In this document: positions 1-64,000 of the stretch, piece by piece
Layout of the letters: every line of letters starts with the position of its first letter
Position numbering within the stretch: the stretch's first letter is position 1
Assembly (NCBI RefSeq): GCF_031624495.1
Contig: NZ_JAMQOP010000004.1
Location: 248,001 to 312,000, forward strand
Direction: 5' to 3'
DNA from: Halogeometricum sp. S1BR25-6
GTDB taxonomy: Archaea > Halobacteriota > Halobacteria > Halobacteriales > Haloferacaceae
DNA: 64,000 bases
Position numbers and translations under genes: made by a program
Notes under the pieces: generated by a model
What the model was told of the DNA's origin: nothing
The model's database searches: none
The model's input: the letters and a program-made list of their open reading frames with translations, nothing else

Positions 1-572
1 AGTCCGCCGCCGCCGATGGGGACGACCACCGTGTCGATGTCGGGGCAGTCGTGGTACATCTCGGCGCCCAGCGTTCCCTGCCCGGCGATGATGTCCGTAT
101 CGTCGTAGGCGTGGACGAACTCCGCGTCCGTCCCTTCGACGGCCGACTGCGCCCGCGACATGGTCTCTTGGAAGTCCTTGCCGACCAGTTCGACTGTGGC
201 GCCGTAGTCGCGCGTCGCATCGACCTTCGTCTGCGGGGCGTTCTCCGGCATGTATATCGTCGAGTCGGCCCCGCACTTCGTCGCCGCCAGCGCGACGCCC
301 TGCGCGTGGTTGCCGGCGCTCGCCGCGACGAAGCTATCGACGCCGCGCTCGACGTCCTGGCTGATCTTGTTGTACGCCCCTCTGGTCTTGAACGAACCCG
401 TCCACTGGAGGTGCTCCATCTTCAGGTAGACCTCCGCGTCGACGAATCCGCCGAGCGACGTGCTCCGCTCGACCGGCGTGTGCTTTACCACCGTCTCGTC
501 GTCGAGTCGTTCGCGCGCCTGTTCGATGTCTGCGTACCGGACAGAAAGCCCGTCCGTGTCGTCGTCGGTCAT
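1..572 (-). CDS. Serine/threonine dehydratase, PLP-dependent (N-terminal part, runs off window)
   Basis: This is the first 190 residues of a fold-type II PLP enzyme that deaminates threonine to 2-oxobutyrate or serine to pyruvate. The PLP-lysine motif GSFKTRGA puts the Schiff-base lysine at residue 62. SAGNHAQGVA near residue 86 and the phosphate-binding VVPIGGGGL at the window edge are both textbook for the IlvA/TdcB family. The ATG at 570-572 begins MTDDDTDGLSVRYADIEQAR. No regulatory ACT domain can be judged because the C-terminus lies outside. It is on the same strand as the dimethylglycine dehydrogenase-like gene 95 bp upstream, next to other folate genes. A serine dehydratase role, draining SHMT-made serine to pyruvate, is therefore attractive but inferred; biosynthetic threonine dehydratase is equally possible from sequence. 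Confidence 0.9.
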   Translation of the reverse strand, partial: MTDDDTDGLSVRYADIEQARERLDDETVVKHTPVERSTSLGGFVDAEVYLKMEHLQWTGSFKTRGAYNKISQDVERGVDSFVAASAGNHAQGVALAATKCGADSTIYMPENAPQTKVDATRDYGATVELVGKDFQETMSRAQSAVEGTDAEFVHAYDDTDIIAGQGTLGAEMYHDCPDIDTVVVPIGGGG

Positions 573-666
573 GAGTAGTAGGTGAGGTGGGGATGAATCG
601 TTCGTGAGTGTGGGTCAGTCGTGAGTGGCGGTATCGTCCCGAATCGGTGGGATACGACCGGTTGCG

Positions 667-3219
667 CTACCGGATGATCTTCTCCCGGCCGGGGTCGAAC
701 AGCGGTTCCTCGCGCACGGTCGCGTCGTACAGTTCTCCCTCGCACCGGATCTGCACGTCCGTTCCGGCCTCGGCGTACTGACTCGGGACGTACGTGTACG
801 CGATAGACTCTCCGATCGTGTAGCCGTAGTCGCCGGCCTGAACGTAGCCGATGGCCTCGCCGTCCTTCAGCACCGGCCGCCCGCTCAGGGCGATGTCGGT
901 CGAATCGTCGAGCGTGAGGGGGGTGATTCGGGAGTCGATTCCCTCCTCCTTCGCGGCTTCGAGCGCGTCCTTGCCGACGAAGTCAGTGTCCATATCGACG
1001 GCGAACGGGAGGCCGGCCTCGAACGGGTTGGAGTCGGTGTCGATGTCGGTCCCCCAGAGGCGGAATCCCTTCTCGAGGCGCATCGATTCGAGGGCGCCGC
1101 CGCCCATCGGCCGCACGTCGAGGTCCTGACCGGCCTCCCACAGCGTCTCCCAGAGGCGCCGGCCGTACTCGCTGGGCGTCCACAGTTCCCAGCCGAGTTC
1201 GCCGACGTACGAGACGCGCAGGGCGATGACCGGCACGTCGCCGACGTACATCTGCTTCGCACTGAAGTACGGGAAGCCCTCGTTCGTGACGTCGGCGTCG
1301 GTACAGCGCTGGAGCAGGAGGCGGGACTTCGGACCCCAGAGACCGATGGTGGACTTCGCGCCCTCCTCGACGTGGACGGAGACGGTGTCAGGGGCGTGCT
1401 CTTCGAGCCACGACCCGTGGATGCGCGGGGAGTTGCCGCCGCCGGTCGTCACCATGTACTCGTCGTCGCCGAGTCGGACGACGGTGACGTCCGCGAGGAT
1501 GCCGCCGCCCTCGTTCAAGAGGAGCGAGTAGCGCACCTTCCCCTCCTCGATGTCCATGTCGTTGCTACACACCCGTTGGAGGAACTCGCCGCTCCCCTCG
1601 CCCGACACCATAATCGAGCTGAACGTCGTCATGTCGAACATCGACACGTGCTCGCGCGTGTGGAGGTGTTCGGCTCCCTGGATGGGCGAACGGTTCACCC
1701 CCTGCCAGCCGTCCTGCTCCGGAATCTGGTCTTCGTACCGGTCGACGAGGTCGGCGTTGGACTCGTAGTACTGGGCGCTCTCCCAGCCGCCGCTCTGAAC
1801 GAACTCGGCACCGAGGTCGCGCTGTTGTTCGTAGAACGGACTGGTCCGCAGTCCGCGGTGGTCGTCGGGCTGCCAGCGCGGTTCGACGATGCTGTACACC
1901 TGCTCGTAGCGCTTGGCGCCGCGGTCGACGAAGAAGTCCTTCTCGCCGGCGTGCGGCTCGAAGCGCCGGACGTGGATGCCGCCGGAGTCGACCGGTCCGG
2001 AGGGAAGGCGCGGAACGCCGTTCTCCATCCACTCGGCGACGATGCGGCCGTAGCCGGCCGAGTGGGTCCACCAGATGGCCAGCGCGGTCCACAGGCCGTC
2101 GACCTGCGCCGTCGGACCGACCGCCGGCATGCCGTCGGGCGTGAACACGAAGATGCCGTTCTCGGTGACGGCGTACTCCTGGTCCGCGCTGGCCGGCAGG
2201 AGTTCGTCGAACGCCTGCTTGGCGGACTTGTCGCGGCCGGGGTGCGTCGGACGTTCCCAGTGCTTCTTGGTGAAGCCGCGGACCGACGCTTGACGGTCCT
2301 CGCTGTTTCGACCCATCTCCTCGGGGTCGACCGACAACGCCTCGTGGTTGTACGACCCCATACCGAGCGCGTCGCCGTGGGTTCGGAAGTACAGCGAGTG
2401 GTCCTGGTCGCGGCCGACGGGTCGGTTGGGTCCCTCGCTCATGTACTCCTGGATGGAGCGGTCGCCGGGGATGTCGAGGCCGGCCGTGTTGTCGCCGACG
2501 GCCGAGTCGGCGCCGGACAACTCTTCCATCGGTTCGGTGACGACGTACTGGTGTTCGACCGGCGCGATGGGGAGGTCGAGTCCGGCGAGTTGGCCGGTCT
2601 GGTACCCCCAGTTGTTCGTCGCGATGACGCAGCGGTCGCAGTCGATCCGCCCTTTGTCGGTGAGGACCGACGTTATCTCGCCGTTCGACACGTCGAGGTC
2701 TACCACTTCGGTGTCGCCGACGAAGTTCGCGGGCGTGTTCTCGATGTACCACTGGAGCGTCTCGATACCGTCGACGCGACCGTCCGTCGGCGAGTAGTAG
2801 CCGCCGAGAATCTCCTCCTCGTTCACCAACGGGAGACGCTCGCCGACCTCTTCGGGCGAGAGGAGTTCGGGGTCGGGCAGTCCGTAGGAGGTCGCCCACT
2901 CGAAGCGGCGTTCGAGGAAGTCCATGCGTTCCTCGCTGCGCGCGGTCTCGATGCCGCCGACCTCGTCGTACGTGCCGATGTCCGAGAGAAACTGACTGGT
3001 GTAGTGGGCAGCCTTCGTCTGTACCTTCGACGGCGACGTCTTGAACATGATCCCCGGCGCGTGAACCGACGACCCGCCGGTGACGGGAAGCGGGCCTTGG
3101 TCAATGACGGTGACGTCTTCGGCCCCGAGTTCGGTGAGGTGGTACGCGACGCTACATCCAACTGCGCCGGCGCCGATTACGACAGTCGTCGACTGATCGG
3201 GAAGGTCCGTGGAATTCAT
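667..3219 (-). CDS. FAD-dependent dimethylglycine/sarcosine dehydrogenase-like protein with C-terminal GcvT domain
   Basis: An 850-residue two-part flavoenzyme. The N-terminal DAO-type FAD fold starts with VVIGAGAVGCSVAYHL (residues 13-28). GGSSVHAPG follows, with His53 in the position that carries covalent FAD in dimethylglycine dehydrogenases. The half from about residue 440 on is a GcvT-like folate-binding aminomethyltransferase fold. Family members oxidatively demethylate dimethylglycine or sarcosine and pass formaldehyde to tetrahydrofolate as 5,10-methylene-THF. Length matches the family (about 830-860). A TATA box about 35 nt upstream supports this start. Folate genes on both sides (purU, folCP, metF, glyA) support a C1-transfer role. 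The exact N-methyl substrate cannot be told from sequence. No electron acceptor (ETF) gene is adjacent. Confidence 0.9.
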   Translation of the reverse strand: MNSTDLPDQSTTVVIGAGAVGCSVAYHLTELGAEDVTVIDQGPLPVTGGSSVHAPGIMFKTSPSKVQTKAAHYTSQFLSDIGTYDEVGGIETARSEERMDFLERRFEWATSYGLPDPELLSPEEVGERLPLVNEEEILGGYYSPTDGRVDGIETLQWYIENTPANFVGDTEVVDLDVSNGEITSVLTDKGRIDCDRCVIATNNWGYQTGQLAGLDLPIAPVEHQYVVTEPMEELSGADSAVGDNTAGLDIPGDRSIQEYMSEGPNRPVGRDQDHSLYFRTHGDALGMGSYNHEALSVDPEEMGRNSEDRQASVRGFTKKHWERPTHPGRDKSAKQAFDELLPASADQEYAVTENGIFVFTPDGMPAVGPTAQVDGLWTALAIWWTHSAGYGRIVAEWMENGVPRLPSGPVDSGGIHVRRFEPHAGEKDFFVDRGAKRYEQVYSIVEPRWQPDDHRGLRTSPFYEQQRDLGAEFVQSGGWESAQYYESNADLVDRYEDQIPEQDGWQGVNRSPIQGAEHLHTREHVSMFDMTTFSSIMVSGEGSGEFLQRVCSNDMDIEEGKVRYSLLLNEGGGILADVTVVRLGDDEYMVTTGGGNSPRIHGSWLEEHAPDTVSVHVEEGAKSTIGLWGPKSRLLLQRCTDADVTNEGFPYFSAKQMYVGDVPVIALRVSYVGELGWELWTPSEYGRRLWETLWEAGQDLDVRPMGGGALESMRLEKGFRLWGTDIDTDSNPFEAGLPFAVDMDTDFVGKDALEAAKEEGIDSRITPLTLDDSTDIALSGRPVLKDGEAIGYVQAGDYGYTIGESIAYTYVPSQYAEAGTDVQIRCEGELYDATVREEPLFDPGREKIIR

Positions 3220-3250
3220 CTCTGTTACAGCCGATTCTTGCCGTCAGTGT

Positions 3251-3260
3251 GTTAAATACA
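3251..3260 (-). promoter_or_regulatory. TATA box of the dimethylglycine dehydrogenase-like gene
   Basis: On the minus strand this reads TGTATTTAAC and sits about 35 nt before the ATG. That would give a transcript start a few nucleotides before the start codon, the usual near-leaderless haloarchaeal arrangement. The stretch from here to 3777 is partly AT-rich (3310-3375) and shows no convincing gene. Confidence 0.55.
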
Positions 3261-3777
3261 CCGGTGACCTCCGAAACGCTCGTCCCGAATCGGTCTTTAG
3301 AAGCCCGCTATCCCAAAAATTGCCCATTTTCGCAACCTCACGAACATCTCAAACATAAATTAACGGATTCGTGATATTTTGACACGGCGGCGGTCGCAAC
3401 TCAGTCGCGAGCACGAACGGAGAGATAGCTCCCGCGGGCAGCGGTATCGTCGTGCCTCCTTCGAGAGTGCGAGCTTTCGTTCGCGTCGCGCGCGGGCATC
3501 TCACCGGCCGGTCGTATCGTTCGAGTTCGCCAACTCCGAACTAAGCGAGTCCGAGGTCACCTACGACGGCCGCGTCGGTCGGACGGATGACCGTCTCCGG
3601 CACCGGCTACAAAGTCGTCGGCCGGCGTCCCCGTCGTCGACTACCTGTGAGTATCGTGAGGTGACCGAGAGACGCACGACGGAGTCACGCTCGAAGAAGA
3701 AGCCGAAGCAGAGAACGCGAGAAGAGCGCTCACCGTCGCCGCGAGCGAACCCACGAGCGGTCTTTCGGGACAGCGAA

Positions 3778-4752
3778 TCAGTCGTCCGCAGTGGCCGTCT
3801 CGTCCAGGTCGATGGACGTCTTGTCGAATCCGTCCGTCGGTCGCTCGGGGATAATCTGGTTGAGTTCCTCGGGAGCGCCGAGTTGCGCATCGCTCTCTTC
3901 GGGGTTTTCCAACTTCGTCCGACCGAACTGCACGGAGAGTTCGTCGTTGAGGTGGAGTTGAATCGCCTCGAGGAGCGCCTCGGCTTCGAGCGGTTGCCCG
4001 AGCCGTTTCATGTCTTCCTCCGTGGCGTCCGGCGGGATGTTGAACGCACGCTGCGTGATGATGGGTCCTTGGTCGAGGTCCGTCGTCACGTAGTGGGCGG
4101 TGACACCGGCGATACGGGCACCCTCTTCGAGAGCCTGCCTGTACGCGGCGGCGCCGGGGAACGCGGGGAGCAGACTCGGGTGAACGTTGATGATCTGGCT
4201 CTCGTAGCGGAAGACGACCTCGGGCGAGAGGATGCGGATGAAGCGCGCCAGCGCGATCAGGTCGACGCCGTACTCGCCGAGCAGGTCCAGCAGTCTCTCT
4301 TCGTCGGGAGTCCCCTTCTCGTCGCCGACGTCGTGGAAGGGAACGTCGTACTCCGCCGCGAGCGGTTGGAGGTGGTCGTGGTTTCCGATGACCACCTCGA
4401 TGTCCGCGCCGAGGTCGCCGTTGGCCTCGGCTTCGAGCAGAACTTCGAGGCAGTGACTCTCCTTGGTGACGAGCACGGCGATAGACCGGCTCTGACTGTC
4501 GGACGGGAACTCGATCTGCATGTCGACGCCGAAGTCGTCGCCGAGGCCCTCGAGGTCCTCTCGGAACTTCGATCGAGCCGTGACCATCTCCGACGTATCG
4601 ACCTGCATCATCATCCGGAACGTCCCGTCTCGGACGGCCTGGTTGATGTCGAGGATGTTGACGTTGCGCTTGAACAGGAAGGAGGTCACCTCGGCGATGA
4701 GGCCGGTGTCGTCCTCCCCGATGACGGTTATCTCGGTCCAATCGCGGCTCAT
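3778..4752 (-). CDS. purU: Formyltetrahydrofolate deformylase PurU
   Basis: PurU hydrolyses 10-formyl-THF to formate and THF, balancing the folate pool and supplying formate. The 324-residue protein has an N-terminal ACT domain (about residues 7-85) followed by a formyltransferase-fold domain (90-290). The catalytic triad of the GART/PurU fold is visible as Asn189 and His191 in INVHPSLLPAFPG, and Asp227 in TDLDQGPII. An acidic tail of about 40 residues follows the fold, a common haloarchaeal addition. It lies between the dimethylglycine dehydrogenase-like gene and folCP. It could burn surplus one-carbon units from methylamine oxidation, recycling THF. That link is inferred from context; the enzyme identity is firm. 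Confidence 0.95.
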   Translation of the reverse strand: MSRDWTEITVIGEDDTGLIAEVTSFLFKRNVNILDINQAVRDGTFRMMMQVDTSEMVTARSKFREDLEGLGDDFGVDMQIEFPSDSQSRSIAVLVTKESHCLEVLLEAEANGDLGADIEVVIGNHDHLQPLAAEYDVPFHDVGDEKGTPDEERLLDLLGEYGVDLIALARFIRILSPEVVFRYESQIINVHPSLLPAFPGAAAYRQALEEGARIAGVTAHYVTTDLDQGPIITQRAFNIPPDATEEDMKRLGQPLEAEALLEAIQLHLNDELSVQFGRTKLENPEESDAQLGAPEELNQIIPERPTDGFDKTSIDLDETATADD

Positions 4753-5034
4753 ACCGGGTCCCTCCTCCGACCGCCGCCGTCCGTTCCGTTCTTCGTTCGA
4801 CGCGTCGATCTGTCGGAGAGAGCGTCCGTCTGCTCACCGAGCGACGGGTCGTCGTCCGCCGAAGCGGACCTCCGAGTTTCTATGTCGAGCATTCACATCG
4901 CATTTCTGGGTCTCCGGTCATTAACCTTGTTTCTCCTGCTAGCACCGGAATACGTTGTGTTTCGTAGCACATCACGTGACGGAATTGACACGCTCCGGAC
5001 GCCGGGCGTGCGACGAACGCTCCGAAGCGGTGCC

Positions 5035-5118
5035 TGTAGTAGCGTCTGCAAGTCATCACTCACTTGGCCGCACGTCAGCGCGCGGTCGGATGAGTGGACA
5101 GTTGCAGACGCTACTATA
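5035..5118. repeat. 84-bp MITE-like inverted-repeat element, copy 1
   Basis: The ends are 17-bp inverted repeats differing at one position: TGTAGTAGCGTCTGCAA on the left and the complement of TATAGTAGCGTCTGCAA on the right. The centre is itself partly palindromic. An element of exactly the same length lies at 25221-25304 in opposite orientation with a similar core. There is no room for a protein. It looks like a non-autonomous element mobilised in trans; the transposase family is unknown. Confidence 0.8.
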
Positions 5119-5300
5119 GAGGACACGCCAGTACGACGCCGTCCGAACCGATTTGCGCCCGGTCGCGTACGTGTTCGGCGGACGGTGGGACAGTCGAAGA
5201 CGATACGGCTCCATCTCGGAGCACTCGTGGGCACCCGCGTGTCGACGAGGAGCGTGGTCGCGGGCGTTTCGAGGTGGTTTCGCCCGGTACGGGTGCGGCA

Positions 5301-5310
5301 ATAAATTAAT
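5301..5310 (+). promoter_or_regulatory. TATA box of folCP
   Basis: The sequence ataaattaat is centred about 29 nt before the folCP ATG at 5335. That predicts a leaderless or nearly leaderless mRNA and supports the chosen start. The rest of the 4753-5334 gap holds the MITE copy and no convincing gene. Confidence 0.6.
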
Positions 5311-5334
5311 ACAGGCACGGCATCCCTACGTGGT

Positions 5335-7743
5335 ATGGACTACCACGAGGCGGTCGACTACTTGGAGAGCTTGGACCGCTCCCGGCCGAAACTCGGAACG
5401 GAGACGACCGCCAGGATGCTGTCCGCTCTCGGCGACCCTCACGAGCACGTCGACCACGTCCAGATAGCGGGGTCGAACGGGAAAGGGAGCACGGCGGTGA
5501 TGCTCGAACGGATACTGCGAGAGGCGGGTCTCGACGTCGGACTCTACACGTCCCCGGACCTGAACGACTTCCGCGAACGCGTCCGGGTCAACGGGCGGAA
5601 AGTGCCGAAAGACCACGTCGGGTCGTTCGTCGAGGAGATCGAACCGTGTATCTCCCGTCTGCGCGACGAAGACGACTGTCCGACTTACTTCGAGGTGCTC
5701 ACCGTGCTCGCACTCCAGTACTTCGGGGCCGAAGACGTCGACGTGGCGGTGCTGGAGGTCGGTATCGGGGGTCGGTACGACGCGACGAGCGTGGTCGACC
5801 CGGTGGCGAGTGCGGTCACGAACGTGAGTTTGGAGCACACCGACATTCTCGGCGAGACCGTCCAAGAAATCGCGCGGGACAAAGCGCAGGTCGCACCCGA
5901 CGGGAAACGACTCGTGACGAGTGCGGGCGGCGAAGCGCTCGAAGCGATCCGGGCGGAAACCGATGTCGTCACGGTGGGCGGGACCGAGGCCGACGTCGTC
6001 GCTCAAGAGGGGGAGATGCCCTCGCGCATCGAAACGTCCGTCTCTATCGTCGGCCCGGACTGGGACGTCGCCGCGAACCTCCCGTTGCCGGGGGAACACC
6101 AGGCGACGAACGCCGGGGTCGCGGCGACGCTCGCCCGACGGGTATCGGACGCCGGGACGCCGGCTATCGAACGCGGTCTCCGCGGCGCCCACTGGCCGGG
6201 TCGATTCGAGATACTGTCCACCGAGCCGCTCGTGATTCTGGACGGCGCCCACAACCCGGCCGCGTGCCGAACTGTCGCAGACCTCCTCGACCGGTACGAG
6301 TTCGACGAGACGCACCTCGTCTTCGGGGCTATGACGGACAAGGACCACGCGGAGATGGCGGACGCACTCCCCGAGGCCGACGCGATTCGACTCTGCCGGC
6401 CGGAGGTCAGTCGGGCCGCCTCCTTCGACGCACTCTCGGACGCGTTCGCGTCGCGTTCGACCGACATCGCGCGGGACGGCGCGGTCCAAACGGCCGTCGA
6501 GCGGGCACTCGACGCGGCGAGCGAGGACGACTGCGTGCTGATTACGGGTTCGCTGTACGTCGTCGCCGAAGCTCGCAACCGCTGGACGCGGCTTCAGATT
6601 CCGAAGCGGGTAGATACGCTCGACGCCGCACGCTCCGTTCTCGCAGAGTCGTCCGTCGACGAGGAGTTCGCCGGAGACGTTACCACGCACGCGTTCAAGA
6701 CCTGGCTGTACGACGGACAGGCGGAGTACTTACAGCGTCTGATGCAACGAATCGGCGGAACGTGCGTCCTGCCGGAGACCGATTCTCCCGGCAGGCACGT
6801 CCCCGCCGTCCTGTCCGGAACCGCCGCACAGTACGAGCGTCTGGCCGACGAAGTGCGTCGCGGTGATACGGGGCTTTCACACACGTCTGACCGGTTCAGA
6901 GACATCGTCGACGGCGGAGATACGACCGACCGGAACCGGCGCCCGTGGGGCGCCGACACGGCAGTCATGGGCGTTCTGAACGTGACCCCGGACAGCTTCC
7001 ACGACGGCGGTCGGTACGAGCAGGTCGAGGACGCCGTACGGCGAGTCCGCGAGATGGTCGCCGCGGGCGCAGACGTCGTCGACGTCGGCGGCGAGAGCAC
7101 TCGACCCGGGGCCGAGCCGGTTACGGTCGAAGCGGAGATCGAACGCGTCGTCCCGGTTATCGAACGCATCTCCGACGTTGCGGTGCCAATCTCCGTCGAT
7201 ACGAGGCGGGCCGCCGTCGCAGACGCCGCCTTGGATGCGGGCGCGGACGTGATCAACGACGTCTCCGGGTTGGCGGACCCGAACATGCGCTTCGTCGCCG
7301 CCGATCACGACGTGCCGATCGTTATCGCGCACAGCGCGGACGCTCCGGTGGATCCGAATCACACGGTAACGTACGACGACGTCGTCGAAGACGTAACCCG
7401 AGAGCTCAACGAACGGGTGTTGCTCGCCGAGAAGGCGGGGCTGAGTCGCGATCAGATCGTCGTGGACCCCGGCCTCGGCTTCGGGAAGTCCGCCGCGGAG
7501 TGTTTCGAGTTGGTCGATCGGTTAGGGGAGCTACGCGCTCTCGGGTGTCCCATCCTGGTCGGCCACTCGCGCAAGTCCATGTTCGAACGCGTCGACTGCA
7601 GTTCCGCCGAGCGGCTCCCACCCACGATAGCGACCACGACGGTAGCGGCCGAGCGAGGAGCGGACGTCGTCCGCGTTCACGACGTCGCGGAGAACGCCGC
7701 CGCGGTCAGGACGCGTCGCACGATACGCGGCACGGACGGCTGA
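5335..7743 (+). CDS. folCP: Bifunctional folylpolyglutamate synthase / dihydropteroate synthase
   Basis: An 802-residue fusion making folate and adding its glutamate tail. The N-terminal FolC/Mur-ligase part (about 1-425) has the P-loop AGSNGKGST (residues 44-52) and a later ILDGAHNPAA. The C-terminal FolP part (about 540-800) has MGVLNVTPDSF (545-555), VDVGGESTRPGAEPV, INDVSGL, DPGLGFGKS and GHSRKSMF (from 743). Such FolC-FolP fusions are established in halophilic archaea. Between the two enzymes lie about 110 residues (430-540) belonging to neither. Bacterial FolC and FolP are normally separate proteins of about 420 and 280 residues. The TATA box 25-34 nt upstream fixes the start. Placement among C1 genes suggests coordinated folate supply. 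Confidence 0.93.
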   Translation: MDYHEAVDYLESLDRSRPKLGTETTARMLSALGDPHEHVDHVQIAGSNGKGSTAVMLERILREAGLDVGLYTSPDLNDFRERVRVNGRKVPKDHVGSFVEEIEPCISRLRDEDDCPTYFEVLTVLALQYFGAEDVDVAVLEVGIGGRYDATSVVDPVASAVTNVSLEHTDILGETVQEIARDKAQVAPDGKRLVTSAGGEALEAIRAETDVVTVGGTEADVVAQEGEMPSRIETSVSIVGPDWDVAANLPLPGEHQATNAGVAATLARRVSDAGTPAIERGLRGAHWPGRFEILSTEPLVILDGAHNPAACRTVADLLDRYEFDETHLVFGAMTDKDHAEMADALPEADAIRLCRPEVSRAASFDALSDAFASRSTDIARDGAVQTAVERALDAASEDDCVLITGSLYVVAEARNRWTRLQIPKRVDTLDAARSVLAESSVDEEFAGDVTTHAFKTWLYDGQAEYLQRLMQRIGGTCVLPETDSPGRHVPAVLSGTAAQYERLADEVRRGDTGLSHTSDRFRDIVDGGDTTDRNRRPWGADTAVMGVLNVTPDSFHDGGRYEQVEDAVRRVREMVAAGADVVDVGGESTRPGAEPVTVEAEIERVVPVIERISDVAVPISVDTRRAAVADAALDAGADVINDVSGLADPNMRFVAADHDVPIVIAHSADAPVDPNHTVTYDDVVEDVTRELNERVLLAEKAGLSRDQIVVDPGLGFGKSAAECFELVDRLGELRALGCPILVGHSRKSMFERVDCSSAERLPPTIATTTVAAERGADVVRVHDVAENAAAVRTRRTIRGTDG

Positions 7744-8423
7744 CGACCTCTCCGCGCTGGAGGGCGACGGTTCTCGGAGAGCGGTTCGTGGTCCGCGGAG
7801 CGGGAGGCATCGACGGGGCCGAACAGACCGGACTCTGCGGACGCTCACCGCATCCGTCTCCGGTCGAGTTTCGGTTCGCAGAAGTGAAGCTAACCAGTAC
7901 TCGCCCGGATTTCGAGCGTCCGAGAACGAATCCTCGCGTTCCTCGCGTCGCGTCTGAACCCGTCTTCTTCGGATGTGATCGTGGAATCCGATTATCTATC
8001 GTTATTTTTACTGTCGTTTAGCGGATTAGCGCGGTCGTTCGCGTTTCGGCGCTCGGCGTCCCGACTCGCGAACGTTTTGATCGGGTTCGAGGTACGCTCC
8101 GAGCGGGCTATCCTCGGGACTCCCTCGGGCGCGTTCCAGACGCCGTCAGTCGTTCGTCGTCCGATGGTTCGAAGTTTCGAGACGACGAATCCGGACAGTT
8201 TTAGTTTTTTCGGTTCGTGGTTAGTTTTTGATGGACGTAGCGTCGGCTGGAGCGTGCGGATTAGCGCGGAACGGCCTGCTTAGGAGTCGTCCTCGGTTCC
8301 GCGAGCAGTGCTGATTCGCTCCCGCAGCGAGCGATGAGCGGTCCTCTCAGAACGGGCTGTTAAAAGGGTGCGCTATTCCCCACGTACGATTATGCTTGAG
8401 AGTGTGTTACGGTCTATCAACAC
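7744..8423. other. Intergenic stretch, no gene seen
   Basis: These 680 bases hold no reading frame with haloarchaeal codon use. AT-richer patches lie near 7975-8035 and 8195-8235. A TATA-like ttaaaagg near 8359-8366, with about 55 nt to the next ATG (8424), may be the promoter of the 408-residue protein. Confidence 0.4.
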
Positions 8424-9650
8424 ATGTCACTCGGAACCTGCTTCGACCTCCTCTCTCGAATCGTCGAGCGGTACGAGTCAGACGGGGGGTCGGTACGGGC
8501 AGTCGAGACGACGACGACGGACGACAACCGAGCGGTTCGGGCGACGATTACCGTTTCGGTCGCCGTTCCTGGTTCGGAAAGCGGACGGAAGCCGACGCTC
8601 GTCGCCGAATCGGCGTCGGTCAACGACGAGGGTGACGTTGAGGTTTCGTTCTCCGCGTCGAATCTCACGGACGTCGCGGAACACACCGAGATGTCCGTCG
8701 ACGCCGAGGTTCGGGAGGCGTCGAGCACCGACGACGGCGAACTCGTTCTCACCGTCGGAGTCGTTATCGAGCCGCTGACCGGCGCTTCTGAGGCGACCGC
8801 GGCGGACGACGCCGACATCGATACGGACGCAGATGCAGACGAGACTCGGGTGACGTCCGAGGAGAGTTCGGACGGCGCCGAGGAGACAGTCGAGAGCGGT
8901 GTCGAGGCGTTCGACGACGACGAGACGGAAGAAGACCGAACCGAGGCGGCCGGGTGCACCGGGGACGACCCGACGCCGTCGCCGTCCGTCGCCGAGGAAC
9001 TCGCGGCGATTCGGGACGAGTCGGTCCTCCCGTGCGAGGACGTCGAGTATTTGGAGCGGCTCTACGAACGCTGTGAGACGTTCACGGAGATGACTCGGCT
9101 GATCGAGATGGACGTCACTTCGGAGACCGTCAGACGCTACATGATCGAGGCCGGCGTCCACTCTCCGACCTCCTACGACACGACCCCCCGAACCCGGGAG
9201 TCGGAGAGCGGGAAGCCCCGGCTCCGAAAATCCGATACCGACGAGCGGGACGCCCCGAAACCCGACGCCGGCCCGTCCGCGGTACACGGCGCGGATGCCG
9301 ACTCGCCGGAGGCGGACCCCGACGAGCGACGGGAGTCGGAGGGTGATTCCTCGCCCGAGACGACGCCCGAACCGTCCCCCGACGCGGTCGGCGCGGAGAA
9401 ACTCGTCACCGACGGTATCGGACTGCCGAACCGAGTTCAGATTCCGGACGTCGTCGACGCAGTCACCGTCTCGGTGACTCTGTACGGGTTCGCGCGGCGG
9501 CTCGACCTCGAACAGGAGGACGCACGGGAACTCCTGCGGCAGCTGAACCTACTCGACTTCGTCCCCAGACGACTCCCGGCGGGGCGGAAACAAGAGATAT
9601 CACACGAAGACGTCGCCGAACAGATCCGCCGGAGCACGGGGAGCGCGTAG
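8424..9650 (+). CDS. Acidic haloarchaeal hypothetical protein with HTH-like segments
   Basis: A 408-residue soluble protein that I do not recognise as a named family. The N-terminal 110 residues look globular and beta-rich (LLSRIVERYESDGGSVRAVE onward). An Asp/Glu/Thr/Ser-rich, probably disordered stretch follows (about 112-195). Next is a helical HTH-like segment at about 205-245 (FTEMTRLIEMDVTSETVRRY). A second disordered linker (250-330) leads to a conserved-looking helical C-terminus (340-405), which could be another HTH-like unit. Two helical units joined by acidic linkers hint at a DNA-binding or scaffold protein, but no function is established. It lies between folCP and metF on the same strand. 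Codon use is native. Confidence 0.75.
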   Translation: MSLGTCFDLLSRIVERYESDGGSVRAVETTTTDDNRAVRATITVSVAVPGSESGRKPTLVAESASVNDEGDVEVSFSASNLTDVAEHTEMSVDAEVREASSTDDGELVLTVGVVIEPLTGASEATAADDADIDTDADADETRVTSEESSDGAEETVESGVEAFDDDETEEDRTEAAGCTGDDPTPSPSVAEELAAIRDESVLPCEDVEYLERLYERCETFTEMTRLIEMDVTSETVRRYMIEAGVHSPTSYDTTPRTRESESGKPRLRKSDTDERDAPKPDAGPSAVHGADADSPEADPDERRESEGDSSPETTPEPSPDAVGAEKLVTDGIGLPNRVQIPDVVDAVTVSVTLYGFARRLDLEQEDARELLRQLNLLDFVPRRLPAGRKQEISHEDVAEQIRRSTGSA

Positions 9651-9803
9651 GCCGGCCGTCGGCCCCGAACCGGCCTCGGCCGTGGCCAGCGCAAGCGACG
9701 ACCCGAACTCGGACGACCGCTCGGGTCCGTCGCTACTACTTAAATGGGTGCTGTGAGTCACCCGCAAAGGGAAGTGATTCCACACGAATCTTTGGCACAA
9801 GCA

Positions 9804-10670
9804 ATGTCCTTGAAATCCGAGTCGAAAACGGTCGACGACGTCGACAACGTTGAACTCCTCCTCGGGAACACCCGCTACGAACTCATGCCGTTCGAGAGCT
9901 TCGACGAGGAGATAGCTCACCTCCCGGACGGGGCGACGATTGCCATCACGACGTCGCCACAACTCGGCATCGACCGTACCGTCGAGAAGACCGAGATGGC
10001 GGCCGAACGGGGATACGAGGTCGTTCCGCACATCGCCGCCCGCTACGTGGAAGGCCAAGAGCATCTGGAGGAGATCGCCCGCCGACTCACCGAGGCGGGC
10101 ATCACGGACATCTTCGTTCCCGGCGGCGACCGCGAGGAACCGGCCGGCGAGTTCGAGTCGGCGTACGACCTCCTCACGGCGCTCGATAGGACCGAGTACG
10201 AGTTCGAGGAGGTCGGCATCACGGGCTACCCCGAGGGTCACGCCTTCCTGGACGACGAGACGCTCCGAGAGTCGATGGTGCGGAAGGAACCCTACGCGAC
10301 CTACATCGTCACGCAACTCTGCTACGACCCGGAGACGGTGCTCGAGTGGATCTCGGACGTGCGCGACCGCGGGGTCGACCTCCCGGTCGAGGTCGGCATC
10401 CCGGGCGTGATGAAGTACCAGCGCCTGCTCGAAATCTCACAGAAGGTCGGCGTCGGCGACTCGATCCAGTTCCTGAAGAAAACGACCGGTATCCTCGGAT
10501 TCATCCGCCAACTCATCGGTTCCCGAGGGACGTACAAGCCGGACAAGCTTATCGACGGCCTCGCACCCTACGTCGCCAACGAGGCGTACGACATCCGCGG
10601 CGTCCACATCTACGCGTTCAACCAGACGGCGGACCTCGAGTCCTGGCGGCTCGAACGCCTCGAACGGTAG
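9804..10670 (+). CDS. metF: Methylenetetrahydrofolate reductase (MetF family)
   Basis: A 288-residue TIM-barrel flavoprotein of the MTHFR family, interconverting 5,10-methylene-THF and 5-methyl-THF. Family hallmarks are EKTEMAAERGYEVVPHIAARYV, then DIFVPGGDRE, TGYPEGHAF with IVTQLCYDPETVLEW, and PVEVGIPGV. I chose the ATG at 9804 (MSLKSESKTVDD) rather than 9744, because a TATA-like cttaaatgg at about 9736-9744 overlaps the upstream ATG and would initiate near 9765. In this neighbourhood it could act in reverse, oxidising methyl-THF made by the DmdA-like demethylase, or forward for methionine synthesis. Sequence does not settle direction. glyA follows in the same orientation 149 bp later. Confidence 0.88.
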   Translation: MSLKSESKTVDDVDNVELLLGNTRYELMPFESFDEEIAHLPDGATIAITTSPQLGIDRTVEKTEMAAERGYEVVPHIAARYVEGQEHLEEIARRLTEAGITDIFVPGGDREEPAGEFESAYDLLTALDRTEYEFEEVGITGYPEGHAFLDDETLRESMVRKEPYATYIVTQLCYDPETVLEWISDVRDRGVDLPVEVGIPGVMKYQRLLEISQKVGVGDSIQFLKKTTGILGFIRQLIGSRGTYKPDKLIDGLAPYVANEAYDIRGVHIYAFNQTADLESWRLERLER

Positions 10671-10819
10671 CGCTGCTCGCGCCGCCGCGCCGCGAGTCGA
10701 GAGCCGCTTTCGAGGAACGCGCTTTCATTCTCGTTCGCGCGGTTCAAACACGATCAGTTGCTCGTCCGTCATTTCATGTCTGCGTGTAGACTATTAGGCG
10801 GCGGTTCCGAGACCTGTAC

Positions 10820-12064
10820 ATGTCGTACGACACCGTCCGCGAGACGGATTCGACCGCCGCGGAACTGCTCGAAGGAGAGCGAGCCAGACAGAACGACACG
10901 CTGGCGATGATCGCCAGCGAGAACCACGTCTCCGAAGCCGTCATGGAGGCCCAAAGCTCCGAGCTGACCAACAACTACGCCGAGGGGTATCCGGGCGAAC
11001 GCTACTACGGCGGCTGCGAGGTCGCCGACGAAATCGAGCAGTTGGCGATCGACCGCGCGAAGGAGTTGTGGGGCGCCGAGCACGTCAACGTCCAGCCCCA
11101 CTCGGGGTCGCAGGCGAACATGGCCGTCTACCTGGCGATGCTCGACCCGGGCGACAAGATTCTCTCGCTCGACCTCACGCACGGCGGCCACCTGAGTCAC
11201 GGCCACCCGGCGAACTTCGCCGGGCAGGTGTACGACGTCGAGCAGTACGAGGTCGACCCCGAGACGGGATACGTCGACTACGAGGGGCTTCGGGAGATAG
11301 CCGAGTCGTTCGACCCGGACGTGATCGTCTCGGGCTACTCCGCGTACCCCCGCGAAGTCGACTTCGAGCGGGTCCAGACGACCGCCGACGCCGTCGGAGC
11401 GTACCACCTCGCGGACATCGCGCACATCACCGGATTGGTCGCCGCGGGCGTGCACGAGTCCCCGGTGGGCGTCGCTGACTTCGTGACGGGGTCGACGCAC
11501 AAGACCATCCGTTCCGGCCGGGGCGGCATCATCATGTGCGGCGACGAGCACGCCGACGACATCGACAGCGCAGTCTTCCCCGGTACCCAGGGAGGGCCGG
11601 CGATGCACAACGTCGCCGGCAAGGCCGTCGGATTCGGCGAGGCGCTGGATCCGGCGTTCGAGCGGTACGCTCGACAGACCGTCGACAACGCGCAAGCGTT
11701 CGGCGAGCGACTGCAGGAACACGGGCTCAGCCTGGTCTCCGGCGGCACCGACAACCACCTCGTACTCGTCGACCTCCGACCGTCACACCCCGACACGACG
11801 GGGAAGGAGGTCGAATCCGCGCTGGAGGAGGCGGGGGTCGTCCTGAACGCGAACACCGTTCCCGGAGAGACGCGGTCGGCGTTCAACCCGTCGGGAATCC
11901 GGGCGGGGACGCCGGCCCTGACGACCCGCGGGTTCGACGAGGACGCCTCCCGGGAAGTGGCCGATCTCGTCGCCGAACTCGTCGAGTCGCCGACGGAGGA
12001 CGTCGTCGCCGACGTGAGCGACCGCGTCGACGACCTGGCCGCGCGGCATCCGCTGTACGACTGA
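10820..12064 (+). CDS. glyA: Serine hydroxymethyltransferase GlyA
   Basis: The 414-residue PLP enzyme interconverts serine + THF with glycine + 5,10-methylene-THF. The active-site lysine is Lys228 in TGSTHKTIRSGRGG. The N-terminal MIASENHVS, NNYAEGYPGERYYGGCE and PHSGSQAN motifs are diagnostic, and the length is normal for archaeal and bacterial GlyA. Here it can take methylene-THF from dimethylglycine/sarcosine oxidation and the glycine left over, and make serine, which the dehydratase at the window start could convert to pyruvate. That chain is inference; enzyme identity is not in doubt. Confidence 0.97.
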   Translation: MSYDTVRETDSTAAELLEGERARQNDTLAMIASENHVSEAVMEAQSSELTNNYAEGYPGERYYGGCEVADEIEQLAIDRAKELWGAEHVNVQPHSGSQANMAVYLAMLDPGDKILSLDLTHGGHLSHGHPANFAGQVYDVEQYEVDPETGYVDYEGLREIAESFDPDVIVSGYSAYPREVDFERVQTTADAVGAYHLADIAHITGLVAAGVHESPVGVADFVTGSTHKTIRSGRGGIIMCGDEHADDIDSAVFPGTQGGPAMHNVAGKAVGFGEALDPAFERYARQTVDNAQAFGERLQEHGLSLVSGGTDNHLVLVDLRPSHPDTTGKEVESALEEAGVVLNANTVPGETRSAFNPSGIRAGTPALTTRGFDEDASREVADLVAELVESPTEDVVADVSDRVDDLAARHPLYD

Positions 12065-12111
12065 ACGCCGGAGAGTCGGTCGTGGGAACGTCTCTCAGGA
12101 CGCCGGCCGCC

Positions 12112-12323
12112 TCAACGGGTTTCGTCCGCGCTACCGGAGTCGTTCTCGCCGTCCGGGTCGTCGACCACGTAGGCGCCGAACTCCTCGACGGAGCCCACCG
12201 GCGGTGCGCCGAGTGCGAGCCATATCTGCGTCGACTCGCCGGTGTGTTCATCTCGCCGGGGTTGACGAACACTTGATTGGTGCGCACCTTGGTCGCGCCG
12301 AGGGGGCGCCTGAGATTTTTCAT
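12112..12323 (-). pseudogene. Cupin-domain gene remnant with internal deletion
   Basis: Two coding pieces of a small cupin gene meet in different frames on the minus strand. The first starts at the ATG 12321-12323 and reads a typical cupin N-terminus through LGATKVRTNQVFVNPGEMNTP. The second, about 43 codons in another frame, reads TGESTQIWLALGAPPVGSV and EEFGAYVVDD before stopping at 12112-12114. Both have G/C-ending native codons. The metal-binding His/Glu strands that should lie between are absent. An internal out-of-frame deletion explains this best; the repeated ACACCGGCGAG-like sequence at the join could be the scar. Confidence 0.6.
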
Positions 12324-12479
12324 ATCGGTCTCGCAGCTCTGCTTAAAACCTCATATGCAGACAGAAGTTGCGTACGAAATAGAGAGGATGAGTTCAGCAA
12401 ACTTTGGTTGTGCCAGTGGTCCGGTGGCAAACTTCACCCAGTAGTATGCTCTACTAAAGAGCATGACCAGTCGGTGAAG

Positions 12480-12737
12480 ATGGACGACGACACTAAGTCT
12501 CGGCTCGAACGGTTGCAGGCCGAGATTCGGCTGAAGGTAGGAAGACGAGTGACACAACAGGAAATCTTGGCACGGTTCGTCGAACAGGCCATCGAGTCCA
12601 AAGCGGATCTCATCGATTCGTTCCGAGAGGAACGTGTTCCCCTCGCCGAGTCCGAGCGCGAGAAGTTCCACGATGGGATGGTCTCGTCCGGAGTCTCGAC
12701 GAGCGAAGAAGACATCGACGACATGCTGTACGGATGA
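12480..12737 (+). CDS. vapB: VapB-type antitoxin
   Basis: An 85-residue protein directly upstream of a PIN-domain toxin, with its TGA overlapping the toxin ATG (ATGA). The N-terminal half (LQAEIRLKVGRRVTQQEILA) looks like a ribbon-helix-helix DNA-binding unit. The C-terminal acidic tail (STSEEDIDDMLYG) is the kind of segment that wraps and blocks a PIN toxin. The ATG at 12480 gives MDDDTKSRLER; the in-frame GTG two codons upstream and longer upstream frames add nothing that looks coding. The preceding DNA (12330-12480) is AT-richer than average and likely holds the autoregulated promoter. Confidence 0.8.
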   Translation: MDDDTKSRLERLQAEIRLKVGRRVTQQEILARFVEQAIESKADLIDSFREERVPLAESEREKFHDGMVSSGVSTSEEDIDDMLYG

Positions 12738-13162
12738 GTGTCTTCGTCGATACTGGCGTGTTCTTTGCGCACCACGATACGGATGCTGACCGGCACGATC
12801 AAGCCGTCAGTGCGTTCGAGGAGTTGCTTGATGGGGAACACGGACAGCCGTACACGAACGACTACGTTTTCGACGAGACCGTGACCTTCACACGCGCCCG
12901 AACAGGGTCGTTCAAGGCTGCGGACATCGTCGCTAGTCGTATTCTCGGAGAAGACTCCTTCCCTCATGTCTTCGAGATGCTTCACGTCGAACCGGACGAC
13001 GTTCGGACATCGCTAGAAACGTTTCGTCGATACGACGATCACGACCTCAGCTTCACTGACGCGACAATAGTCACTCTGTGTGACTCGCGTGGTATCGATG
13101 CTGTGCTGAGCTTCGACACAGATTTTGACGGACTCGTTGAGCGTATCGAGCCAGGGTACTAA
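12734..13162 (+). CDS. vapC: PIN-domain toxin VapC
   Basis: A 142-residue PIN-fold ribonuclease, the toxin of a type II toxin-antitoxin pair. The four acidic metal ligands are visible: Asp6 (VFVDTGVF), Glu48 (VFDETVTF), Asp109 (LSFTDATI) and Asp128 (LSFDTDFD). The 4-nt overlap with vapB indicates translational coupling. Codon use is slightly less GC3-biased than in the metabolic neighbours, compatible with acquisition. VapC enzymes cut tRNA or rRNA; the target here is unknown. Confidence 0.9.
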   Translation: MSVFVDTGVFFAHHDTDADRHDQAVSAFEELLDGEHGQPYTNDYVFDETVTFTRARTGSFKAADIVASRILGEDSFPHVFEMLHVEPDDVRTSLETFRRYDDHDLSFTDATIVTLCDSRGIDAVLSFDTDFDGLVERIEPGY

Positions 13163-13560
13163 GAGGTGACTCGCTTAGAGAGTCACACGCAAATCCTGCT
13201 GAAGCTGCCGAACACGCACGGAACAGACAGAGGATGCATACAGCAGAGCAGGTGGCTCCTATCGACCGAAGCGAGAACCGAATACTCAATTCCACCTCGA
13301 AAGACGAACGCACAGCTGACAAGGATACCGAGAAGGTACGAGAGTAGCAGGTGCGAATTGGCACCGAGACCGACGGATTCTGAGAACTGAAATAACGCCG
13401 GTATCGTGGAGTCTTGGAAAACAAAGAGCGTTGCGAACAGATAGAAAAGCGCACTTGAAAGGAGATGTATACCGCACAGGAGATACGCGAGTGTACTGCA
13501 ACGATCGAACCGGTGGTCACCGAGGCAATAAAAAGAGGACGACCACAGTGGCTCTCGACC
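13163..13560. other. Intergenic stretch, no gene seen
   Basis: About 400 bases between vapC and the SnoaL-like gene. Base composition is lower in GC than the surrounding genes and there is no frame with haloarchaeal codon bias. It may be leftover DNA from insertion of the toxin-antitoxin pair, but no repeat or end can be identified. Confidence 0.35.
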
Positions 13561-13962
13561 TTACTCGGTGAGAGCCTGTTCGAACTGTGCTGTATCGGTG
13601 TAATGCTGGACTCGCGTGACACGGCCATCTTCCATGTCCCACACGTGTGCAAACGGCACAGTAAGGGTCTCGCCCGCCTTGACGGCTGTTCCTCGGTGGT
13701 GACCGAGCGCAACGACTGTCTGTCCAGCCTGGAGGATTCGGTCAGGTTCAACCGCAAAATCAGCAATATCTGAAAGGAGGCGTTCGAACATGCTTCCAAC
13801 CGCTTCGGGGCCGTGATAGGTGCCGCGATAGCGCGATCCTTCAGGTTCGATCCACTCGATCGTTTCATCGAAGAGTTCCATCACTGCCTCGAAATCCCGT
13901 TCGTTGAATGCTTTGTACCCCTCACGCAAGGCGTCAGCGTTGTCCTGTTGTTGTGTTGCCAT
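13561..13962 (-). CDS. SnoaL-like / nuclear transport factor 2-fold protein
   Basis: A 133-residue cone-fold protein of the NTF2/SnoaL superfamily. It starts with the typical helix NADALREGYKAFNERDFEAV, then LFDETIEWIEPEGSRYRGTYHGPEAV, and ends with FAHVWDMEDGRVTRVQHYTDT, the usual last strands. Members include ketosteroid isomerase-like and polyketide cyclase-like enzymes, but most haloarchaeal copies have no known substrate. It stands alone on its strand. An inverted repeat GTGAA/TTCAC at 14012-14032, about 50 nt upstream of its start, might be an operator. No specific activity is claimed. Confidence 0.85.
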   Translation of the reverse strand: MATQQQDNADALREGYKAFNERDFEAVMELFDETIEWIEPEGSRYRGTYHGPEAVGSMFERLLSDIADFAVEPDRILQAGQTVVALGHHRGTAVKAGETLTVPFAHVWDMEDGRVTRVQHYTDTAQFEQALTE

Positions 13963-14443
13963 TGGTCAGTTACCTCCCTGGGCTTCGACCTAATAGAGAG
14001 TGCCCGTCATTGTGAAGTGGTAACATTTTCACTCCAGAGCTGTATAACGAGTATTCGGGTGAATCTGATAACGGAAAGAGGTAACGTGCTGCATTCGCGC
14101 TCTCCATTCAGTGGAGCCTCAGCAAACGATCAGTGACGGAGGATTTCAACAGAACCGGTCTTGCAGGTCTGAAACGACGTCTTCGATACGTCCGTCAGGT
14201 CGACGATCGCGAAGCCGCCTCCCATATCTGGTGACTGGGCCACGCTCGACGAAGATGTGCCAAGCGAGAGCGACGCCGATTTTCCGATGTCGTTTCCCGC
14301 TGATCGGAATGTATGCTAAGGCGCACCGAGTGCGATCGAGTCCCGTGGCTCACGGTCGGAAAAAAGAGAATGGACGGCTGAAGGCGATGGGTCGACGTCG
14401 GCGTCGGTGCCGACGCCGAACGCGGCGCGGACGCCTCGGTCGA
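13963..14443. other. Intergenic stretch with possible operator palindrome
   Basis: About 480 bases without a convincing gene. The only structure noticed is the 21-bp GTGAA-n11-TTCAC inverted repeat at 14012-14032, upstream of the SnoaL-like gene. Confidence 0.35.
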
Positions 14444-15817
14444 TCAGTCGTCGCTGGCTTCCTGCGCCGCGCTGAGTTTCGCCTGTTCGCGGGCGCTCGG
14501 GTTGACGGACTCCTTGAACGGAACCTCGGCGACCGTGGCGTAGACGGAGTCTTCCCCGTCTTCGGCGTACTCGTCGGGGAGGTGCACCTCGAACTCGATG
14601 TCGAGGTCCTCCTCGTAGATTTCGTCGTTGAGTTCCGCTCCGGTCTCGTTCTGGAGTTTCTCCGCGGGAACGAACCCGAGTCCGATGTTCGTCTCGAGTT
14701 CGGGGTTCCACCACGGCGAGGTCATGTACCCGCACTCGTTGCCCGTGTCGGGGTCGGAGACGATCCAGAAGTCCGGCGCGTAGTCGCGGATCGGTTCGCC
14801 GGCCATCTTGAGACCGACCATCTTGAGGTTGAACGGGTACTCGCCGCTCTCGATCTGTTCTTTCTGCTCCTCCAGCGCCTCCTTCCCGATGTAGTCGCCT
14901 TCCTTGTCGTCGGGAACTTGGTACCCCAGGTTCACCTGGAACGGCGAGGTCTCGTGGTCCATGTCCTGACCCCACGAGAGGATCCCGGCCGCGATTCGGC
15001 GGTGGTGACCCGGAGCGATCTGCATCCCACCGTGCTCTTTGACGGTGTCGAGCACCGGGTCCCAGACGCGTTCGGCGTTCTCCATCGCGTCTTTGACGTA
15101 TATCTCGAAGCCTTTCTCGCCCGAGAACCCAGTCTGACTCACCAGCACGTCGGCGCCGTTGATTTCGGCGTCCATCAGACCGTAGTAGGGAATCTCGCTG
15201 ACCTCCTCGCCGACGACGTCGATCATCACGTCCTCGGAGAGCGGACCCTGAATCTGCATCGGGGCGACGTCGATCTCGTCGATCTCGACGTCGAAGTCCA
15301 TTCCGACGTTGACGCCCTGCAGCCACTGCATGAGCGTGGAGTCCGAAATGGAGAACCAGAACTCGTCGTCCTCGACGCGGAGAAGGATCGGGTCGTTGAG
15401 GACCCCGCCGTCCTCGTTGCAGAGGATGACGTACTTGCCCTTCATCGTGTCAATTTCGGTGGCGTCACGCGTGATGACGTAGTCGGTGAGCGCTTCGGCG
15501 TCCGGGCCCTTCACGCGAATCTGGCGCTCGACGGCGACGTCCCACAGGGTGACCTTCTCGGTCAGCGCTTCGTACTCGGCCATTGCGCCGCCCTCTTCGG
15601 GTTCGACGAGGCCGCGCGGGTGGTACGTTCGGTTGTACACCGTGCAGCGCCAGGCGCCCTCTTCGTTGAACGACTTGTCGAAGAACGGCGACTTCCGCAC
15701 GCGGGTCGAAACGAGCATCTGGATTCCCGGGTCTCCGCTCTGGCGGAGGTTTCGGGGCAGTACGCGGTCTGACTGGTCGACACCCGGATGGTTCGGGTGT
15801 TCGGCATCCTCTCTCAT
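14444..15817 (-). CDS. DmdA-like / GcvT-family tetrahydrofolate-dependent demethylase
   Basis: A 457-residue aminomethyltransferase-fold protein. The stretch YEALTEKVTLWDVAVERQIR followed by VKGPDAEALTDYVITRDA closely resembles the DMSP demethylase DmdA layout (VWDVSVERQVEI, then a CRDL motif). It keeps NDPILLRV, MQIQGPLSEDVM and SGEKGFEIYV. DmdA moves a methyl group from dimethylsulfoniopropionate to THF, giving methylmercaptopropionate and 5-methyl-THF. DMSP as substrate here is only a possibility; related GcvT-like proteins demethylate other compounds. I used the ATG at 15815-15817, not the upstream TTG, because a TATA box at about 15845-15852 would start transcription a few bases before it. 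The acidic C-terminus is longer than in bacterial DmdA. An HTH-10 regulator lies upstream. Confidence 0.78.
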   Translation of the reverse strand: MREDAEHPNHPGVDQSDRVLPRNLRQSGDPGIQMLVSTRVRKSPFFDKSFNEEGAWRCTVYNRTYHPRGLVEPEEGGAMAEYEALTEKVTLWDVAVERQIRVKGPDAEALTDYVITRDATEIDTMKGKYVILCNEDGGVLNDPILLRVEDDEFWFSISDSTLMQWLQGVNVGMDFDVEIDEIDVAPMQIQGPLSEDVMIDVVGEEVSEIPYYGLMDAEINGADVLVSQTGFSGEKGFEIYVKDAMENAERVWDPVLDTVKEHGGMQIAPGHHRRIAAGILSWGQDMDHETSPFQVNLGYQVPDDKEGDYIGKEALEEQKEQIESGEYPFNLKMVGLKMAGEPIRDYAPDFWIVSDPDTGNECGYMTSPWWNPELETNIGLGFVPAEKLQNETGAELNDEIYEEDLDIEFEVHLPDEYAEDGEDSVYATVAEVPFKESVNPSAREQAKLSAAQEASDD

Positions 15818-15844
15818 AGCATTCAATCCAACAGGGTAAACCTA

Positions 15845-15852
15845 GATAAAAG
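15845..15852 (-). promoter_or_regulatory. TATA box of the DmdA-like gene
   Basis: On the minus strand this reads CTTTTATC and is centred about 30 nt before the ATG at 15817. It supports a nearly leaderless mRNA and the shorter start. The remaining interval to 16313 shows no gene. Confidence 0.5.
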
Positions 15853-16313
15853 ACGGTGTTCAACACGTCTATCCTTTATATCCCCTCCCGGAAAATCCAC
15901 GGCGTTCGATGGTAGTTCCGAGCCGAACACGGTGACGGGAGATACCGACGAATCCGCCCCTCGTCCGTCGTAGGTCGTCCAACAGGGCGCCCGAGAGTTA
16001 TCGACCGAGAGGACGACCAGAGAGCGACGCGGAGATGCCCACCGCGCGTCCTTCGGTCGGAGAACAACGGGTCACAGTCGGGATGTGACCGCCGCGAGGG
16101 TCCGCAGCCACCGTCGGCCGTCGATACAGGATGCCGGTCGACGCCGTCTTCAAGTCGCGGAGAGCGGAGTCCGATACGTGGCGAACGAACTGCCGCCCGT
16201 CTCGGACGTAGGTGCACCGCTGTTCGCTTCCGGTGTGTCGTGAGCGGGGTGGACGGGGGCGGCGCAGGTTGAGTAGTCGGTCGGTGGTGTAGCCGTTCTC
16301 CGGGCGCGGTCGT

Positions 16314-16973
16314 TCACTCTTCGTCTTTCGGCTCAGCGATCGTCGCGGCGATGAGGTTTCGCATCCCGCGTCGGAGTCGGCCGCTCATCGCCGTCGACGA
16401 TAACCCCATCTCCTCGGCGACTTCGGTCAGCGAGATGTCCCGCGGCTCCTGGAAGTGTCCCTTCTCGTAGGCGGTTTGGAGAGCGGTCCGCTGTTCGAGG
16501 GTGAGTCCGTACGAACTTTCGCCTCCCGCGCTCTCGTTTCCGTAGATTTCTATGATCTCGAGCGAAATGTCGTTCTCGCGAGCGTACTGCCACACCGAGT
16601 TGAGCGCCTCTTTGTCGGGGAGGAGAAGCCGGACGAGCCATCCGTTTCCTTTCGTCTCCGTGTGGGCCAAGAAGCCGTTGACGTCCGTCACGACGGCGCT
16701 GATCAGCTTCGTTCCCTCGGCGTGTTCGATGTAGTAGATGCCGCTTCCGTCGTCCCAGTCGACGAGTTTGTAGCTCGCGACCGTCGGATCGTCGTCCAGC
16801 GCACTCTCCAATGACTCCCGGTCGTCGCACTCGACGAGGAAGGGAAAGACGGTCGTTCCCGGATTGGTCGTTCCTTGAGAAATGACTCTGATTTTTACGT
16901 CGTCGAGGGACCGAAGCGTCGGAACAAGCGCGAGTCGGTCATGTCTGATGTGGATCTTTGCTGTTATTGACAT
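16314..16973 (-). CDS. HTH-10 (bacterio-opsin activator type) transcriptional regulator
   Basis: A 219-residue regulator. The last 55 residues are the archaeal HTH_10 domain, opening with LTLEQRTALQTAYEKGHFQE and continuing into LTEVAEEMGLSSTAMSGRLR. The N-terminal 150 residues form the mixed alpha/beta sensory part common to these proteins, with no recognisable ligand motif. It sits on the same strand about 500 bp upstream of the DmdA-like demethylase and nothing else is near on that side, so local control of the demethylase is a plausible inference. Confidence 0.9.
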   Translation of the reverse strand: MSITAKIHIRHDRLALVPTLRSLDDVKIRVISQGTTNPGTTVFPFLVECDDRESLESALDDDPTVASYKLVDWDDGSGIYYIEHAEGTKLISAVVTDVNGFLAHTETKGNGWLVRLLLPDKEALNSVWQYARENDISLEIIEIYGNESAGGESSYGLTLEQRTALQTAYEKGHFQEPRDISLTEVAEEMGLSSTAMSGRLRRGMRNLIAATIAEPKDEE

Positions 16974-17270
16974 AGATATAGTTCGTTTTCCGGTCGATAG
17001 GGTCGCCCGCGCGCCCGTACCACTCCTACAGGCTCGACGCCTTCGGTTTTTGCGCGCGTGTGTGTCTTACTATCCATGCTCCGATGAGTACTAATGTGAA
17101 TATATACATGTATCTTAAACGCATCTATTGAAGACAATGTTGCCGATTAGTGGGTGCCTCGCGATTTCGGAGCGGTATTCGAAGAAGTAGCCATACCCGG
17201 CGGAGGGGCGCTACGAACGAACAGGGCGGAATAGAAGGCGACGAGAATGGGGCGTAGAATATACCGACCG

Positions 17271-17278
17271 ATATATAT
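17271..17278 (+). promoter_or_regulatory. Strong TATA box before the structured RNA candidate
   Basis: atatatat lies in cgatatatatca, with a second AT core (aatata) at 17258-17263. Using the usual 22-27 nt spacing, either element places initiation between about 17288 and 17301, at the first strand of the predicted RNA. The preceding 16974-17265 is AT-rich for this genome and has no gene. Confidence 0.5.
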
Positions 17279-17293
17279 CATAGCAGTGTGTTA

Positions 17294-17380
17294 CCTCGTG
17301 TGACGGGGTCGAACCTAGGACCCTCGTGCGGGGTAACCCACGAGTGAACGGGAGAACCCGTTCCCGCCACCCCATCGAGG
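17294..17380 (+). ncRNA. Candidate structured RNA (three-way junction)
   Basis: The sequence folds on paper into a closed three-way junction. Stem P1 pairs CCTCG (17294-17298) with CGAGG (17376-17380), then GGGGT (17305-17309) with ACCCC (17369-17373). P2 pairs CTCGTG (17323-17328) with CACGAG (17339-17344). P3 is a perfect 7-bp hairpin, GAACGGG (17346-17352) with CCCGTTC (17357-17363), around a four-base loop. A competing helix GGGTC/GACCC (17306-17310 with 17319-17323) would break P1, as in a switch. A fourth hairpin follows at 17396-17411. It lies right behind a strong TATA box and 143 nt before a 55-codon ORF. It fits no tRNA, RNase P or SRP RNA I know. Either a free small RNA or a 5' leader. 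Confidence 0.5.
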
Positions 17381-17522
17381 CGTCCCGTCTCCGGTCGGCT
17401 GTCCGAAGCCGCCGTCCGCTTATCGGTCCATCAGTAACAATTATACGAATTCTTTCATACTAAATACCCCGTAGTTGTACGCGCTAGCGGCTAAGGAGGG
17501 GCAGCCGTAAGCAGTAGTTGCA

Positions 17523-17690
17523 ATGAGTGAACTGACCAAGTTCAACGCGGACGTTAGCGAGAAGGAGAATACGAATTTCTATCTACCTGCGACGGCAGTT
17601 TCGCCCAGCCTCGACCGCATCAGCAACGTCGTCGACGACCTGTTCGACCTCCACGGAGTGGTGCTGGTCCCCGATACGTACGACAAGTAA
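17523..17690 (+). CDS. 55-residue small protein, unknown
   Basis: The ORF begins MSELTKFNADVSEKENTNFY and ends at TAA 17688-17690. Its second half uses G/C-ending codons like a native gene (DRISNVVDDLFDLHGVVLV), while the first 20 codons are more mixed. It has no membrane segment, no CxxC and no signal peptide. A possible second promoter (catactaaata, about 17455-17465) would give a transcript start near 17487. A GGAGG at 17495-17499 is 23 nt from the ATG, too far for a normal Shine-Dalgarno site. Its position behind the structured RNA suggests the RNA could be its leader. I do not recognise the family. Confidence 0.5.
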   Translation: MSELTKFNADVSEKENTNFYLPATAVSPSLDRISNVVDDLFDLHGVVLVPDTYDK

Positions 17691-18468
17691 GTAGCGTCTG
17701 GGACCACTTCGGCCGGTTCGGCGTATACTACTCCGTCGCTCGATTTGCTTCGATTTCAGCGGTCGAGGTCGGTGACGCTTTTCCCTTCAAAGACCTCGGC
17801 GGGACTACGAGATGGCACTCACTGAGTACCGCTAACAGCGGCTCTACTCCGCGAACAACTCGGGCTCGAAGAACTTCGTGCTGCGGTTCTTCTGCCTGCA
17901 TGCGCGTATCTTCCGCACTCGATTTGGAGGACGGTTACGCTCCCGGTACGGTTCAAGCTCACGAGTGGATACAACCGGTCACCGGTAGCGACGGCGAATA
18001 CGGCTCTGGCACTGTTGAAACAGCGGGCTGTACTGAACTCTATCACGCATGCGCGATGGACCGCGAACGGCGGTGCCGTTTCGACGACGAGTGTTCGACG
18101 CGATTAGCTAAAACACCGAATCGGACTGCGGGCTGACCCCGTAATCGAATCTTCCCTTCTTCCCAATTCGAGAGAAGACACGCACTACAGTCGCTCTGCA
18201 AGCAGCGTAGTCTCGAACTCCATGGAGGGTGTTTCTGTATATCATCATAAAGTTTATTAGTCTGATCTGAGACGCTCAACCACGGAATCCAGTAGGTAGA
18301 AGAATTGTCCGTGGTGTCTCGTGGTCGTGAGTATTCACTTACGTGTAGGTCACTACACGTACGTAGAACTAAGGGGGTCCACGCTGTACCCTCATCCTAT
18401 CCGATGGTACCGACGAAATCCAGGGGCTACGACCCGCGAAATGCGATTCCAGCGCGACGGAGAGTTTC
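17691..18468. other. Mostly non-coding stretch with a small coding remnant
   Basis: No intact gene is visible in about 780 bases. At 17812 an ATG opens MALTEYR and then hits TAA. The same frame continues for about 20 codons with strongly native codon choice (QRLYSANNSGSKNFVLRFF), so it may be the broken start of a former gene. A perfect 9-bp palindrome arm pair lies at 18340-18361. The mixed composition and an integrase just downstream fit a site of past integration. Confidence 0.35.
18340..18361. promoter_or_regulatory. Perfect inverted repeat upstream of the integrase
   Basis: Nine-base arms TACGTGTAG and CTACACGTA flank a GTCA spacer. It lies about 110 bp before the integrase start and could be an operator, or part of a recombination site for the tyrosine recombinase. 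No second copy was seen in the window. Confidence 0.4.
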
Positions 18469-19560
18469 GTGACCGTCGACGACTCAGAGGTCTCGGAGGC
18501 TGTCGACCGCTACCTCCGCGCCAGCGGGGACTCAGACCAGTACCGTCACACCGCGGAGACGGTCCTCGAACAGTTCACCACCTGGCTCCGACGCCGCGAT
18601 CTCGAGACCTTCGACTCCTTCGAGAGCGATGGCGAGCAGATTCTTCGCCGGTACGCCGACCGACTCAATCAGCGCGTCCGAGCCGACGGCATCGAAGCGT
18701 CGACGGCAGGGATGTACTACGACGTCGTCAGCGGCTTTCTCGGCTACTGCGTCCGCGACGGCGTTCTCTCGCGAAACCCGGCTCTCACGGAGCGCGCTCG
18801 CGAACCCCTGCCTCGCGACGACGAAGACCGCACGCAGCAGTTCTGGACCCCCGAGGTTCGTCGAACGCTCGTCGAGTACGCGAACGACCGCGCGTACGAA
18901 GCAATCGAAGCGGACGGTCTCGACGCGATGCGGAGCGTCCGAGACCGCGCGTTCGTTCACGTCCTCGCGTACACGGGCGTCCGAGGGGCGGAGGTCTTCC
19001 GCGTGAGCGGCGACGACCGCTCGGGTCGGCAAGGACTCACCTGGAAACGGGTAGACACGGACTCGTGGACGTTCCGCGTGTGGGGAAAATCGCAATCGTG
19101 GGAGGATGTCTCCGTACTCGAACAGGCCCGCGAGTCCGTACGGCAGTGGAAACGCGTGCAGAATCCCCCGACTGACGAGTGGCCGGTGTTTCCAACCGGA
19201 CACGCACCGTCGAAGTACGCGGCGGTCCGCGACGCGCGCGACGACGCCGACGCGCTTCTCGACGACGCTGACGTCGACGAGGTCCTCCGCGAGTACGAAA
19301 TCGCGCCGCCGGCGGTCACGACTCACGGCGCGCGTCGGGTCCTCGCGCGAATCGCCGACGATGCCGGCGTCGACGTCGACGGTGAGGCACCGAAGCTACA
19401 CGGTGCTCGTCGCGGTCTTGGGGACGCGCTGTTCCGCAAAGACCGAGGACTGGCGTCCGACGTTCTACGGCACTCCAGTCTCTCCGTGACGAAAGCGGCC
19501 TACTCGCACATCGACGCGGCGGAACGGGGCGAGGCGGCGAGCGAACTTCTCGACGAGTAG
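18469..19560 (+). CDS. Tyrosine recombinase (integrase/XerC-D family)
   Basis: A 363-residue site-specific recombinase. The N-terminal 130 residues are an SAM-like core-binding domain (YLRASGDSDQYRHTAETVLE). The catalytic domain keeps Arg172 (YTGVRGAEVF), the HxxR pair His311-Arg314 (KLHGARRGLG), His335 (LRHSSLSV) and the nucleophile Tyr345 (KAAYSHID), so it should be active. Translation starts at GTG 18469. No tRNA gene, att repeat or other phage/plasmid gene is adjacent, so it is either a chromosomal orphan recombinase, of which haloarchaea have many, or the last piece of a decayed element. The palindrome at 18340 may be its target or operator. Confidence 0.92.
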   Translation: MTVDDSEVSEAVDRYLRASGDSDQYRHTAETVLEQFTTWLRRRDLETFDSFESDGEQILRRYADRLNQRVRADGIEASTAGMYYDVVSGFLGYCVRDGVLSRNPALTERAREPLPRDDEDRTQQFWTPEVRRTLVEYANDRAYEAIEADGLDAMRSVRDRAFVHVLAYTGVRGAEVFRVSGDDRSGRQGLTWKRVDTDSWTFRVWGKSQSWEDVSVLEQARESVRQWKRVQNPPTDEWPVFPTGHAPSKYAAVRDARDDADALLDDADVDEVLREYEIAPPAVTTHGARRVLARIADDAGVDVDGEAPKLHGARRGLGDALFRKDRGLASDVLRHSSLSVTKAAYSHIDAAERGEAASELLDE

Positions 19561-19727
19561 TTCGACCCGACTGCGAGGCCTCTTCGCGCACCAGTCACGA
19601 ACATCGGAGGGTCACCGGAAGCGCCCCCGTGAATCGTCGAGTGATGCGTCCTCGGTGTGGGATTCAAAAAATTCTCGAAATTAGATAGTAGGGATTTTAA
19701 TGTGAGTTCGTTGTATTAACACGGTCG

Positions 19728-20996
19728 ATGCCACTATTCCAAACGAGACGAGCGTTGCTCAAGACGATAGGCGGCACGGCGACTGCCGCCGGGTTGACCG
19801 GTACTGTCAGCGGTCGACAGCGAGCGGAGAATCGAAGTCGGAACCGGAATCGGCGACGTGGGGTTCGCTACGCGGCCTTCAACGTGATCGAACTGGAGAC
19901 GGAGCAGGTCCAAAAACAGGGAGACAAGCAGGCGGAAGCGGCCGCCCGAGTCGTGCAAGAAGCTCAACCGGACGTGCTCGTCGTCAACGAACTCACGAAC
20001 AACCTGCAGGAGGGCGAACACACCGACACGGCGAACATCGACGCATTCGTCGAGAACTATCTCAGCGTCCCGCAACGGGACGACCTCGACGGCATCGACT
20101 ACGAACACACGTATCAGCCGACAAGTAACACGGGCGTCCTCCCCGATGAGGACTACGACTTCAACAAAGACGGAGAGGCCGGTGCGCGGCCCGGCGACGC
20201 GTTCGGATTCGGTGAGTTCCCCGGACACTACGCGTTCGCGGTGGCGAGCACGTACCCGATCGAGGAGTCCGAGATACGGTCGTTCCAGACGTTCGAGTGG
20301 GCCGATATGCCCGACAACCTCATTCCGGTGAAAGGCGAGGAAGGCGTCGTCACGGACCCCGCGGACGACGAGACGGCGCTCTACCTCACCGAAGACGAAC
20401 TCGACGTCTACCGACTCTCCTCGAAGACGCACGTCGACGTCCCGTTCCGGGTCAAAGGGGGAACGGTCCACGGTCTGTTCGCGCACCCGACGCCGCCCGG
20501 TTTCGACGGCGTAAACAACTTCAACGGGAAGTGGAACCACGACGAGGTCCGGTTCTTCGCGGATTACGTCGCCGGCGAGGACTACATCTACGACGACGAC
20601 GGCGTACACGGGGGTCTCGACGACGACGCCTCGTACGTTCTGATGGGCGACATGAACGCGGGACCGGGACGTGGCCGAGACGCCCGTCCGCTCCAACCCG
20701 CACAGAAGTTCTTCGTCGACAACGACGACTTCAACACCGACCGTCTCCCGACGAGTTCGGGCGGGTTCCAGCACGGTCTTCCCACGGCGACACGCTTCGG
20801 CGGTGACGTGGAGGGAGTCGTCGAACTCATCGACTACGTCCTTCCGTCTCCCGACCTCTCGCTCCGAGACTCGGCGGTCGTCTGGCCGAGCGAGGCCGCG
20901 ACGGAGGACGGCCTCCTGGATGACGTCGACGAAGCCTCGGACCACCGACTCGTCTGGGCCGACATCGCGACGAATCCCGGTAACGGAAAAAAGTAG
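19728..20996 (+). CDS. Secreted endonuclease/exonuclease/phosphatase-fold protein (Tat signal)
   Basis: A 422-residue exported hydrolase. The N-terminus has a twin-arginine signal (TRRALLKTIGGTATAAGLTG) and then the EEP fold: RYAAFNVIELE near residue 46, a Glu-bearing VVNELTN, GDMNAGPG at about residue 307 and the terminal catalytic SDHRLVWADI at about 404. These are the metal-binding Asn/Glu and the Asp/His of DNase I-like enzymes. Relatives include nucleases, phosphodiesterases and phytase-like phosphatases; substrate is unclear. A TATA-like attttaatg at about 19693 sits 35 nt upstream. It is next to the recombinase but has native codon use and no obvious functional tie. Confidence 0.82.
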   Translation: MPLFQTRRALLKTIGGTATAAGLTGTVSGRQRAENRSRNRNRRRGVRYAAFNVIELETEQVQKQGDKQAEAAARVVQEAQPDVLVVNELTNNLQEGEHTDTANIDAFVENYLSVPQRDDLDGIDYEHTYQPTSNTGVLPDEDYDFNKDGEAGARPGDAFGFGEFPGHYAFAVASTYPIEESEIRSFQTFEWADMPDNLIPVKGEEGVVTDPADDETALYLTEDELDVYRLSSKTHVDVPFRVKGGTVHGLFAHPTPPGFDGVNNFNGKWNHDEVRFFADYVAGEDYIYDDDGVHGGLDDDASYVLMGDMNAGPGRGRDARPLQPAQKFFVDNDDFNTDRLPTSSGGFQHGLPTATRFGGDVEGVVELIDYVLPSPDLSLRDSAVVWPSEAATEDGLLDDVDEASDHRLVWADIATNPGNGKK

Positions 20997-21088
20997 CCGC
21001 GTTCCGGTGAGAGCGAGCGGTGAGACGGGACGTGCGTTCGTGACCGGAGTCGGAGGCCGGCGACGTGCGTCGCGGCCCCGGTCGCGCC

Positions 21089-22150
21089 TCATCCGAGCAG
21101 TCGGGTCCGGAGGTCCGCGACGACTTCCGCGGTCGTCCCCTCGCCGCCGATGTCCGGCGTCCGGGGCGCCGACGAGTCCGCGAGTTGCGCCGCGACGGCC
21201 CCCCGGAGGGTGTCGGCGGCCTCGTCTTCACCGAGATGCTCGAGCATCATCGCACAGGAGAGCACGGTCGCGAGCGGATTCGCGACGCCGTCGCCTGTGA
21301 TGTCGAAGGCGCTCCCGTGGACCGGTTCGAACATCGACGGGTTCGTCCCCGTCGGGTCGACGTTCGCGGAGGGCGCAAGCCCGATGCTCCCGGAGATAAT
21401 CGCGCCGAGGTCGGTCAGGACGTCGCCGAACAGGTTCGACGCCGCGACGACGTCGAACTCCTCGGGGCGGCGCACGAAGTCCATGCTCGCGGCGTCGACG
21501 AGCAGTCGTTCGACCTCCACGCCGGGATAGTCGGCGCTCACCTCCTCCACCACGTCGTCCCAGAACACCATGCCGTACGCCTGCGCGTTCGACTTCGTGA
21601 CGTTGGTCAGTTTCCCGTCGCGGGCGGCCGCCGCCTCGAACGCGGGCCGGAGGAGTCGTTCCGTCGCCTCCCGCGTGAACACCGCGCTCTGCACCGCGAC
21701 TTCGTTGTCGGAACCCTCGTGTTCCCGGCCGCCGACGTGCGCGTACTCCCCCTCCGTGTTCTGCCGGTAGACGACGAAATCTATCTCGCCGGCGTCGTAC
21801 CCGCGGAGGGGACTGTCCACCCCCTCGAAGAGGTACGAGGGGCGCTTGCAGACGTGCTGGTCGAACCCCTTCGTTATCGGGAGGCGCAGTCCGTGCAGGG
21901 TGACGTGGTCGGGGACGTCCGGGTGCCCGACCGCGCCGAGGAGAATCGAGTCGTGGGCTTCGAGACGGTCCAGTCCGTCCTCGGGCATCATCCGACCCGC
22001 GTCCAGATACCGCTCGCTCCCCCAGTCGTACTCCGTCACCGCGAGCGTCGCGCCGTGCGCCTCGGCCGCGTCCCGGACGAGCGGAAACGCCGCCTCGACC
22101 ACCTCTCTCCCGATGCCGTCGCCGGGTATCACCGCGATGTCGTGGGCCAT
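21089..22150 (-). CDS. Tartrate/isopropylmalate-type decarboxylating dehydrogenase (TtuC-like)
   Basis: A 353-residue NAD(P)-dependent beta-decarboxylating dehydrogenase. It opens with IAVIPGDGIGREVVEAAFPL. It keeps VYRQNTEGEYAHVGG, the catalytic Lys in TNVTKSNA, VDAASMDFVRR, NLFGDVLTDLGA and EPVHGSA. The YLDAGRMMPEDGLD stretch and the HGLRLPITKGFDQHVCKRPS segment match the tartrate/D-malate group better than LeuB, but substrate is uncertain. The frame extends 35 codons upstream; I chose the ATG at 22148-22150 (MAHDIAVIPGD) because the extra part is not conserved in character and crosses the intergenic region. The gene is divergent from the dehydrogenase at 22254, sharing a 103-bp promoter region. 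Confidence 0.85.
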   Translation of the reverse strand: MAHDIAVIPGDGIGREVVEAAFPLVRDAAEAHGATLAVTEYDWGSERYLDAGRMMPEDGLDRLEAHDSILLGAVGHPDVPDHVTLHGLRLPITKGFDQHVCKRPSYLFEGVDSPLRGYDAGEIDFVVYRQNTEGEYAHVGGREHEGSDNEVAVQSAVFTREATERLLRPAFEAAAARDGKLTNVTKSNAQAYGMVFWDDVVEEVSADYPGVEVERLLVDAASMDFVRRPEEFDVVAASNLFGDVLTDLGAIISGSIGLAPSANVDPTGTNPSMFEPVHGSAFDITGDGVANPLATVLSCAMMLEHLGEDEAADTLRGAVAAQLADSSAPRTPDIGGEGTTAEVVADLRTRLLG

Positions 22151-22253
22151 CGGCCGAACGTCTCCCGTCGGTTCCAAAAGTACACCGACCGGGCGGGCGT
22201 CGGGTTGGATTCGCGCCCGAGAGTTATTGGAGGCGGCCGCCCACGGAAGGCGC

Positions 22254-23120
22254 ATGGACCGAATCGGACTCGTCGGCGCCGGCTACATCGGAACGGAGTT
22301 CCTCGACCGACTGCTCCCCGACCGCGAGGTGACGGTGTACGACGTCGACGACCGACGGGTCGAAGACGCCGTCGACCGCGGCGCGACGGCGGCCGACTCC
22401 CCGGCGGCGGTCGCCGAGGGAACCGATGCGGTGGTGATGGCGGTGCCCGGGACGCCGGAGGTGGAGGCGACGATGGAGGGCGAAGACGGACTCGCGGGGT
22501 CGCTCTCGCCGGGCCAACTCCTCGTCGACGCGACCACCACGCACCCCGACACCTCGCTCGCCTGCGAGGAACTGTGCGCCGACGCCGGCGCCGGGTTCGT
22601 CGAGGCGCCCATCACCGGCGCCGCGCCGCGGGAGGGCTATCAGATGATGGTCGGCGGGAGCGAGGAGCACTACGCGGCGGCGACGCCGTTGCTCGACGTG
22701 CTTTCGGACGCCCACGTCCGCGTCGGCCCCGTCCCCGACGGAACGATACTCAAACTCGGCCTCCAGATGCGCTACGCCGGGCGGCGGGCGCTCGACGCCG
22801 AGATAGTCGAGTTCGCCCGCGACAACGGCGTCGACCCGACGCTGTTCGCCGAGTTCTTCGGCATGGACATCCCGGAAAATTTCGTCACCGGGGACTTCAC
22901 GCGGGACGTCGAGGGGTTGGGCGCTCGGGCCATCTGGGACAAAGACATCGGGTACGCGCGGTCCGTCGCCCACGAGGAGGGGACGGCCCTGCCGGTGAAC
23001 GCCGTCGTCCACGAGGCCTTCCGCGCGACCCGACGCCTCGCCGACGACGAGGAGAAGGACGCCTCGGCGCTCATCCGGTACTGGATGGCGCTCAACGGCG
23101 CCGAGGACCGATACGAGTAG
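22254..23120 (+). CDS. NAD-binding beta-hydroxyacid dehydrogenase-like protein
   Basis: A 288-residue member of the 3-hydroxyisobutyrate / 2-hydroxy-3-oxopropionate reductase family. The Rossmann motif is IGLVGAGYIGTEF (residues 4-16) and the substrate loop is VEAPITGAAPREG. The catalytic lysine is Lys167 (GTILKLGLQM), but the Asn that normally follows (KxxNN) is replaced, so activity or substrate may differ from the classic enzymes. The 424-codon open frame begins far upstream; the ATG at 22254 is right because it starts exactly at the Rossmann strand. With the divergent TtuC-like enzyme it may form an organic-acid (tartrate/tartronate-like) route; this is inference. Confidence 0.85.
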   Translation: MDRIGLVGAGYIGTEFLDRLLPDREVTVYDVDDRRVEDAVDRGATAADSPAAVAEGTDAVVMAVPGTPEVEATMEGEDGLAGSLSPGQLLVDATTTHPDTSLACEELCADAGAGFVEAPITGAAPREGYQMMVGGSEEHYAAATPLLDVLSDAHVRVGPVPDGTILKLGLQMRYAGRRALDAEIVEFARDNGVDPTLFAEFFGMDIPENFVTGDFTRDVEGLGARAIWDKDIGYARSVAHEEGTALPVNAVVHEAFRATRRLADDEEKDASALIRYWMALNGAEDRYE

Positions 23121-23182
23121 CGCTGTCGTCGCCCGTGAGTCCACGAATGACTGCGGCGGGGGCCGAAACGGCCGGTCGGCGG

Positions 23183-24298
23183 CTACTCCCGCAGGAACGA
23201 CTCGTCGCCGTACTTCTCACGCAGGTCGTGGAAGCGTTCGCGCTGTTCCCGAATTCCGGGCGTCGCCTCCGCGTAGGTGTAGTCGAACATCGACTCGGGG
23301 TCCGCCTCGAACGACTCCATCCGGTCGACGGCGTCCGCCAGCGCCTCGGTTATCTCCGCTTCCATCTCCTCTCGCCTCTGGTCGTCGAGGTGCCTCCGGT
23401 CGCGGAGGAACGTCTCGAAGCGGTCCAGCGGGTCCTTCCGCTTCCACTCTTCAACCTCCTCGTCGTCGCGATAGACCGAGGGGTCGTCGGCCGTCGTGTG
23501 CGCGCCGAAGCGGTACTGCACCGCCTCGACGAGCGTCGGGCGGGGGTGTTCGCCCGAGTCGTCCAGCGCTCGCTCGCGGGCGGCCCGCGTCACGACGTAC
23601 GTCGCCAGCGGGTCCATCCCGTCGACCTGAACCCCGTCGAAGCCGTACGCCGTCGCCTTCTGCGCGAACGTCTCGCTCGCCGTCTGGCGCGCCCGCGGCG
23701 TCGAGATGGCCCACTGGTTGTTGTTGCAGACGAAGACGGCGGGTACGTCGTACACGCCGGCGAAGTTCATCGCCTCGTGGAAATCCCCCTCGCTCGTCGC
23801 GCCGTCGCCGAAGTGCGCCACCGCCACCCGCGACTCCTCTCGCAGTTTCATCGCCATCGCCGCGCCGACGACGTGCGGGAGGTGGTCGGCGATAGCGATG
23901 TTTAGCGGGAATATCTCCAACTCCGCCAGCGCCGCGTTCCCCGCCTCGTGACCCGCCCAGTAGAGGAGATACTCCCACGGGAATCCGCGGCCGACGACGG
24001 CGCCGTGCTCGCGGTACTGATAGGAGACGAGGTCCTCGGGGGCGAGCGCGTACGTCGACCCCATCTGCGACCCTTCCTGCCCCGCGAGCGAGGAGTACGT
24101 CCCGATGCGACCCTGCCGCTGGAGGCTGATCATCCGCTCGTCGAACCGCCTACAAAAGAGCATATCGCGGTACATCGAGACGAGCGTCTCCGCTCCCAGG
24201 TCGGGCAGGAGGTCCGGCGAGACGACGGTCCCGTCGGCGTCCAGTACCTGCACCGTCTCGTCGGGTTCGCGCGACAGCACGTCGTCACTCGACACCAT
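23183..24298 (-). CDS. 2-oxoacid dehydrogenase E1 component alpha subunit (PdhA-like)
   Basis: A 371-residue thiamin-diphosphate enzyme subunit. The TPP/Mg motif is GDGATSEGDF (starting residue 164), closing with NNNQWAIS (192-199). HFGDG, YREHG and FGAHTTADDPS are the other hallmarks. E1-alpha works with E1-beta, E2 and E3 to decarboxylate pyruvate or branched-chain oxoacids, but none of these lie in the flanking sequence, so this is an orphan copy or depends on distant partners. The ATG at 24296-24298 gives MVSSDDVLSREPDE; the 65 upstream codons in frame look non-coding. It converges with the dehydrogenase gene at 23120. Confidence 0.9.
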   Translation of the reverse strand: MVSSDDVLSREPDETVQVLDADGTVVSPDLLPDLGAETLVSMYRDMLFCRRFDERMISLQRQGRIGTYSSLAGQEGSQMGSTYALAPEDLVSYQYREHGAVVGRGFPWEYLLYWAGHEAGNAALAELEIFPLNIAIADHLPHVVGAAMAMKLREESRVAVAHFGDGATSEGDFHEAMNFAGVYDVPAVFVCNNNQWAISTPRARQTASETFAQKATAYGFDGVQVDGMDPLATYVVTRAARERALDDSGEHPRPTLVEAVQYRFGAHTTADDPSVYRDDEEVEEWKRKDPLDRFETFLRDRRHLDDQRREEMEAEITEALADAVDRMESFEADPESMFDYTYAEATPGIREQRERFHDLREKYGDESFLRE

Positions 24299-24505
24299 CG
24301 TTCTCACTGTCACGGACGACGGGTAAGAAACGTCGGGTCGGCGAACTTCCGGGTCCGAGGCGGGCGGCGCCGCGTACCGTTCGCGTCCCACCCCCCTCGT
24401 TTCCGACGTTCTTCGGGGTCCGGTCTCGCGGAACCGTCGCTTCACCGGTGGGAGCGCGCACCCCGGCGAACACATTGAAGTCCGTTCGCGCACCCTCGTC
24501 GGCTA

Positions 24506-25207
24506 GTGAGGCTGTTCTCCTCGGCGGCGGCCCGACGGCGGAGCGCGGCGCTCCTAGTCGCCGTTGCGGCGGCGCTGGCTGCGCTGTACGCGGGTCTCCG
24601 GCGCTACGCGCCGTTCGTCCTCCACCCCGAGGAACTCCGCGCGTGGATCGAGGGGTTCGGCGTACTCGCGCCGGTCGTCTTCGTCCTCTTTCAGACGGTG
24701 CAGGTCGTCGTCGCCCCGATTCCCGGCCAGGTCGTCGCGCTCGTCGCGGGGTACCTGTTCGGTCCGGTCGCGGGGACCGTCTACAGCCTCGTCGGCGTGC
24801 TCCTCGGGAGCGCCATCGCGTTCATGCTGGCCGACCGGTACGGACGGGGCTTCGTCGAGGAGGTGCTCGACGAGGAGGTGGTCGAACGATTCGACGGGTT
24901 CGTCGACCGGGTCGGGGTTCCGGGTCTGCTGGCGTTCGTCGTCATCCCCGGCCTCCCGGACGACGCCATCTGTTTTCTCGCCGGAATCACGAACTGGCGG
25001 CTCCGAACGTTCATGGCCGCCATCACGGTCGGACGGCTCCCGGCCTACGTGCTCACCGTCTACGCCGGCGGCAAACTGGCGAGCGGACGGTTCGTCGGCG
25101 CGATGGCCATCTTCGGCGCAATAGTCGCGATTTCCGTCGTCGGCTACGTCAAGCAGAAGACGATACGAAACCTCGTGCGGCGGTTCGCGGAGCGCGCCTC
25201 CTTCTGA
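24506..25207 (+). CDS. TVP38/TMEM64 (VTT-domain) membrane protein
   Basis: A 233-residue integral membrane protein of the DedA/TVP38 superfamily. About six hydrophobic segments are visible, with the VTT-domain core AGYLFGPVAGTVYSLVGVLL and the loop VVIPGLPDDAICFLAGIT, where Pro/Asp residues are typical. Translation starts at GTG 24506. Superfamily members are thought to scramble or transport lipids or small molecules, but archaeal copies have no settled role. It ends 13 bp before MITE copy 2. Confidence 0.88.
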   Translation: MRLFSSAAARRRSAALLVAVAAALAALYAGLRRYAPFVLHPEELRAWIEGFGVLAPVVFVLFQTVQVVVAPIPGQVVALVAGYLFGPVAGTVYSLVGVLLGSAIAFMLADRYGRGFVEEVLDEEVVERFDGFVDRVGVPGLLAFVVIPGLPDDAICFLAGITNWRLRTFMAAITVGRLPAYVLTVYAGGKLASGRFVGAMAIFGAIVAISVVGYVKQKTIRNLVRRFAERASF

Positions 25208-25220
25208 GGCTCCGAGACGC

Positions 25221-25304
25221 TATAGTAGCGTCTGCAACTGATTACTCGTCCGACCGCACGCCGTCGTACGGTCGAGTGTGTGAAGACTTGCAGACGCGAC
25301 TATA
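25221..25304. repeat. 84-bp MITE-like inverted-repeat element, copy 2
   Basis: Terminal inverted repeats TATAGTAGCGTCTGCAA (25221-25237) and TTGCAGACGCGACTATA (25288-25304) differ at one position. The internal 50 bp match the reverse complement of copy 1 at most positions (shared CCGACCGC core), so this copy is inverted relative to copy 1 at 5035-5118. A single-stranded form would make one long hairpin. It lies between a membrane-protein gene and DNA ligase and disrupts no gene. Confidence 0.8.
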
Positions 25305-25398
25305 ATACCCCTCGTTGCCCCGACGGCGGTCCGGTCTTCCCGTCCCGCGACGGGGTGACCGCGAGGGCCTTTTGTCCGTGCTTCCCCTAGCGCGCCCG

Positions 25399-27123
25399 AT
25401 GGAGTACGCCGCCCTCGTCGACGTGTACGACCGCCTCGCGGCGACGGCCTCGAACAACGAGAAGCGCGATATCCTGGCCGAGACGTTCGCCGGCGCCGGC
25501 GACCTCCTGCCGCGACTGGTCGTCCTCGCGCGGGGGCGACTGTTCCCCGCGTACGACCGCGGGGAACTCGGCGTCTCGTCCAGTCTCACCTTGGAGGCCG
25601 TCCTCGCCGCGACCGGCGCCGCGGAGGACGCGGTGCGCGAGCGGTGGCGGGAGACCGGTGACCTCGGCGACGCGGCGGCGTGGGCCGTCGACAACGGCGG
25701 CCAGCAGACGCTGTTCTCCCGCGATTTGACCGTCGAACGCGTCCACGACGACCTGCGCGGACTGGCCGACTTCGAGGGGGAGGGGAGTCAGGGGCGGCGC
25801 GTCGATGCCCTGGCGGGACTCGTCTCCGACGCGACGGCCGACGAGGCGCGCTACGTCGTTCGGACCGCCCTCGGACACCTGCGCGTCGGCGTCGGCGAGG
25901 GGACGATTCGGGACGCTCTCGCCGTCGCGTTCCTCGACGACGGGGGAGAATCGGTCGACGCCGTCGAGCGAGCCTACCAGGTGACGAACGACTTCGGCGT
26001 CGTCGCCGAGACGGCGCGCGGCGGCGGGGTCGAGGCCCTCCGCGAACTCGACGTGGAACTGTTCAGACCGATTCAGTTGATGCTCGCCGAGAAGGCCGAG
26101 ACGCTGGCCGAGGGTCTCGCCGACGCGGCGGGGGACGGCGGGGAGGCGGTCCACTGCGAGTACAAGTACGACGGAATCCGGGTACAGATACACGTCGACG
26201 GGGACGAGGTGCGGTTGTTCACGAGGCGTCTCGAAGAGGTGACCCTCCAGTTCCCGGACGTCGTCCGCGCGGTTCGGGAGGGCGTCGCGGCCGACCGGGC
26301 TATCTTCGACGGCGAACTCGTCGGGTACGCCCCCGAAACGATTCGGGAGAAGTCCCGCTCGCCGGTCGTCTTCCAGACGCTCTCTCGACGGGTCAAACGC
26401 GAGTCCGACATCGAGGCGATGGTCGGGGAGATTCCCGTCGTCGTCCACCTGTTCGACTGCCTGTACGACGGCGAGACGACGCTCGACCGCCCGGCATCAG
26501 AACGGCTGGAACGCCTCGGCGCCGCGTTCTCGTCGGTCGCGCCGGACCCCGAGGGGGGCGTCGCCGGACTCGAACGGGCGACGTCCGCGTCGGCGTCGTC
26601 CGAGGACCCCGATTCGGCGGCGACGCTCTACGAGGAGGCGTTGGAACGCGGTCACGAGGGGCTGATGATGAAGAACGCGACCGCGGCGTACCAACCGGGG
26701 CGGCGCGTCGGGCGCATGCTGAAACTCAAGCCGACGATGGAACCGCTCGACCTCGTGGTGACCCGCGCGAAGTACAGCGAGGGCCGACGGAGCGAGTGGC
26801 TGGGTCGGCTCTACCTCGCCTGCTACGACCCCGAGAGCGACGAACTCCTCGAAGTAGGTCGACTCTCCACCGGCTACACCGACGAGGAACTGGCCGACCT
26901 CACCGAGGAACTGGAGGCGCGCATCGTGAACCGGGAGGGCCGCCTCGTCGAACTGGAACCCGAGGTGGTGCTGGAAGTCGCCTACGAGGAGATACAGTCC
27001 TCCTCCGAGTACGACTCGGGGTACGCGCTCCGCTTCCCGCGCTTCCTGAACGTCCGCGCGGACCTCGGCCGCACCGACGCGGATACGATAGAGCGGGTCG
27101 AGTCGCTGTTCGACTCGCAGTGA
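25399..27123 (+). CDS. lig: ATP-dependent DNA ligase (archaeal LigI type)
   Basis: A 574-residue replicative-type ligase. The N-terminal DNA-binding domain (about 1-220) is followed by the adenylation domain with the nucleotidyl lysine Lys256 in CEYKYDGIRVQIH. FDGELVGY, GLMMKN and MLKLKP (motifs III-V) and an OB-fold C-terminus ending EYDSGYALRFPRFLNVR complete it. Size and motifs match archaeal ligases that seal Okazaki fragments. I chose the ATG at 25399 (MEYAALVDVYDRLA); the 28 in-frame codons before it overlap the promoter area. The next gene, 63 bp on, is a metallo-beta-lactamase-fold nuclease-like protein. Confidence 0.97.
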   Translation: MEYAALVDVYDRLAATASNNEKRDILAETFAGAGDLLPRLVVLARGRLFPAYDRGELGVSSSLTLEAVLAATGAAEDAVRERWRETGDLGDAAAWAVDNGGQQTLFSRDLTVERVHDDLRGLADFEGEGSQGRRVDALAGLVSDATADEARYVVRTALGHLRVGVGEGTIRDALAVAFLDDGGESVDAVERAYQVTNDFGVVAETARGGGVEALRELDVELFRPIQLMLAEKAETLAEGLADAAGDGGEAVHCEYKYDGIRVQIHVDGDEVRLFTRRLEEVTLQFPDVVRAVREGVAADRAIFDGELVGYAPETIREKSRSPVVFQTLSRRVKRESDIEAMVGEIPVVVHLFDCLYDGETTLDRPASERLERLGAAFSSVAPDPEGGVAGLERATSASASSEDPDSAATLYEEALERGHEGLMMKNATAAYQPGRRVGRMLKLKPTMEPLDLVVTRAKYSEGRRSEWLGRLYLACYDPESDELLEVGRLSTGYTDEELADLTEELEARIVNREGRLVELEPEVVLEVAYEEIQSSSEYDSGYALRFPRFLNVRADLGRTDADTIERVESLFDSQ

Positions 27124-27186
27124 ACGACCCCGTTCGTCCCGCTCCGCCCGGAACCGCCTTGCGTCCGCGGATGCTACGAACCCGAC

Positions 27187-28206
27187 GTGACGGTCCAGTA
27201 CCGCGACGGCATCGAGATAACGCTCTCCGACGGGACGCGCGTCGTCTGCGACGCCGACGACCCACCCAGTGGGTCTGCCAACCGGACGTCGTCCGGTGAC
27301 GCTGACGACCCCCCGGACAGCGACGTGACCGTCGTCTCCCACGCGCACGGCGACCACTTCCCCGAGGGCGAGGCGACGGCGGTGTGCTCGCCGCTAACCG
27401 CAGACCTCGCGTCGGCGCGTCGCGATGTTCCCCTGCACGCGACGACCGACGAGCGAATCGAACTGCTCCCGGCGGGTCATGTCGCCGGGTCGACGGCCGC
27501 CCTCGTGACCGACCCGGACGGCACGCGCTACCTCTACACGGGCGACGTCTGCACCCGGTCGCGGTTCTACCTCGACGGCTTCGAACCGCCGGACGCGGAC
27601 GTGCTCATAGTCGAGACGACGTACGGCGAACCGGAGTACGTCTTCCCCGACCACGAGACGGTCGCCTCGGATATCGTCTCGTGGCTTCGGGAGACAGACG
27701 AACCGGTGTTGCTGTTCGGCTACGCCCTCGGTCGGGCGCAAAAGCTCCAGTTGCTCGCCGAGGAGGCGGGCCGCGAGCGACTGTTCACCACCGACGCCGT
27801 CTTTCGAGTGAACGACGTGGTGGAGTCGCACCTCGACGTGTCGTTCGGCGCGGAACAGTACGAATCTGAGACGGAACTCGGTCCGGGCGACGCCCTTGTC
27901 CTCCCCATGACGACGGCGCGCATCGACTGGATAGGAAACCTCGCCGAGGAGACGGGAGCGGTCAAAGCGGGCTTCTCGGGGTGGGCTGTCGACGACGCGT
28001 TCAAGTTTCGCGGCGACTTCGACGAGACGTTCCCTCTGTCGGACCACTGCGACTTCGCCGAACTCTGCGACCTCGTCGACGCCGTCGACCCCGATCGGGT
28101 GTACACCCAGCACGGGTCGACGGACGCCTTCGCGGAGACGCTGACGCGACGCGGCTACGAGGCGACGGCGCTCAAGCGGAACCAGACCGCCCTCGGGGAT
28201 TTCTGA
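27187..28206 (+). CDS. Metallo-beta-lactamase-fold putative exonuclease (ligase-associated type)
   Basis: A 339-residue MBL-fold protein starting at GTG 27187. The zinc motif is SHAHGDHF (His52, His54, Asp56, His57), with further ligands in LLPAGHVAGSTA, LYTGDV and LSDHCDF. It resembles bacterial ligase-associated DNA exonucleases and the archaeal proteins called mRNA 3'-end processing factors. Haloarchaeal copies often sit beside DNA ligase, as here (63 bp gap, same strand), which favours a DNA-end-processing role. An insertion rich in Asp/Pro/Ser at residues 24-45 precedes the first zinc motif. The beta-CASP insert of RNA-cleaving members is not obvious to me. Confidence 0.82.
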   Translation: MTVQYRDGIEITLSDGTRVVCDADDPPSGSANRTSSGDADDPPDSDVTVVSHAHGDHFPEGEATAVCSPLTADLASARRDVPLHATTDERIELLPAGHVAGSTAALVTDPDGTRYLYTGDVCTRSRFYLDGFEPPDADVLIVETTYGEPEYVFPDHETVASDIVSWLRETDEPVLLFGYALGRAQKLQLLAEEAGRERLFTTDAVFRVNDVVESHLDVSFGAEQYESETELGPGDALVLPMTTARIDWIGNLAEETGAVKAGFSGWAVDDAFKFRGDFDETFPLSDHCDFAELCDLVDAVDPDRVYTQHGSTDAFAETLTRRGYEATALKRNQTALGDF

Positions 28207-28357
28207 AGGGTCGCCGTCGAGTCGAGAACTGGGAGTCTCCGAATCCGCCCGATCCGCCGCACCGAGGTGGACGAAGTCAAGGTGAGAGACGCCAACGGCC
28301 GACCGATGCGGTCCGAACTGACCATAGCTTCTTGCGGTTCGACGGTCTGTACGGGTC

Positions 28358-28834
28358 ATGGACGGCGTTCCCATCGACGAAATCGACCGCATCATCCTGC
28401 ACCTTCTACAGGAGGACGCCCGTCGCAACACGAACGCCGAGATCAGTCGACAGGTGAGCGTCTCGGCCAGCACCGTCGGCAAGCGAATCGCCCGGTTGGA
28501 AAAAGAGGGTATCCTGAAGGGGTATCGGCCGGAGATAGACTACGAACGGGCCGGGTTCCCCCTGCAGGTGCTGTTCGTCTGCACCGCGCCCATCGCGGCG
28601 CGAGAAGCCCTCGCCACCGAAACGCTCGGCGTCGAGGGCGTGCTGAACGTCCGCGAACTGATGACGGGGGAGAAGAACGTCCACATCCAGGCCGTCGGAG
28701 CCTCGAACGAGGACATCACGCGCATCGCGCACAAACTCGACGAGATAGGCTACTCCGTCGCCGACGAGATACTCCTACGCAACGAGTACAGCCAACCGTC
28801 GGTACAGTTTCGACCGACCACCGACGGGAAGTAG
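28358..28834 (+). CDS. Lrp/AsnC family transcriptional regulator
   Basis: A 158-residue regulator with an N-terminal winged HTH (IDEIDRIILHLLQEDARRNT, then VSASTVGKRIARLEKEGIL) and a C-terminal ligand-sensing RAM-like domain (GVEGVLNVRELMTGEKNVHI). Length is normal. Such proteins control amino-acid or central metabolism genes and often themselves. It is followed by a strong hairpin that may end its transcript. No adjacent enzyme gene points to a specific target. Confidence 0.92.
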   Translation: MDGVPIDEIDRIILHLLQEDARRNTNAEISRQVSVSASTVGKRIARLEKEGILKGYRPEIDYERAGFPLQVLFVCTAPIAAREALATETLGVEGVLNVRELMTGEKNVHIQAVGASNEDITRIAHKLDEIGYSVADEILLRNEYSQPSVQFRPTTDGK

Positions 28835-28880
28835 TCTCCCGGGAGGTCGGGTTCAGGATCGCTCGTCGAGCAGGATATCC

Positions 28881-28915
28881 GCGCCGGATCCGAGCGGTTC
28901 GAACGAATCCGGCGC
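28881..28915 (+). terminator. Strong hairpin downstream of the Lrp gene
   Basis: A perfect 9-bp stem GCGCCGGAT (28881-28889) pairs with ATCCGGCGC (28907-28915) around a 17-base loop that contains GTTCGAAC. It starts 46 bp after the Lrp stop codon and is followed within 10 bp by a short T-rich stretch. A transcription terminator or a protein-binding palindrome are both possible. Confidence 0.35.
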
Positions 28916-28996
28916 GCCGAGCGTTTGTTGCGAGCGGATCTAAACGACCGTTTCCCTCTCAGTTATCTCGGGACGAACGCTGTACGCGGGTAGACA

Positions 28997-29248
28997 ATGA
29001 GCGTGACACCACAACCCTGGCAGCGGACTCCGACAGAAACCGTTGTCAGGGAGGTCGCCTCCCTCGAAAACGTCGATCCGGTCGAACTCGACCCTCTGCT
29101 CGACGTAGTCGACCCGGAAGCGTTGGACGCTCTCGTGCGGGAGGAGGGAGACCGGAGTCGCGTTCAGCTTAGAATCGAGTTCGTCTACCACGGCTACGAA
29201 GTGGTGATCACGTCCGCCGGCACCGTCGACGTCTTCCGGGACTCGTAG
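28997..29248 (+). CDS. HalOD1 output-domain protein
   Basis: An 83-residue haloarchaeal protein made only of the HalOD1 domain. The layout is VVREVASLENVDPVELDPLL, then DVVDPEALDALV, then a final beta-hairpin with YHGYEVVITSAGTVDV. HalOD1 domains are found alone or attached to response-regulator-like proteins in haloarchaea and are presumed signalling outputs; no biochemical role is proven. The ATG at 28997 follows AT-poor DNA without a clear TATA box. Confidence 0.88.
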   Translation: MSVTPQPWQRTPTETVVREVASLENVDPVELDPLLDVVDPEALDALVREEGDRSRVQLRIEFVYHGYEVVITSAGTVDVFRDS

Positions 29249-29874
29249 TTTGTAGAGTCGAACCGTGACCTCGCTCTACAGGGTGAACTGCACCGACTGT
29301 TCGTTCTCGGCGACCGTTGTCGGCGGATTCGAGGACGCACTGGAGACGGTGGCGGTCCACCGACGGCGGGTCGGAGCTAATCCGGCCGCGCACTTCGTCA
29401 ACATCCACCACCTCTCCTGACCTCCGACGAGTCCAGCGTCGACGCCTCAGCAAATCTGCGAAAGACAGGAGTACTATACAAGATAGCAAAGTTGTCAAAA
29501 CTAGCAAAACTAAATATCCTGTACAAGCTATCAAAATAAGATGGCTTAGACGACGCAGATAGCCGAAGTGTCGCTTGAAAAGTAGTCTAATATTTTCTAT
29601 TTAGATACGCGGATATAATACCATACGAAGTGTATATTCTTGATTGTTTCGGGTGTATTGGGGCCCTATAGTATCTATTTGTCGGAATAGAGTACCTGTA
29701 CGGGTACATACGCGCACAATATTACGACGTTGACGGAGGTCCTACGATGGAAGATGACAAAATAAATCGGAAAATTCCCCGATCAAACGGTTGGCGAGAC
29801 GAGAACATGGTCGTCGACCGCGCCGACGCGCCGCCGATACGAACCCCCGCGTTTAAACGAGTGCTCGACGAGTG
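29249..29874. other. AT-rich non-coding stretch with short direct repeats
   Basis: From about 29450 to 29780 the DNA is strikingly AT-rich for this genome and has no reading frame. Related short repeats occur: TACAAGATAGCAAAG and TACAAGCTATCAAAA, plus AAAACTAGCAAAACTAA. The stretch borders the galactoside-use island. It ends with the promoter of the aldolase gene. Confidence 0.4.
29852..29857 (+). promoter_or_regulatory. TATA box of the KDPG-type aldolase gene
   Basis: A perfect TTTAAA centred 26-27 nt before the ATG at 29881 predicts a leaderless transcript starting at that ATG. This favours 29881 over the in-frame ATG at 29875 and GTG at 29872. Confidence 0.6.
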
Positions 29875-29880
29875 ATGAGT

Positions 29881-30528
29881 ATGAGCGACACGACAGCGGG
29901 TCGCATCCGAGAGACGGGTATCGTCGCGATCGTCCGCGGAACCGACGCCGACGCGGCCATCGAAACGGTCGACGCGATTCGACGCGGCGGCGTCCCGACG
30001 GTCGAAATCACGGCGAACACGGAGGGCGTCCTCGGCATGATTGGAGACGTCTCCTCGTCGTTCGCGGCCGACGAGGTGACCGTCGGAGCGGGGACGGTGC
30101 TCGACGCGGAGACGGCCCGGGCGGCGACGCTCGCCGGCGCGGAGTTTCTCGTTACGCCGTCGTTCGACGAGGGCGTAGTCCGGGTAGCGAACCGCTACGG
30201 GAAGCCCTCGCTGGTCGGTATCGCGACGCCGACCGAGGCCGTTCGGGCGTTCGAGGCGGGCGCGGACATGGTGAAGGTGTTCCCGGCGGGGACGCTGGGA
30301 CCGGAGTTCGTCTCCTCGCTCGGGGGACCGCTCGGTCACATTCCGACCGTCCCGACGGGCGGCGTGAGTCTCGGCAACGTCCGCGCGTTCTTCGATGCCG
30401 GGGCGACGGCCGTCGGCGTCGGCAGTTCCATCGCCGACACCGACGCCGTCGCTCGCGGAGACTTCGAGACGATAGAGGAGAACGCTCGGGCCTTCGTCGC
30501 CGAGGTCGAAGACGCGCGGTCGGAGTGA
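29881..30528 (+). CDS. 2-dehydro-3-deoxy-6-phosphogluconate/galactonate aldolase (KDPG family)
   Basis: A 215-residue class I aldolase splitting KDPG or KDPGal to pyruvate and glyceraldehyde 3-phosphate. Motifs are GIVAIVRG at the start, GGVPTVEITANTEG with the catalytic Glu, VGAGTVLD, and the Schiff-base lysine in DMVKVFPAGTLGP, then PTVPTGGVS. Size is typical for the family. The gene faces away from the galactonate dehydratase operon, with 14 bp between its stop and the end of the SDR gene. It would be the last step of a De Ley-Doudoroff type galactose route. The kinase that makes its substrate is not in the window. Confidence 0.92.
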   Translation: MSDTTAGRIRETGIVAIVRGTDADAAIETVDAIRRGGVPTVEITANTEGVLGMIGDVSSSFAADEVTVGAGTVLDAETARAATLAGAEFLVTPSFDEGVVRVANRYGKPSLVGIATPTEAVRAFEAGADMVKVFPAGTLGPEFVSSLGGPLGHIPTVPTGGVSLGNVRAFFDAGATAVGVGSSIADTDAVARGDFETIEENARAFVAEVEDARSE

Positions 30529-30542
30529 AGACGGGTCGCTTG

Positions 30543-31352
30543 CTACTCGTTTCTGCGCGCGCGGTAGTCCGGGAGCGTGTCGTCCTGCATGACCGCGGTC
30601 CGCCCGCCGTCGGCGAGCAGGTGCGCGCCCGTGACGAACGCGGCGTCGTCGCTGGCGAGAAAGGAGACGACGCCCGCGATATCCTCCGGGGTGCCGATGC
30701 GACCGGTCGGATGCATCGACTCCAGTTCGCGGCGTCGCTCGTCGGACATGTCGTCGGTCGTGCGGTCGATGGCGACCCACCCCGGGTTGACCGTGTTGAC
30801 GCGGACGGTCGGCCCGAAGTCCAGCGCCATCGCGCGCGTCATCCCGTTGATGCCCGCCTTCACGGCATTGTACGGGAACTTTCCCGGCATCGTGAGGAAG
30901 GCGTGGTTCGAGGAGACGTTGACGACGCTGCCGCGGTCCATCTCCGCGAACGCCCGCTTCGCGCAGAGCCAGTACGAGCGGAAATCCGTCTCCAAGACGA
31001 ACGTCCAATCGTCCATCGACGCCTCGTCGGCGCCGGTGTCAGTCTCGACACCGGCGTTGTTCACGAGGACGTCGAGGCCGCCGAACGTTTCGACGGCCGC
31101 GTCGACGAGGGCGGCGATGTCGTCCGGGTCTCGCATGTCGGCCTCGACGAACGTCGCCTCGCCGCCGTCGTCGCGGATTCGCTCGGCGACGGCCTTCCCC
31201 GCGTCGGCGGTTCGGCCGGTGACGACGACGTTCGCCCCCTCGGCGGCGAGTCGCTCCGCGATGCCCGCGCCGATGCCGCGCGTCGACCCGGTGACGAGAG
31301 CCGTATCGCCCTCGAAGCGCCCCGAAACGGGCGTCGGGTCCCCGCCTACCAT
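30543..31352 (-). CDS. Short-chain dehydrogenase/reductase in the galactonate operon
   Basis: A 269-residue classical SDR: cofactor motif TGSTRGIGAGIAERL, NNAG, and the catalytic Ser (NVSSNHAF) with YxxxK (YNAVKAG). The ATG at 31350-31352 overlaps the stop of the galactonate dehydratase gene by 7 nt, so translation is probably coupled. The open frame extends far upstream only because it shadows that gene. Being last in the GH42-lactonase-DgoD-SDR operon, it may be the galactose (or other aldose) dehydrogenase producing the lactone. Function is inferred from context; SDR substrate cannot be read from sequence. Confidence 0.9.
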   Translation of the reverse strand: MVGGDPTPVSGRFEGDTALVTGSTRGIGAGIAERLAAEGANVVVTGRTADAGKAVAERIRDDGGEATFVEADMRDPDDIAALVDAAVETFGGLDVLVNNAGVETDTGADEASMDDWTFVLETDFRSYWLCAKRAFAEMDRGSVVNVSSNHAFLTMPGKFPYNAVKAGINGMTRAMALDFGPTVRVNTVNPGWVAIDRTTDDMSDERRRELESMHPTGRIGTPEDIAGVVSFLASDDAAFVTGAHLLADGGRTAVMQDDTLPDYRARRNE

Positions 31353-32494
31353 TCGGCGACGCTCCCGTCGGGATGGCGCCACACCGGGTTGTGCCAGTCG
31401 TCGTGGCCGGCGCGCGCTTCGACCACCTCCGCGTCGATATCGACGCCGAGGCCGGGTCCGTCCGGGATGTCGACGAAGCCCTCGTCGTACTCGAAGACGC
31501 TCGGGTCCGCGAGGTAGTCCAGCACGTCGCTCGTCTCGTTGTAGTGGATGTCGAGGCTCTGCTCCTGAATGAGGGCGTTCGGCGCGCAGGCGTCCACCTG
31601 CAGACAGGCGGCCAGGGCGATGGGCCCGAGCGGACAGTGCGGCGCCAGCGCCACGTCGTACGCCTCGGCCATCGCGGCTATCTTGTTCACCTCCGTGATT
31701 CCGCCCGCGTGGCTCAGGTCGGGTTGGATGACGTCCACGACGCCCTGCTCGAACACCTCCTTGAAGTCCCACCGGGAGAACATCCGCTCGCCCGTCGCGA
31801 TTGGCGTCGAGGTGTGAGCGGCGATTTCGGGCAGCGCGTCGTTGTGCTCCGGCAGCACCGGTTCCTCGATGAAGAAGGGGTCGTGCTCGGAGAGTGCCTC
31901 CGCGAGGCGCTTGGCCATCGGCTTGGTCACGCGCCCGTGGAAGTCGACGCCGATGTCCACCTCGTCGCCGACCGCCTCGCGGACGGCGCCGAGTCGTTCG
32001 ACGGCGCGCGAGACGGCCTTCGGCGAGTCGATACGGCGGAGTTCCGAGGTGGCGTTCATCTTCAGCGCCGTGAACCCCGCCTCGACCTTCTCGCGGGCGG
32101 CGTCGGCGACGCCGTCGGGTCTGTCGCCCCCGATCCACTGGTAGACGCGGATTCTGTCTCGGGCCTTCCCGCCGAGCAACTCGTGGACGGGCGCGTCGTG
32201 GTGTTTCCCCTTGATGTCCCAGAGCGCCTGGTCGACGCCCGCGATGGCGCTCATCAGGACGGGGCCGCCGCGGTAGAAGCCGCCGCGGTACATCGTCTGC
32301 CAGTGGTCCTCGATTCTGAGCGGGTCGCTGCCGAGGAGGTAGGTGTCCATCAACTCTTCGACGGCGGTTCTGACGGTTCGCGCGCGGCCCTCGACGACGG
32401 GTTCTCCCCACCCGACGAGACCGGTGTCGGTCTCGACGCGGAGGAACAGCCATCGGGGCGGTACGGCGTAGAGGTCGTAGTCGACTATCTTCAT
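31346..32494 (-). CDS. dgoD: D-galactonate dehydratase DgoD
   Basis: A 382-residue enolase-superfamily enzyme that turns D-galactonate into 2-keto-3-deoxygalactonate. It tracks E. coli DgoD almost motif by motif: PPRWLFLRVETDTGLVGWGE, GEPVVEGRARTV, RGGFYRGGPVLMSAIAGVDQ, DFHGRV, FIEEPVLPEH, GERMFSRWDF, QPDLSHAGGITE, LAPHCPLGPIALAACL and the end WRHPDGSVAEW. Metal ligands are in DFH, EEP and GER. This is the best pathway marker of the island and makes galactose catabolism through galactonate very likely. It follows the lactonase gene (145-bp gap) and overlaps the SDR gene. Confidence 0.96.
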   Translation of the reverse strand: MKIVDYDLYAVPPRWLFLRVETDTGLVGWGEPVVEGRARTVRTAVEELMDTYLLGSDPLRIEDHWQTMYRGGFYRGGPVLMSAIAGVDQALWDIKGKHHDAPVHELLGGKARDRIRVYQWIGGDRPDGVADAAREKVEAGFTALKMNATSELRRIDSPKAVSRAVERLGAVREAVGDEVDIGVDFHGRVTKPMAKRLAEALSEHDPFFIEEPVLPEHNDALPEIAAHTSTPIATGERMFSRWDFKEVFEQGVVDVIQPDLSHAGGITEVNKIAAMAEAYDVALAPHCPLGPIALAACLQVDACAPNALIQEQSLDIHYNETSDVLDYLADPSVFEYDEGFVDIPDGPGLGVDIDAEVVEARAGHDDWHNPVWRHPDGSVAEW

Positions 32495-32639
32495 GGTGTA
32501 TCGGTAATCGGTGTCCGTGTCTGTCGTCTGCGATTCGGTTCGTCGGTCGGACGGGCGGTCTCGTGTGCGTGCAGAGCGTGCGAGAACTTAGCTCCTCGCA
32601 CGGGTCGTCGGTCGGTGCCCCCGCTTCGTCGCCGACCGC

Positions 32640-33497
32640 TCAGTCGAGTCCGACGCGGGAGCGGAACGCGGGCGTTCCCGACGCGTCGGGGTCGTACCGG
32701 AACAGCGACCCGGCGAGGTCCCCCTCGTCGGGGCGGTCGTCGCCGCCGGCCGTGGTGACGTAGAGGTCCTCCAGCGAGCGACCGCCGAACACCGGGCACG
32801 ACACCTTCCGCGCGGGGAACTCGATCCGTTCTCGCTCCGCCCCCGCGGGCGAGTACCGGACGAGGACGCCGCCGTTCCACCGCGCCGACCAGATATCGCC
32901 CGCCGCGTCGACGGTCAGTCCGTCCGGGACGCCCGCCTCGCCGCTCGTATCGACGAGGACCGAGCGGTTCGAGATACCGCCGGTCTCGACGTCGTAGTCG
33001 AACGCGTGTATCGTCTCCTCCTCGGAGACCGTGAAGTAGAACGTCTCCCCGTCCGGCGAGAACCCCATCCCGTTCGGGATGTCCGCCTCGTCGACGACGC
33101 GGGTGAACGTCGCGTCGCGGTCCAAGCGGTAGAGCGCACCGAGGCGGTCCTCGGTGGGCATCGTCCCGCAGAAGACGCGGCCCTCGGGGTCGGCGATGAC
33201 GTCGTTGAACCGGGTGTCGGCCGCCTCGCCGAGCGTCGCGATTCGCGTCGTCGTCTCCCCGTCCCATCGGTCGACGGCGCCGCCCGCGCCGAACAGCAGC
33301 AGCGACCCGTCGGCTTGGACGGTCGCGCCGCCGACCGGATTGCCCTCGCGGACGACTCCGTGTTCGCCCGTCTCGGGGTCGTACCGGTACAGCAGTCCGT
33401 TCGGGATGTCGAGCCAGTACAAGACCTCCTCGTCGACGTGCCAGACCGGCCCCTCGCCGGTCTCGCACGGGTAGTCGGCCACGAGTTCGGGCGCCAT
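32640..33497 (-). CDS. SMP-30/gluconolactonase family lactonase
   Basis: A 285-residue six-bladed beta-propeller of the SMP-30/regucalcin family. It starts with CETGEGPVWHVDEEVLYWLD, where Glu14 is the usual metal ligand. RFNDVIADPEGRVFCGTM and then IPNGMGFSPDG and VPDGLTVDAAGDIW supply the Asn/Asp metal ligands. In this operon it would hydrolyse galactono-lactone to galactonate between sugar oxidation and DgoD. It lies 67 bp after the GH42 gene, same strand. Confidence 0.9.
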   Translation of the reverse strand: MAPELVADYPCETGEGPVWHVDEEVLYWLDIPNGLLYRYDPETGEHGVVREGNPVGGATVQADGSLLLFGAGGAVDRWDGETTTRIATLGEAADTRFNDVIADPEGRVFCGTMPTEDRLGALYRLDRDATFTRVVDEADIPNGMGFSPDGETFYFTVSEEETIHAFDYDVETGGISNRSVLVDTSGEAGVPDGLTVDAAGDIWSARWNGGVLVRYSPAGAERERIEFPARKVSCPVFGGRSLEDLYVTTAGGDDRPDEGDLAGSLFRYDPDASGTPAFRSRVGLD

Positions 33498-33564
33498 GTC
33501 CCTGCCCTCTCGTGCGGGCGACTACTGTCTTTCGGGTTCGGAGCGTACGGCCGCGCGCGAGGCG

Positions 33565-35610
33565 TCACGGCCGTTCTCCCGCCGAGAGATCGCTCGGTGC
33601 CGCGTCCGTGACCGCCACGTCGTACGGCGCGACCGTCGAGCCGCCGACGACCCAGTTGGCGCCGACGGGGGAATCGACGGGGAACGCCTCGGAACCGAAG
33701 TTCGCCACCCACGTCAGTCCGCCCCGGGTCGCGATTCGGACCTGCGGCGGGAGGGGGTCGGTCGTCGGAACGCCCGCCCGGTCCAGCAGGTCGCCGACGA
33801 CGGCCCCCGCGAGGTCGGCGTCCGGCCACGTCCCGACATAGGTCGCGGACCCGTCGCCGACGGCGTTTCGAACGACGGCCGGCGTTCCGTCCGCGCGCCC
33901 GCCCTCGTAACGTCCCTCGACCGACGCGCCCCCGTCGGCGGGGGCGAGCCACTCGTTCCAGACGCGGGCCTCGTAGCGGTCGCCCCCGTAGACGACGTCG
34001 CTCGCGAGCGAATCGGGGACGCTCTCGTGCTGGTCGACCGTCGCGCCGACGAGGTCGCGGAGCGGACCCGGTCGCGGCGCGTTGTGGAGTGTGTCGTACG
34101 GGTCTTTGACGCCCGAGCGCATCGTTGCGAGGAGTTCGCCGCCGTCGGCGACGTACGACTCCAGTCGCGCGGCGAGGTCGTCGTCCGCGAGGTACAGCGT
34201 CGGCGCGACGACGGCATCGTAGGGCGTTAAGTCGACGGACGGCGGAACGACGTCGACGCCGACGGACCGCTCCCGGAGCGCCGCGTAGTACGTCTCCGCG
34301 TGGTCCCAGTAGTCGAACTCCGGCGTCATCGGCTCTATCTCCAACGCCCAGAGGTTGTCGTAGTCGTGAAGGAGCGCCACGTCGCCGGTCGGCGCCGACG
34401 CGCCGCCTCCGACCTCGTCCTCTTCGTCCGGTTCCGCGGCGTCGCAGAGCGTTTCGAGGTCGGAGGCGGCGTCCGCGGCGTCGCGGTACCCGGCGTCGGG
34501 CGTCCCGTCCGCCGCGAGCAGGCCGCTGTGGTACTGCTCCTGTCCCGTTCGGCACCGCCGCCACCGGAAGTACGAGACGACGCCCGCGCCGTGGGCCGTC
34601 GCGTAGTGCGCCCACAGTCGCATCGCGCCGTCGGCGGGTTGCGGGGAGTACGGCGGCCAGTTGATGTCACCCGGTTGTTGTTCCATCACCCAGTGGGCGC
34701 CGTCGGCCGCGCACCGGTACAGGTCGTGGTCGAGGCCGAGGTTGTCCGGGTCGCCCGCGCGGAACTCCGCTTCCGAACGCGAACCGCGCCGCTCCTGCAC
34801 GTGTCCGGTCGGATAGGAGTCCCAGGAGGCGAAATCGAGGTCCTCGGCCACGTCGTAGGCGTTCAGACCGTCGTGCGACATGAAGTTGTGCGTGACGAAC
34901 CACTCGTCGTTCGCCTCGCGGAGCGTCTCGACCTGCAGGCGGTTGTACGCGACAACGCCGTCGCTGCTGAACCGTCGGTAGTCGAGCAGGCGCGAGGGGT
35001 GGTGGTCGGCCGCGGCGTGCCGCGGCGGGTCCACCTGGGAGAGGTCGTTCAGGTCCTGACTCCAGAAGGCGTTCCCCCACCGCTCGTTGAGCGTCTCCGC
35101 GTCGCCGTACCGCTCGCGGAGCCACGAGCGAAAGGCGCTCGCACAGTCGTCGCAGTAGCACAGGAGCGTGCCGTGGCAGCCGTACTCGTTGTCGGTCTGC
35201 CACCCCGCCACCGCCGGGTGGTCGGCGTAGTGCTCCGCGAGTGTCCCGACGATGCGGCGAGTCTCCCGCCGGAAGACCTCCGAGTTGTAGCAGTAGTGCC
35301 GGCGACCGCCGTAGTGACGCGTCGTCCCGTCGGCCTCTTCCTGCCGTATCTCCGGGTACTCGTCGACCAACCACTTCGGCGGCGCGGCCGTCGGCGTGCA
35401 GAGGACGGCCTTCATGCCGTAATCGCCCACGAGGTCGACGGCGCGGTCCAGCCACCCGAACTCGTACTCGCCGGGTTCGGGTTCCAGTTTCGACCACGCG
35501 AACTCGCCCATCCGGACGTACCGCAGTCCGGCGTCGGCCATCCGTTCGACGTCGGCCTCCATCCGGTCCGCCGGCCAGTGCTCCGGGAAGTAACAGACTC
35601 CGATGCGCAT
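33565..35610 (-). CDS. Beta-galactosidase, GH42
   Basis: A 681-residue GH42 enzyme hydrolysing beta-galactosides. The acid/base is Glu142 (WQTDNEYGCHG) and the nucleophile is Glu310 (HWVMEQQPGDINW). The zinc-site cysteines of the family are all present (Cys107, then Cys151, 153 and 156 in CYCDDC). Domain order is TIM barrel (1-400), trimerisation/GATase-like domain (430-620) and a small beta C-terminus. No signal peptide is seen, so the enzyme is cytoplasmic and fits with the ABC importer upstream. It resembles the halophilic BgaH group. A TATA box 24-31 nt before the ATG predicts a leaderless mRNA starting the GH42-lactonase-dgoD-SDR operon. Confidence 0.95.
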   Translation of the reverse strand: MRIGVCYFPEHWPADRMEADVERMADAGLRYVRMGEFAWSKLEPEPGEYEFGWLDRAVDLVGDYGMKAVLCTPTAAPPKWLVDEYPEIRQEEADGTTRHYGGRRHYCYNSEVFRRETRRIVGTLAEHYADHPAVAGWQTDNEYGCHGTLLCYCDDCASAFRSWLRERYGDAETLNERWGNAFWSQDLNDLSQVDPPRHAAADHHPSRLLDYRRFSSDGVVAYNRLQVETLREANDEWFVTHNFMSHDGLNAYDVAEDLDFASWDSYPTGHVQERRGSRSEAEFRAGDPDNLGLDHDLYRCAADGAHWVMEQQPGDINWPPYSPQPADGAMRLWAHYATAHGAGVVSYFRWRRCRTGQEQYHSGLLAADGTPDAGYRDAADAASDLETLCDAAEPDEEDEVGGGASAPTGDVALLHDYDNLWALEIEPMTPEFDYWDHAETYYAALRERSVGVDVVPPSVDLTPYDAVVAPTLYLADDDLAARLESYVADGGELLATMRSGVKDPYDTLHNAPRPGPLRDLVGATVDQHESVPDSLASDVVYGGDRYEARVWNEWLAPADGGASVEGRYEGGRADGTPAVVRNAVGDGSATYVGTWPDADLAGAVVGDLLDRAGVPTTDPLPPQVRIATRGGLTWVANFGSEAFPVDSPVGANWVVGGSTVAPYDVAVTDAAPSDLSAGERP

Positions 35611-35633
35611 AGGTATCGGTTCACGTCGACCGT

Positions 35634-35641
35634 GATAAAAA
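35634..35641 (-). promoter_or_regulatory. TATA box of the GH42-lactonase-dgoD operon
   Basis: On the minus strand it reads GTTTTTATC, centred about 27 nt before the ATG at 35610. The overlapping area (CGGTCGACGTGAACCG) has short inverted CGGT/ACCG arms that could bind a regulator. Confidence 0.55.
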
Positions 35642-35760
35642 CGCGGGCATCCGGCACGAAACGCCCGTTATTCGCGGTGTGACGGGCCGTCGGCTCTCGG
35701 AGACGCGGCGGCCGCATTTATCGCAGCAGACCCGCGCCGAGACGACCGAATTCGCTCGTC

Positions 35761-36897
<1,137 letters not shown>

Positions 36898-36907
36898 TGG
36901 TGTCTCC

Positions 36908-37744
36908 TTACTGTTTGACCGACCCGGAGAGGATGCCTTTGATGAAGTACTGCTGGAGGAAGATGAACATCAGGAAGATGGGGATTATCGCCAGCGACGT
37001 GGCGACCATCACCTGATCGAAGTTCACCCGCTGTTGCCCGACGAGTTGCGCAAGCGCGATGGGGATGGTGAACATCTCCTCTTCCTGCAGGACGATGAGC
37101 GGGTAGAGGAACGCCTGCCACTGGTTGAGAAAGAGGATGATGGCGAGCGCCGACAGCGACGGGATCATCGTCGGGAGCGCTATCTTGTAGTACAGTTGGA
37201 ACTCCGTCGCGCCGTCCATCCGAGCGGACTCCAACAGCGCGTCGGGTATCGCCTTCATGTTCTGTCGCATCAGGAAGATTCCCAGCGGGTTCGCCGCCCA
37301 CGGGAGGATGACCGCGAGGTAGGAGTTCGTCCACCCGATCTGCGTGATGAGCAGGAACAGGGGGATGATGAGCAGTTGAATGGGGAGCACGAGCGTCGCC
37401 AGGATGGCGTAGAACAGCGGCTCCTTGAACTTGAACTCGTACTTCGCGAACGCGAACCCCGCCATCGAGCAGAGCACGAGCGACAGCGCCGTGTAGGAGA
37501 CGGCGATGATGAGGCTGTTCCCGATGCTCCGGAGGAAGTCGACGCTCTCTTGCAGCGCTTCGAAGTTCTGCAGGTAGTGGAGACCCGGGAGGAGCCGCGG
37601 CGGCCACGAGAAGAACTCCGACTGGGGAATCGTCGCCGCGACCAGCATCCAGTAGATGGGTATCATCACCAGCGCCGTGATGGTGAGCAGGAAGATGTAG
37701 CTCCCGAACTTCCACAGCGCTTCGTTTCTCGTCTCGCGGCGCAT
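36908..37744 (-). CDS. Sugar ABC transporter permease (MalG type)
   Basis: A 278-residue inner-membrane permease with six hydrophobic helices and the EAA loop LLESARMDGATEFQLYYKIA followed by LPTM, which contacts the ATPase. The ATG at 37742-37744 shares one base with the stop of the upstream permease (TAATG), so translation is coupled. The open frame extends upstream only as a shadow. It forms the translocation pore with the MalF-type partner. Confidence 0.95.
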   Translation of the reverse strand: MRRETRNEALWKFGSYIFLLTITALVMIPIYWMLVAATIPQSEFFSWPPRLLPGLHYLQNFEALQESVDFLRSIGNSLIIAVSYTALSLVLCSMAGFAFAKYEFKFKEPLFYAILATLVLPIQLLIIPLFLLITQIGWTNSYLAVILPWAANPLGIFLMRQNMKAIPDALLESARMDGATEFQLYYKIALPTMIPSLSALAIILFLNQWQAFLYPLIVLQEEEMFTIPIALAQLVGQQRVNFDQVMVATSLAIIPIFLMFIFLQQYFIKGILSGSVKQ

Positions 37745-38763
37745 TACTCCGTCCCTCCGTACCGAATCTGGATTATCGACATGATGCTCACCAGTATCAC
37801 GAGCGCCACCGAGACGGCGCTGGCGTACCCGAGGTTGAGTTGCAGGAACGCCTGGTTGTAGATATACTGGACGATAGTTATCGTGGCGTTCGACGGACCG
37901 CCGCCGGTGATGACGTACGGTTCGGCGAATATCTGGAACGTCCCGATGGTCGAAGAGACGACGACGAACAAGAGGACTGGGCGGAGTTGCGGCAGCGTGA
38001 CGAACCGGAACTTCTGCCAGCGCGTCGCGCCGTCGACTTCCGCGGCCTCGTACAACTGCTCCGGGACGGTCTGGAGACCGGCGAGGAGGATTATCATGTT
38101 GTACCCGAGCCAGCGCCACGTCACTGCGATGACGAGCGTGATGCGCGCCCACCACGCGTCGGTGAGCCACGGCACCCGCCCGAGACCGATCGTCTCCAGC
38201 GCGTAGTTGATGACGCCCACGTCGCCGTTGAACAGCAGCAGGAATATCGTGGAGTAGGCGACCAACCCCGTCGCGACGGGGAGGGCGATGAGCGTCCGGA
38301 AGATGCTCTTCGCGCGGATGAACTTCGCGTCCAACACGAGCGCCGTGGCGAGACCGAGAATCACCATCAGCGGCACCTGCACGAGGAAGATGAACGAGGT
38401 GTTGAACAGCGCCTGGTGGAACAGCGAGTCCCTGAGTATCAGCCGTGTGTAGTGGCTGAGTCCGACGAACCGGAGGTTCGCTATCTGCGGAACCGTCACC
38501 TGGAACGCGACGAAGTCGACGGTCAGCAGAACCTCGTTCGACGCCCCGAGGTAGTCGAAGAACGACAGGTACAGCGTGTACGCCGTCGGGAACAGGAGGA
38601 AGACGGCGAACAGAACGAAGAACGGCGAGATGTACAGGTAGGGGAGCGCGGGTATCTTCGGAACGACCCCGGAAACGTCCTGCCGTCGGTAGCGGAACTG
38701 GTCGGCCACCGCTCGATACGCGGGCGACGCCTGAACTCTCGATTGAATCGCGTTCAGTACCAC
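37744..38763 (-). CDS. Sugar ABC transporter permease (MalF type)
   Basis: A 339-residue permease with a cytoplasmic N-terminus of about 40 residues, then six membrane helices. The EAA loop is LYEAAEVDGATRWQKFRFVT followed by LPQL. Translation starts at GTG 38763. A 67-codon open frame (38754-38957) overlaps this start and follows a TATA-like box; it does not look like protein and may be chance. Together with the MalG-type partner, ATPase and binding lipoprotein it makes a complete CUT1 importer, presumably for a galactoside. Confidence 0.93.
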   Translation of the reverse strand: MVLNAIQSRVQASPAYRAVADQFRYRRQDVSGVVPKIPALPYLYISPFFVLFAVFLLFPTAYTLYLSFFDYLGASNEVLLTVDFVAFQVTVPQIANLRFVGLSHYTRLILRDSLFHQALFNTSFIFLVQVPLMVILGLATALVLDAKFIRAKSIFRTLIALPVATGLVAYSTIFLLLFNGDVGVINYALETIGLGRVPWLTDAWWARITLVIAVTWRWLGYNMIILLAGLQTVPEQLYEAAEVDGATRWQKFRFVTLPQLRPVLLFVVVSSTIGTFQIFAEPYVITGGGPSNATITIVQYIYNQAFLQLNLGYASAVSVALVILVSIMSIIQIRYGGTE

Positions 38764-38967
38764 CGGTCGCTCACCGCCCTCGCGTCGTCTCGGGCCGACA
38801 GGGTCGGTAGTCGTCCGTACGGTTCCGGAGGCCCGACGCTCCGCCGGCCGGCCCCGCGGTGCGAAGCGTCGACCGTGGGAGGAGTCCTCTCGAAGGCGGA
38901 ACGAGTCCGCCGAGTGAGTTGATTCGACATACTCGTGCTCTCGGTTGCTTGTATCATACCGTATTAT

Positions 38968-38975
38968 TTTATAAA
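38968..38975 (-). promoter_or_regulatory. Possible internal TATA box between binding protein and permease genes
   Basis: TTTATAAA in an AT-rich pocket lies in the 240-bp gap between the binding-protein gene and the first permease gene. It would start a separate permease/ATPase transcript around 38945, allowing the binding protein to be expressed at a different level. Confidence 0.4.
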
Positions 38976-39004
38976 GATTGTGCCGTGCCGCCGCCGGGGT
39001 CGAG

Positions 39005-40393
39005 TTACGCCACTTCGCGGTCAGTCCGGTCTGCGACGGTCTGTGCGGCCGCCTGCGCGGCTTTCTCCGGGGACTTCGCGCCGTCGAGCATCCGTCCGAT
39101 CTCGGTGTTCATCGCATCTTGGACCTCCGGCGTGTCGGTCGTGTACCGGTAGGGCGTGATGTCCTGTGCGACCTCCGCGAACAGGCGGAAGACGGGCTGA
39201 CCGTCGTAGAAGTCGAGCTCCTGGTCGTAGATGTCCGCGTCGTACGCCGTCGTCAGCGACGGGAAGAGACCGAACTCCTCGAGCATCGTGTTCTGCACCT
39301 CCGGCGTCGTCATGGCGTACTCGATGTAGTCCCACGCGCGGTTGACGGTCGCCTCGTCGGATATCTGGGAGGGAATCGCCATGTTCGACCCGCCGCGGTT
39401 CGAGGCTCGGTTGCCGCCCTTCTCGAACGCGGGCAGTTTGTAGACCCCCCAGTTACCCGCCGTATCCGGGAGTTCCGCGCGAAGCGTCCCGTCCATCCAC
39501 GCCGCCGTCGCGACGGACGCGAGCGTCCCCTCGGAGAACGCGGTGAACCAGCCGCCCGACCACGTCTCGATTCGACGGGTGATACCGGCGTCCTTCATGT
39601 CCTTGATGAGTTGGAGGGCGCGAACGCTCTCCTCGCTGTTGATGCTCACCGCGCCGTCCTCGGTGAACGGTTGACCGCCGAGCTGGCGGAACAGCATCCG
39701 CCACAGTTGCGGGGAGTCCTGCGCCGGGATGTTGATCATCGCCACGTCATCCGGCATCTGTTTGCCGGCCTCGATGAAGTCGTCCCACGTCTCCAGGGAC
39801 TCGGGGTCGATGCCGGCCGTCTCGTACCGGTCGCGCTTGTAGAAGACGCCCGTCGGTCCGATGTCCCACGGCAGCGCGTAGTCCTTCCCGTCGACGCTGA
39901 CCGTCTGCCACTTTCCGTCGACGATGTCGTCGCGGACGTCAGCCTCGTCGATGCGGGACGTGAGGTCCATCAGTCCGTTCTTGCTGCCGAACGCCGTCAC
40001 GTCGTAGTTCTGGACGACCGAGAAGTCGGGCGCGCCGGTCCCGCTGGTGACGGCCGTCTGGAACCGCTGCTCCCACGTGTCGCCGCCCATCTCCTTGACG
40101 GAGACGTCGGCTCCCTTCTCCTCGTTGTACGTCTCCGCGGCGCCTTGCAGGGCGCGAGCGGCGATGTTCCAGCCCCACCCCTGGGCCGACCCCGCCATCT
40201 GGGAGCCGGAGCCGCCGCCGGTTCCCGTCCCGCTTCCGCCGCCACTGCTTCCACCGCCGTCGCTTCCGCCGCCGTTCCCGCCGTCGCTGCTGCCACCGGT
40301 ACTGATGCATCCCGCCAGACCGCCTGCCCCGACGACGCCGAGCGCCGTGAGGAATCGACGGCGGCGTACGCGGGGGTCCGAGGAATCGTTCAT
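39005..40393 (-). CDS. Sugar ABC transporter solute-binding lipoprotein (Tat)
   Basis: A 462-residue extracellular binding protein of the CUT1 family. The N-terminus has a twin-arginine motif and lipobox (RRRRFLTALGVVGAGGLAGC), so it is Tat-exported and anchored through Cys. A Gly/Ser linker rich in GGSSDGG-like repeats follows (about residues 32-67), separating lipid anchor and domain. The body shows typical binding-protein segments (ALPWDIGPTGVFYKRD, WDDFIEAGKQMPDD). I used the ATG at 40391-40393; the frame continues 38 codons upstream but crosses the promoter. A TATA box at 40421-40430 supports this. It is divergent from lacZ. Confidence 0.94.
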   Translation of the reverse strand: MNDSSDPRVRRRRFLTALGVVGAGGLAGCISTGGSSDGGNGGGSDGGGSSGGGSGTGTGGGSGSQMAGSAQGWGWNIAARALQGAAETYNEEKGADVSVKEMGGDTWEQRFQTAVTSGTGAPDFSVVQNYDVTAFGSKNGLMDLTSRIDEADVRDDIVDGKWQTVSVDGKDYALPWDIGPTGVFYKRDRYETAGIDPESLETWDDFIEAGKQMPDDVAMINIPAQDSPQLWRMLFRQLGGQPFTEDGAVSINSEESVRALQLIKDMKDAGITRRIETWSGGWFTAFSEGTLASVATAAWMDGTLRAELPDTAGNWGVYKLPAFEKGGNRASNRGGSNMAIPSQISDEATVNRAWDYIEYAMTTPEVQNTMLEEFGLFPSLTTAYDADIYDQELDFYDGQPVFRLFAEVAQDITPYRYTTDTPEVQDAMNTEIGRMLDGAKSPEKAAQAAAQTVADRTDREVA

Positions 40394-40420
40394 GTTTAAC
40401 TCATCAGAACATGGGTGACG

Positions 40421-40430
40421 GTGTATATCA
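40421..40430 (-). promoter_or_regulatory. TATA box of the sugar-importer operon
   Basis: TGATATACAC on the minus strand is centred about 33 nt before the binding-protein ATG at 40393, predicting a leader of only a few bases. It lies in the 227-bp region shared with the divergent GH2 beta-galactosidase gene, where joint control of import and hydrolysis would be possible. Confidence 0.5.
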
Positions 40431-40566
40431 AGGTTGCGGAAATCGAGTGATACGTTCACAAGAGCCAGCTTCGTTCGCGAGAGACTTCGCTCGGTCCGTT
40501 TCCGCACGCCTCTCGCCGGTCGGACCCCTCTCGCCGGGGATGCTCCGTCGACGTCTATCGAAATAG

Positions 40567-43788
<3,222 letters not shown>

Positions 43789-43895
43789 GTCGGGTGACCG
43801 GCGGCCGGCGTTAACTATTGGAGAACGGCTGGCGGCGGGGTCCCGGCTCCGTCGACGAACGACTTTTGCTCTCCCACTCCGTGTGACGAGACGCC

Positions 43896-44660
43896 GTGGC
43901 ACGAACCGAGATCAAATCGACAGCAACCTGTTTCGCCATCATCGAGGCCGTTCGGACCAACGGAGACGCCGGTATCAGCGAACTCGCTCGCGACGTGGGC
44001 GTTTCCAAGAGCGGCGTCTACAAGCACGTCCAGACGCTCTCCCGACTCGGGTACCTCGTCCGTCAGGGGGACAGATACCACCTGAGCCTCCGCTTTCTGA
44101 CGCTCGCGACGCGGGCGCGGGAGCGCCTCCCGTACGACGTCGCCGAACCGGTCGTCGCCCGGTTGGCGGAGACGACCGGACACGCCGCTCACTTCTCCGT
44201 CCGGGAGAACGACCGGGTGGTCTACGTCTGTCGCGCCGACCCGTCCGAGTCGGCCCCCGCGGAGCGAACCGAAGGGGAAATCGCACCGTTGCACGCGACG
44301 TCGGACGGGAAGGCGATACTCGCCAACCTCGACAAGGAGACGCGCGGAGGGATTCTCGACCGGACGGGACTGCCGGCGTGCACCGACAAGACCATCACCG
44401 ACCGGTCGGCGCTGGACCGCGAACTGCAGTCGATACGCGACAGGCGGGCGTCGTTCGACCGCGAGGAGTACGTCCGCGGGTGTCAGTCCGTGGCGTCCCC
44501 GGTCCTCCGGGACGACGGGACGCCCGTCGGAGCGGTGAGCGTGGCGGGGGACGTCCAGCAGATGTCCGGAAAACGGCTGGAAGAGGACGTGGTCGGACTG
44601 ACGATCTCCGCGGCGAAGCGCATCGAAAAGGAAGTGCGAGGACCGTCGTCCGTTTCCTAA
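43896..44660 (+). CDS. IclR family transcriptional regulator 1
   Basis: A 254-residue regulator starting at GTG 43896. The N-terminal winged HTH is ISELARDVGVSKSGVYKHVQ, and the C-terminal effector-binding domain includes PLHATSDGKAIL and ITDRSALDRELQSIRDR. IclR proteins bind small acids or sugars and commonly control catabolic operons. It follows lacZ on the same strand by 107 bp, so control of the galactoside island is the simplest guess. A second IclR gene lies downstream; the two are similar through most of their length and may be an old duplication. Confidence 0.93.
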   Translation: MARTEIKSTATCFAIIEAVRTNGDAGISELARDVGVSKSGVYKHVQTLSRLGYLVRQGDRYHLSLRFLTLATRARERLPYDVAEPVVARLAETTGHAAHFSVRENDRVVYVCRADPSESAPAERTEGEIAPLHATSDGKAILANLDKETRGGILDRTGLPACTDKTITDRSALDRELQSIRDRRASFDREEYVRGCQSVASPVLRDDGTPVGAVSVAGDVQQMSGKRLEEDVVGLTISAAKRIEKEVRGPSSVS

Positions 44661-45144
44661 TGGTAAACGAACGACGTTCGGCCGGCCGTTCGATGAGCGA
44701 TGATTCATACCGAACTTTTACCATAGTTCGGTGCATTCGCACCCCCTTTGTGAGTCCAGAGAGTTCGGAAGCCCTCCGCGACTCGTTCTCCGATAGTTAA
44801 CGGGCTCCCACAGTCGGCTGATGCGACCGGCGTACACGGAGGATATCGACACGAGGCTAACGAACGTCGAGTACGGATACGGAAAGACCAGCTTCCGTTA
44901 CAGCTGTAGACTTGTAATTTTAGGATGCCTGCCGAGCTCTTCTCGTACACCGGTTTCGGGGGGAAAACAGAGGGAAGAGACGTTGCACGAGGCTATATAC
45001 CGACAAGCGGGACTCCGAGCGAAAGCTATAACAGTACCCGACGGCGATTCGAACTATGTTCACTCATAGAGAACGGCTGTCGAAACAGCCCGACGTGGGG
45101 GTCGTCGAGAGTACGAGGTGCGACGGTAGGCGAGAGGTGAGCCT
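44661..45144. other. Intergenic stretch between the two IclR genes
   Basis: No believable gene in 484 bases. It holds an inverted repeat at 44709-44732 and TATA-like elements near 44993 (ctatatacc) and 45030 (agctataac), either of which could serve the second IclR gene. Confidence 0.4.
44709..44732. promoter_or_regulatory. Inverted repeat between IclR genes (possible operator)
   Basis: ACCGAAC (44709-44715) and GTTCGGT (44726-44732) flank a 10-base AT-rich spacer TTTTACCATA. Symmetric arms one helical turn apart suit a dimeric regulator. No matching copy was noticed in other promoters of the island. Confidence 0.4.
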
Positions 45145-45894
45145 GTGACCGACGACTACCCGGTGAAGGCGACGCACACGAGCGTCCGGGTGCTGCGGGC
45201 GGTGATGGAGGCGCACGGCGTCGGCGTCTCCGAACTCGCGCGCCGGTTGGACCTCTCGAAGAGCGCGGTCCACAAGCACCTGCGGACGCTCACCTCCCTC
45301 GGACTGCTCGCCCGCGAGGGAGACGACTACTACCTCGGACTGGGCTTCTTGGAGTTCGCAGCGGCGGCGCGCGAGCGTTTCCCCGTTTACGGGGTGGCGC
45401 TGCCGGCCGTCGAGCGACTCGCGGAGGTGTCGGGGTGCGTGGCGACACTCGTCGTCTATGAGTCGGGTCGCGGCGTCGTCGTCGCACAGACCTGCGGGGA
45501 CGACGCCCTCGCCCCGCCGGTGAGCGAGGGCGACGCCGTCCCCCTGCACGCGACGGCGGGCGGCAAGACGATACTCGCCTACCGTCCCGCCGAAGAGGTC
45601 GACCGGGTCGTCGACGACGGCCTCGACGCCGTCACCGAGAACACCATCACCGACGGGGACCGACTGCGCCGAGAGCTTCGGTCGATTCGGGACCGGCGGG
45701 TGGCGTTCGACCGCGAGGAGAGCGCGACGGGGTGGCAGAGCGTCGCCTCCCCCGTCACCGACTCCCGGCAGCGCGCCGTCGCCGCCGTGAGCGTCTCCGG
45801 CCCGACCGACCGGATGTCCGGCAAGACGTTGGAGGAGGACATCACCGGCCTCGTCGTCAGCACCGCGAAATCCATCGAGAACGACCTCCTGTGA
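45145..45894 (+). CDS. IclR family transcriptional regulator 2
   Basis: A 249-residue regulator starting at GTG 45145. The winged HTH is VSELARRLDLSKSAVHKHLR and the effector domain has PLHATAGGKTILAY and ITDGDRLRRELRSIRDRR. It closely parallels the IclR protein at 43896, including the SVASPV and MSGKTLEEDITGL endings. The beta-helix protein gene follows on the same strand after an AT-rich gap, so it could control that gene, the galactoside genes, or both. Confidence 0.93.
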   Translation: MTDDYPVKATHTSVRVLRAVMEAHGVGVSELARRLDLSKSAVHKHLRTLTSLGLLAREGDDYYLGLGFLEFAAAARERFPVYGVALPAVERLAEVSGCVATLVVYESGRGVVVAQTCGDDALAPPVSEGDAVPLHATAGGKTILAYRPAEEVDRVVDDGLDAVTENTITDGDRLRRELRSIRDRRVAFDREESATGWQSVASPVTDSRQRAVAAVSVSGPTDRMSGKTLEEDITGLVVSTAKSIENDLL

Positions 45895-46204
45895 GTTTTC
45901 TTCGACGGCTGATAGATTTACTCGACCACCTATGTTTCTATCTCAGCCGATTATAGAATTGTACTCGGCAGCTGTCGAGCGACATTTTCGTGTCTGGTAT
46001 TCTATCTGATAATCTATGTTCGTATTTCAGAATAGAGTCTTTTCTTCGACCGTTCGAGGCTCGTACGAACTGAAAGTTGCGCCGAACGCGGAATCACGAG
46101 TGTGAGTCACGCGGTAGAACCCCTCGTTCGGACGGCCCGAACGACTACCAGAGGGGAGGGTCTTTCGGGAACGTGAACCGGAAATCGTCAGACTCGGAGG
46201 GGAC
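45895..46204. other. AT-rich intergenic stretch with imperfect direct repeats
   Basis: This gap is unusually AT-rich up to about 46060. Two related units, CTATGTTTCTATCTCAG (near 45931) and CTATGTTCGTATTTCAG (near 46013), lie about 80 bp apart, each followed by ATAG-containing sequence. It may hold the promoter of the beta-helix gene; no coding frame is seen. Confidence 0.35.
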
Positions 46205-47515
46205 ATGACGCGCCACGACATCACGTTCGACCGCACCGTCGACGCCGTCGCGGATCTCGGATTGGATCCCGACGAGGGAGCCGTCGTCGACGAGACGCTG
46301 GCATCGGTCGAGCCCGGAACCCGCGTCGAGTTCCCGACGGGACGGTACCGTATCGACTCCTGTTGGATTCGGTCCGACAACGTCGGCCTCGTCGCCGCCG
46401 ACGGCGCCGACCCCGTGTTCGTCCCGGCCGAACCCACCGCCGAGTCGGAAGACTGGACGCTGCTGTTGAAGACCGGCGGCGACTACGTCGTCTCGGGGGT
46501 GGAGTTCGACTTCACCCGGGAGGGGTACGGCGGGTCGCTGCGACTCATGGCCCGCGAGGGCGACTTCCACGTCGAGGACGTCCGCGTCCGGGGCATCGCT
46601 CCCGACTCGGTGGACGGATTGGCGGTCGCCGTCGACGACCCCGACGGCGTCGGAACCGTCGAACGGTTCTACGCCCGCGACGGGAGCGGCTACGACTCGC
46701 CGTCGCACGGCATCTTCGTCGCCGACTCCCACGCGGGCCGCCTGGACGTGGTCGACTGCGAGGTGTGGAACTGGTCGGACAACGGCCTCTACGCGTCCTC
46801 GCCCGGATACGTCGGCTCCTACGGGGGGACGGAGACGACCGAACGCGGCGACGGCGAGGTGCACGTCCTCGGCGGCGTCTACAAGAACAACAACATCGCC
46901 AACGTCCGAATCGGGACGACCGACTCCTCGGTGAAAGGCGTCACCGTCGTCAACGAGCGCAACCCCTCGGGCGACACGTGGGACTCCCGCGGGTACGACA
47001 TCATGCCGCGGTCGGGCAGCGAACCCGACCCCGTCGTCAACGCCCGCGGCATCTGGCTGGCCAACCGAACGAACCTGCTCGTCGAGGACTGCGACGTCCA
47101 CATGGAGACGGGACGCGCCTCCGGCGCCATCGTGGTCGGGAACAGCGTCGGCGCCGCCGTCGTCAGGGACACGCGCGTCCGCGTTACCTCGGACGACGTG
47201 GGGCAGGTCGTCGGCGCCGGGTCGCCGAACGTCCAGTGGGACGACACCCGTATCACGTTCTCGAACGTGTCGGTCACGGGCTACGGCGGGTCCGGGGGCG
47301 CGGCGGTCCGCGTTCGCGGCCGCGACGGGACGGTATTCGACGGCTGCTGTCTCCGGTTAGACGCCGACGGACAGCACGGCGTCGTGTTCGAGGACGGCGC
47401 CGGTCAGTTCAAGGACACGCGAATCAGTTGTTCGGGCGAGGCCGTCGTCGGCGCCGACGCGACGGGCGTGACCGCCGCCGACTCCTGTCCTCTGCCGGAC
47501 GTCGGCGGTCGCTGA
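46205..47515 (+). CDS. Right-handed parallel beta-helix repeat protein
   Basis: A 436-residue protein built of beta-helix turns, as in pectate lyases and polysaccharide depolymerases. Repeating strand-turn units are visible (DYVVSGVEFDF, FHVEDVRVRGI, HVLGGVYKNNNIANVRIGTT, NLLVEDCDVHM, TRITFSNVSVTG). No signal peptide is visible, so it may be cytoplasmic or exported by an unusual route. Catalytic residues cannot be assigned by eye. It may act on a polysaccharide whose galactosides the island uses, but this is a guess. It converges with the pirin gene and a coding remnant. Confidence 0.85.
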   Translation: MTRHDITFDRTVDAVADLGLDPDEGAVVDETLASVEPGTRVEFPTGRYRIDSCWIRSDNVGLVAADGADPVFVPAEPTAESEDWTLLLKTGGDYVVSGVEFDFTREGYGGSLRLMAREGDFHVEDVRVRGIAPDSVDGLAVAVDDPDGVGTVERFYARDGSGYDSPSHGIFVADSHAGRLDVVDCEVWNWSDNGLYASSPGYVGSYGGTETTERGDGEVHVLGGVYKNNNIANVRIGTTDSSVKGVTVVNERNPSGDTWDSRGYDIMPRSGSEPDPVVNARGIWLANRTNLLVEDCDVHMETGRASGAIVVGNSVGAAVVRDTRVRVTSDDVGQVVGAGSPNVQWDDTRITFSNVSVTGYGGSGGAAVRVRGRDGTVFDGCCLRLDADGQHGVVFEDGAGQFKDTRISCSGEAVVGADATGVTAADSCPLPDVGGR

Positions 47516-47519
47516 GGGC

Positions 47520-47690
47520 CGGTCCTCCTCCGGGAGGTACTCGCGTTCCCACTCGACCGCTTCGGGGAACCCCGAGAACTCGTGGGGGCTCCCGACCGGC
47601 GTCTCCCCGAACGCGTCGTCGATGCCGCGCATCGCCGCGACGGGGTCGGCGGCGAACGCCTCGAGGCCGAGTGAGCGAGGGCCGTCCGAT
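47520..47690 (-). pseudogene. Coding-like fragment downstream of the pirin gene
   Basis: On the minus strand about 57 codons read with almost exclusively G/C third positions, including LEAFAADPVAAMRGIDDAFG and SGFPEAVEWEREYLPEED. The fragment begins right where the pirin frame stops, one frame over, and runs into the end of the beta-helix gene without its own natural stop. It is probably a 3' remnant of an unidentified gene or a frameshifted extension of pirin. I do not recognise the family. Confidence 0.35.
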
Positions 47691-48440
47691 TCAGAGCACG
47701 AACGGGCCGCGCTGTCGAATCGGGTCGCCGTGCGGGCGACCGGAGACGGCGACGACGCGGAGACCGTCCTCGTTCCGGAGTTCGACCGGTCGCGTCTCGG
47801 CCACCGGGAGCACGTCCCCCGCGCCGAACGCCTCGCCGTCGACCGTTCCCGACCCCGAGACGCCGTAGACGAACCCCGCTCGGTTCTCGGGGGCGTCCCA
47901 CGTTCACGCGTCGTCCACGCGGACGTCGAGGTACTCCATCGGCGTCTCGGGAGAGAGCGGCGACCCCTCGCCGACGACCGTCGTGACCGTCGCTCCGTTC
48001 CGGTCGACCGTCGGGAGTTCCGCCGCCTCGGCGTCCGCGTACGACGCGTCCATCCCTTTCTTCTCCCGAGGGAGGTTCACCCAGAGTTGGAGACCGCTGC
48101 ACCCCGCGCCGTCGGCCGGGAGTTCGGCGTGTTCGATGCCCGACCCCGCGACGACGTGCATCGCACTTCCCGCCCGGGCGACGTGGGAGACGCCGAGGGA
48201 GTCCTCGTGGGCCATCCCGCCGTCGAGCATGTAGGAGACGATTTCGAACCCGCGGTGCGGATGCATCGGGAATCCGGTGTCCGGGTCGATGTAGAACCGC
48301 TCGAACAGGACGAACGGGTCCAGGTTCGAGGGGTAGCCGTTCGTCGGAAACGCGCGGTTCGAGTTCACGCCGGTTCCGTGCCGGACCGTCTCTCCGGCGA
48401 CCGGTCCCGCGGCCGCGCTCTCGGCGGCGTACTCGTCCAT
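47691..48440 (-). pseudogene. Pirin family gene with in-frame TGA
   Basis: The frame from ATG 48438-48440 to TGA 47691-47693 encodes 249 codons of a bicupin pirin. The N-terminal cupin is complete (FERFYIDPDTGFPMHPHRGF, then SYMLDGGMAHEDSLG and GSGIEHAELP, with the metal His/Glu residues). Codon 179 (47904-47906) is TGA. After it the same frame goes on as good pirin sequence (TWDAPENRAGFVYGVSGSG to GRPHGDPIRQRGPFVL). So a single nonsense change, not a frameshift, breaks the gene. Translation would give a 178-residue protein with only the N-terminal cupin, which could still fold. A sequencing error or true inactivation are both possible. Divergent from the Rieske gene. Confidence 0.75.
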
Positions 48441-48560
48441 ACTCGACGGAATGTCGCCGTCGCTGATAACGGTCTCGCAAGCGGAAGTTCGGCGGCGGGT
48501 CGGACCGTTCCTCTCGGCGCGGCGACGACTATTTGCGCGTCTGTCGAGTACGTCGGTCCG

Positions 48561-48977
48561 ATGGACGACGGAACGCGGATCGCGAGCGTCGACGACGTGC
48601 CGGCGACCGGGTCGTATCTGTTCACCGCCGAGGACGCCTTCACCAACGAGCGAGAGGTCATCCTCGTGCGGTGCGAGGAGGACCCCGGCGTCGAGGCGTG
48701 GGTGAACAACTGCACGCACGAGGACCAACGACTGGACCGGGGGTCCGGCGCCGCCATGCGGGACGGACAGATAATCTGTCCGCGGCACGGGTCGATGTTC
48801 GACGCCTGTTCGGGCGCCTGCGACAACGGCGAGGCCGCCGGGACGACCCTGCCGGACGTCGACGTCGCGGCGGAGGAGGGGAGCGTCTACCTCGTCGACG
48901 ACAACTACAGCTACCTGCACGAGGGCGGCGTCCAGAGGGACGACGGACCGAGTTCCTCCTCGCACATCGGGTTCTGA
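48561..48977 (+). CDS. Rieske [2Fe-2S] ferredoxin-like protein
   Basis: A 138-residue soluble Rieske protein. The cluster ligands are Cys51 and His53 in NNCTHEDQRL, and Cys73 and His76 in IICPRHGSMFD. There is no membrane segment or catalytic oxygenase domain, so it is a ferredoxin-type electron carrier, as used by ring-hydroxylating dioxygenases, or a redox sensor. The start at 48561 directly precedes the fold; the long upstream frame is a shadow of pirin. A TetR gene follows 53 bp on, and an aromatic-ring dioxygenase gene lies about 1 kb downstream. Confidence 0.92.
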   Translation: MDDGTRIASVDDVPATGSYLFTAEDAFTNEREVILVRCEEDPGVEAWVNNCTHEDQRLDRGSGAAMRDGQIICPRHGSMFDACSGACDNGEAAGTTLPDVDVAAEEGSVYLVDDNYSYLHEGGVQRDDGPSSSSHIGF

Positions 48978-49030
48978 GCGCGGGCGGACGAGTCCGCGAG
49001 TATAAGACCTCGGCCGTCGAACGTGACCGT

Positions 49031-49690
49031 ATGGACTCGTCGGCCGAATCCGGTTCTTCTGCGGAGACGAGGGAGGCAATCATGGAGGCGACGTTCCGGG
49101 CGCTCAGCAAGCACGGCTACAACGACCTCCGGATGCGGGACATCGGCGAGGAGTTCGAGATGAGCAGAACGCTCATCCACTACCACTACGACGGCAAGCA
49201 CGACCTCATCTCGGCGTTCTTGGAGTACGTTATCGAGCAGTACGAGGGGAGCGTGCGCGTCGAGGAGAACGCCGACCCGCTGACCGAACTGAACGCACGC
49301 ATCGACCAGTGCCTGTTCGGCCCCGAGTTCGACAGCGACTTCGGGCACTGGGAGCGGATGAAGGTGTACCACGAACTGTTCTCGCAGGCGCAACACAACG
49401 AACGCCACCGCGAGGTGTTCAACGACCACTACGTCGCCATCCGCGACAGCATCACGCAGGTCATCGAACGCGGCATCGAGGAGGGGGCCTTCCGACCGGT
49501 CGACGCCGAGGAGACGGCGCAGTTCATCACCGACGTCATCCACGCCGCCCGCGCGCGGCGCATCTCGCTCGGCCACGAGGACGCCCCCGACCAGGCGCGG
49601 CGGAGCGTCCACCAGTTCGTCCTCGCGTCGCTGCTCGAACCGGAGTTCGTCGTCTCCTCGCGGCAGAAGACGACCGGACCGGCCGAATAG
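49031..49690 (+). CDS. TetR/AcrR family transcriptional regulator
   Basis: A 219-residue repressor. The N-terminal TetR HTH is AIMEATFRALSKHGYNDLRM followed by GEEFEMSRTLIHYHYDGKHD, and the C-terminal 160 residues form the helical ligand domain. The ATG at 49031 follows a TATA-like gtataag about 30 nt upstream. Two similar palindromes lie downstream, one right after the gene and one on the promoter of the dioxygenase, so this protein is the natural candidate to bind them. The inducer is probably a small aromatic or quinone; this is inference. Confidence 0.93.
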   Translation: MDSSAESGSSAETREAIMEATFRALSKHGYNDLRMRDIGEEFEMSRTLIHYHYDGKHDLISAFLEYVIEQYEGSVRVEENADPLTELNARIDQCLFGPEFDSDFGHWERMKVYHELFSQAQHNERHREVFNDHYVAIRDSITQVIERGIEEGAFRPVDAEETAQFITDVIHAARARRISLGHEDAPDQARRSVHQFVLASLLEPEFVVSSRQKTTGPAE

Positions 49691-49750
49691 ACCGGAGTCG
49701 CCCGCTTCCCCCTGAATCGCTCGCGTTCTTCTAGACAGTCTCCGCTGGAC

Positions 49751-49767
49751 TTGACCGAACGGTAAAC
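49751..49767. promoter_or_regulatory. TetR-type operator candidate, site 1
   Basis: TTGACCGAACGGTAAAC is an imperfect palindrome of the form TTnACC-n4-GGTnAA. It matches the reverse complement of site 2 (TTGACCAAGTGGTAAAC) at 14 of 17 positions. It lies 60 bp after the TetR stop codon. Confidence 0.5.
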
Positions 49768-49987
49768 CGCCGCGTTCGCTGACGTCCCGCGCGAGTCGGG
49801 CGACCGGTCCGTCGGACGGGCGAGGTCTCCCGTTCGACGCACCCGTCCGCGGGTACGCGCGGTCGGGTTCCGACGTCGGCGGTCGTCTCGGCCGGTCACG
49901 CACTCGAACCGACAGCTGTCGACGGCGGTTGGACCGGTCTCACAACAAAAACCGTCAACAATCTCCGGTAACGGTAGCGATTTGATA

Positions 49988-50004
49988 GTTTACCACTTGG
50001 TCAA
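49988..50004. promoter_or_regulatory. TetR-type operator candidate, site 2, overlapping the dioxygenase promoter
   Basis: GTTTACCACTTGGTCAA ends 12 nt before the dioxygenase ATG at 50017 and covers the place where the TATA box of a leaderless transcript should be. A repressor bound here would block TBP/TFB. It is the mirror copy of site 1. Confidence 0.6.
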
Positions 50005-50016
50005 ACACGGATTATC

Positions 50017-50964
50017 ATGGGAGAAATTGGCGGCATCCATCACGTAACGGCGTTCGCGAGCGACGCGCAAAAGAACCTAGACTTCTTCAGGAAGGTTCTC
50101 GGACTGCGATTCGTCAAGCGAACCGTCCGTTTCGACATCCCGGAGAAAATATACCACCTCTACTACGGGGACGAGGTGGGGTCGGCGGGGTCGATTGTCA
50201 CGTTCTTCCCCATTGAGGACATGGAACAGGGTTCGATCGGCAAGGGCGGACTCAGCGGGTGCGGGCTGGTCATCCCCGAGGGGTCGGTCGACTACTGGAC
50301 GGACCGCTTCGAGGACCACGGCGTCGAACACGTCGTCACCGACCGCTTCGACGAGACGGCCATCGAGTTCACCGACCCCGACGGCACCCCGTTCGAACTC
50401 GTCACCGGCGAATCCGATATCGAACCGTGGGACGGCGGCGACGTACCGGGCGAACACGCCATCTGCGGCCTGCACAGCGTGACGGTCCACTCGAACGACC
50501 CGGCTGGCACGTTCCGCGCGCTGGAGACGATGGACTGGAAGCGCGTCGGCCGGCAGAACTACCCGCAGGCGGGCGACCGCGTCCGGTATCAAGCACCCGG
50601 CGACGGAACGGGCGCAGAGTTCGTCGACGTGCTCATCCGACCGAACGCGCCGCAGGGCGTCATGGGGACCGGGACGTTCCTCCACGTCGCCTTCGACGCC
50701 GGCGAGAAGTGGGAGCAGAAGGAGTGGAGCAATCGGTTCCGCGAGGAGGGGCTGATAACAACCTCACGGAAGGACCGCGATTACTTCTGGTCGATGTACT
50801 TCACCGAACCCGGCGGAGCGGTGTTCGAGTTCGCGACCACCGGGCCGGGCGTGACGCTCGACGAAGACGTCGACGAACTGGGCGAGAACCTCAAAGTCCC
50901 GGATTGGCTCGACGTCGACATCGACTACATCGACGAGCAACTGCCCGACATTACGGTCGACTGA
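50017..50964 (+). CDS. Ring-cleaving dioxygenase / VOC family protein (MhqO-like)
   Basis: A 315-residue protein made of two vicinal-oxygen-chelate halves. The first starts with GGIHHVTAFASDAQKNLDFF and has FVKRTVRFDIPEKIYHLYYG. The second starts with ICGLHSVTVHSNDPAGTFRA. Metal ligands are His9 (HHVT), a His in the second half and a late Glu (GAVFEFATTGPG). The lengths and motifs match the MhqO/MhqA group that opens hydroquinone-type rings. A palindrome on its promoter suggests repression by the upstream TetR protein. A TatD-like hydrolase follows by 100 bp. Confidence 0.88.
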   Translation: MGEIGGIHHVTAFASDAQKNLDFFRKVLGLRFVKRTVRFDIPEKIYHLYYGDEVGSAGSIVTFFPIEDMEQGSIGKGGLSGCGLVIPEGSVDYWTDRFEDHGVEHVVTDRFDETAIEFTDPDGTPFELVTGESDIEPWDGGDVPGEHAICGLHSVTVHSNDPAGTFRALETMDWKRVGRQNYPQAGDRVRYQAPGDGTGAEFVDVLIRPNAPQGVMGTGTFLHVAFDAGEKWEQKEWSNRFREEGLITTSRKDRDYFWSMYFTEPGGAVFEFATTGPGVTLDEDVDELGENLKVPDWLDVDIDYIDEQLPDITVD

Positions 50965-51064
50965 CGGGGTCGGTCCCAGTCTCACCGGCACTCGAAGCGC
51001 TCTCCGACCGCCCGCTGATTTCCGACGCGCGTCCCGACACTCGATACCCGATACCAGACAGACG

Positions 51065-52066
51065 ATGGACACCAACTACCCGACGAAGCGACCGACCGAC
51101 GCAGCGTTCCGGACCGGGGAGGCCCCCGAACCGTTCCCACCGGAATTAACGAACGTCCCGTGGATAGACGTACACAACCACGCGCACACGCTCTCGTGGA
51201 ACGAGCGCGAGCAGTTCGCGCTGAGCGGGTGCCAGGGGATGGTGATGATGGCGGCGGCATACTACTGGACCCCCTACAAGCCGGTGGCCGCCGAAGACGT
51301 GCGGTATCTGTGGGACGACGCGCTCAACCGCCTCCCGCAGATACGGCGCTCGCACGTGTTCGACGCGAAACTCGGCGTCGGCGTCCACACGGGCGCGCGC
51401 GTCGAAGACTCCGAGGAACTGCTCGACGTCATGCCCGAGTACTGCGCGCTGGACGAAGTCGCGGCCGTCGGCGAAATCGGTATCACCGCCTCCCAGCACG
51501 TCTCGGCGTGGCCGCTCGAAGAGCAGAAGGAGGTGATGCGCCGACAGATGGAGATAGCCGCCGACCACGACTTGCCCGCCGTCGTCCACACGCCACCGGA
51601 CCTCGAAAACGTGGACATCCCGTACCGTAAGCGGGGGACCATCCCGGGCTACGAACTCGACATGAGCTACCAGCAGGACCCGGTCCTCGAAGCCGAGGAC
51701 GTCAAGCGGGCGGCGACGGAACTCGACGTCGAACTGGCCGGAGAGGCCGGCCTCGCCGAGGACAAGGTAGTGCTGTCGCACGCCGACCAAGGCATCGCGC
51801 CCTACGTGCTGGAGAACACCGACTGCTATCTGAGCTTCACCGTGAGCTACCCGTGGCTGCTCGGCGTGACGCCCCGCGACGTGGCCGAGGTGGTTCTGGA
51901 GTACGGACCCGAACGCGTCCTCGTGGAGACGGACAGCGCCGGCATCCTCCGCAGCGACGTGTTCTCGTTCAAGCGGACGATATTCGAGCTCTACCGGATG
52001 GGACTCGACGTCGACACCATTCGGCAGGTCGTCTACGAGAACCCTCGACAGGTGCTCGGTGCGTAG
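51065..52066 (+). CDS. TatD-like metal-dependent amidohydrolase-superfamily protein
   Basis: A 333-residue TIM-barrel metal hydrolase. The first metal motif is IDVHNHAHTLSW. AAVGEIGI carries the bridging Glu, VVHTPPDLE and VLSHADQG supply the later His ligands, and ERVLVETDSAG the final Asp. The tail ENPRQVLGA is TatD-like. Substrate is unknown. TatD relatives include nucleases, while others hydrolyse lactones or ring-cleavage products. Standing directly after the ring-cleaving dioxygenase, it might act on the opened-ring product, which is inference. Confidence 0.82.
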   Translation: MDTNYPTKRPTDAAFRTGEAPEPFPPELTNVPWIDVHNHAHTLSWNEREQFALSGCQGMVMMAAAYYWTPYKPVAAEDVRYLWDDALNRLPQIRRSHVFDAKLGVGVHTGARVEDSEELLDVMPEYCALDEVAAVGEIGITASQHVSAWPLEEQKEVMRRQMEIAADHDLPAVVHTPPDLENVDIPYRKRGTIPGYELDMSYQQDPVLEAEDVKRAATELDVELAGEAGLAEDKVVLSHADQGIAPYVLENTDCYLSFTVSYPWLLGVTPRDVAEVVLEYGPERVLVETDSAGILRSDVFSFKRTIFELYRMGLDVDTIRQVVYENPRQVLGA

Positions 52067-52120
52067 CGGCCCCGTCGGGACGGGTCAATGGCGTGCCTGA
52101 GGGACCGCGGGGGACGGGCG

Positions 52121-52396
52121 CTACGCGCCCAGGTACCGCCCCTCCCACTCCTGTCGGGCGTCGAGTTCGCGCCGCCCCCGCCGGGTCGTCGCGTAGGAGT
52201 TAGTCCGCCGGTCGACCGTCCCCTTCTCGACTAATCCCTTCTCCACCAACGTGTCGAGGTTCGGATAGAGCCGACCGTGGTGGATCTTCTTCTCGTAGTA
52301 CTCTTCGAGTTCGTCCTTGATGGCGAGTCCGTGCGGTTCGTCGAGACCGGCGACGACGATGAGCAGGTCGCGCTGAAATCCGGTGAGATCGTGCAC
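52121..52396 (-). CDS. PadR-like winged-helix transcriptional regulator
   Basis: A 91-residue regulator of the small PadR type. The winged helix reads LTGFQRDLLIVVAGLDEPHG, then AIKDELEEYYEKKIHHGRLY and NLDTLVEKGLVEKGTVDRRT. It starts at GTG 52394-52396. About 50 nt upstream, TATATA at 52446-52451 sits inside the palindrome GTATCTATATAC, which the protein might bind to repress itself. It follows the lipoprotein gene (52484-53467) on the same strand, but each may have its own promoter. Confidence 0.9.
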   Translation of the reverse strand: MHDLTGFQRDLLIVVAGLDEPHGLAIKDELEEYYEKKIHHGRLYPNLDTLVEKGLVEKGTVDRRTNSYATTRRGRRELDARQEWEGRYLGA

Positions 52397-52483
52397 GGTA
52401 GATGTATGTACGCTTATCCAACATAACTCTATGCAAGAAAGTATCTATATACAGACAGTAGTTTCGAGTGTCTACTCTTCCCG

Positions 52484-53467
52484 TTACGCCGACCCGTCAG
52501 TCACGTTCTCGACGTCCGCACCCGCGGGAACGTCCGCGTCGAGCACGCCGTCGGAGACGCCGACGCTCACGTTCGTGTACGTGGTCGTTATCGTTTTGTC
52601 GCCGAAGTACACCGCGTTCGGGCCGTCGTCGGAGTCGTTGAAGGGACTGTTCTCCTCGGGATTGCGGACGTCGCTCACCGAGACGTTCGGCATCGAGTCG
52701 AGACGCGGTTTCTGGGCCGTCTGCCGCAGCACCAACCCGGTGTCCGTATCGACCCAGAGGGTCTGGGCGTCGTAGTACGCGCGGGTGCCGCCGTTGGGGT
52801 TGCCGTCGAGGTGAATCACGTACGCTTCTTTCCCGCGGACCGCCTCGGTACCCTCGTAGGAGACGGCGTTCTCCGTCTCGATGACCGACGTCGGGGCTTC
52901 GTAGAGGGTGTACTCGTTACCGTCGGAGCGAAGGTGCGGGTGCAGGTTGACGGGTTCGTCGGCGTCGGCCGCGCCGCCGTTCCGGTCGACGAGGTACTCG
53001 TCCTGCGCCGGGTCGTACGTGACGCTCGCCGTGCGATTCCGGACGTACACCCGCCGCTCGTCGGACGAATCCCCCGGCGACGGCGTCTCGACGCGCGCGA
53101 AGACGCCCTCCTCGGTGTACTTCACCCAGACGTACCGCGTCCGTTCGCGGACGAGTTCGCTCCCGTTCGATAGTTGCGTCACCGTCCGCTCGGTCACCGT
53201 CGCGCGGTAGCTCCCGATGTCGGCCTGCTTTCGCCGAATCTCTTCGAGAACCTCCTCGGTCCGGTCGGTCGGCGTCGGTATCTCCCCCATCGTCGGGGTT
53301 CCGGCGGCCGGCCCGCCGGTCGTTCGCGCCGACGACGGCGCGGACGCACCCGTCGCGGCGTCGGTGTTCGCGGCGCTCTCACCCGACGTCGCGCCGCCAC
53401 CGAGGCAGCCGCTGAGGACGACGAGGAGGACCAGTGCGATGGCGCCGGCGTCGCGTCGGAGGGACAT
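52484..53467 (-). CDS. Secreted lipoprotein, LolA-like/outer-lipoprotein-sorting fold
   Basis: A 327-residue cell-surface lipoprotein. The signal is MSLRRDAGAIALVLLVVLSG with a lipobox LSGCLGG, then an Ala/Ser/Thr/Gly-rich linker (about 25-65). The domain begins EVLEEIRRKQADIGSYRATV and carries repeating long strands (YVWVKYTEEGVFARVE, TLWVDTDTGLVLRQT), as in LolA/LolB-like half-barrels that bind lipids. Haloarchaea have many such proteins of unknown role. It precedes the PadR regulator. Confidence 0.8.
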   Translation of the reverse strand: MSLRRDAGAIALVLLVVLSGCLGGGATSGESAANTDAATGASAPSSARTTGGPAAGTPTMGEIPTPTDRTEEVLEEIRRKQADIGSYRATVTERTVTQLSNGSELVRERTRYVWVKYTEEGVFARVETPSPGDSSDERRVYVRNRTASVTYDPAQDEYLVDRNGGAADADEPVNLHPHLRSDGNEYTLYEAPTSVIETENAVSYEGTEAVRGKEAYVIHLDGNPNGGTRAYYDAQTLWVDTDTGLVLRQTAQKPRLDSMPNVSVSDVRNPEENSPFNDSDDGPNAVYFGDKTITTTYTNVSVGVSDGVLDADVPAGADVENVTDGSA

Positions 53468-53599
53468 ACGGTCGCGTCGCTCGCGCCGTCGTGTAAATGT
53501 ATTGTCCGTTGTTCGGGGCGAGAGCGGCGGCGCCGAACTCGCCGTCCGGCGGGTCTGCCGTAGCTTCTTTTCCGGCGGCGCGCGGAGTAGGCGGTGACG

Positions 53600-53923
53600 A
53601 TGTCATCCGACGACACCGAGGCCGAGACGAGTCAGAGCGAGTCGACCACCGAGTACACCGACGACCCGTGGACGGCTCAGAGCGTCGTCGAGGACCGCGG
53701 CGGCTACCCGGCCCACGCCGCGAAGTCCGAAGGGCAGGGCGACGAGGGCCTCCTCCGCATCGGCTCCCGCGACGACGACGAGGACCTGACGGAGGTCGAG
53801 TGGGAGACGTTCCGCGAGGAGTTCGAGGAGAAGAACCTGGCGCTCGTCTACTCGACGGACGACTCGACCATCGAGGGTGACGAGACCGTCGCGCTTCGGG
53901 AACGCGACGACGTCGACGCCTGA
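53600..53923 (+). CDS. Small acidic haloarchaeal hypothetical protein
   Basis: A 107-residue, very acidic soluble protein. I start it at ATG 53600 (MSSDDTEAE) rather than the GTG two codons before. The first 40 residues are low-complexity. The rest contains EVEWETFREEFEEKNLALVY, a helix-strand segment that looks conserved and folded, ending in an acidic tail. No catalytic or metal motif is evident. Codon use is native. No function is claimed; it is probably a haloarchaea-specific family. Confidence 0.72.
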   Translation: MSSDDTEAETSQSESTTEYTDDPWTAQSVVEDRGGYPAHAAKSEGQGDEGLLRIGSRDDDEDLTEVEWETFREEFEEKNLALVYSTDDSTIEGDETVALRERDDVDA

Positions 53924-54031
53924 GACGGCGAGACGGACTCGAACCCGGAACCGGGTTCCCGGCCGCCTCGAACCCCCCGCGGGTCGCTGTGAACCGAACT
54001 GCTTTGGGGGGAGGCCGAGAACGACGGCCCG

Positions 54032-54871
54032 ATGACACTACCGACGACGACGCTCCCGAGCGGCGACGAACTGCCGATGGTCGGCATCGGCACGTGGAAC
54101 ATCGACGGCGACACCGTCCGCGACTCCGTCCGCGCGGGACTGGACGCCGGATACGGCCACGTCGACACCGCCGAAGGCTACCGCAACGAATCGGAGATAG
54201 GCGACGTGCTCGCCGACTACGACCGCGAGGACGTCTTTCTCACCTCGAAGGTGCTGCCGAAGAACCTCAACTACGATTCGGTTATCGACTCCTGTCGGCA
54301 GTCGCTCGAACGGTTGGGCACCGACCACCTCGACCTCTACTTGATCCACTGGCCCAACCCGGCCATCTCGCTCCGCGAGACGCTGAACGCGATGGCGACG
54401 CTCCACGAGGAGGGGATGGTGAAGAACGTCGGCGTCTCGAACTTCAGCGCGTACCAACTGAGCTGTGCGCAGTACGTCTCCGACGTGCCCATCGCGGTCA
54501 ACCAGATAGAGTACCACCCGTGGAACAGGCAGGACGACGTGGTGGAGCACTGCCGCGAGACGGACACCGTCGTCGAGGCGGCCGCCCCCCTCGGGCGGAC
54601 GGAAGTATTCGAAGACGAGACGGTCCAAGAGATAGCCGACGAGTACGAGAAGTCGGCCCCGCAGATCATCCTGAAGTGGGCCGTCGAGAACGACGTGGTC
54701 GTCCTGCCGAAGTCCTCCTCACCGGACCACGTCCGCTCGAACCTCGACCTGTTCGAGTGGTCGCTCGACGAGGAGGACAAACGGCGCATCGACGACATCG
54801 AACGCGAGAAGGTAGTCTACGACACGCCCGCGCGCGAGTGGACCGGCGACACCTACGGCATCTCGAAGTAG
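54032..54871 (+). CDS. Aldo/keto reductase
   Basis: A 279-residue NAD(P)H-dependent (beta/alpha)8 reductase. The catalytic tetrad is visible: Asp45 and Tyr50 (HVDTAEGYRNE), Lys73 (LTSKVLP) and His106 (LIHWPNP). The cofactor end is VVLPKSSSPDHVRSNL. Size and motifs fit the small-molecule AKR group close to 2,5-diketo-gluconate reductases. It lies 91 bp before a quinone-oxidoreductase-like gene on the same strand. The substrate cannot be told from sequence. Confidence 0.93.
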   Translation: MTLPTTTLPSGDELPMVGIGTWNIDGDTVRDSVRAGLDAGYGHVDTAEGYRNESEIGDVLADYDREDVFLTSKVLPKNLNYDSVIDSCRQSLERLGTDHLDLYLIHWPNPAISLRETLNAMATLHEEGMVKNVGVSNFSAYQLSCAQYVSDVPIAVNQIEYHPWNRQDDVVEHCRETDTVVEAAAPLGRTEVFEDETVQEIADEYEKSAPQIILKWAVENDVVVLPKSSSPDHVRSNLDLFEWSLDEEDKRRIDDIEREKVVYDTPAREWTGDTYGISK

Positions 54872-54962
54872 CGGGCGTCCGGCATCCGGCGTCGACTCCG
54901 TTTTTCCTACGGCTTCCGGGGCCGCCGCATATTCGTGTCTGGGGGTCGAACGACGAACCCCA

Positions 54963-55964
54963 ATGCCCGCGGAGATGACCGCCTACGTTATCGAGGAGTA
55001 CGGCGACCCGGACGTGTTCCAGCGAACCACCGTCGAGATGCCCGAACCCGGTCCCCAAGAGATTCGCGTCGACGTGGCCGCCTCCAGCGTCAACCCCGTC
55101 GACTACAAGATTCGACAGGGCGCCATTCCCGACTTCACCCCGGAGTTCCCGGCGACCCTGCACTGCGACGTGTCGGGCGTCGTCGACGCCGTCGGCGAGG
55201 ACGTCGACCGGTTCGAGGAGGGAGACGAGGTGTACGGGATGCCCGGCGGCGCGGGCCAGCAGGGGTCGCTCGCGGACTACACCGTCGGCCACGCCGGGAC
55301 GTTCGCCGACGCCCCCGAGTCCATTTCGCTGGAAGAGGCCGCCGCCCTCCCCGTCGTCGCCCTCACGGCGTTCGAGATGCTCACGGACAAGACCGAGACC
55401 GAGGAGGGGGACAACCTCCTCGTCTACGGCGCCAGCGGCGGCGTCGGCCACATCGGCGTCCAACTCGCGGACCACCTCGGCGCCACCGTGACCGCGACGG
55501 CCTCCTCCGAGGACAAACGCGAGTTCGCCGAGAAACTCGGCGCGGACGCCACCGTCGACTACACGAAAACGGACGTCGAGACGTACGTCGAGGAGTACGC
55601 GGACGGCGTCGGATTCGACACCGTCTTCGACCCCGTCGGCGACGACCACCTCCAGACCGCCTTCGAGGCGGTGCGGCCGTTCGGCACCGTCCTCTCGACG
55701 GAGTCGAGTTCGACGCAGGACCTCTCGGCGATGCATCAAAACTCCCTCGAACTGGGCGTCGTCCTCGTCATTCTCCCCGTCCTGCTCGGCGAACATCAGG
55801 AACGCGTCGGCGACGAACTGGAGCAAATAGCCTCGCTCGTCGACGAGGGGGCGATAGCGCCCGCCATCTCCGCGCGCTTCGCGTTCAGCGACGTCATCGA
55901 CGCGCACGAGACGGCCGAAGAGGACGACCTCCGCGGCAAGGTGCTGCTCGTCAACGACGCGTAG
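54963..55964 (+). CDS. NADPH:quinone oxidoreductase-like MDR protein
   Basis: A 333-residue zinc-free medium-chain dehydrogenase. The N-terminal GroES-like domain includes SVNPVDYKIRQG and DVSGVVDAVGEDVDRF. The Rossmann motif is LLVYGASGGVGHIGVQLADH (about 155-174), and the lack of the structural-zinc cysteines puts it with quinone reductases. The start at 54963 gives MPAEMTAYVIEEYG; the next ATG (54975) is equally good. It is convergent with the GH97 gene, 15 bp from its end. Confidence 0.92.
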   Translation: MPAEMTAYVIEEYGDPDVFQRTTVEMPEPGPQEIRVDVAASSVNPVDYKIRQGAIPDFTPEFPATLHCDVSGVVDAVGEDVDRFEEGDEVYGMPGGAGQQGSLADYTVGHAGTFADAPESISLEEAAALPVVALTAFEMLTDKTETEEGDNLLVYGASGGVGHIGVQLADHLGATVTATASSEDKREFAEKLGADATVDYTKTDVETYVEEYADGVGFDTVFDPVGDDHLQTAFEAVRPFGTVLSTESSSTQDLSAMHQNSLELGVVLVILPVLLGEHQERVGDELEQIASLVDEGAIAPAISARFAFSDVIDAHETAEEDDLRGKVLLVNDA

Positions 55965-55979
55965 CGCCATCGCCCGCAC

Positions 55980-58900
55980 TCAGTCGCTCTCGCCGTTTTC
56001 GGTCTCCGTTTCGCTTTCGTCGCCGCTCTCGCTTCCATCGAGCGAGACGTACGGCAGCGTCGCTCTCTCCTCCGAGGAGTACGACAGCGCCGCCGACTGG
56101 TCGACGTCGGCGTCCGTGACGAGGTCCATCACCAGCGGCGCCTGTTCGACGGCGCCGGCCGTCGCACCGCCGAAGACGTAGCCCTCGGCCGTCTCCGCGA
56201 CCGGTCGGAGCGACCCTCTGTCCTCCGATTGGACCATCGCCACGACTTCCAACTCGGCCGCGTCGACGCCGTCGAAGGCGTCTCGCGGGAGCGTGAGCGT
56301 GACCGTCCCCGCCTCGGCGTCGACGCTCTCGGCCGGCGTCACGGCGCTCCCGTCGTCGGACGTCAGGGGCGTCCCGGAGGCGTCGACGACGCTCTTCGTG
56401 AAGCCGCTTATCTCCACTCGGTAGTGCCACGGCGCCTCGAACGTCGCGTTCGCGCCGAGGTCGTCGAGGCTGTCCGTCCGCCCGCCGTCGGCGCTCGGGT
56501 CGCGGACCCAGAGCACGAACATCTGCGGGGAGAACCCGCGGGAACTCCCGAAGGCGTTGTACAGGTTCTCGACCGCGAAGGTGAACTGGTACGCGTCGGA
56601 GGTCCGCGAAACGACGAACGACCGCAGGTCGAACGCCCCGTCCTCGAACGCCTCGTTCGTGGGGTAGACGTACTCGCCGGGGCCGACGTCGTCGCCCGGC
56701 GGGTCCGCGAAGGACGCCACCTCGACGGGCGGTTTCACCGTCACCGTCCGCCGCGCGAGCACGTTTCCGTCGGGCGTTCGGACGGCCACGTCGTACGTCC
56801 CCGCGTCGTCGATGGTGAACGAAAACGCGTACGACTGCTCGGAGGAGTTCGGCGGGAAGCGGACGTTCGAGGTAGACGCCACCTCGCCGTCGACGACCAC
56901 CTCGACCGTCGTTCCGCCGACGTAGTCGCCCGCGTTCGACCCGGTGGCGGTGACGAACGTCGACTCGACGAACGTCTCCGGGGCAATGGTGACGTCCACG
57001 TCCTGTTCGGGTCGTTCGTACCGCGGGAGGTCGCCGGCCTCGCCGTCCTCCGGCGGTCGCAGTCGGAGCGCGGTTCCCCCGGATTCGACCATCGACGCGA
57101 GCACCGTCGCGCTCGGGTCCACGAGGAACTCGTCGACGCGGACGTCGTCTAGATTCGAGTCGTAGGCGGCGTCCGCGGCGTCTGAGTACATCTCCGCGAC
57201 GTACTTCGGGCCGCGCGGCGCGCCGTTCGAGTTTCCGTTCCCCCTATTCCCCGGTGCGTCCCCGCTCTTGCCGGGCGCATCACCGCTTTCGCCGGGCGCG
57301 AGGAAGTCCAGCGGCACGTCCAGCGCGCGTCCGTCGGACCCGGTCATCGCGCCGACGTACCACTCCTCGCCCTTCCGTCGGGCCGTGAGCGTGTACTCGC
57401 CTATCTCGGAGTCGAGCACCGTCGTGTCGTCCCATCCGGCGGCGGGTACGTCCTCGACGAACTCGAACTCGGGCACCGTCGGGCCGAGCGTCGGGTCCGC
57501 CTCGGGCGTCGGCATCGCCGCCCCGGACTCGGTGACGGCGACGGCGTCGAGGTTGAACCCGCCGGTGTCGTCCTCGCCGAGCGTCACGGAGAGGTCGCTC
57601 TCGCCCTCGTCGAACGAGAGCGCCGCCGTCGTCGTCGCCCACTCGTCCCAGTACGCCGTGGGCGGAAGCGTCACCCGCGTCGAGGAGTCGCCGGCGACGA
57701 CGGTGGCCGTCCGCGGCGTGTCGGCGGCGACGGCGTTCTCCTCAGCGTCGCTGGCGTAGCGGAGGTGCACGTCGTACTCGCCCGCCGCCGGAACGTCTTC
57801 GACGGTCCACGAGACGCTCGCTCCCGAGTCGGCCGCGTTGGGGTCGAAGGGGACGTACCGACCGCCCTGCGCGTTCGCCCACCGGGCGGCGCGCGAGAGG
57901 CCGTCTCGGTCGCCGAACTCCGCCTGCGCCACGTCGCCGACGTCGCCGGACTGCGTCCGGCGGGCAGCCGAGCTTTGCTCGGCGACGCCGAGCGTCGCGT
58001 CCTGCTCCGCGAGGTAGGAACTCGGCAGGTCCGCGACCATCTGCAGACCGCTGAGGTACGTCGGGTACATCGCCAGTTGCTTCGCGCGCGTCGTCTCGAT
58101 GCCGCCGGACCCCGAGTCCATGTCGAAGATGCCGGGCGTGTACTCGACGGGGCCGCCGAGCATCCGCGTGAACGGGAACGTGACGTGGTGGTCGGGGCTG
58201 ACGTAGCCGAACGAGTCGTACTCCTGTCCGAGCACCCCCTCGCGGGTCATCACGTTCGGATACGTCCGCCGCTCGCCGGTCGGTTTGATGGGTTCGTGCA
58301 CCTCCAGCATCTGCCGGTGTTTCGCCGCCTCGCGGTAGACGAGGTGGTGGTGATTCACCAGCGGTTGGCAGTGGTGGTTGTACGTCGTGCCGTCGATGGT
58401 GACGCCCGAATCGGCGACGTAGCCCGTCTTTATCGAGCGGATACCCTTCTCCTCGTAGTCGGCGAACGGGTTCGGCGAGTTCTCCAACTGCGACTCGTAG
58501 TTGGAGACGTTCCCCGCCGTCTCGTTGTGCGCGGTCATCTCCACCGGCGGGTCGAGGTTCAGGCCGTAGTCGGTCACCGCCTGCCAGTCGAAGTCCGGGT
58601 ACGAGTCGTCGAAGTCCATCGTGCTCCCCTCGCCGGGGTAGCTATCCCACCCTTCGTTCCACCCCTCCACGAGGACGCTCCGGATGCCGTGCTCGCTTGC
58701 GAAGTCCATGTAGCGCTTCATCCGGCCGGTCTGCGCGCCGTGGTTGCCCGTCTCCGGACCCTGATACTCCCAGTCCGCGCGGCCCGTGATCATCAGCCAC
58801 CAGATGCCGACGAACTTCCCCGGTTCGATCCAGTCGGTGCCTTTCGGGAACAACTCGGGGTCGAACGGTTCGTTCAGGTTGAGGACGAGGTTCGACTCCA

Positions 58901-59792
58901 CGAGTTCGCCCGGCCGGGAGGCGAGTTGCACCGTCCGCCACGGCGTCCGGTGGGGTGCGGAGGCGGTCACCTTCGTCCCGTCGGGGAGTGGTGCGAGGAC
59001 GGACTCGAACGTCGTTCCGCCGCCGTTGGCGGTCGGTTCGACGGCCATCGCCGCGTAGTCGACGAGGTTCGCCTCGTGGACGCTGAGGTAGAGGTCCTCG
59101 GACGCTTTCATCGTCAGCGGCGTGTGCGCCCCGCCGAACGAACTCAGCTCTCCGATGTCGCTCAGCGGCGTCTCCTCGTAGGCGTACTCGTAGCTGTTGA
59201 AGTTGTTCTCGATCCACCAGGACGTGTGGTCGTCCGCGAAGGCGAACTCGGTTCGCTCGGCGGCGATGGCGAAGTCGCCGAACCCGCTCTCGGCGGGGAA
59301 CACGTACCGAAAGCCCACACCGTCGTCGAACGCGCGCAGTTCGAGCGTCAGCGATCGGTTCGGTTCTGCGGTCTCTCGGAGTCCGATTCGGAGTTGCTCG
59401 TATCGCTCCGGTATCTCGTCGTACTGGTCCCACACCGGCGTCCACCGCTCGTCGACGCTGGAACGCTCCGTGCCCGTCACCTCGACGCCCTCCCTGAACG
59501 GCGCCTGGTCTTCGAACTCGAATCCGAGCGTCGACTCCTCGACGGCCTTCGTCCCCTCGCGCGACACCGAGTAACTCGGGACGCCGTCCGTCACGTCCAC
59601 GGAAATCTCGACGGACCCGTCGGGCGAGGCGAGCGTCTGGCCGGGTTCGTCGTCCCCCTCCTCCACCTGCGCCGCCGCCGACTCGGAGACGCTCACCGAG
59701 AACGCGGAGGCCGCCGCCAGCGACGCGATGCCGCCGACGAACTCGCGTCTGCGCAGGTCTGACGACGAACGATTATTTAATTCATCAAACAT
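55980..59792 (-). CDS. Tat-exported multidomain GH97 alpha-glycosidase
   Basis: A 1270-residue secreted glycosidase. The Tat signal is LRRREFVGGIASLAAASAFS. The GH97 N-domain (roughly 50-300) is followed by the barrel (300-640) with GKFVGIWWLMITG, VEGWNEGWDSYP and the Glu-bearing VEMTAHNETAG. A CBM35/6-like module (about 655-790) is inserted before the GH97 C-domain (EIGEYTLTARRKGEEWYVGA). A Gly/Asp linker interrupts that domain. Then come a CARDB-like beta-sandwich (TGSNAGDYVGGTTVEVVVDG) and a glucodextranase-type C-terminal module (FSPQMFVLWVRDPS). GH97 enzymes are alpha-glucosidases or alpha-galactosidases; HNETAG resembles the SusB-like inverting type. Most are 650-700 residues. The ATG at 59792 precedes the Tat motif. 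Confidence 0.92.
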   Translation of the reverse strand: MFDELNNRSSSDLRRREFVGGIASLAAASAFSVSVSESAAAQVEEGDDEPGQTLASPDGSVEISVDVTDGVPSYSVSREGTKAVEESTLGFEFEDQAPFREGVEVTGTERSSVDERWTPVWDQYDEIPERYEQLRIGLRETAEPNRSLTLELRAFDDGVGFRYVFPAESGFGDFAIAAERTEFAFADDHTSWWIENNFNSYEYAYEETPLSDIGELSSFGGAHTPLTMKASEDLYLSVHEANLVDYAAMAVEPTANGGGTTFESVLAPLPDGTKVTASAPHRTPWRTVQLASRPGELVESNLVLNLNEPFDPELFPKGTDWIEPGKFVGIWWLMITGRADWEYQGPETGNHGAQTGRMKRYMDFASEHGIRSVLVEGWNEGWDSYPGEGSTMDFDDSYPDFDWQAVTDYGLNLDPPVEMTAHNETAGNVSNYESQLENSPNPFADYEEKGIRSIKTGYVADSGVTIDGTTYNHHCQPLVNHHHLVYREAAKHRQMLEVHEPIKPTGERRTYPNVMTREGVLGQEYDSFGYVSPDHHVTFPFTRMLGGPVEYTPGIFDMDSGSGGIETTRAKQLAMYPTYLSGLQMVADLPSSYLAEQDATLGVAEQSSAARRTQSGDVGDVAQAEFGDRDGLSRAARWANAQGGRYVPFDPNAADSGASVSWTVEDVPAAGEYDVHLRYASDAEENAVAADTPRTATVVAGDSSTRVTLPPTAYWDEWATTTAALSFDEGESDLSVTLGEDDTGGFNLDAVAVTESGAAMPTPEADPTLGPTVPEFEFVEDVPAAGWDDTTVLDSEIGEYTLTARRKGEEWYVGAMTGSDGRALDVPLDFLAPGESGDAPGKSGDAPGNRGNGNSNGAPRGPKYVAEMYSDAADAAYDSNLDDVRVDEFLVDPSATVLASMVESGGTALRLRPPEDGEAGDLPRYERPEQDVDVTIAPETFVESTFVTATGSNAGDYVGGTTVEVVVDGEVASTSNVRFPPNSSEQSYAFSFTIDDAGTYDVAVRTPDGNVLARRTVTVKPPVEVASFADPPGDDVGPGEYVYPTNEAFEDGAFDLRSFVVSRTSDAYQFTFAVENLYNAFGSSRGFSPQMFVLWVRDPSADGGRTDSLDDLGANATFEAPWHYRVEISGFTKSVVDASGTPLTSDDGSAVTPAESVDAEAGTVTLTLPRDAFDGVDAAELEVVAMVQSEDRGSLRPVAETAEGYVFGGATAGAVEQAPLVMDLVTDADVDQSAALSYSSEERATLPYVSLDGSESGDESETETENGESD

Positions 59793-59949
59793 CACGAAAT
59801 CCGTCGGATACGATTGTGAAAAACCTGGTGGCTGTCTGACCGGTTCGGCCGACCGCAGGCGACCGAGAACCGCGCGACGGCTCACGAATCGAAGACAGTC
59901 GTCGCGTCCGGCAACTACCCTTAAGCTAGCGAGGCGTCAACGAAGGAGC

Positions 59950-60738
59950 ATGAACGGCGAACAACCGACCAACGGACTGCGAGAACACTTCGAGAACGGG
60001 ACCGTCGCGCTCGGCGTCCTCGACAACGCCTACAGCCCGACGTTGGTGGAGTTCTACGGCGAACTCGGGGCGGACTTCGTCTGGATCGACTTCGAACACG
60101 GCGGCCCCTCCCCCGACCACGGCCCGGCGGTCGAGGACCTGCTCCGGGCGGCCGAGCGGACCGACACCGAACTGCTCGTCCGCCTGTCGGACTCCGACCC
60201 CACCTCGGTCCGGAAAGCCCTCGACCTCGGCGCCCGCAACGTGTTCATCCCGCGCGTCGAGGACGCGGAGACGGTCCGCGCGGCGGTACGGTCCTCGCGG
60301 TACGAGTACGACGGCGAACCGGGCCACCGCGGACTAGCCGCGCCGCGCGCCCGCCGCTGGGGACTCGCGGACGACTACGTCGGCACCGAGGACCGCGAGA
60401 CGCTCGTGGGGACGACCATCGAGACGAAGTCCGCCGTCGAGAACATCGAGGAGATTCTGGACTCCCCGGAGTTGGGCTTCGTGTTCGTCGGCCCCCTCGA
60501 CCTCTCCGTGTCGTACGGCCACCCCGGCGAACTCGACCACCCCGACGTGGAGGAGGCCGTCGAGACGGTCCGTTCGGCCGCCGTCGACGCCGGCGTCCCC
60601 CTCGGCGGACTCGGCTTCGGCATGGACGACGTGAACGAGAAAGCCGAGAACGGCTACCAACTCCTCCACCTCGGGAGCACGACCGGCGCCCTCCAGGAGA
60701 TGGTGAGCGGATGGCTGGACGACTTCGAGGGGGAGTAA
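59950..60738 (+). CDS. HpcH/HpaI aldolase family protein
   Basis: A 262-residue TIM-barrel class II aldolase. Hallmarks are ALGVLDNAYSPTLVEFYGEL, ADFVWIDFEHGG with a catalytic base region, ARNVFIPRVEDAETV, VGTTIETKSAVENIEEIL holding the metal Glu, and FVGPLDLSVSYGHPGELDHP with the metal Asp. Such enzymes cleave 2-keto-3-deoxy acids (2-dehydro-3-deoxyglucarate, HKHD) to pyruvate and an aldehyde. An ATG at 59950 follows a TATA-like cttaagct about 30 nt upstream. It is divergent from the GH97 gene and may work on a sugar-acid breakdown product. Substrate unknown. Confidence 0.9.
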   Translation: MNGEQPTNGLREHFENGTVALGVLDNAYSPTLVEFYGELGADFVWIDFEHGGPSPDHGPAVEDLLRAAERTDTELLVRLSDSDPTSVRKALDLGARNVFIPRVEDAETVRAAVRSSRYEYDGEPGHRGLAAPRARRWGLADDYVGTEDRETLVGTTIETKSAVENIEEILDSPELGFVFVGPLDLSVSYGHPGELDHPDVEEAVETVRSAAVDAGVPLGGLGFGMDDVNEKAENGYQLLHLGSTTGALQEMVSGWLDDFEGE

Positions 60739-60834
60739 CCGGCGTCCGGTCGCTCCGCCCCGTCGCGTTCCGGCACCGGCGCGTCGCGGCGGCGTCAGCG
60801 GGGGATAAGTAGGTGGACGTGCTTCGGTCGGACG

Positions 60835-61371
60835 ATGAACGGAATCGCCACGCCGGCGCTCGGCCGGACGGTCGCGTGGGTCGCACAGGCCACACAGGTC
60901 GGCACGGACGTGAATGTCGATATTGGACCCGCCTCCGGCGTCGTCGGGGGAGCGGTCGGCGCGTTCCTGACGACGCTGGTCGTCGGCGCCATCCTCGTCG
61001 CCGTCGCCCCCGGATACGTCGAGCGGACGATGGCGACGGTGCGTGACGAGCCGGTCGAGTCGTTCGCCTACGGGCTGTTCTGTCTGGTGGCGGTCGTGCT
61101 GGTCGCGGTGCTTCTCGTCTTCACTCTCGTCGGCATCCTGCTGGCCATCCCGCTCGGGTTGGTCGCCTACGTCGTCTGGGCCGTCGGCGCCGCAATCGCC
61201 TTTCTGGCTATCGCCGACCGACTCGTCGGCCGCGAGGACGGCTGGACCAAACCGCTGTTGGTCGCCGCCGGCATCAACGGCGCGCTGGCGCTGACGGGCG
61301 TCGGCGGCATCGTCTCGTTCGGCATCGGCGCGGCCGGGTTCGGCGCGGTCCTGCGGGATTGGCTCGGCTGA
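60835..61371 (+). CDS. Small four-helix membrane protein, bactofilin-associated type
   Basis: A 178-residue membrane protein with four hydrophobic segments (about 34-56, 82-104, 104-126 and 140-175), including FLTTLVVGAILVAVAPGYVE and LLVFTLVGILLAIPLGLVAY. The pattern resembles the transmembrane half of haloarchaeal proteins that carry a bactofilin-like domain in front. That domain is missing here; only a short stretch (QATQVGTDVNVDIGP) precedes the first helix. Function unknown. Confidence 0.78.
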   Translation: MNGIATPALGRTVAWVAQATQVGTDVNVDIGPASGVVGGAVGAFLTTLVVGAILVAVAPGYVERTMATVRDEPVESFAYGLFCLVAVVLVAVLLVFTLVGILLAIPLGLVAYVVWAVGAAIAFLAIADRLVGREDGWTKPLLVAAGINGALALTGVGGIVSFGIGAAGFGAVLRDWLG

Positions 61372-61489
61372 GTCGGGCGCACAGCCGAGTCGGCTCAGAA
61401 ACCTCGTTCGGGCGTCGGCCGTCGCGGGCGTCGTCGCCCATCGCCTTCTCGCTGTCGTCGTTACTGTGAGGCTGTAGAGTCGAGACGCG

Positions 61490-62217
61490 TCAGTGCGCCG
61501 TCCACCCGCCGTCGACGGGAATGTTCGCACCCGTGATGAGGACGCCTCGTCGGAGGCGAGAAAGGCCGCGAGCCCCGATATCTCCTCGGGTTGGGCCACC
61601 CGGCCGAGGGGCGTCTCTCCGCGGACGAACTCGTAGAACTGGTCCTGTTCGAGGTAGTCATCGGTCATCGGCGTCTCGACGAATCCCGGACAGATGCAGT
61701 TAGCCCGGACGTTCGCAGACGCGTAGTCGACAGCTATCTGGCGCGTGAGGTTCACCACGCCGCCTTTCGCCGCCGAGTAGGCGGGCGCGCCGGGGCCGGC
61801 GACGAGGCCGTAGATGGAGGCGACGTTGACGATGGAGCCCTCCGTTTCCTTCAGGTGCGGCAGCGCCGCCCGCGACCCGTACATCACTCCGTCGAGGTTG
61901 ATTCGGACCACCCGCTGCCAGTCCTCGATGGACATCTCTTCGAGGGGGGCGGCGTGGCCGATGCCGGCGTTGTTGACGACGGTGTCGAGGCGGCCGAACT
62001 CCTCGACGGTGGCCTCGACCAGCGTCTCCACCTGGTCGTACTCGGAGACGTCGCACTGCACGTACTCGCAGCCGAGTTCCTCGGCCGTCGCCCGCCCCGA
62101 CTCCTCGGTACGATTGGAGACGACGACGTCCGCGCCGTGCTCCAGATACGTCTCCGCGATAGCCTTTCCGATGCCGGTCGAACCGCCGGTGACGATAGCT
62201 ACGGTGTCGTCGAGCAT
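61490..62217 (-). pseudogene. Short-chain dehydrogenase gene with frameshift near the 3' end
   Basis: An SDR frame runs from ATG 62215-62217 (MLDDTVAIVTGGSTGIGKAI), with NNAG, the catalytic Ser (NVASIYGL), YSAAKGG and AAFLASDEAS. Around 61538-61541 one base is missing. The expected ITGANIPVDGGWTAH tail is readable one frame over and stops at TGA 61490-61492. The shifted frame instead runs on for about 390 unrelated residues. The core with catalytic residues is intact, so a one-base deletion or a sequencing error has ruined only the C-terminal 17 residues, which normally finish the cofactor/tetramer site. A glucose/3-oxoacyl-type SDR; substrate unknown. Confidence 0.78.
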
Positions 62218-62304
62218 AGCGGTCGGAGCATCGCCGCGTCGCGTCAAAAATCAGAGGGTACGGCCGTCGGGGTGCGCGCGCGTCGGCCGTCCCGCGGCGG
62301 GGAG

Positions 62305-62988
62305 TTACCGGCTGATGGCTCCTTTCACCGCCGCGGACGCCGAGAACAGTTTATTGGCCCGGTCCAGCGTGTAGTACGTCTGCACGTCGGGGCCGAACCT
62401 GGCCTTGTAGTCGCAGATGCGGGGGATGTTCGCCCCGACGAGGTCGTAGCGCTCGCGCCCGCGGTCCATCGCGTCGCACATGATGTGCCAATCGAGCAGG
62501 TCCGTCGCCTGCAGACCGGTGTCGCTCCGCCCGCCGCCCTTCCAGCGGTAGACCGTCGAATTCGAACAGAGCGTTATCATCCCGGTGGCGAACTCGCCGT
62601 CGACGCGGTAGGCGTAGGGTCGGACGGCGCCCTCGGGCGTTCGCTCGTACAGGTCGACGACGAACGACTGGTCGACTTTCAGCGGCGCGCCCGTCTCGTC
62701 GTGTCGGTCCGCCACCGCGCGGAACGTCTCCCGGAGCGTCTCCTTGCCGCCCACTTCGACCGTGTACTCGCTCTTGTCGGCGTTGCGGACGTTGCTCCGC
62801 GCGTCGCGGCTGAACCTCTGTAGCAGATCCTCCCGGTCGGTCGTGAGGTCAACGGCGTACGTGTAGAACGGCGTCGCCTCGAAGTCGTTCCAGCCGAACG
62901 GCCTGATGTCGCCGAACTCCGGCGTCGTGCGGACGAATGCCGAGTCGGGGTCGACGTGCTCGTCCACCCACGCCAGACACTCCGTCAC
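62305..62988 (-). CDS. FemAB/GNAT-type acyltransferase, N-terminally truncated
   Basis: The 227-residue frame is the C-terminal two thirds of a haloarchaeal GNAT-fold protein related to FemAB/BcsL-type transferases. Landmarks are FGDIRPFGWNDFEATPFYTY, FSRDARSNVRNADKS and YDLVGANIPRICDYKARFGP. Family members are about 330 residues and have an extra N-terminal GNAT half. Here the frame meets a TAG about 14 codons upstream in AT-rich DNA (63020-63065), and the chosen GTG (62988) lies inside what is normally mid-protein. The gene has probably lost its 5' end and may be dead. It neighbours a polysaccharide flippase gene, suggesting a former cell-surface glycan locus. Confidence 0.65.
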   Translation of the reverse strand: MTECLAWVDEHVDPDSAFVRTTPEFGDIRPFGWNDFEATPFYTYAVDLTTDREDLLQRFSRDARSNVRNADKSEYTVEVGGKETLRETFRAVADRHDETGAPLKVDQSFVVDLYERTPEGAVRPYAYRVDGEFATGMITLCSNSTVYRWKGGGRSDTGLQATDLLDWHIMCDAMDRGRERYDLVGANIPRICDYKARFGPDVQTYYTLDRANKLFSASAAVKGAISR

Positions 62989-63099
62989 GAACTCGCGGCG
63001 GTACTGGACACGACGGGGCGAAATACCACTCTATTTTTCTATTTCATTACGAGAATATTTGTACCGAAGTTGTTTTGCCAGTGAGTTGTCGTGTCGACG

Positions 63100-64000
63100 T
63101 CAGAGCGGCGAGAAACTCCGGGCTAACCCCACCGCGCGGGTGCGGAGTCGACCGAACAGGAGGAGGATGGAACCGTACACGACCGCCGCGAGGAGCACCA
63201 CCCCGAAGAGTCGCGGCAGGGTGTCGGCGGGGAAGACGGCGGTGGCGCTGACGACGGCGGCGTACATCCCGACCGACGCGACGACGCACCACCCGACCTC
63301 GCGGTACGGAATTCGGAGGTCCATCAGCGACGAGAGATACTTCGCGCGGAGGAGCAGTCCGACGGTGAAGGAGGCCGTCGTGGCGACGGCCGCGCCCACG
63401 AGACCGAACTGGACGACCAGAACGACGTTCAACAGGAGGTTGAGTCCGATGGTCCAGACGGTCGCTCGCGCGACGAGGTTCGGCTTGTCCATTCCGAGCA
63501 GACAGCGCCCGACGAGCAGTTGGATCGCCTCGGGTATCTTCCCGGCGACGAGGACGACCAACGCCAACGACGCGACGGTGAACTCCGGACCGAACAGCAG
63601 TCCGAGGATGTTCGGCGCGAGGGCGACGACGCCGAAGAACGCCGGGACGACGAGGAGGATGCTGGGCGTGATGGCCGACGAGAGCAGTCGCTCGATGCGG
63701 TCCAGTTCCTCTCCGGAGTCCCAAGCGCTCGTCTGCGGGAGGACCGTCGTGCTCACCGACGTGGCGAGGATGGTCGTGATGGTCGACACCTTCCACGCCG
63801 TCTCGTAGGCGCCGACGGCCGACTGCGAGAGGAAGTAGCCGATGATCAACACGTCCATCCAGTTGTGCACCTGCAGACCGAGCGAGGGGACGAAGTTGTA
63901 CTTCGCGAACCCGAGCAGCGACCGCAGGCGGTCGAGCGACGGCCGGGTGAACGAAGTGTCTATCTTCGCGGCGATCCAGACGAGGCCGACGACGGACCCG
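63100..64000 (-). CDS. Polysaccharide flippase (Wzx/RfbX family), C-terminal part, runs off window
   Basis: About 300 residues of a multidrug/oligosaccharide-lipid flippase. The frame enters from the window edge as GSVVGLVWIAAKIDTSFTRP and continues into LGFAKYNFVPSLGLQVHNWM. Seven or more hydrophobic helices follow, including VLIIGYFLSQSAVGAYETAW and VVLVAGKIPEAIQLLVGRCL. A new start at the internal ATG (63870) is not needed, because the frame is open to the edge. These proteins flip lipid-linked oligosaccharides for surface polysaccharide or S-layer glycan. The upstream part is outside the window. Confidence 0.92.
   Translation of the reverse strand, partial: GSVVGLVWIAAKIDTSFTRPSLDRLRSLLGFAKYNFVPSLGLQVHNWMDVLIIGYFLSQSAVGAYETAWKVSTITTILATSVSTTVLPQTSAWDSGEELDRIERLLSSAITPSILLVVPAFFGVVALAPNILGLLFGPEFTVASLALVVLVAGKIPEAIQLLVGRCLLGMDKPNLVARATVWTIGLNLLLNVVLVVQFGLVGAAVATTASFTVGLLLRAKYLSSLMDLRIPYREVGWCVVASVGMYAAVVSATAVFPADTLPRLFGVVLLAAVVYGSILLLFGRLRTRAVGLARSFSPL

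Follow-up and report, generated by a model that had tools for sequence, protein, structure and literature searches.

Ring-cleaving dioxygenases are known targets of the quinone regulons of Bacillus and Staphylococcus, in which regulators of the MarR and MarR/DUF24 types (MhqR, YodB, and QsrR) control MhqO, MhqE, MhqA, and CatE; in S. aureus the gene for the repressor is part of the operon that it controls, and the operator covers the start of transcription (PMC6798810). The haloarchaeal system considered here has the same kind of dioxygenase target. In contrast to MhqR, a MarR-type protein with a 9-9 bp inverted repeat, its regulator is of the TetR type and is associated with the palindrome TTKACC-N4-GGTMAA. 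Its partner genes (fumarylacetoacetate-hydrolase [FAH] family, amidohydrolase, and pirin genes) also differ from those of the MhqR regulons, and its promoter is archaeal.

Among archaeal TetR proteins, FadRSa of Sulfolobus acidocaldarius has a 16-bp dyad motif with only four genomic sites, and its local gene cluster is its regulon (PMC6449355). An archaeal TetR protein, a 16-bp dyad motif, and a local cluster are also found here. FadRSa differs in its ligand, acyl-CoA, and in its targets, fatty-acid genes. In E. coli, RutR has a palindromic box of about 16 bp (PMC10891134). RutR differs in being a bacterial regulator of pyrimidine genes, and RutR identity was rejected for the haloarchaeal TetR, which scores far below the NCBIfam equivalog cut-offs (25.2 versus 368 bits and 21.4 versus 230 bits). 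The RutR box, which we take to be TTGACCA-NN-TGGTCAA, is nearly identical to several of the haloarchaeal sites.

A further point of comparison is OxsR, a TrmB-type thiol regulator of oxidative stress in Haloferax volcanii, for which a conserved cysteine (C24) is needed for function and the position of the motif relative to TATA matters (PMC9426492). The TetR protein described below likewise has one conserved cysteine, C94, usually its sole one; OxsR differs in its DNA-binding family and in its motif, which is CG-rich.

To our knowledge, operator and regulon have been established for few of the TetR regulators of archaea. Systems of this kind are known as such; among the openly accessible papers listed, judged by title and the opening of the abstract, none describes this regulator or a TetR regulon of haloarchaea based on this motif. 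The locus studied here joins a motif with a set of target families, a promoter geometry, and a candidate sensor residue in a proposed circuit that is directly testable in culturable haloarchaea.

The regulator, the dioxygenase, and the two palindromes

The window, that is, the whole stretch of 64,000 nucleotides analysed, comes from Halogeometricum sp. S1BR25-6; Halogeometricum pallidum is the closest named relative for the dioxygenase (93%). The features of the locus are as follows.

48561–48977, + strand: gene for a Rieske [2Fe-2S] protein, upstream of tetR (Pfam Rieske, 1.6e-9); no motif site found there
49031–49690, + strand: tetR, encoding a 219-aa TetR-family regulator (Pfam TetR_N, 5.3e-9; TetR_C_6, 3.9e-9)
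49751–49766, + strand: site 1, TTGACCGAACGGTAAA, upstream (distal) predicted operator with no recognisable core promoter
49972–49988, + strand: predicted dioxygenase core promoter, from by-eye comparison with relatives; BRE-like CGGTAG at 49972–49977 and TATA-like ATTTGATAG at 49980–49988
49989–50004, + strand: site 2, TTTACCACTTGGTCAA, promoter-proximal predicted operator, its first base 28 bp ahead of that of the ATG
50017–50964, + strand: dioxygenase, two-domain VOC ring-cleaving enzyme of the MhqO/PcpA type (Pfam Glyoxalase, 4.4e-15)
51065–52066, + strand: amidohydrolase (TatD / Amidohydro_2), probable downstream gene of the dioxygenase unit; it follows the dioxygenase in most dioxygenase-bearing relatives

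The original prediction had proposed two matching palindromes flanking the gap before a ring-cleaving dioxygenase, with a TetR gene directly upstream. Both 17-mers are where it placed them, TTGACCGAACGGTAAAC from 49751 and GTTTACCACTTGGTCAA at 49988–50004, and they agree at 14 of 17 positions when the second is reverse-complemented. The palindromic TTnACC-n4-GGTnAA form also holds, the exact 16-mers being 49751–49766 and 49989–50004, 238 bp apart from start to start.

The gene at 49031–49690 is indeed that of a TetR protein. Its N-terminal part scores 36.2 bits against the TetR helix-turn-helix model PF00440 (cut-off 24) and its C-terminal part 37.1 bits against the effector/dimer domain PF13977 (cut-off 27); on comparative grounds, it also has the palindromic predicted operator near its own or the neighbouring gene that is looked for in this family. 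A MarR-type identity like that of MhqR or YodB was rejected, only TetR-type Pfam domains being reported for the protein, and so was BetI (NCBIfam equivalog scores of 46.6 versus a cut-off of 118 and 45.3 versus 201.3 bits). The closest solved relative by sequence is PDB 3crj, named 'Transcription regulator' (E 2.3e-31), which, unlike the protein here, has neither the cysteine nor R46 at the aligned positions. An AlphaFold model of the regulator built on a 3-row alignment was poor (mean pLDDT 54.5).

Five residues of the DNA-binding part, R36, R46, I49, H50, and Y51, are invariant in 83 of 83 orthologues, R46 lying in the recognition helix, as a constant motif would predict. C94 is likewise invariant (83/83) and is the sole cysteine in 79 of the 83, some of these proteins having been cut to the matched range; at 12 paralogue loci (L025–L036) in five genomes of the genus, neither R46 nor a cysteine occupies the aligned position. 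Haloarchaeal proteins are poor in cysteine, and an invariant one is therefore a lead for a thiol or electrophile switch. Together with the MhqO/PcpA-type target, this makes such a role for C94 plausible.

For the dioxygenase, the predicted identity is supported. Its best solved relative is B. subtilis MhqO (PDB 3oaj, E 3.2e-56 over residues 6–298), followed over residues 4–309 by PDB 4huz, 2,6-dichloro-p-hydroquinone 1,2-dioxygenase (E 2e-43), so that the two-domain VOC similarity spans the full length. By hand count, the counterparts of H9 and H223 in 4huz are H11 and H227, and E271 falls opposite the Glu of its MFE stretch; by analogy with PcpA, these three are the putative Fe ligands (2-His-1-Glu).

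Motif specificity and co-occurrence with the TetR orthologue

With up to two mismatches, TTNACC-N4-GGTNAA is not enriched in the window: 13 matches were counted where 9.9 were expected, and 22 of 100 shuffled sequences had at least as many. The argument is therefore built on matches that are exact or comparative. The only exact matches to the loose form in the window are sites 1 and 2. Across the 4.5-Mb genome, this exact form occurs four times, as does a reversed control, and it is thus not significant genome-wide. The narrower TTKACC-N4-GGTMAA occurs three times versus none for the control, and the refined TTKACC-RNNY-GGTMAA twice versus none, both times at the tetR–dioxygenase gap; the third TTKACC match lies inside a mechanical 120-aa reading frame and lacks the central pyrimidine.

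We compared 83 tetR loci, each extending about 2.8 kb to either side of the gene: 80 of the 121 relatives with a TetR match (41 were left out), the window, and two congeners. An earlier motif scan had covered 67 loci (L038–L104) that partly overlap these. The 83 loci hold 70 exact TTKACC-N4-GGTMAA sites. An exact site is present in 56 loci and a site within one mismatch in 77; the remaining six lack even a one-mismatch match to the unrefined form. Both the half-sites and the spacer are specific: among 180 half-site permutations only two others scored high (52 and 51), both of which also accept TTTACC, with the rest at two or fewer, and spacers from 0 to 10 other than 4 gave 0–2 sites. In all 70 exact sites the base following the left half is a purine and the one preceding the right half a pyrimidine, a refinement derived from the same loci that it then scores.

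The refined motif also tracks the regulator across genomes. In 392 Halobacteriales genomes, it was found in 94 of 122 with a TetR orthologue (E up to 1e-55, weaker relatives counting as absent) versus 12 of 270 without one; 28 of the 122 thus have no exact refined site. Per genome, the unrefined motif averaged 1.52 versus 0.21, and the reversed control 0.72 versus 0.67. Because the genomes are related, p-values overstate independence. Relatedness is less of a problem for comparisons inside single genera, and in three of these the refined motif was found in 18/22 versus 0/10, 4/4 versus 0/15, and 15/17 versus 0/9 genomes with and without the orthologue. Seven loose-motif matches in one genome (G367) were dropped from the refined count: they are a single repeated sequence, TTGACCTCGAGGTCAA, without the R..Y centre. 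The seven copies lie on different contigs and are probably part of a repeated element that mimics the loose motif.

Promoter positions and candidate target genes

In relatives, the dioxygenase promoter reads, by eye, CGGTAG, then CTATTTATAG, then the predicted operator, then the ATG, and the element that we compared with TATA is CGGTAGCTATTTATAG or similar. The corresponding ATTTGATAG of the window is weak, with site 2 directly 3' of it, and the core promoter assignment at 49972–49988 is a by-analogy prediction. On this alignment, site 2 probably does not overlap the TATA element, as had been proposed, but follows it directly. A position between the TATA-like element and the start suits a repressor, which suggests that the dioxygenase would be repressed from site 2. 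The whole interval 49946–50016 is highly conserved among three congeners (62 of 71 columns) and beyond the BRE and TATA could hold a site for a further regulator.

Thirty dioxygenase loci (E up to 1e-120) were then set side by side: 13 beside a tetR gene, 16 without one, and L084, from a 71%-complete genome in which no TetR was found. All 13 dioxygenases beside tetR have a site within one mismatch, 18–30 bp before the ATG, and L084 has one as well. None of the 16 loci lacking tetR in the 1.5 kb read around them has a site, the best sequences in 120 bp showing 3–6 mismatches. Most of these 16 dioxygenases are more distant (62–69% identity), the exception being L080 at 83%, which belongs to the same genus as G342, a genome whose locus has both sites. 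In the L080 genome no TetR orthologue was found at E 1e-55, and its promoter keeps the TATA-like stretch with a non-matching, possibly degraded sequence at the operator position.

Taken together, the co-occurrence of the motif with the TetR orthologue, the fixed promoter positions, and the lack of a site before dioxygenases without a neighbouring tetR strongly support the operator reading of the original prediction. Both palindromes are very probably operators of the adjacent TetR regulator, whose regulon, judged from these genome comparisons, appears to be conserved in many Halobacteriales.

Candidate targets were counted by family; a gene scored when the 125 bp preceding its predicted start held a site with no more than one mismatch. 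These are raw counts, with no chance rate alongside. Gene starts came from a home-made score, and distances of −8, −9, and −69 to −123 bp probably reflect a misplaced start or the wrong context; each family was named from one representative in Pfam, that of doxX falling just under the cut-off.

Dioxygenase: site in 14 of 14 loci
Amidohydrolase-1: site in 28 of 37 loci, 21 at exactly −50
FAD-dependent oxidoreductase: site in 16 of 20 loci, 12 at −47/−48
Aldehyde dehydrogenase: site in 3 of 3 loci
Pirin: site in 10 of 22 loci, only 6 of the 10 at −27/−28
CoA-transferase: site in 9 of 17 loci, 2 at −29
doxX: site in 3 of 14 loci

Rieske genes (a site in only 1 of 8 loci, L105) and superoxide dismutase genes (0 of 6) were rejected as general targets. 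Of 11 refined sites away from tetR that were read in genomes with the orthologue, 9 front pirin, aldehyde dehydrogenase, CoA-transferase, or FAD-oxidoreductase genes, as identified by eye from translations, one of the nine lying only 3 kb from tetR. Twenty-two further loci were taken, several of them beside tetR; of the 13 read, nine have a site before a member of a regulon family and four do not (L188, L190, L191, and L200). The system may govern how aromatic or quinone-like compounds are broken down or detoxified. With FAH-like, aldehyde dehydrogenase, and CoA-transferase genes among its partners, its function could be to degrade a (hydro)quinone or a related ring compound, and the target families make a quinone or catechol signal plausible.

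Proposed mechanism and the role of site 1

From the sites, their conservation, their link to the TetR orthologue, and the promoter geometry, all of which can be read from the DNA, we infer binding, repression, release by an inducer, a role for Cys94, and a history and role for site 1. The explanation that we consider likely as a whole is as follows. Each palindrome would be bound by a TetR dimer. The dimer at site 2, placed downstream of the TATA-like element and ahead of the start codon, would keep RNA polymerase from assembling or escaping, and the MhqO/PcpA-type dioxygenase would be repressed together with the amidohydrolase that follows it. Release would come from an inducer, most likely an aromatic compound, a quinone, or another electrophile, acting on the effector pocket or on Cys94. 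Site 1 would be the former operator of an FAH promoter, retained after the gene was lost, and probably either contributes to repression at a distance or stops transcription running on from tetR. If this is true, haloarchaea gain a defined regulator of aromatic or quinone breakdown. More tentatively, and with well under an even chance in our estimate, the family may form a widespread Halobacteriales TetR regulon with an invariant-Cys electrophile (quinone) sensor, an archaeal counterpart, from a different protein family, of the bacterial MhqR/YodB/QsrR control of ring-cleaving dioxygenases; in it, an operator whose promoter and gene have disappeared would serve for control at a distance.

The proposed history of site 1 comes from relatives. 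In G211 and G106, tetR and the dioxygenase are separated by an FAH-family gene (representative FAA_hydrolase, 9.5e-73), and a site is found between tetR and this gene; G081 and G097 show the same arrangement with TTTACC polarity. In the window, G002, G003, G330, G342, and G287, the gap has no FAH gene and site 1 is kept, 195–248 bp before site 2. In L112 and L113, a 21-codon reading frame lies between site 1 and FAH, starting about 45 bp past the centre of the operator and ending in a stop that overlaps the start codon of FAH; it could be a leader peptide or an alternative start. In the TetR tree, FAH-bearing lineages fall between two FAH-less groups (node supports 0.78–0.91), so two FAH losses with two site retentions are the simplest reading; gene transfer or a later FAH insertion is possible instead.

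Site 1 might be nothing but a relic of the lost FAH promoter, with site 2 alone mattering and no cooperation, which we regard as somewhat unlikely. Its position after tetR is that of the site before FAH in G211 and G106, its polarity (TTGACC..GGTAAA) is the same as there, as in 8 of 10 co-directional loci, and neither tblastn nor blastn found an FAH remnant in the gap between the sites of the window. A promoter at site 1 was rejected for want of a recognisable TATA-like element; by eye there is none in the window, nor in the other FAH-less loci except for an AT-rich stretch in G287, and the function of site 1 is for this reason uncertain. Against a relic, no other 16-column window of 49691–49915 is as well conserved among three congeneric genomes as site 1, with 14 of its 16 columns invariant versus 82 of 209 around it (Fisher 1.8e-4), and site 1 recurs in G330, G342, and G287, which FAH-bearing lineages separate from the window's group. 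A mere relic should have decayed, so this conservation argues that site 1 is something more. As a conserved predicted operator at which no promoter is visible, it has a role that is open to experiment.

One such role, to which we give a lower chance again, would be a roadblock, TetR bound at site 1 stopping read-through from tetR into the co-directional dioxygenase. The tetR stop and site 1 are 60 bp apart, and a gap site without FAH is found only where the two genes are co-directional. Five convergent loci (G033, G018, G061, G069, and G187) have no gap site, but their short gap leaves little room for one anyway.

Comparably doubtful is that TetR is a dual regulator, repressing where its site is 3' of TATA (dioxygenase, pirin) and activating where it is 5' (FAD-oxidoreductase). 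Both geometries occur, with TATA placed by eye. FAD-oxidoreductase promoters have one site 5' of TATA, and many amidohydrolase-1 promoters have two, an operator upstream of the TATA-like stretch being followed after 19 bp by a weaker one (17 of 83 loci contain a pair with this 19-bp spacing); with sites 5' of or on both sides of TATA, TetR might activate some targets. Activation is also conceivable because OxsR activates from motifs 5' of TATA/BRE and represses from 3' ones in Haloferax (PMC9426492). TetR proteins are usually repressors, however, and a 5' site overlapping the BRE can also repress by excluding TFB.

The original prediction had suggested looping across about 237 bp, and cooperation of the two sites through a DNA loop or a TetR tetramer appears improbable. 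Both sites are indeed present in all six loci in which tetR is followed by a co-directional dioxygenase without FAH, although the dioxygenase of G287 is only a fragment and site 2 of G330 has one mismatch. Their spacings correspond to fractional turns of 0.38–0.67 at 10.5 bp per turn (0.60–0.88 at 10.4; 0.17–0.45 at 10.6), values that shift with the assumed repeat and give no clear whole-turn phasing, and many loci of the family have a single site. The suggestion thus finds no specific support, site 1 matching the FAH operator position and the spacings not being whole turns at 10.5 bp.

That the palindromes are chance occurrences or sites of another regulator, as the lack of enrichment of the loose motif in its own genome (4 versus 4) might suggest, is very hard to reconcile with the co-occurrence with TetR, the half-site and spacer specificity, the fixed promoter positions, the dioxygenase comparison, and the sites away from tetR.

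Several minor features of the locus and its surroundings were also observed. The dioxygenase fragment of G287 (L111) matches residues 3–121 only. On the − strand at 47691–48440, the pirin gene of the window has an in-frame stop after codon 178, whereas the pirins of two congeners are 249 aa long and align over their full length; it is probably a pseudogene or the result of a sequencing error. At the locus L045 of the congener G002, a superoxide dismutase gene lies between the pirin and Rieske genes; none is predicted in the window. Two IclR-family regulators, at 43896–44660 and 45145–45894, lie close together on one strand, and the − strand at 55980–59885 encodes a 1301-aa glycoside hydrolase of family GH97 whose C-terminal module is of the glucodextranase type.
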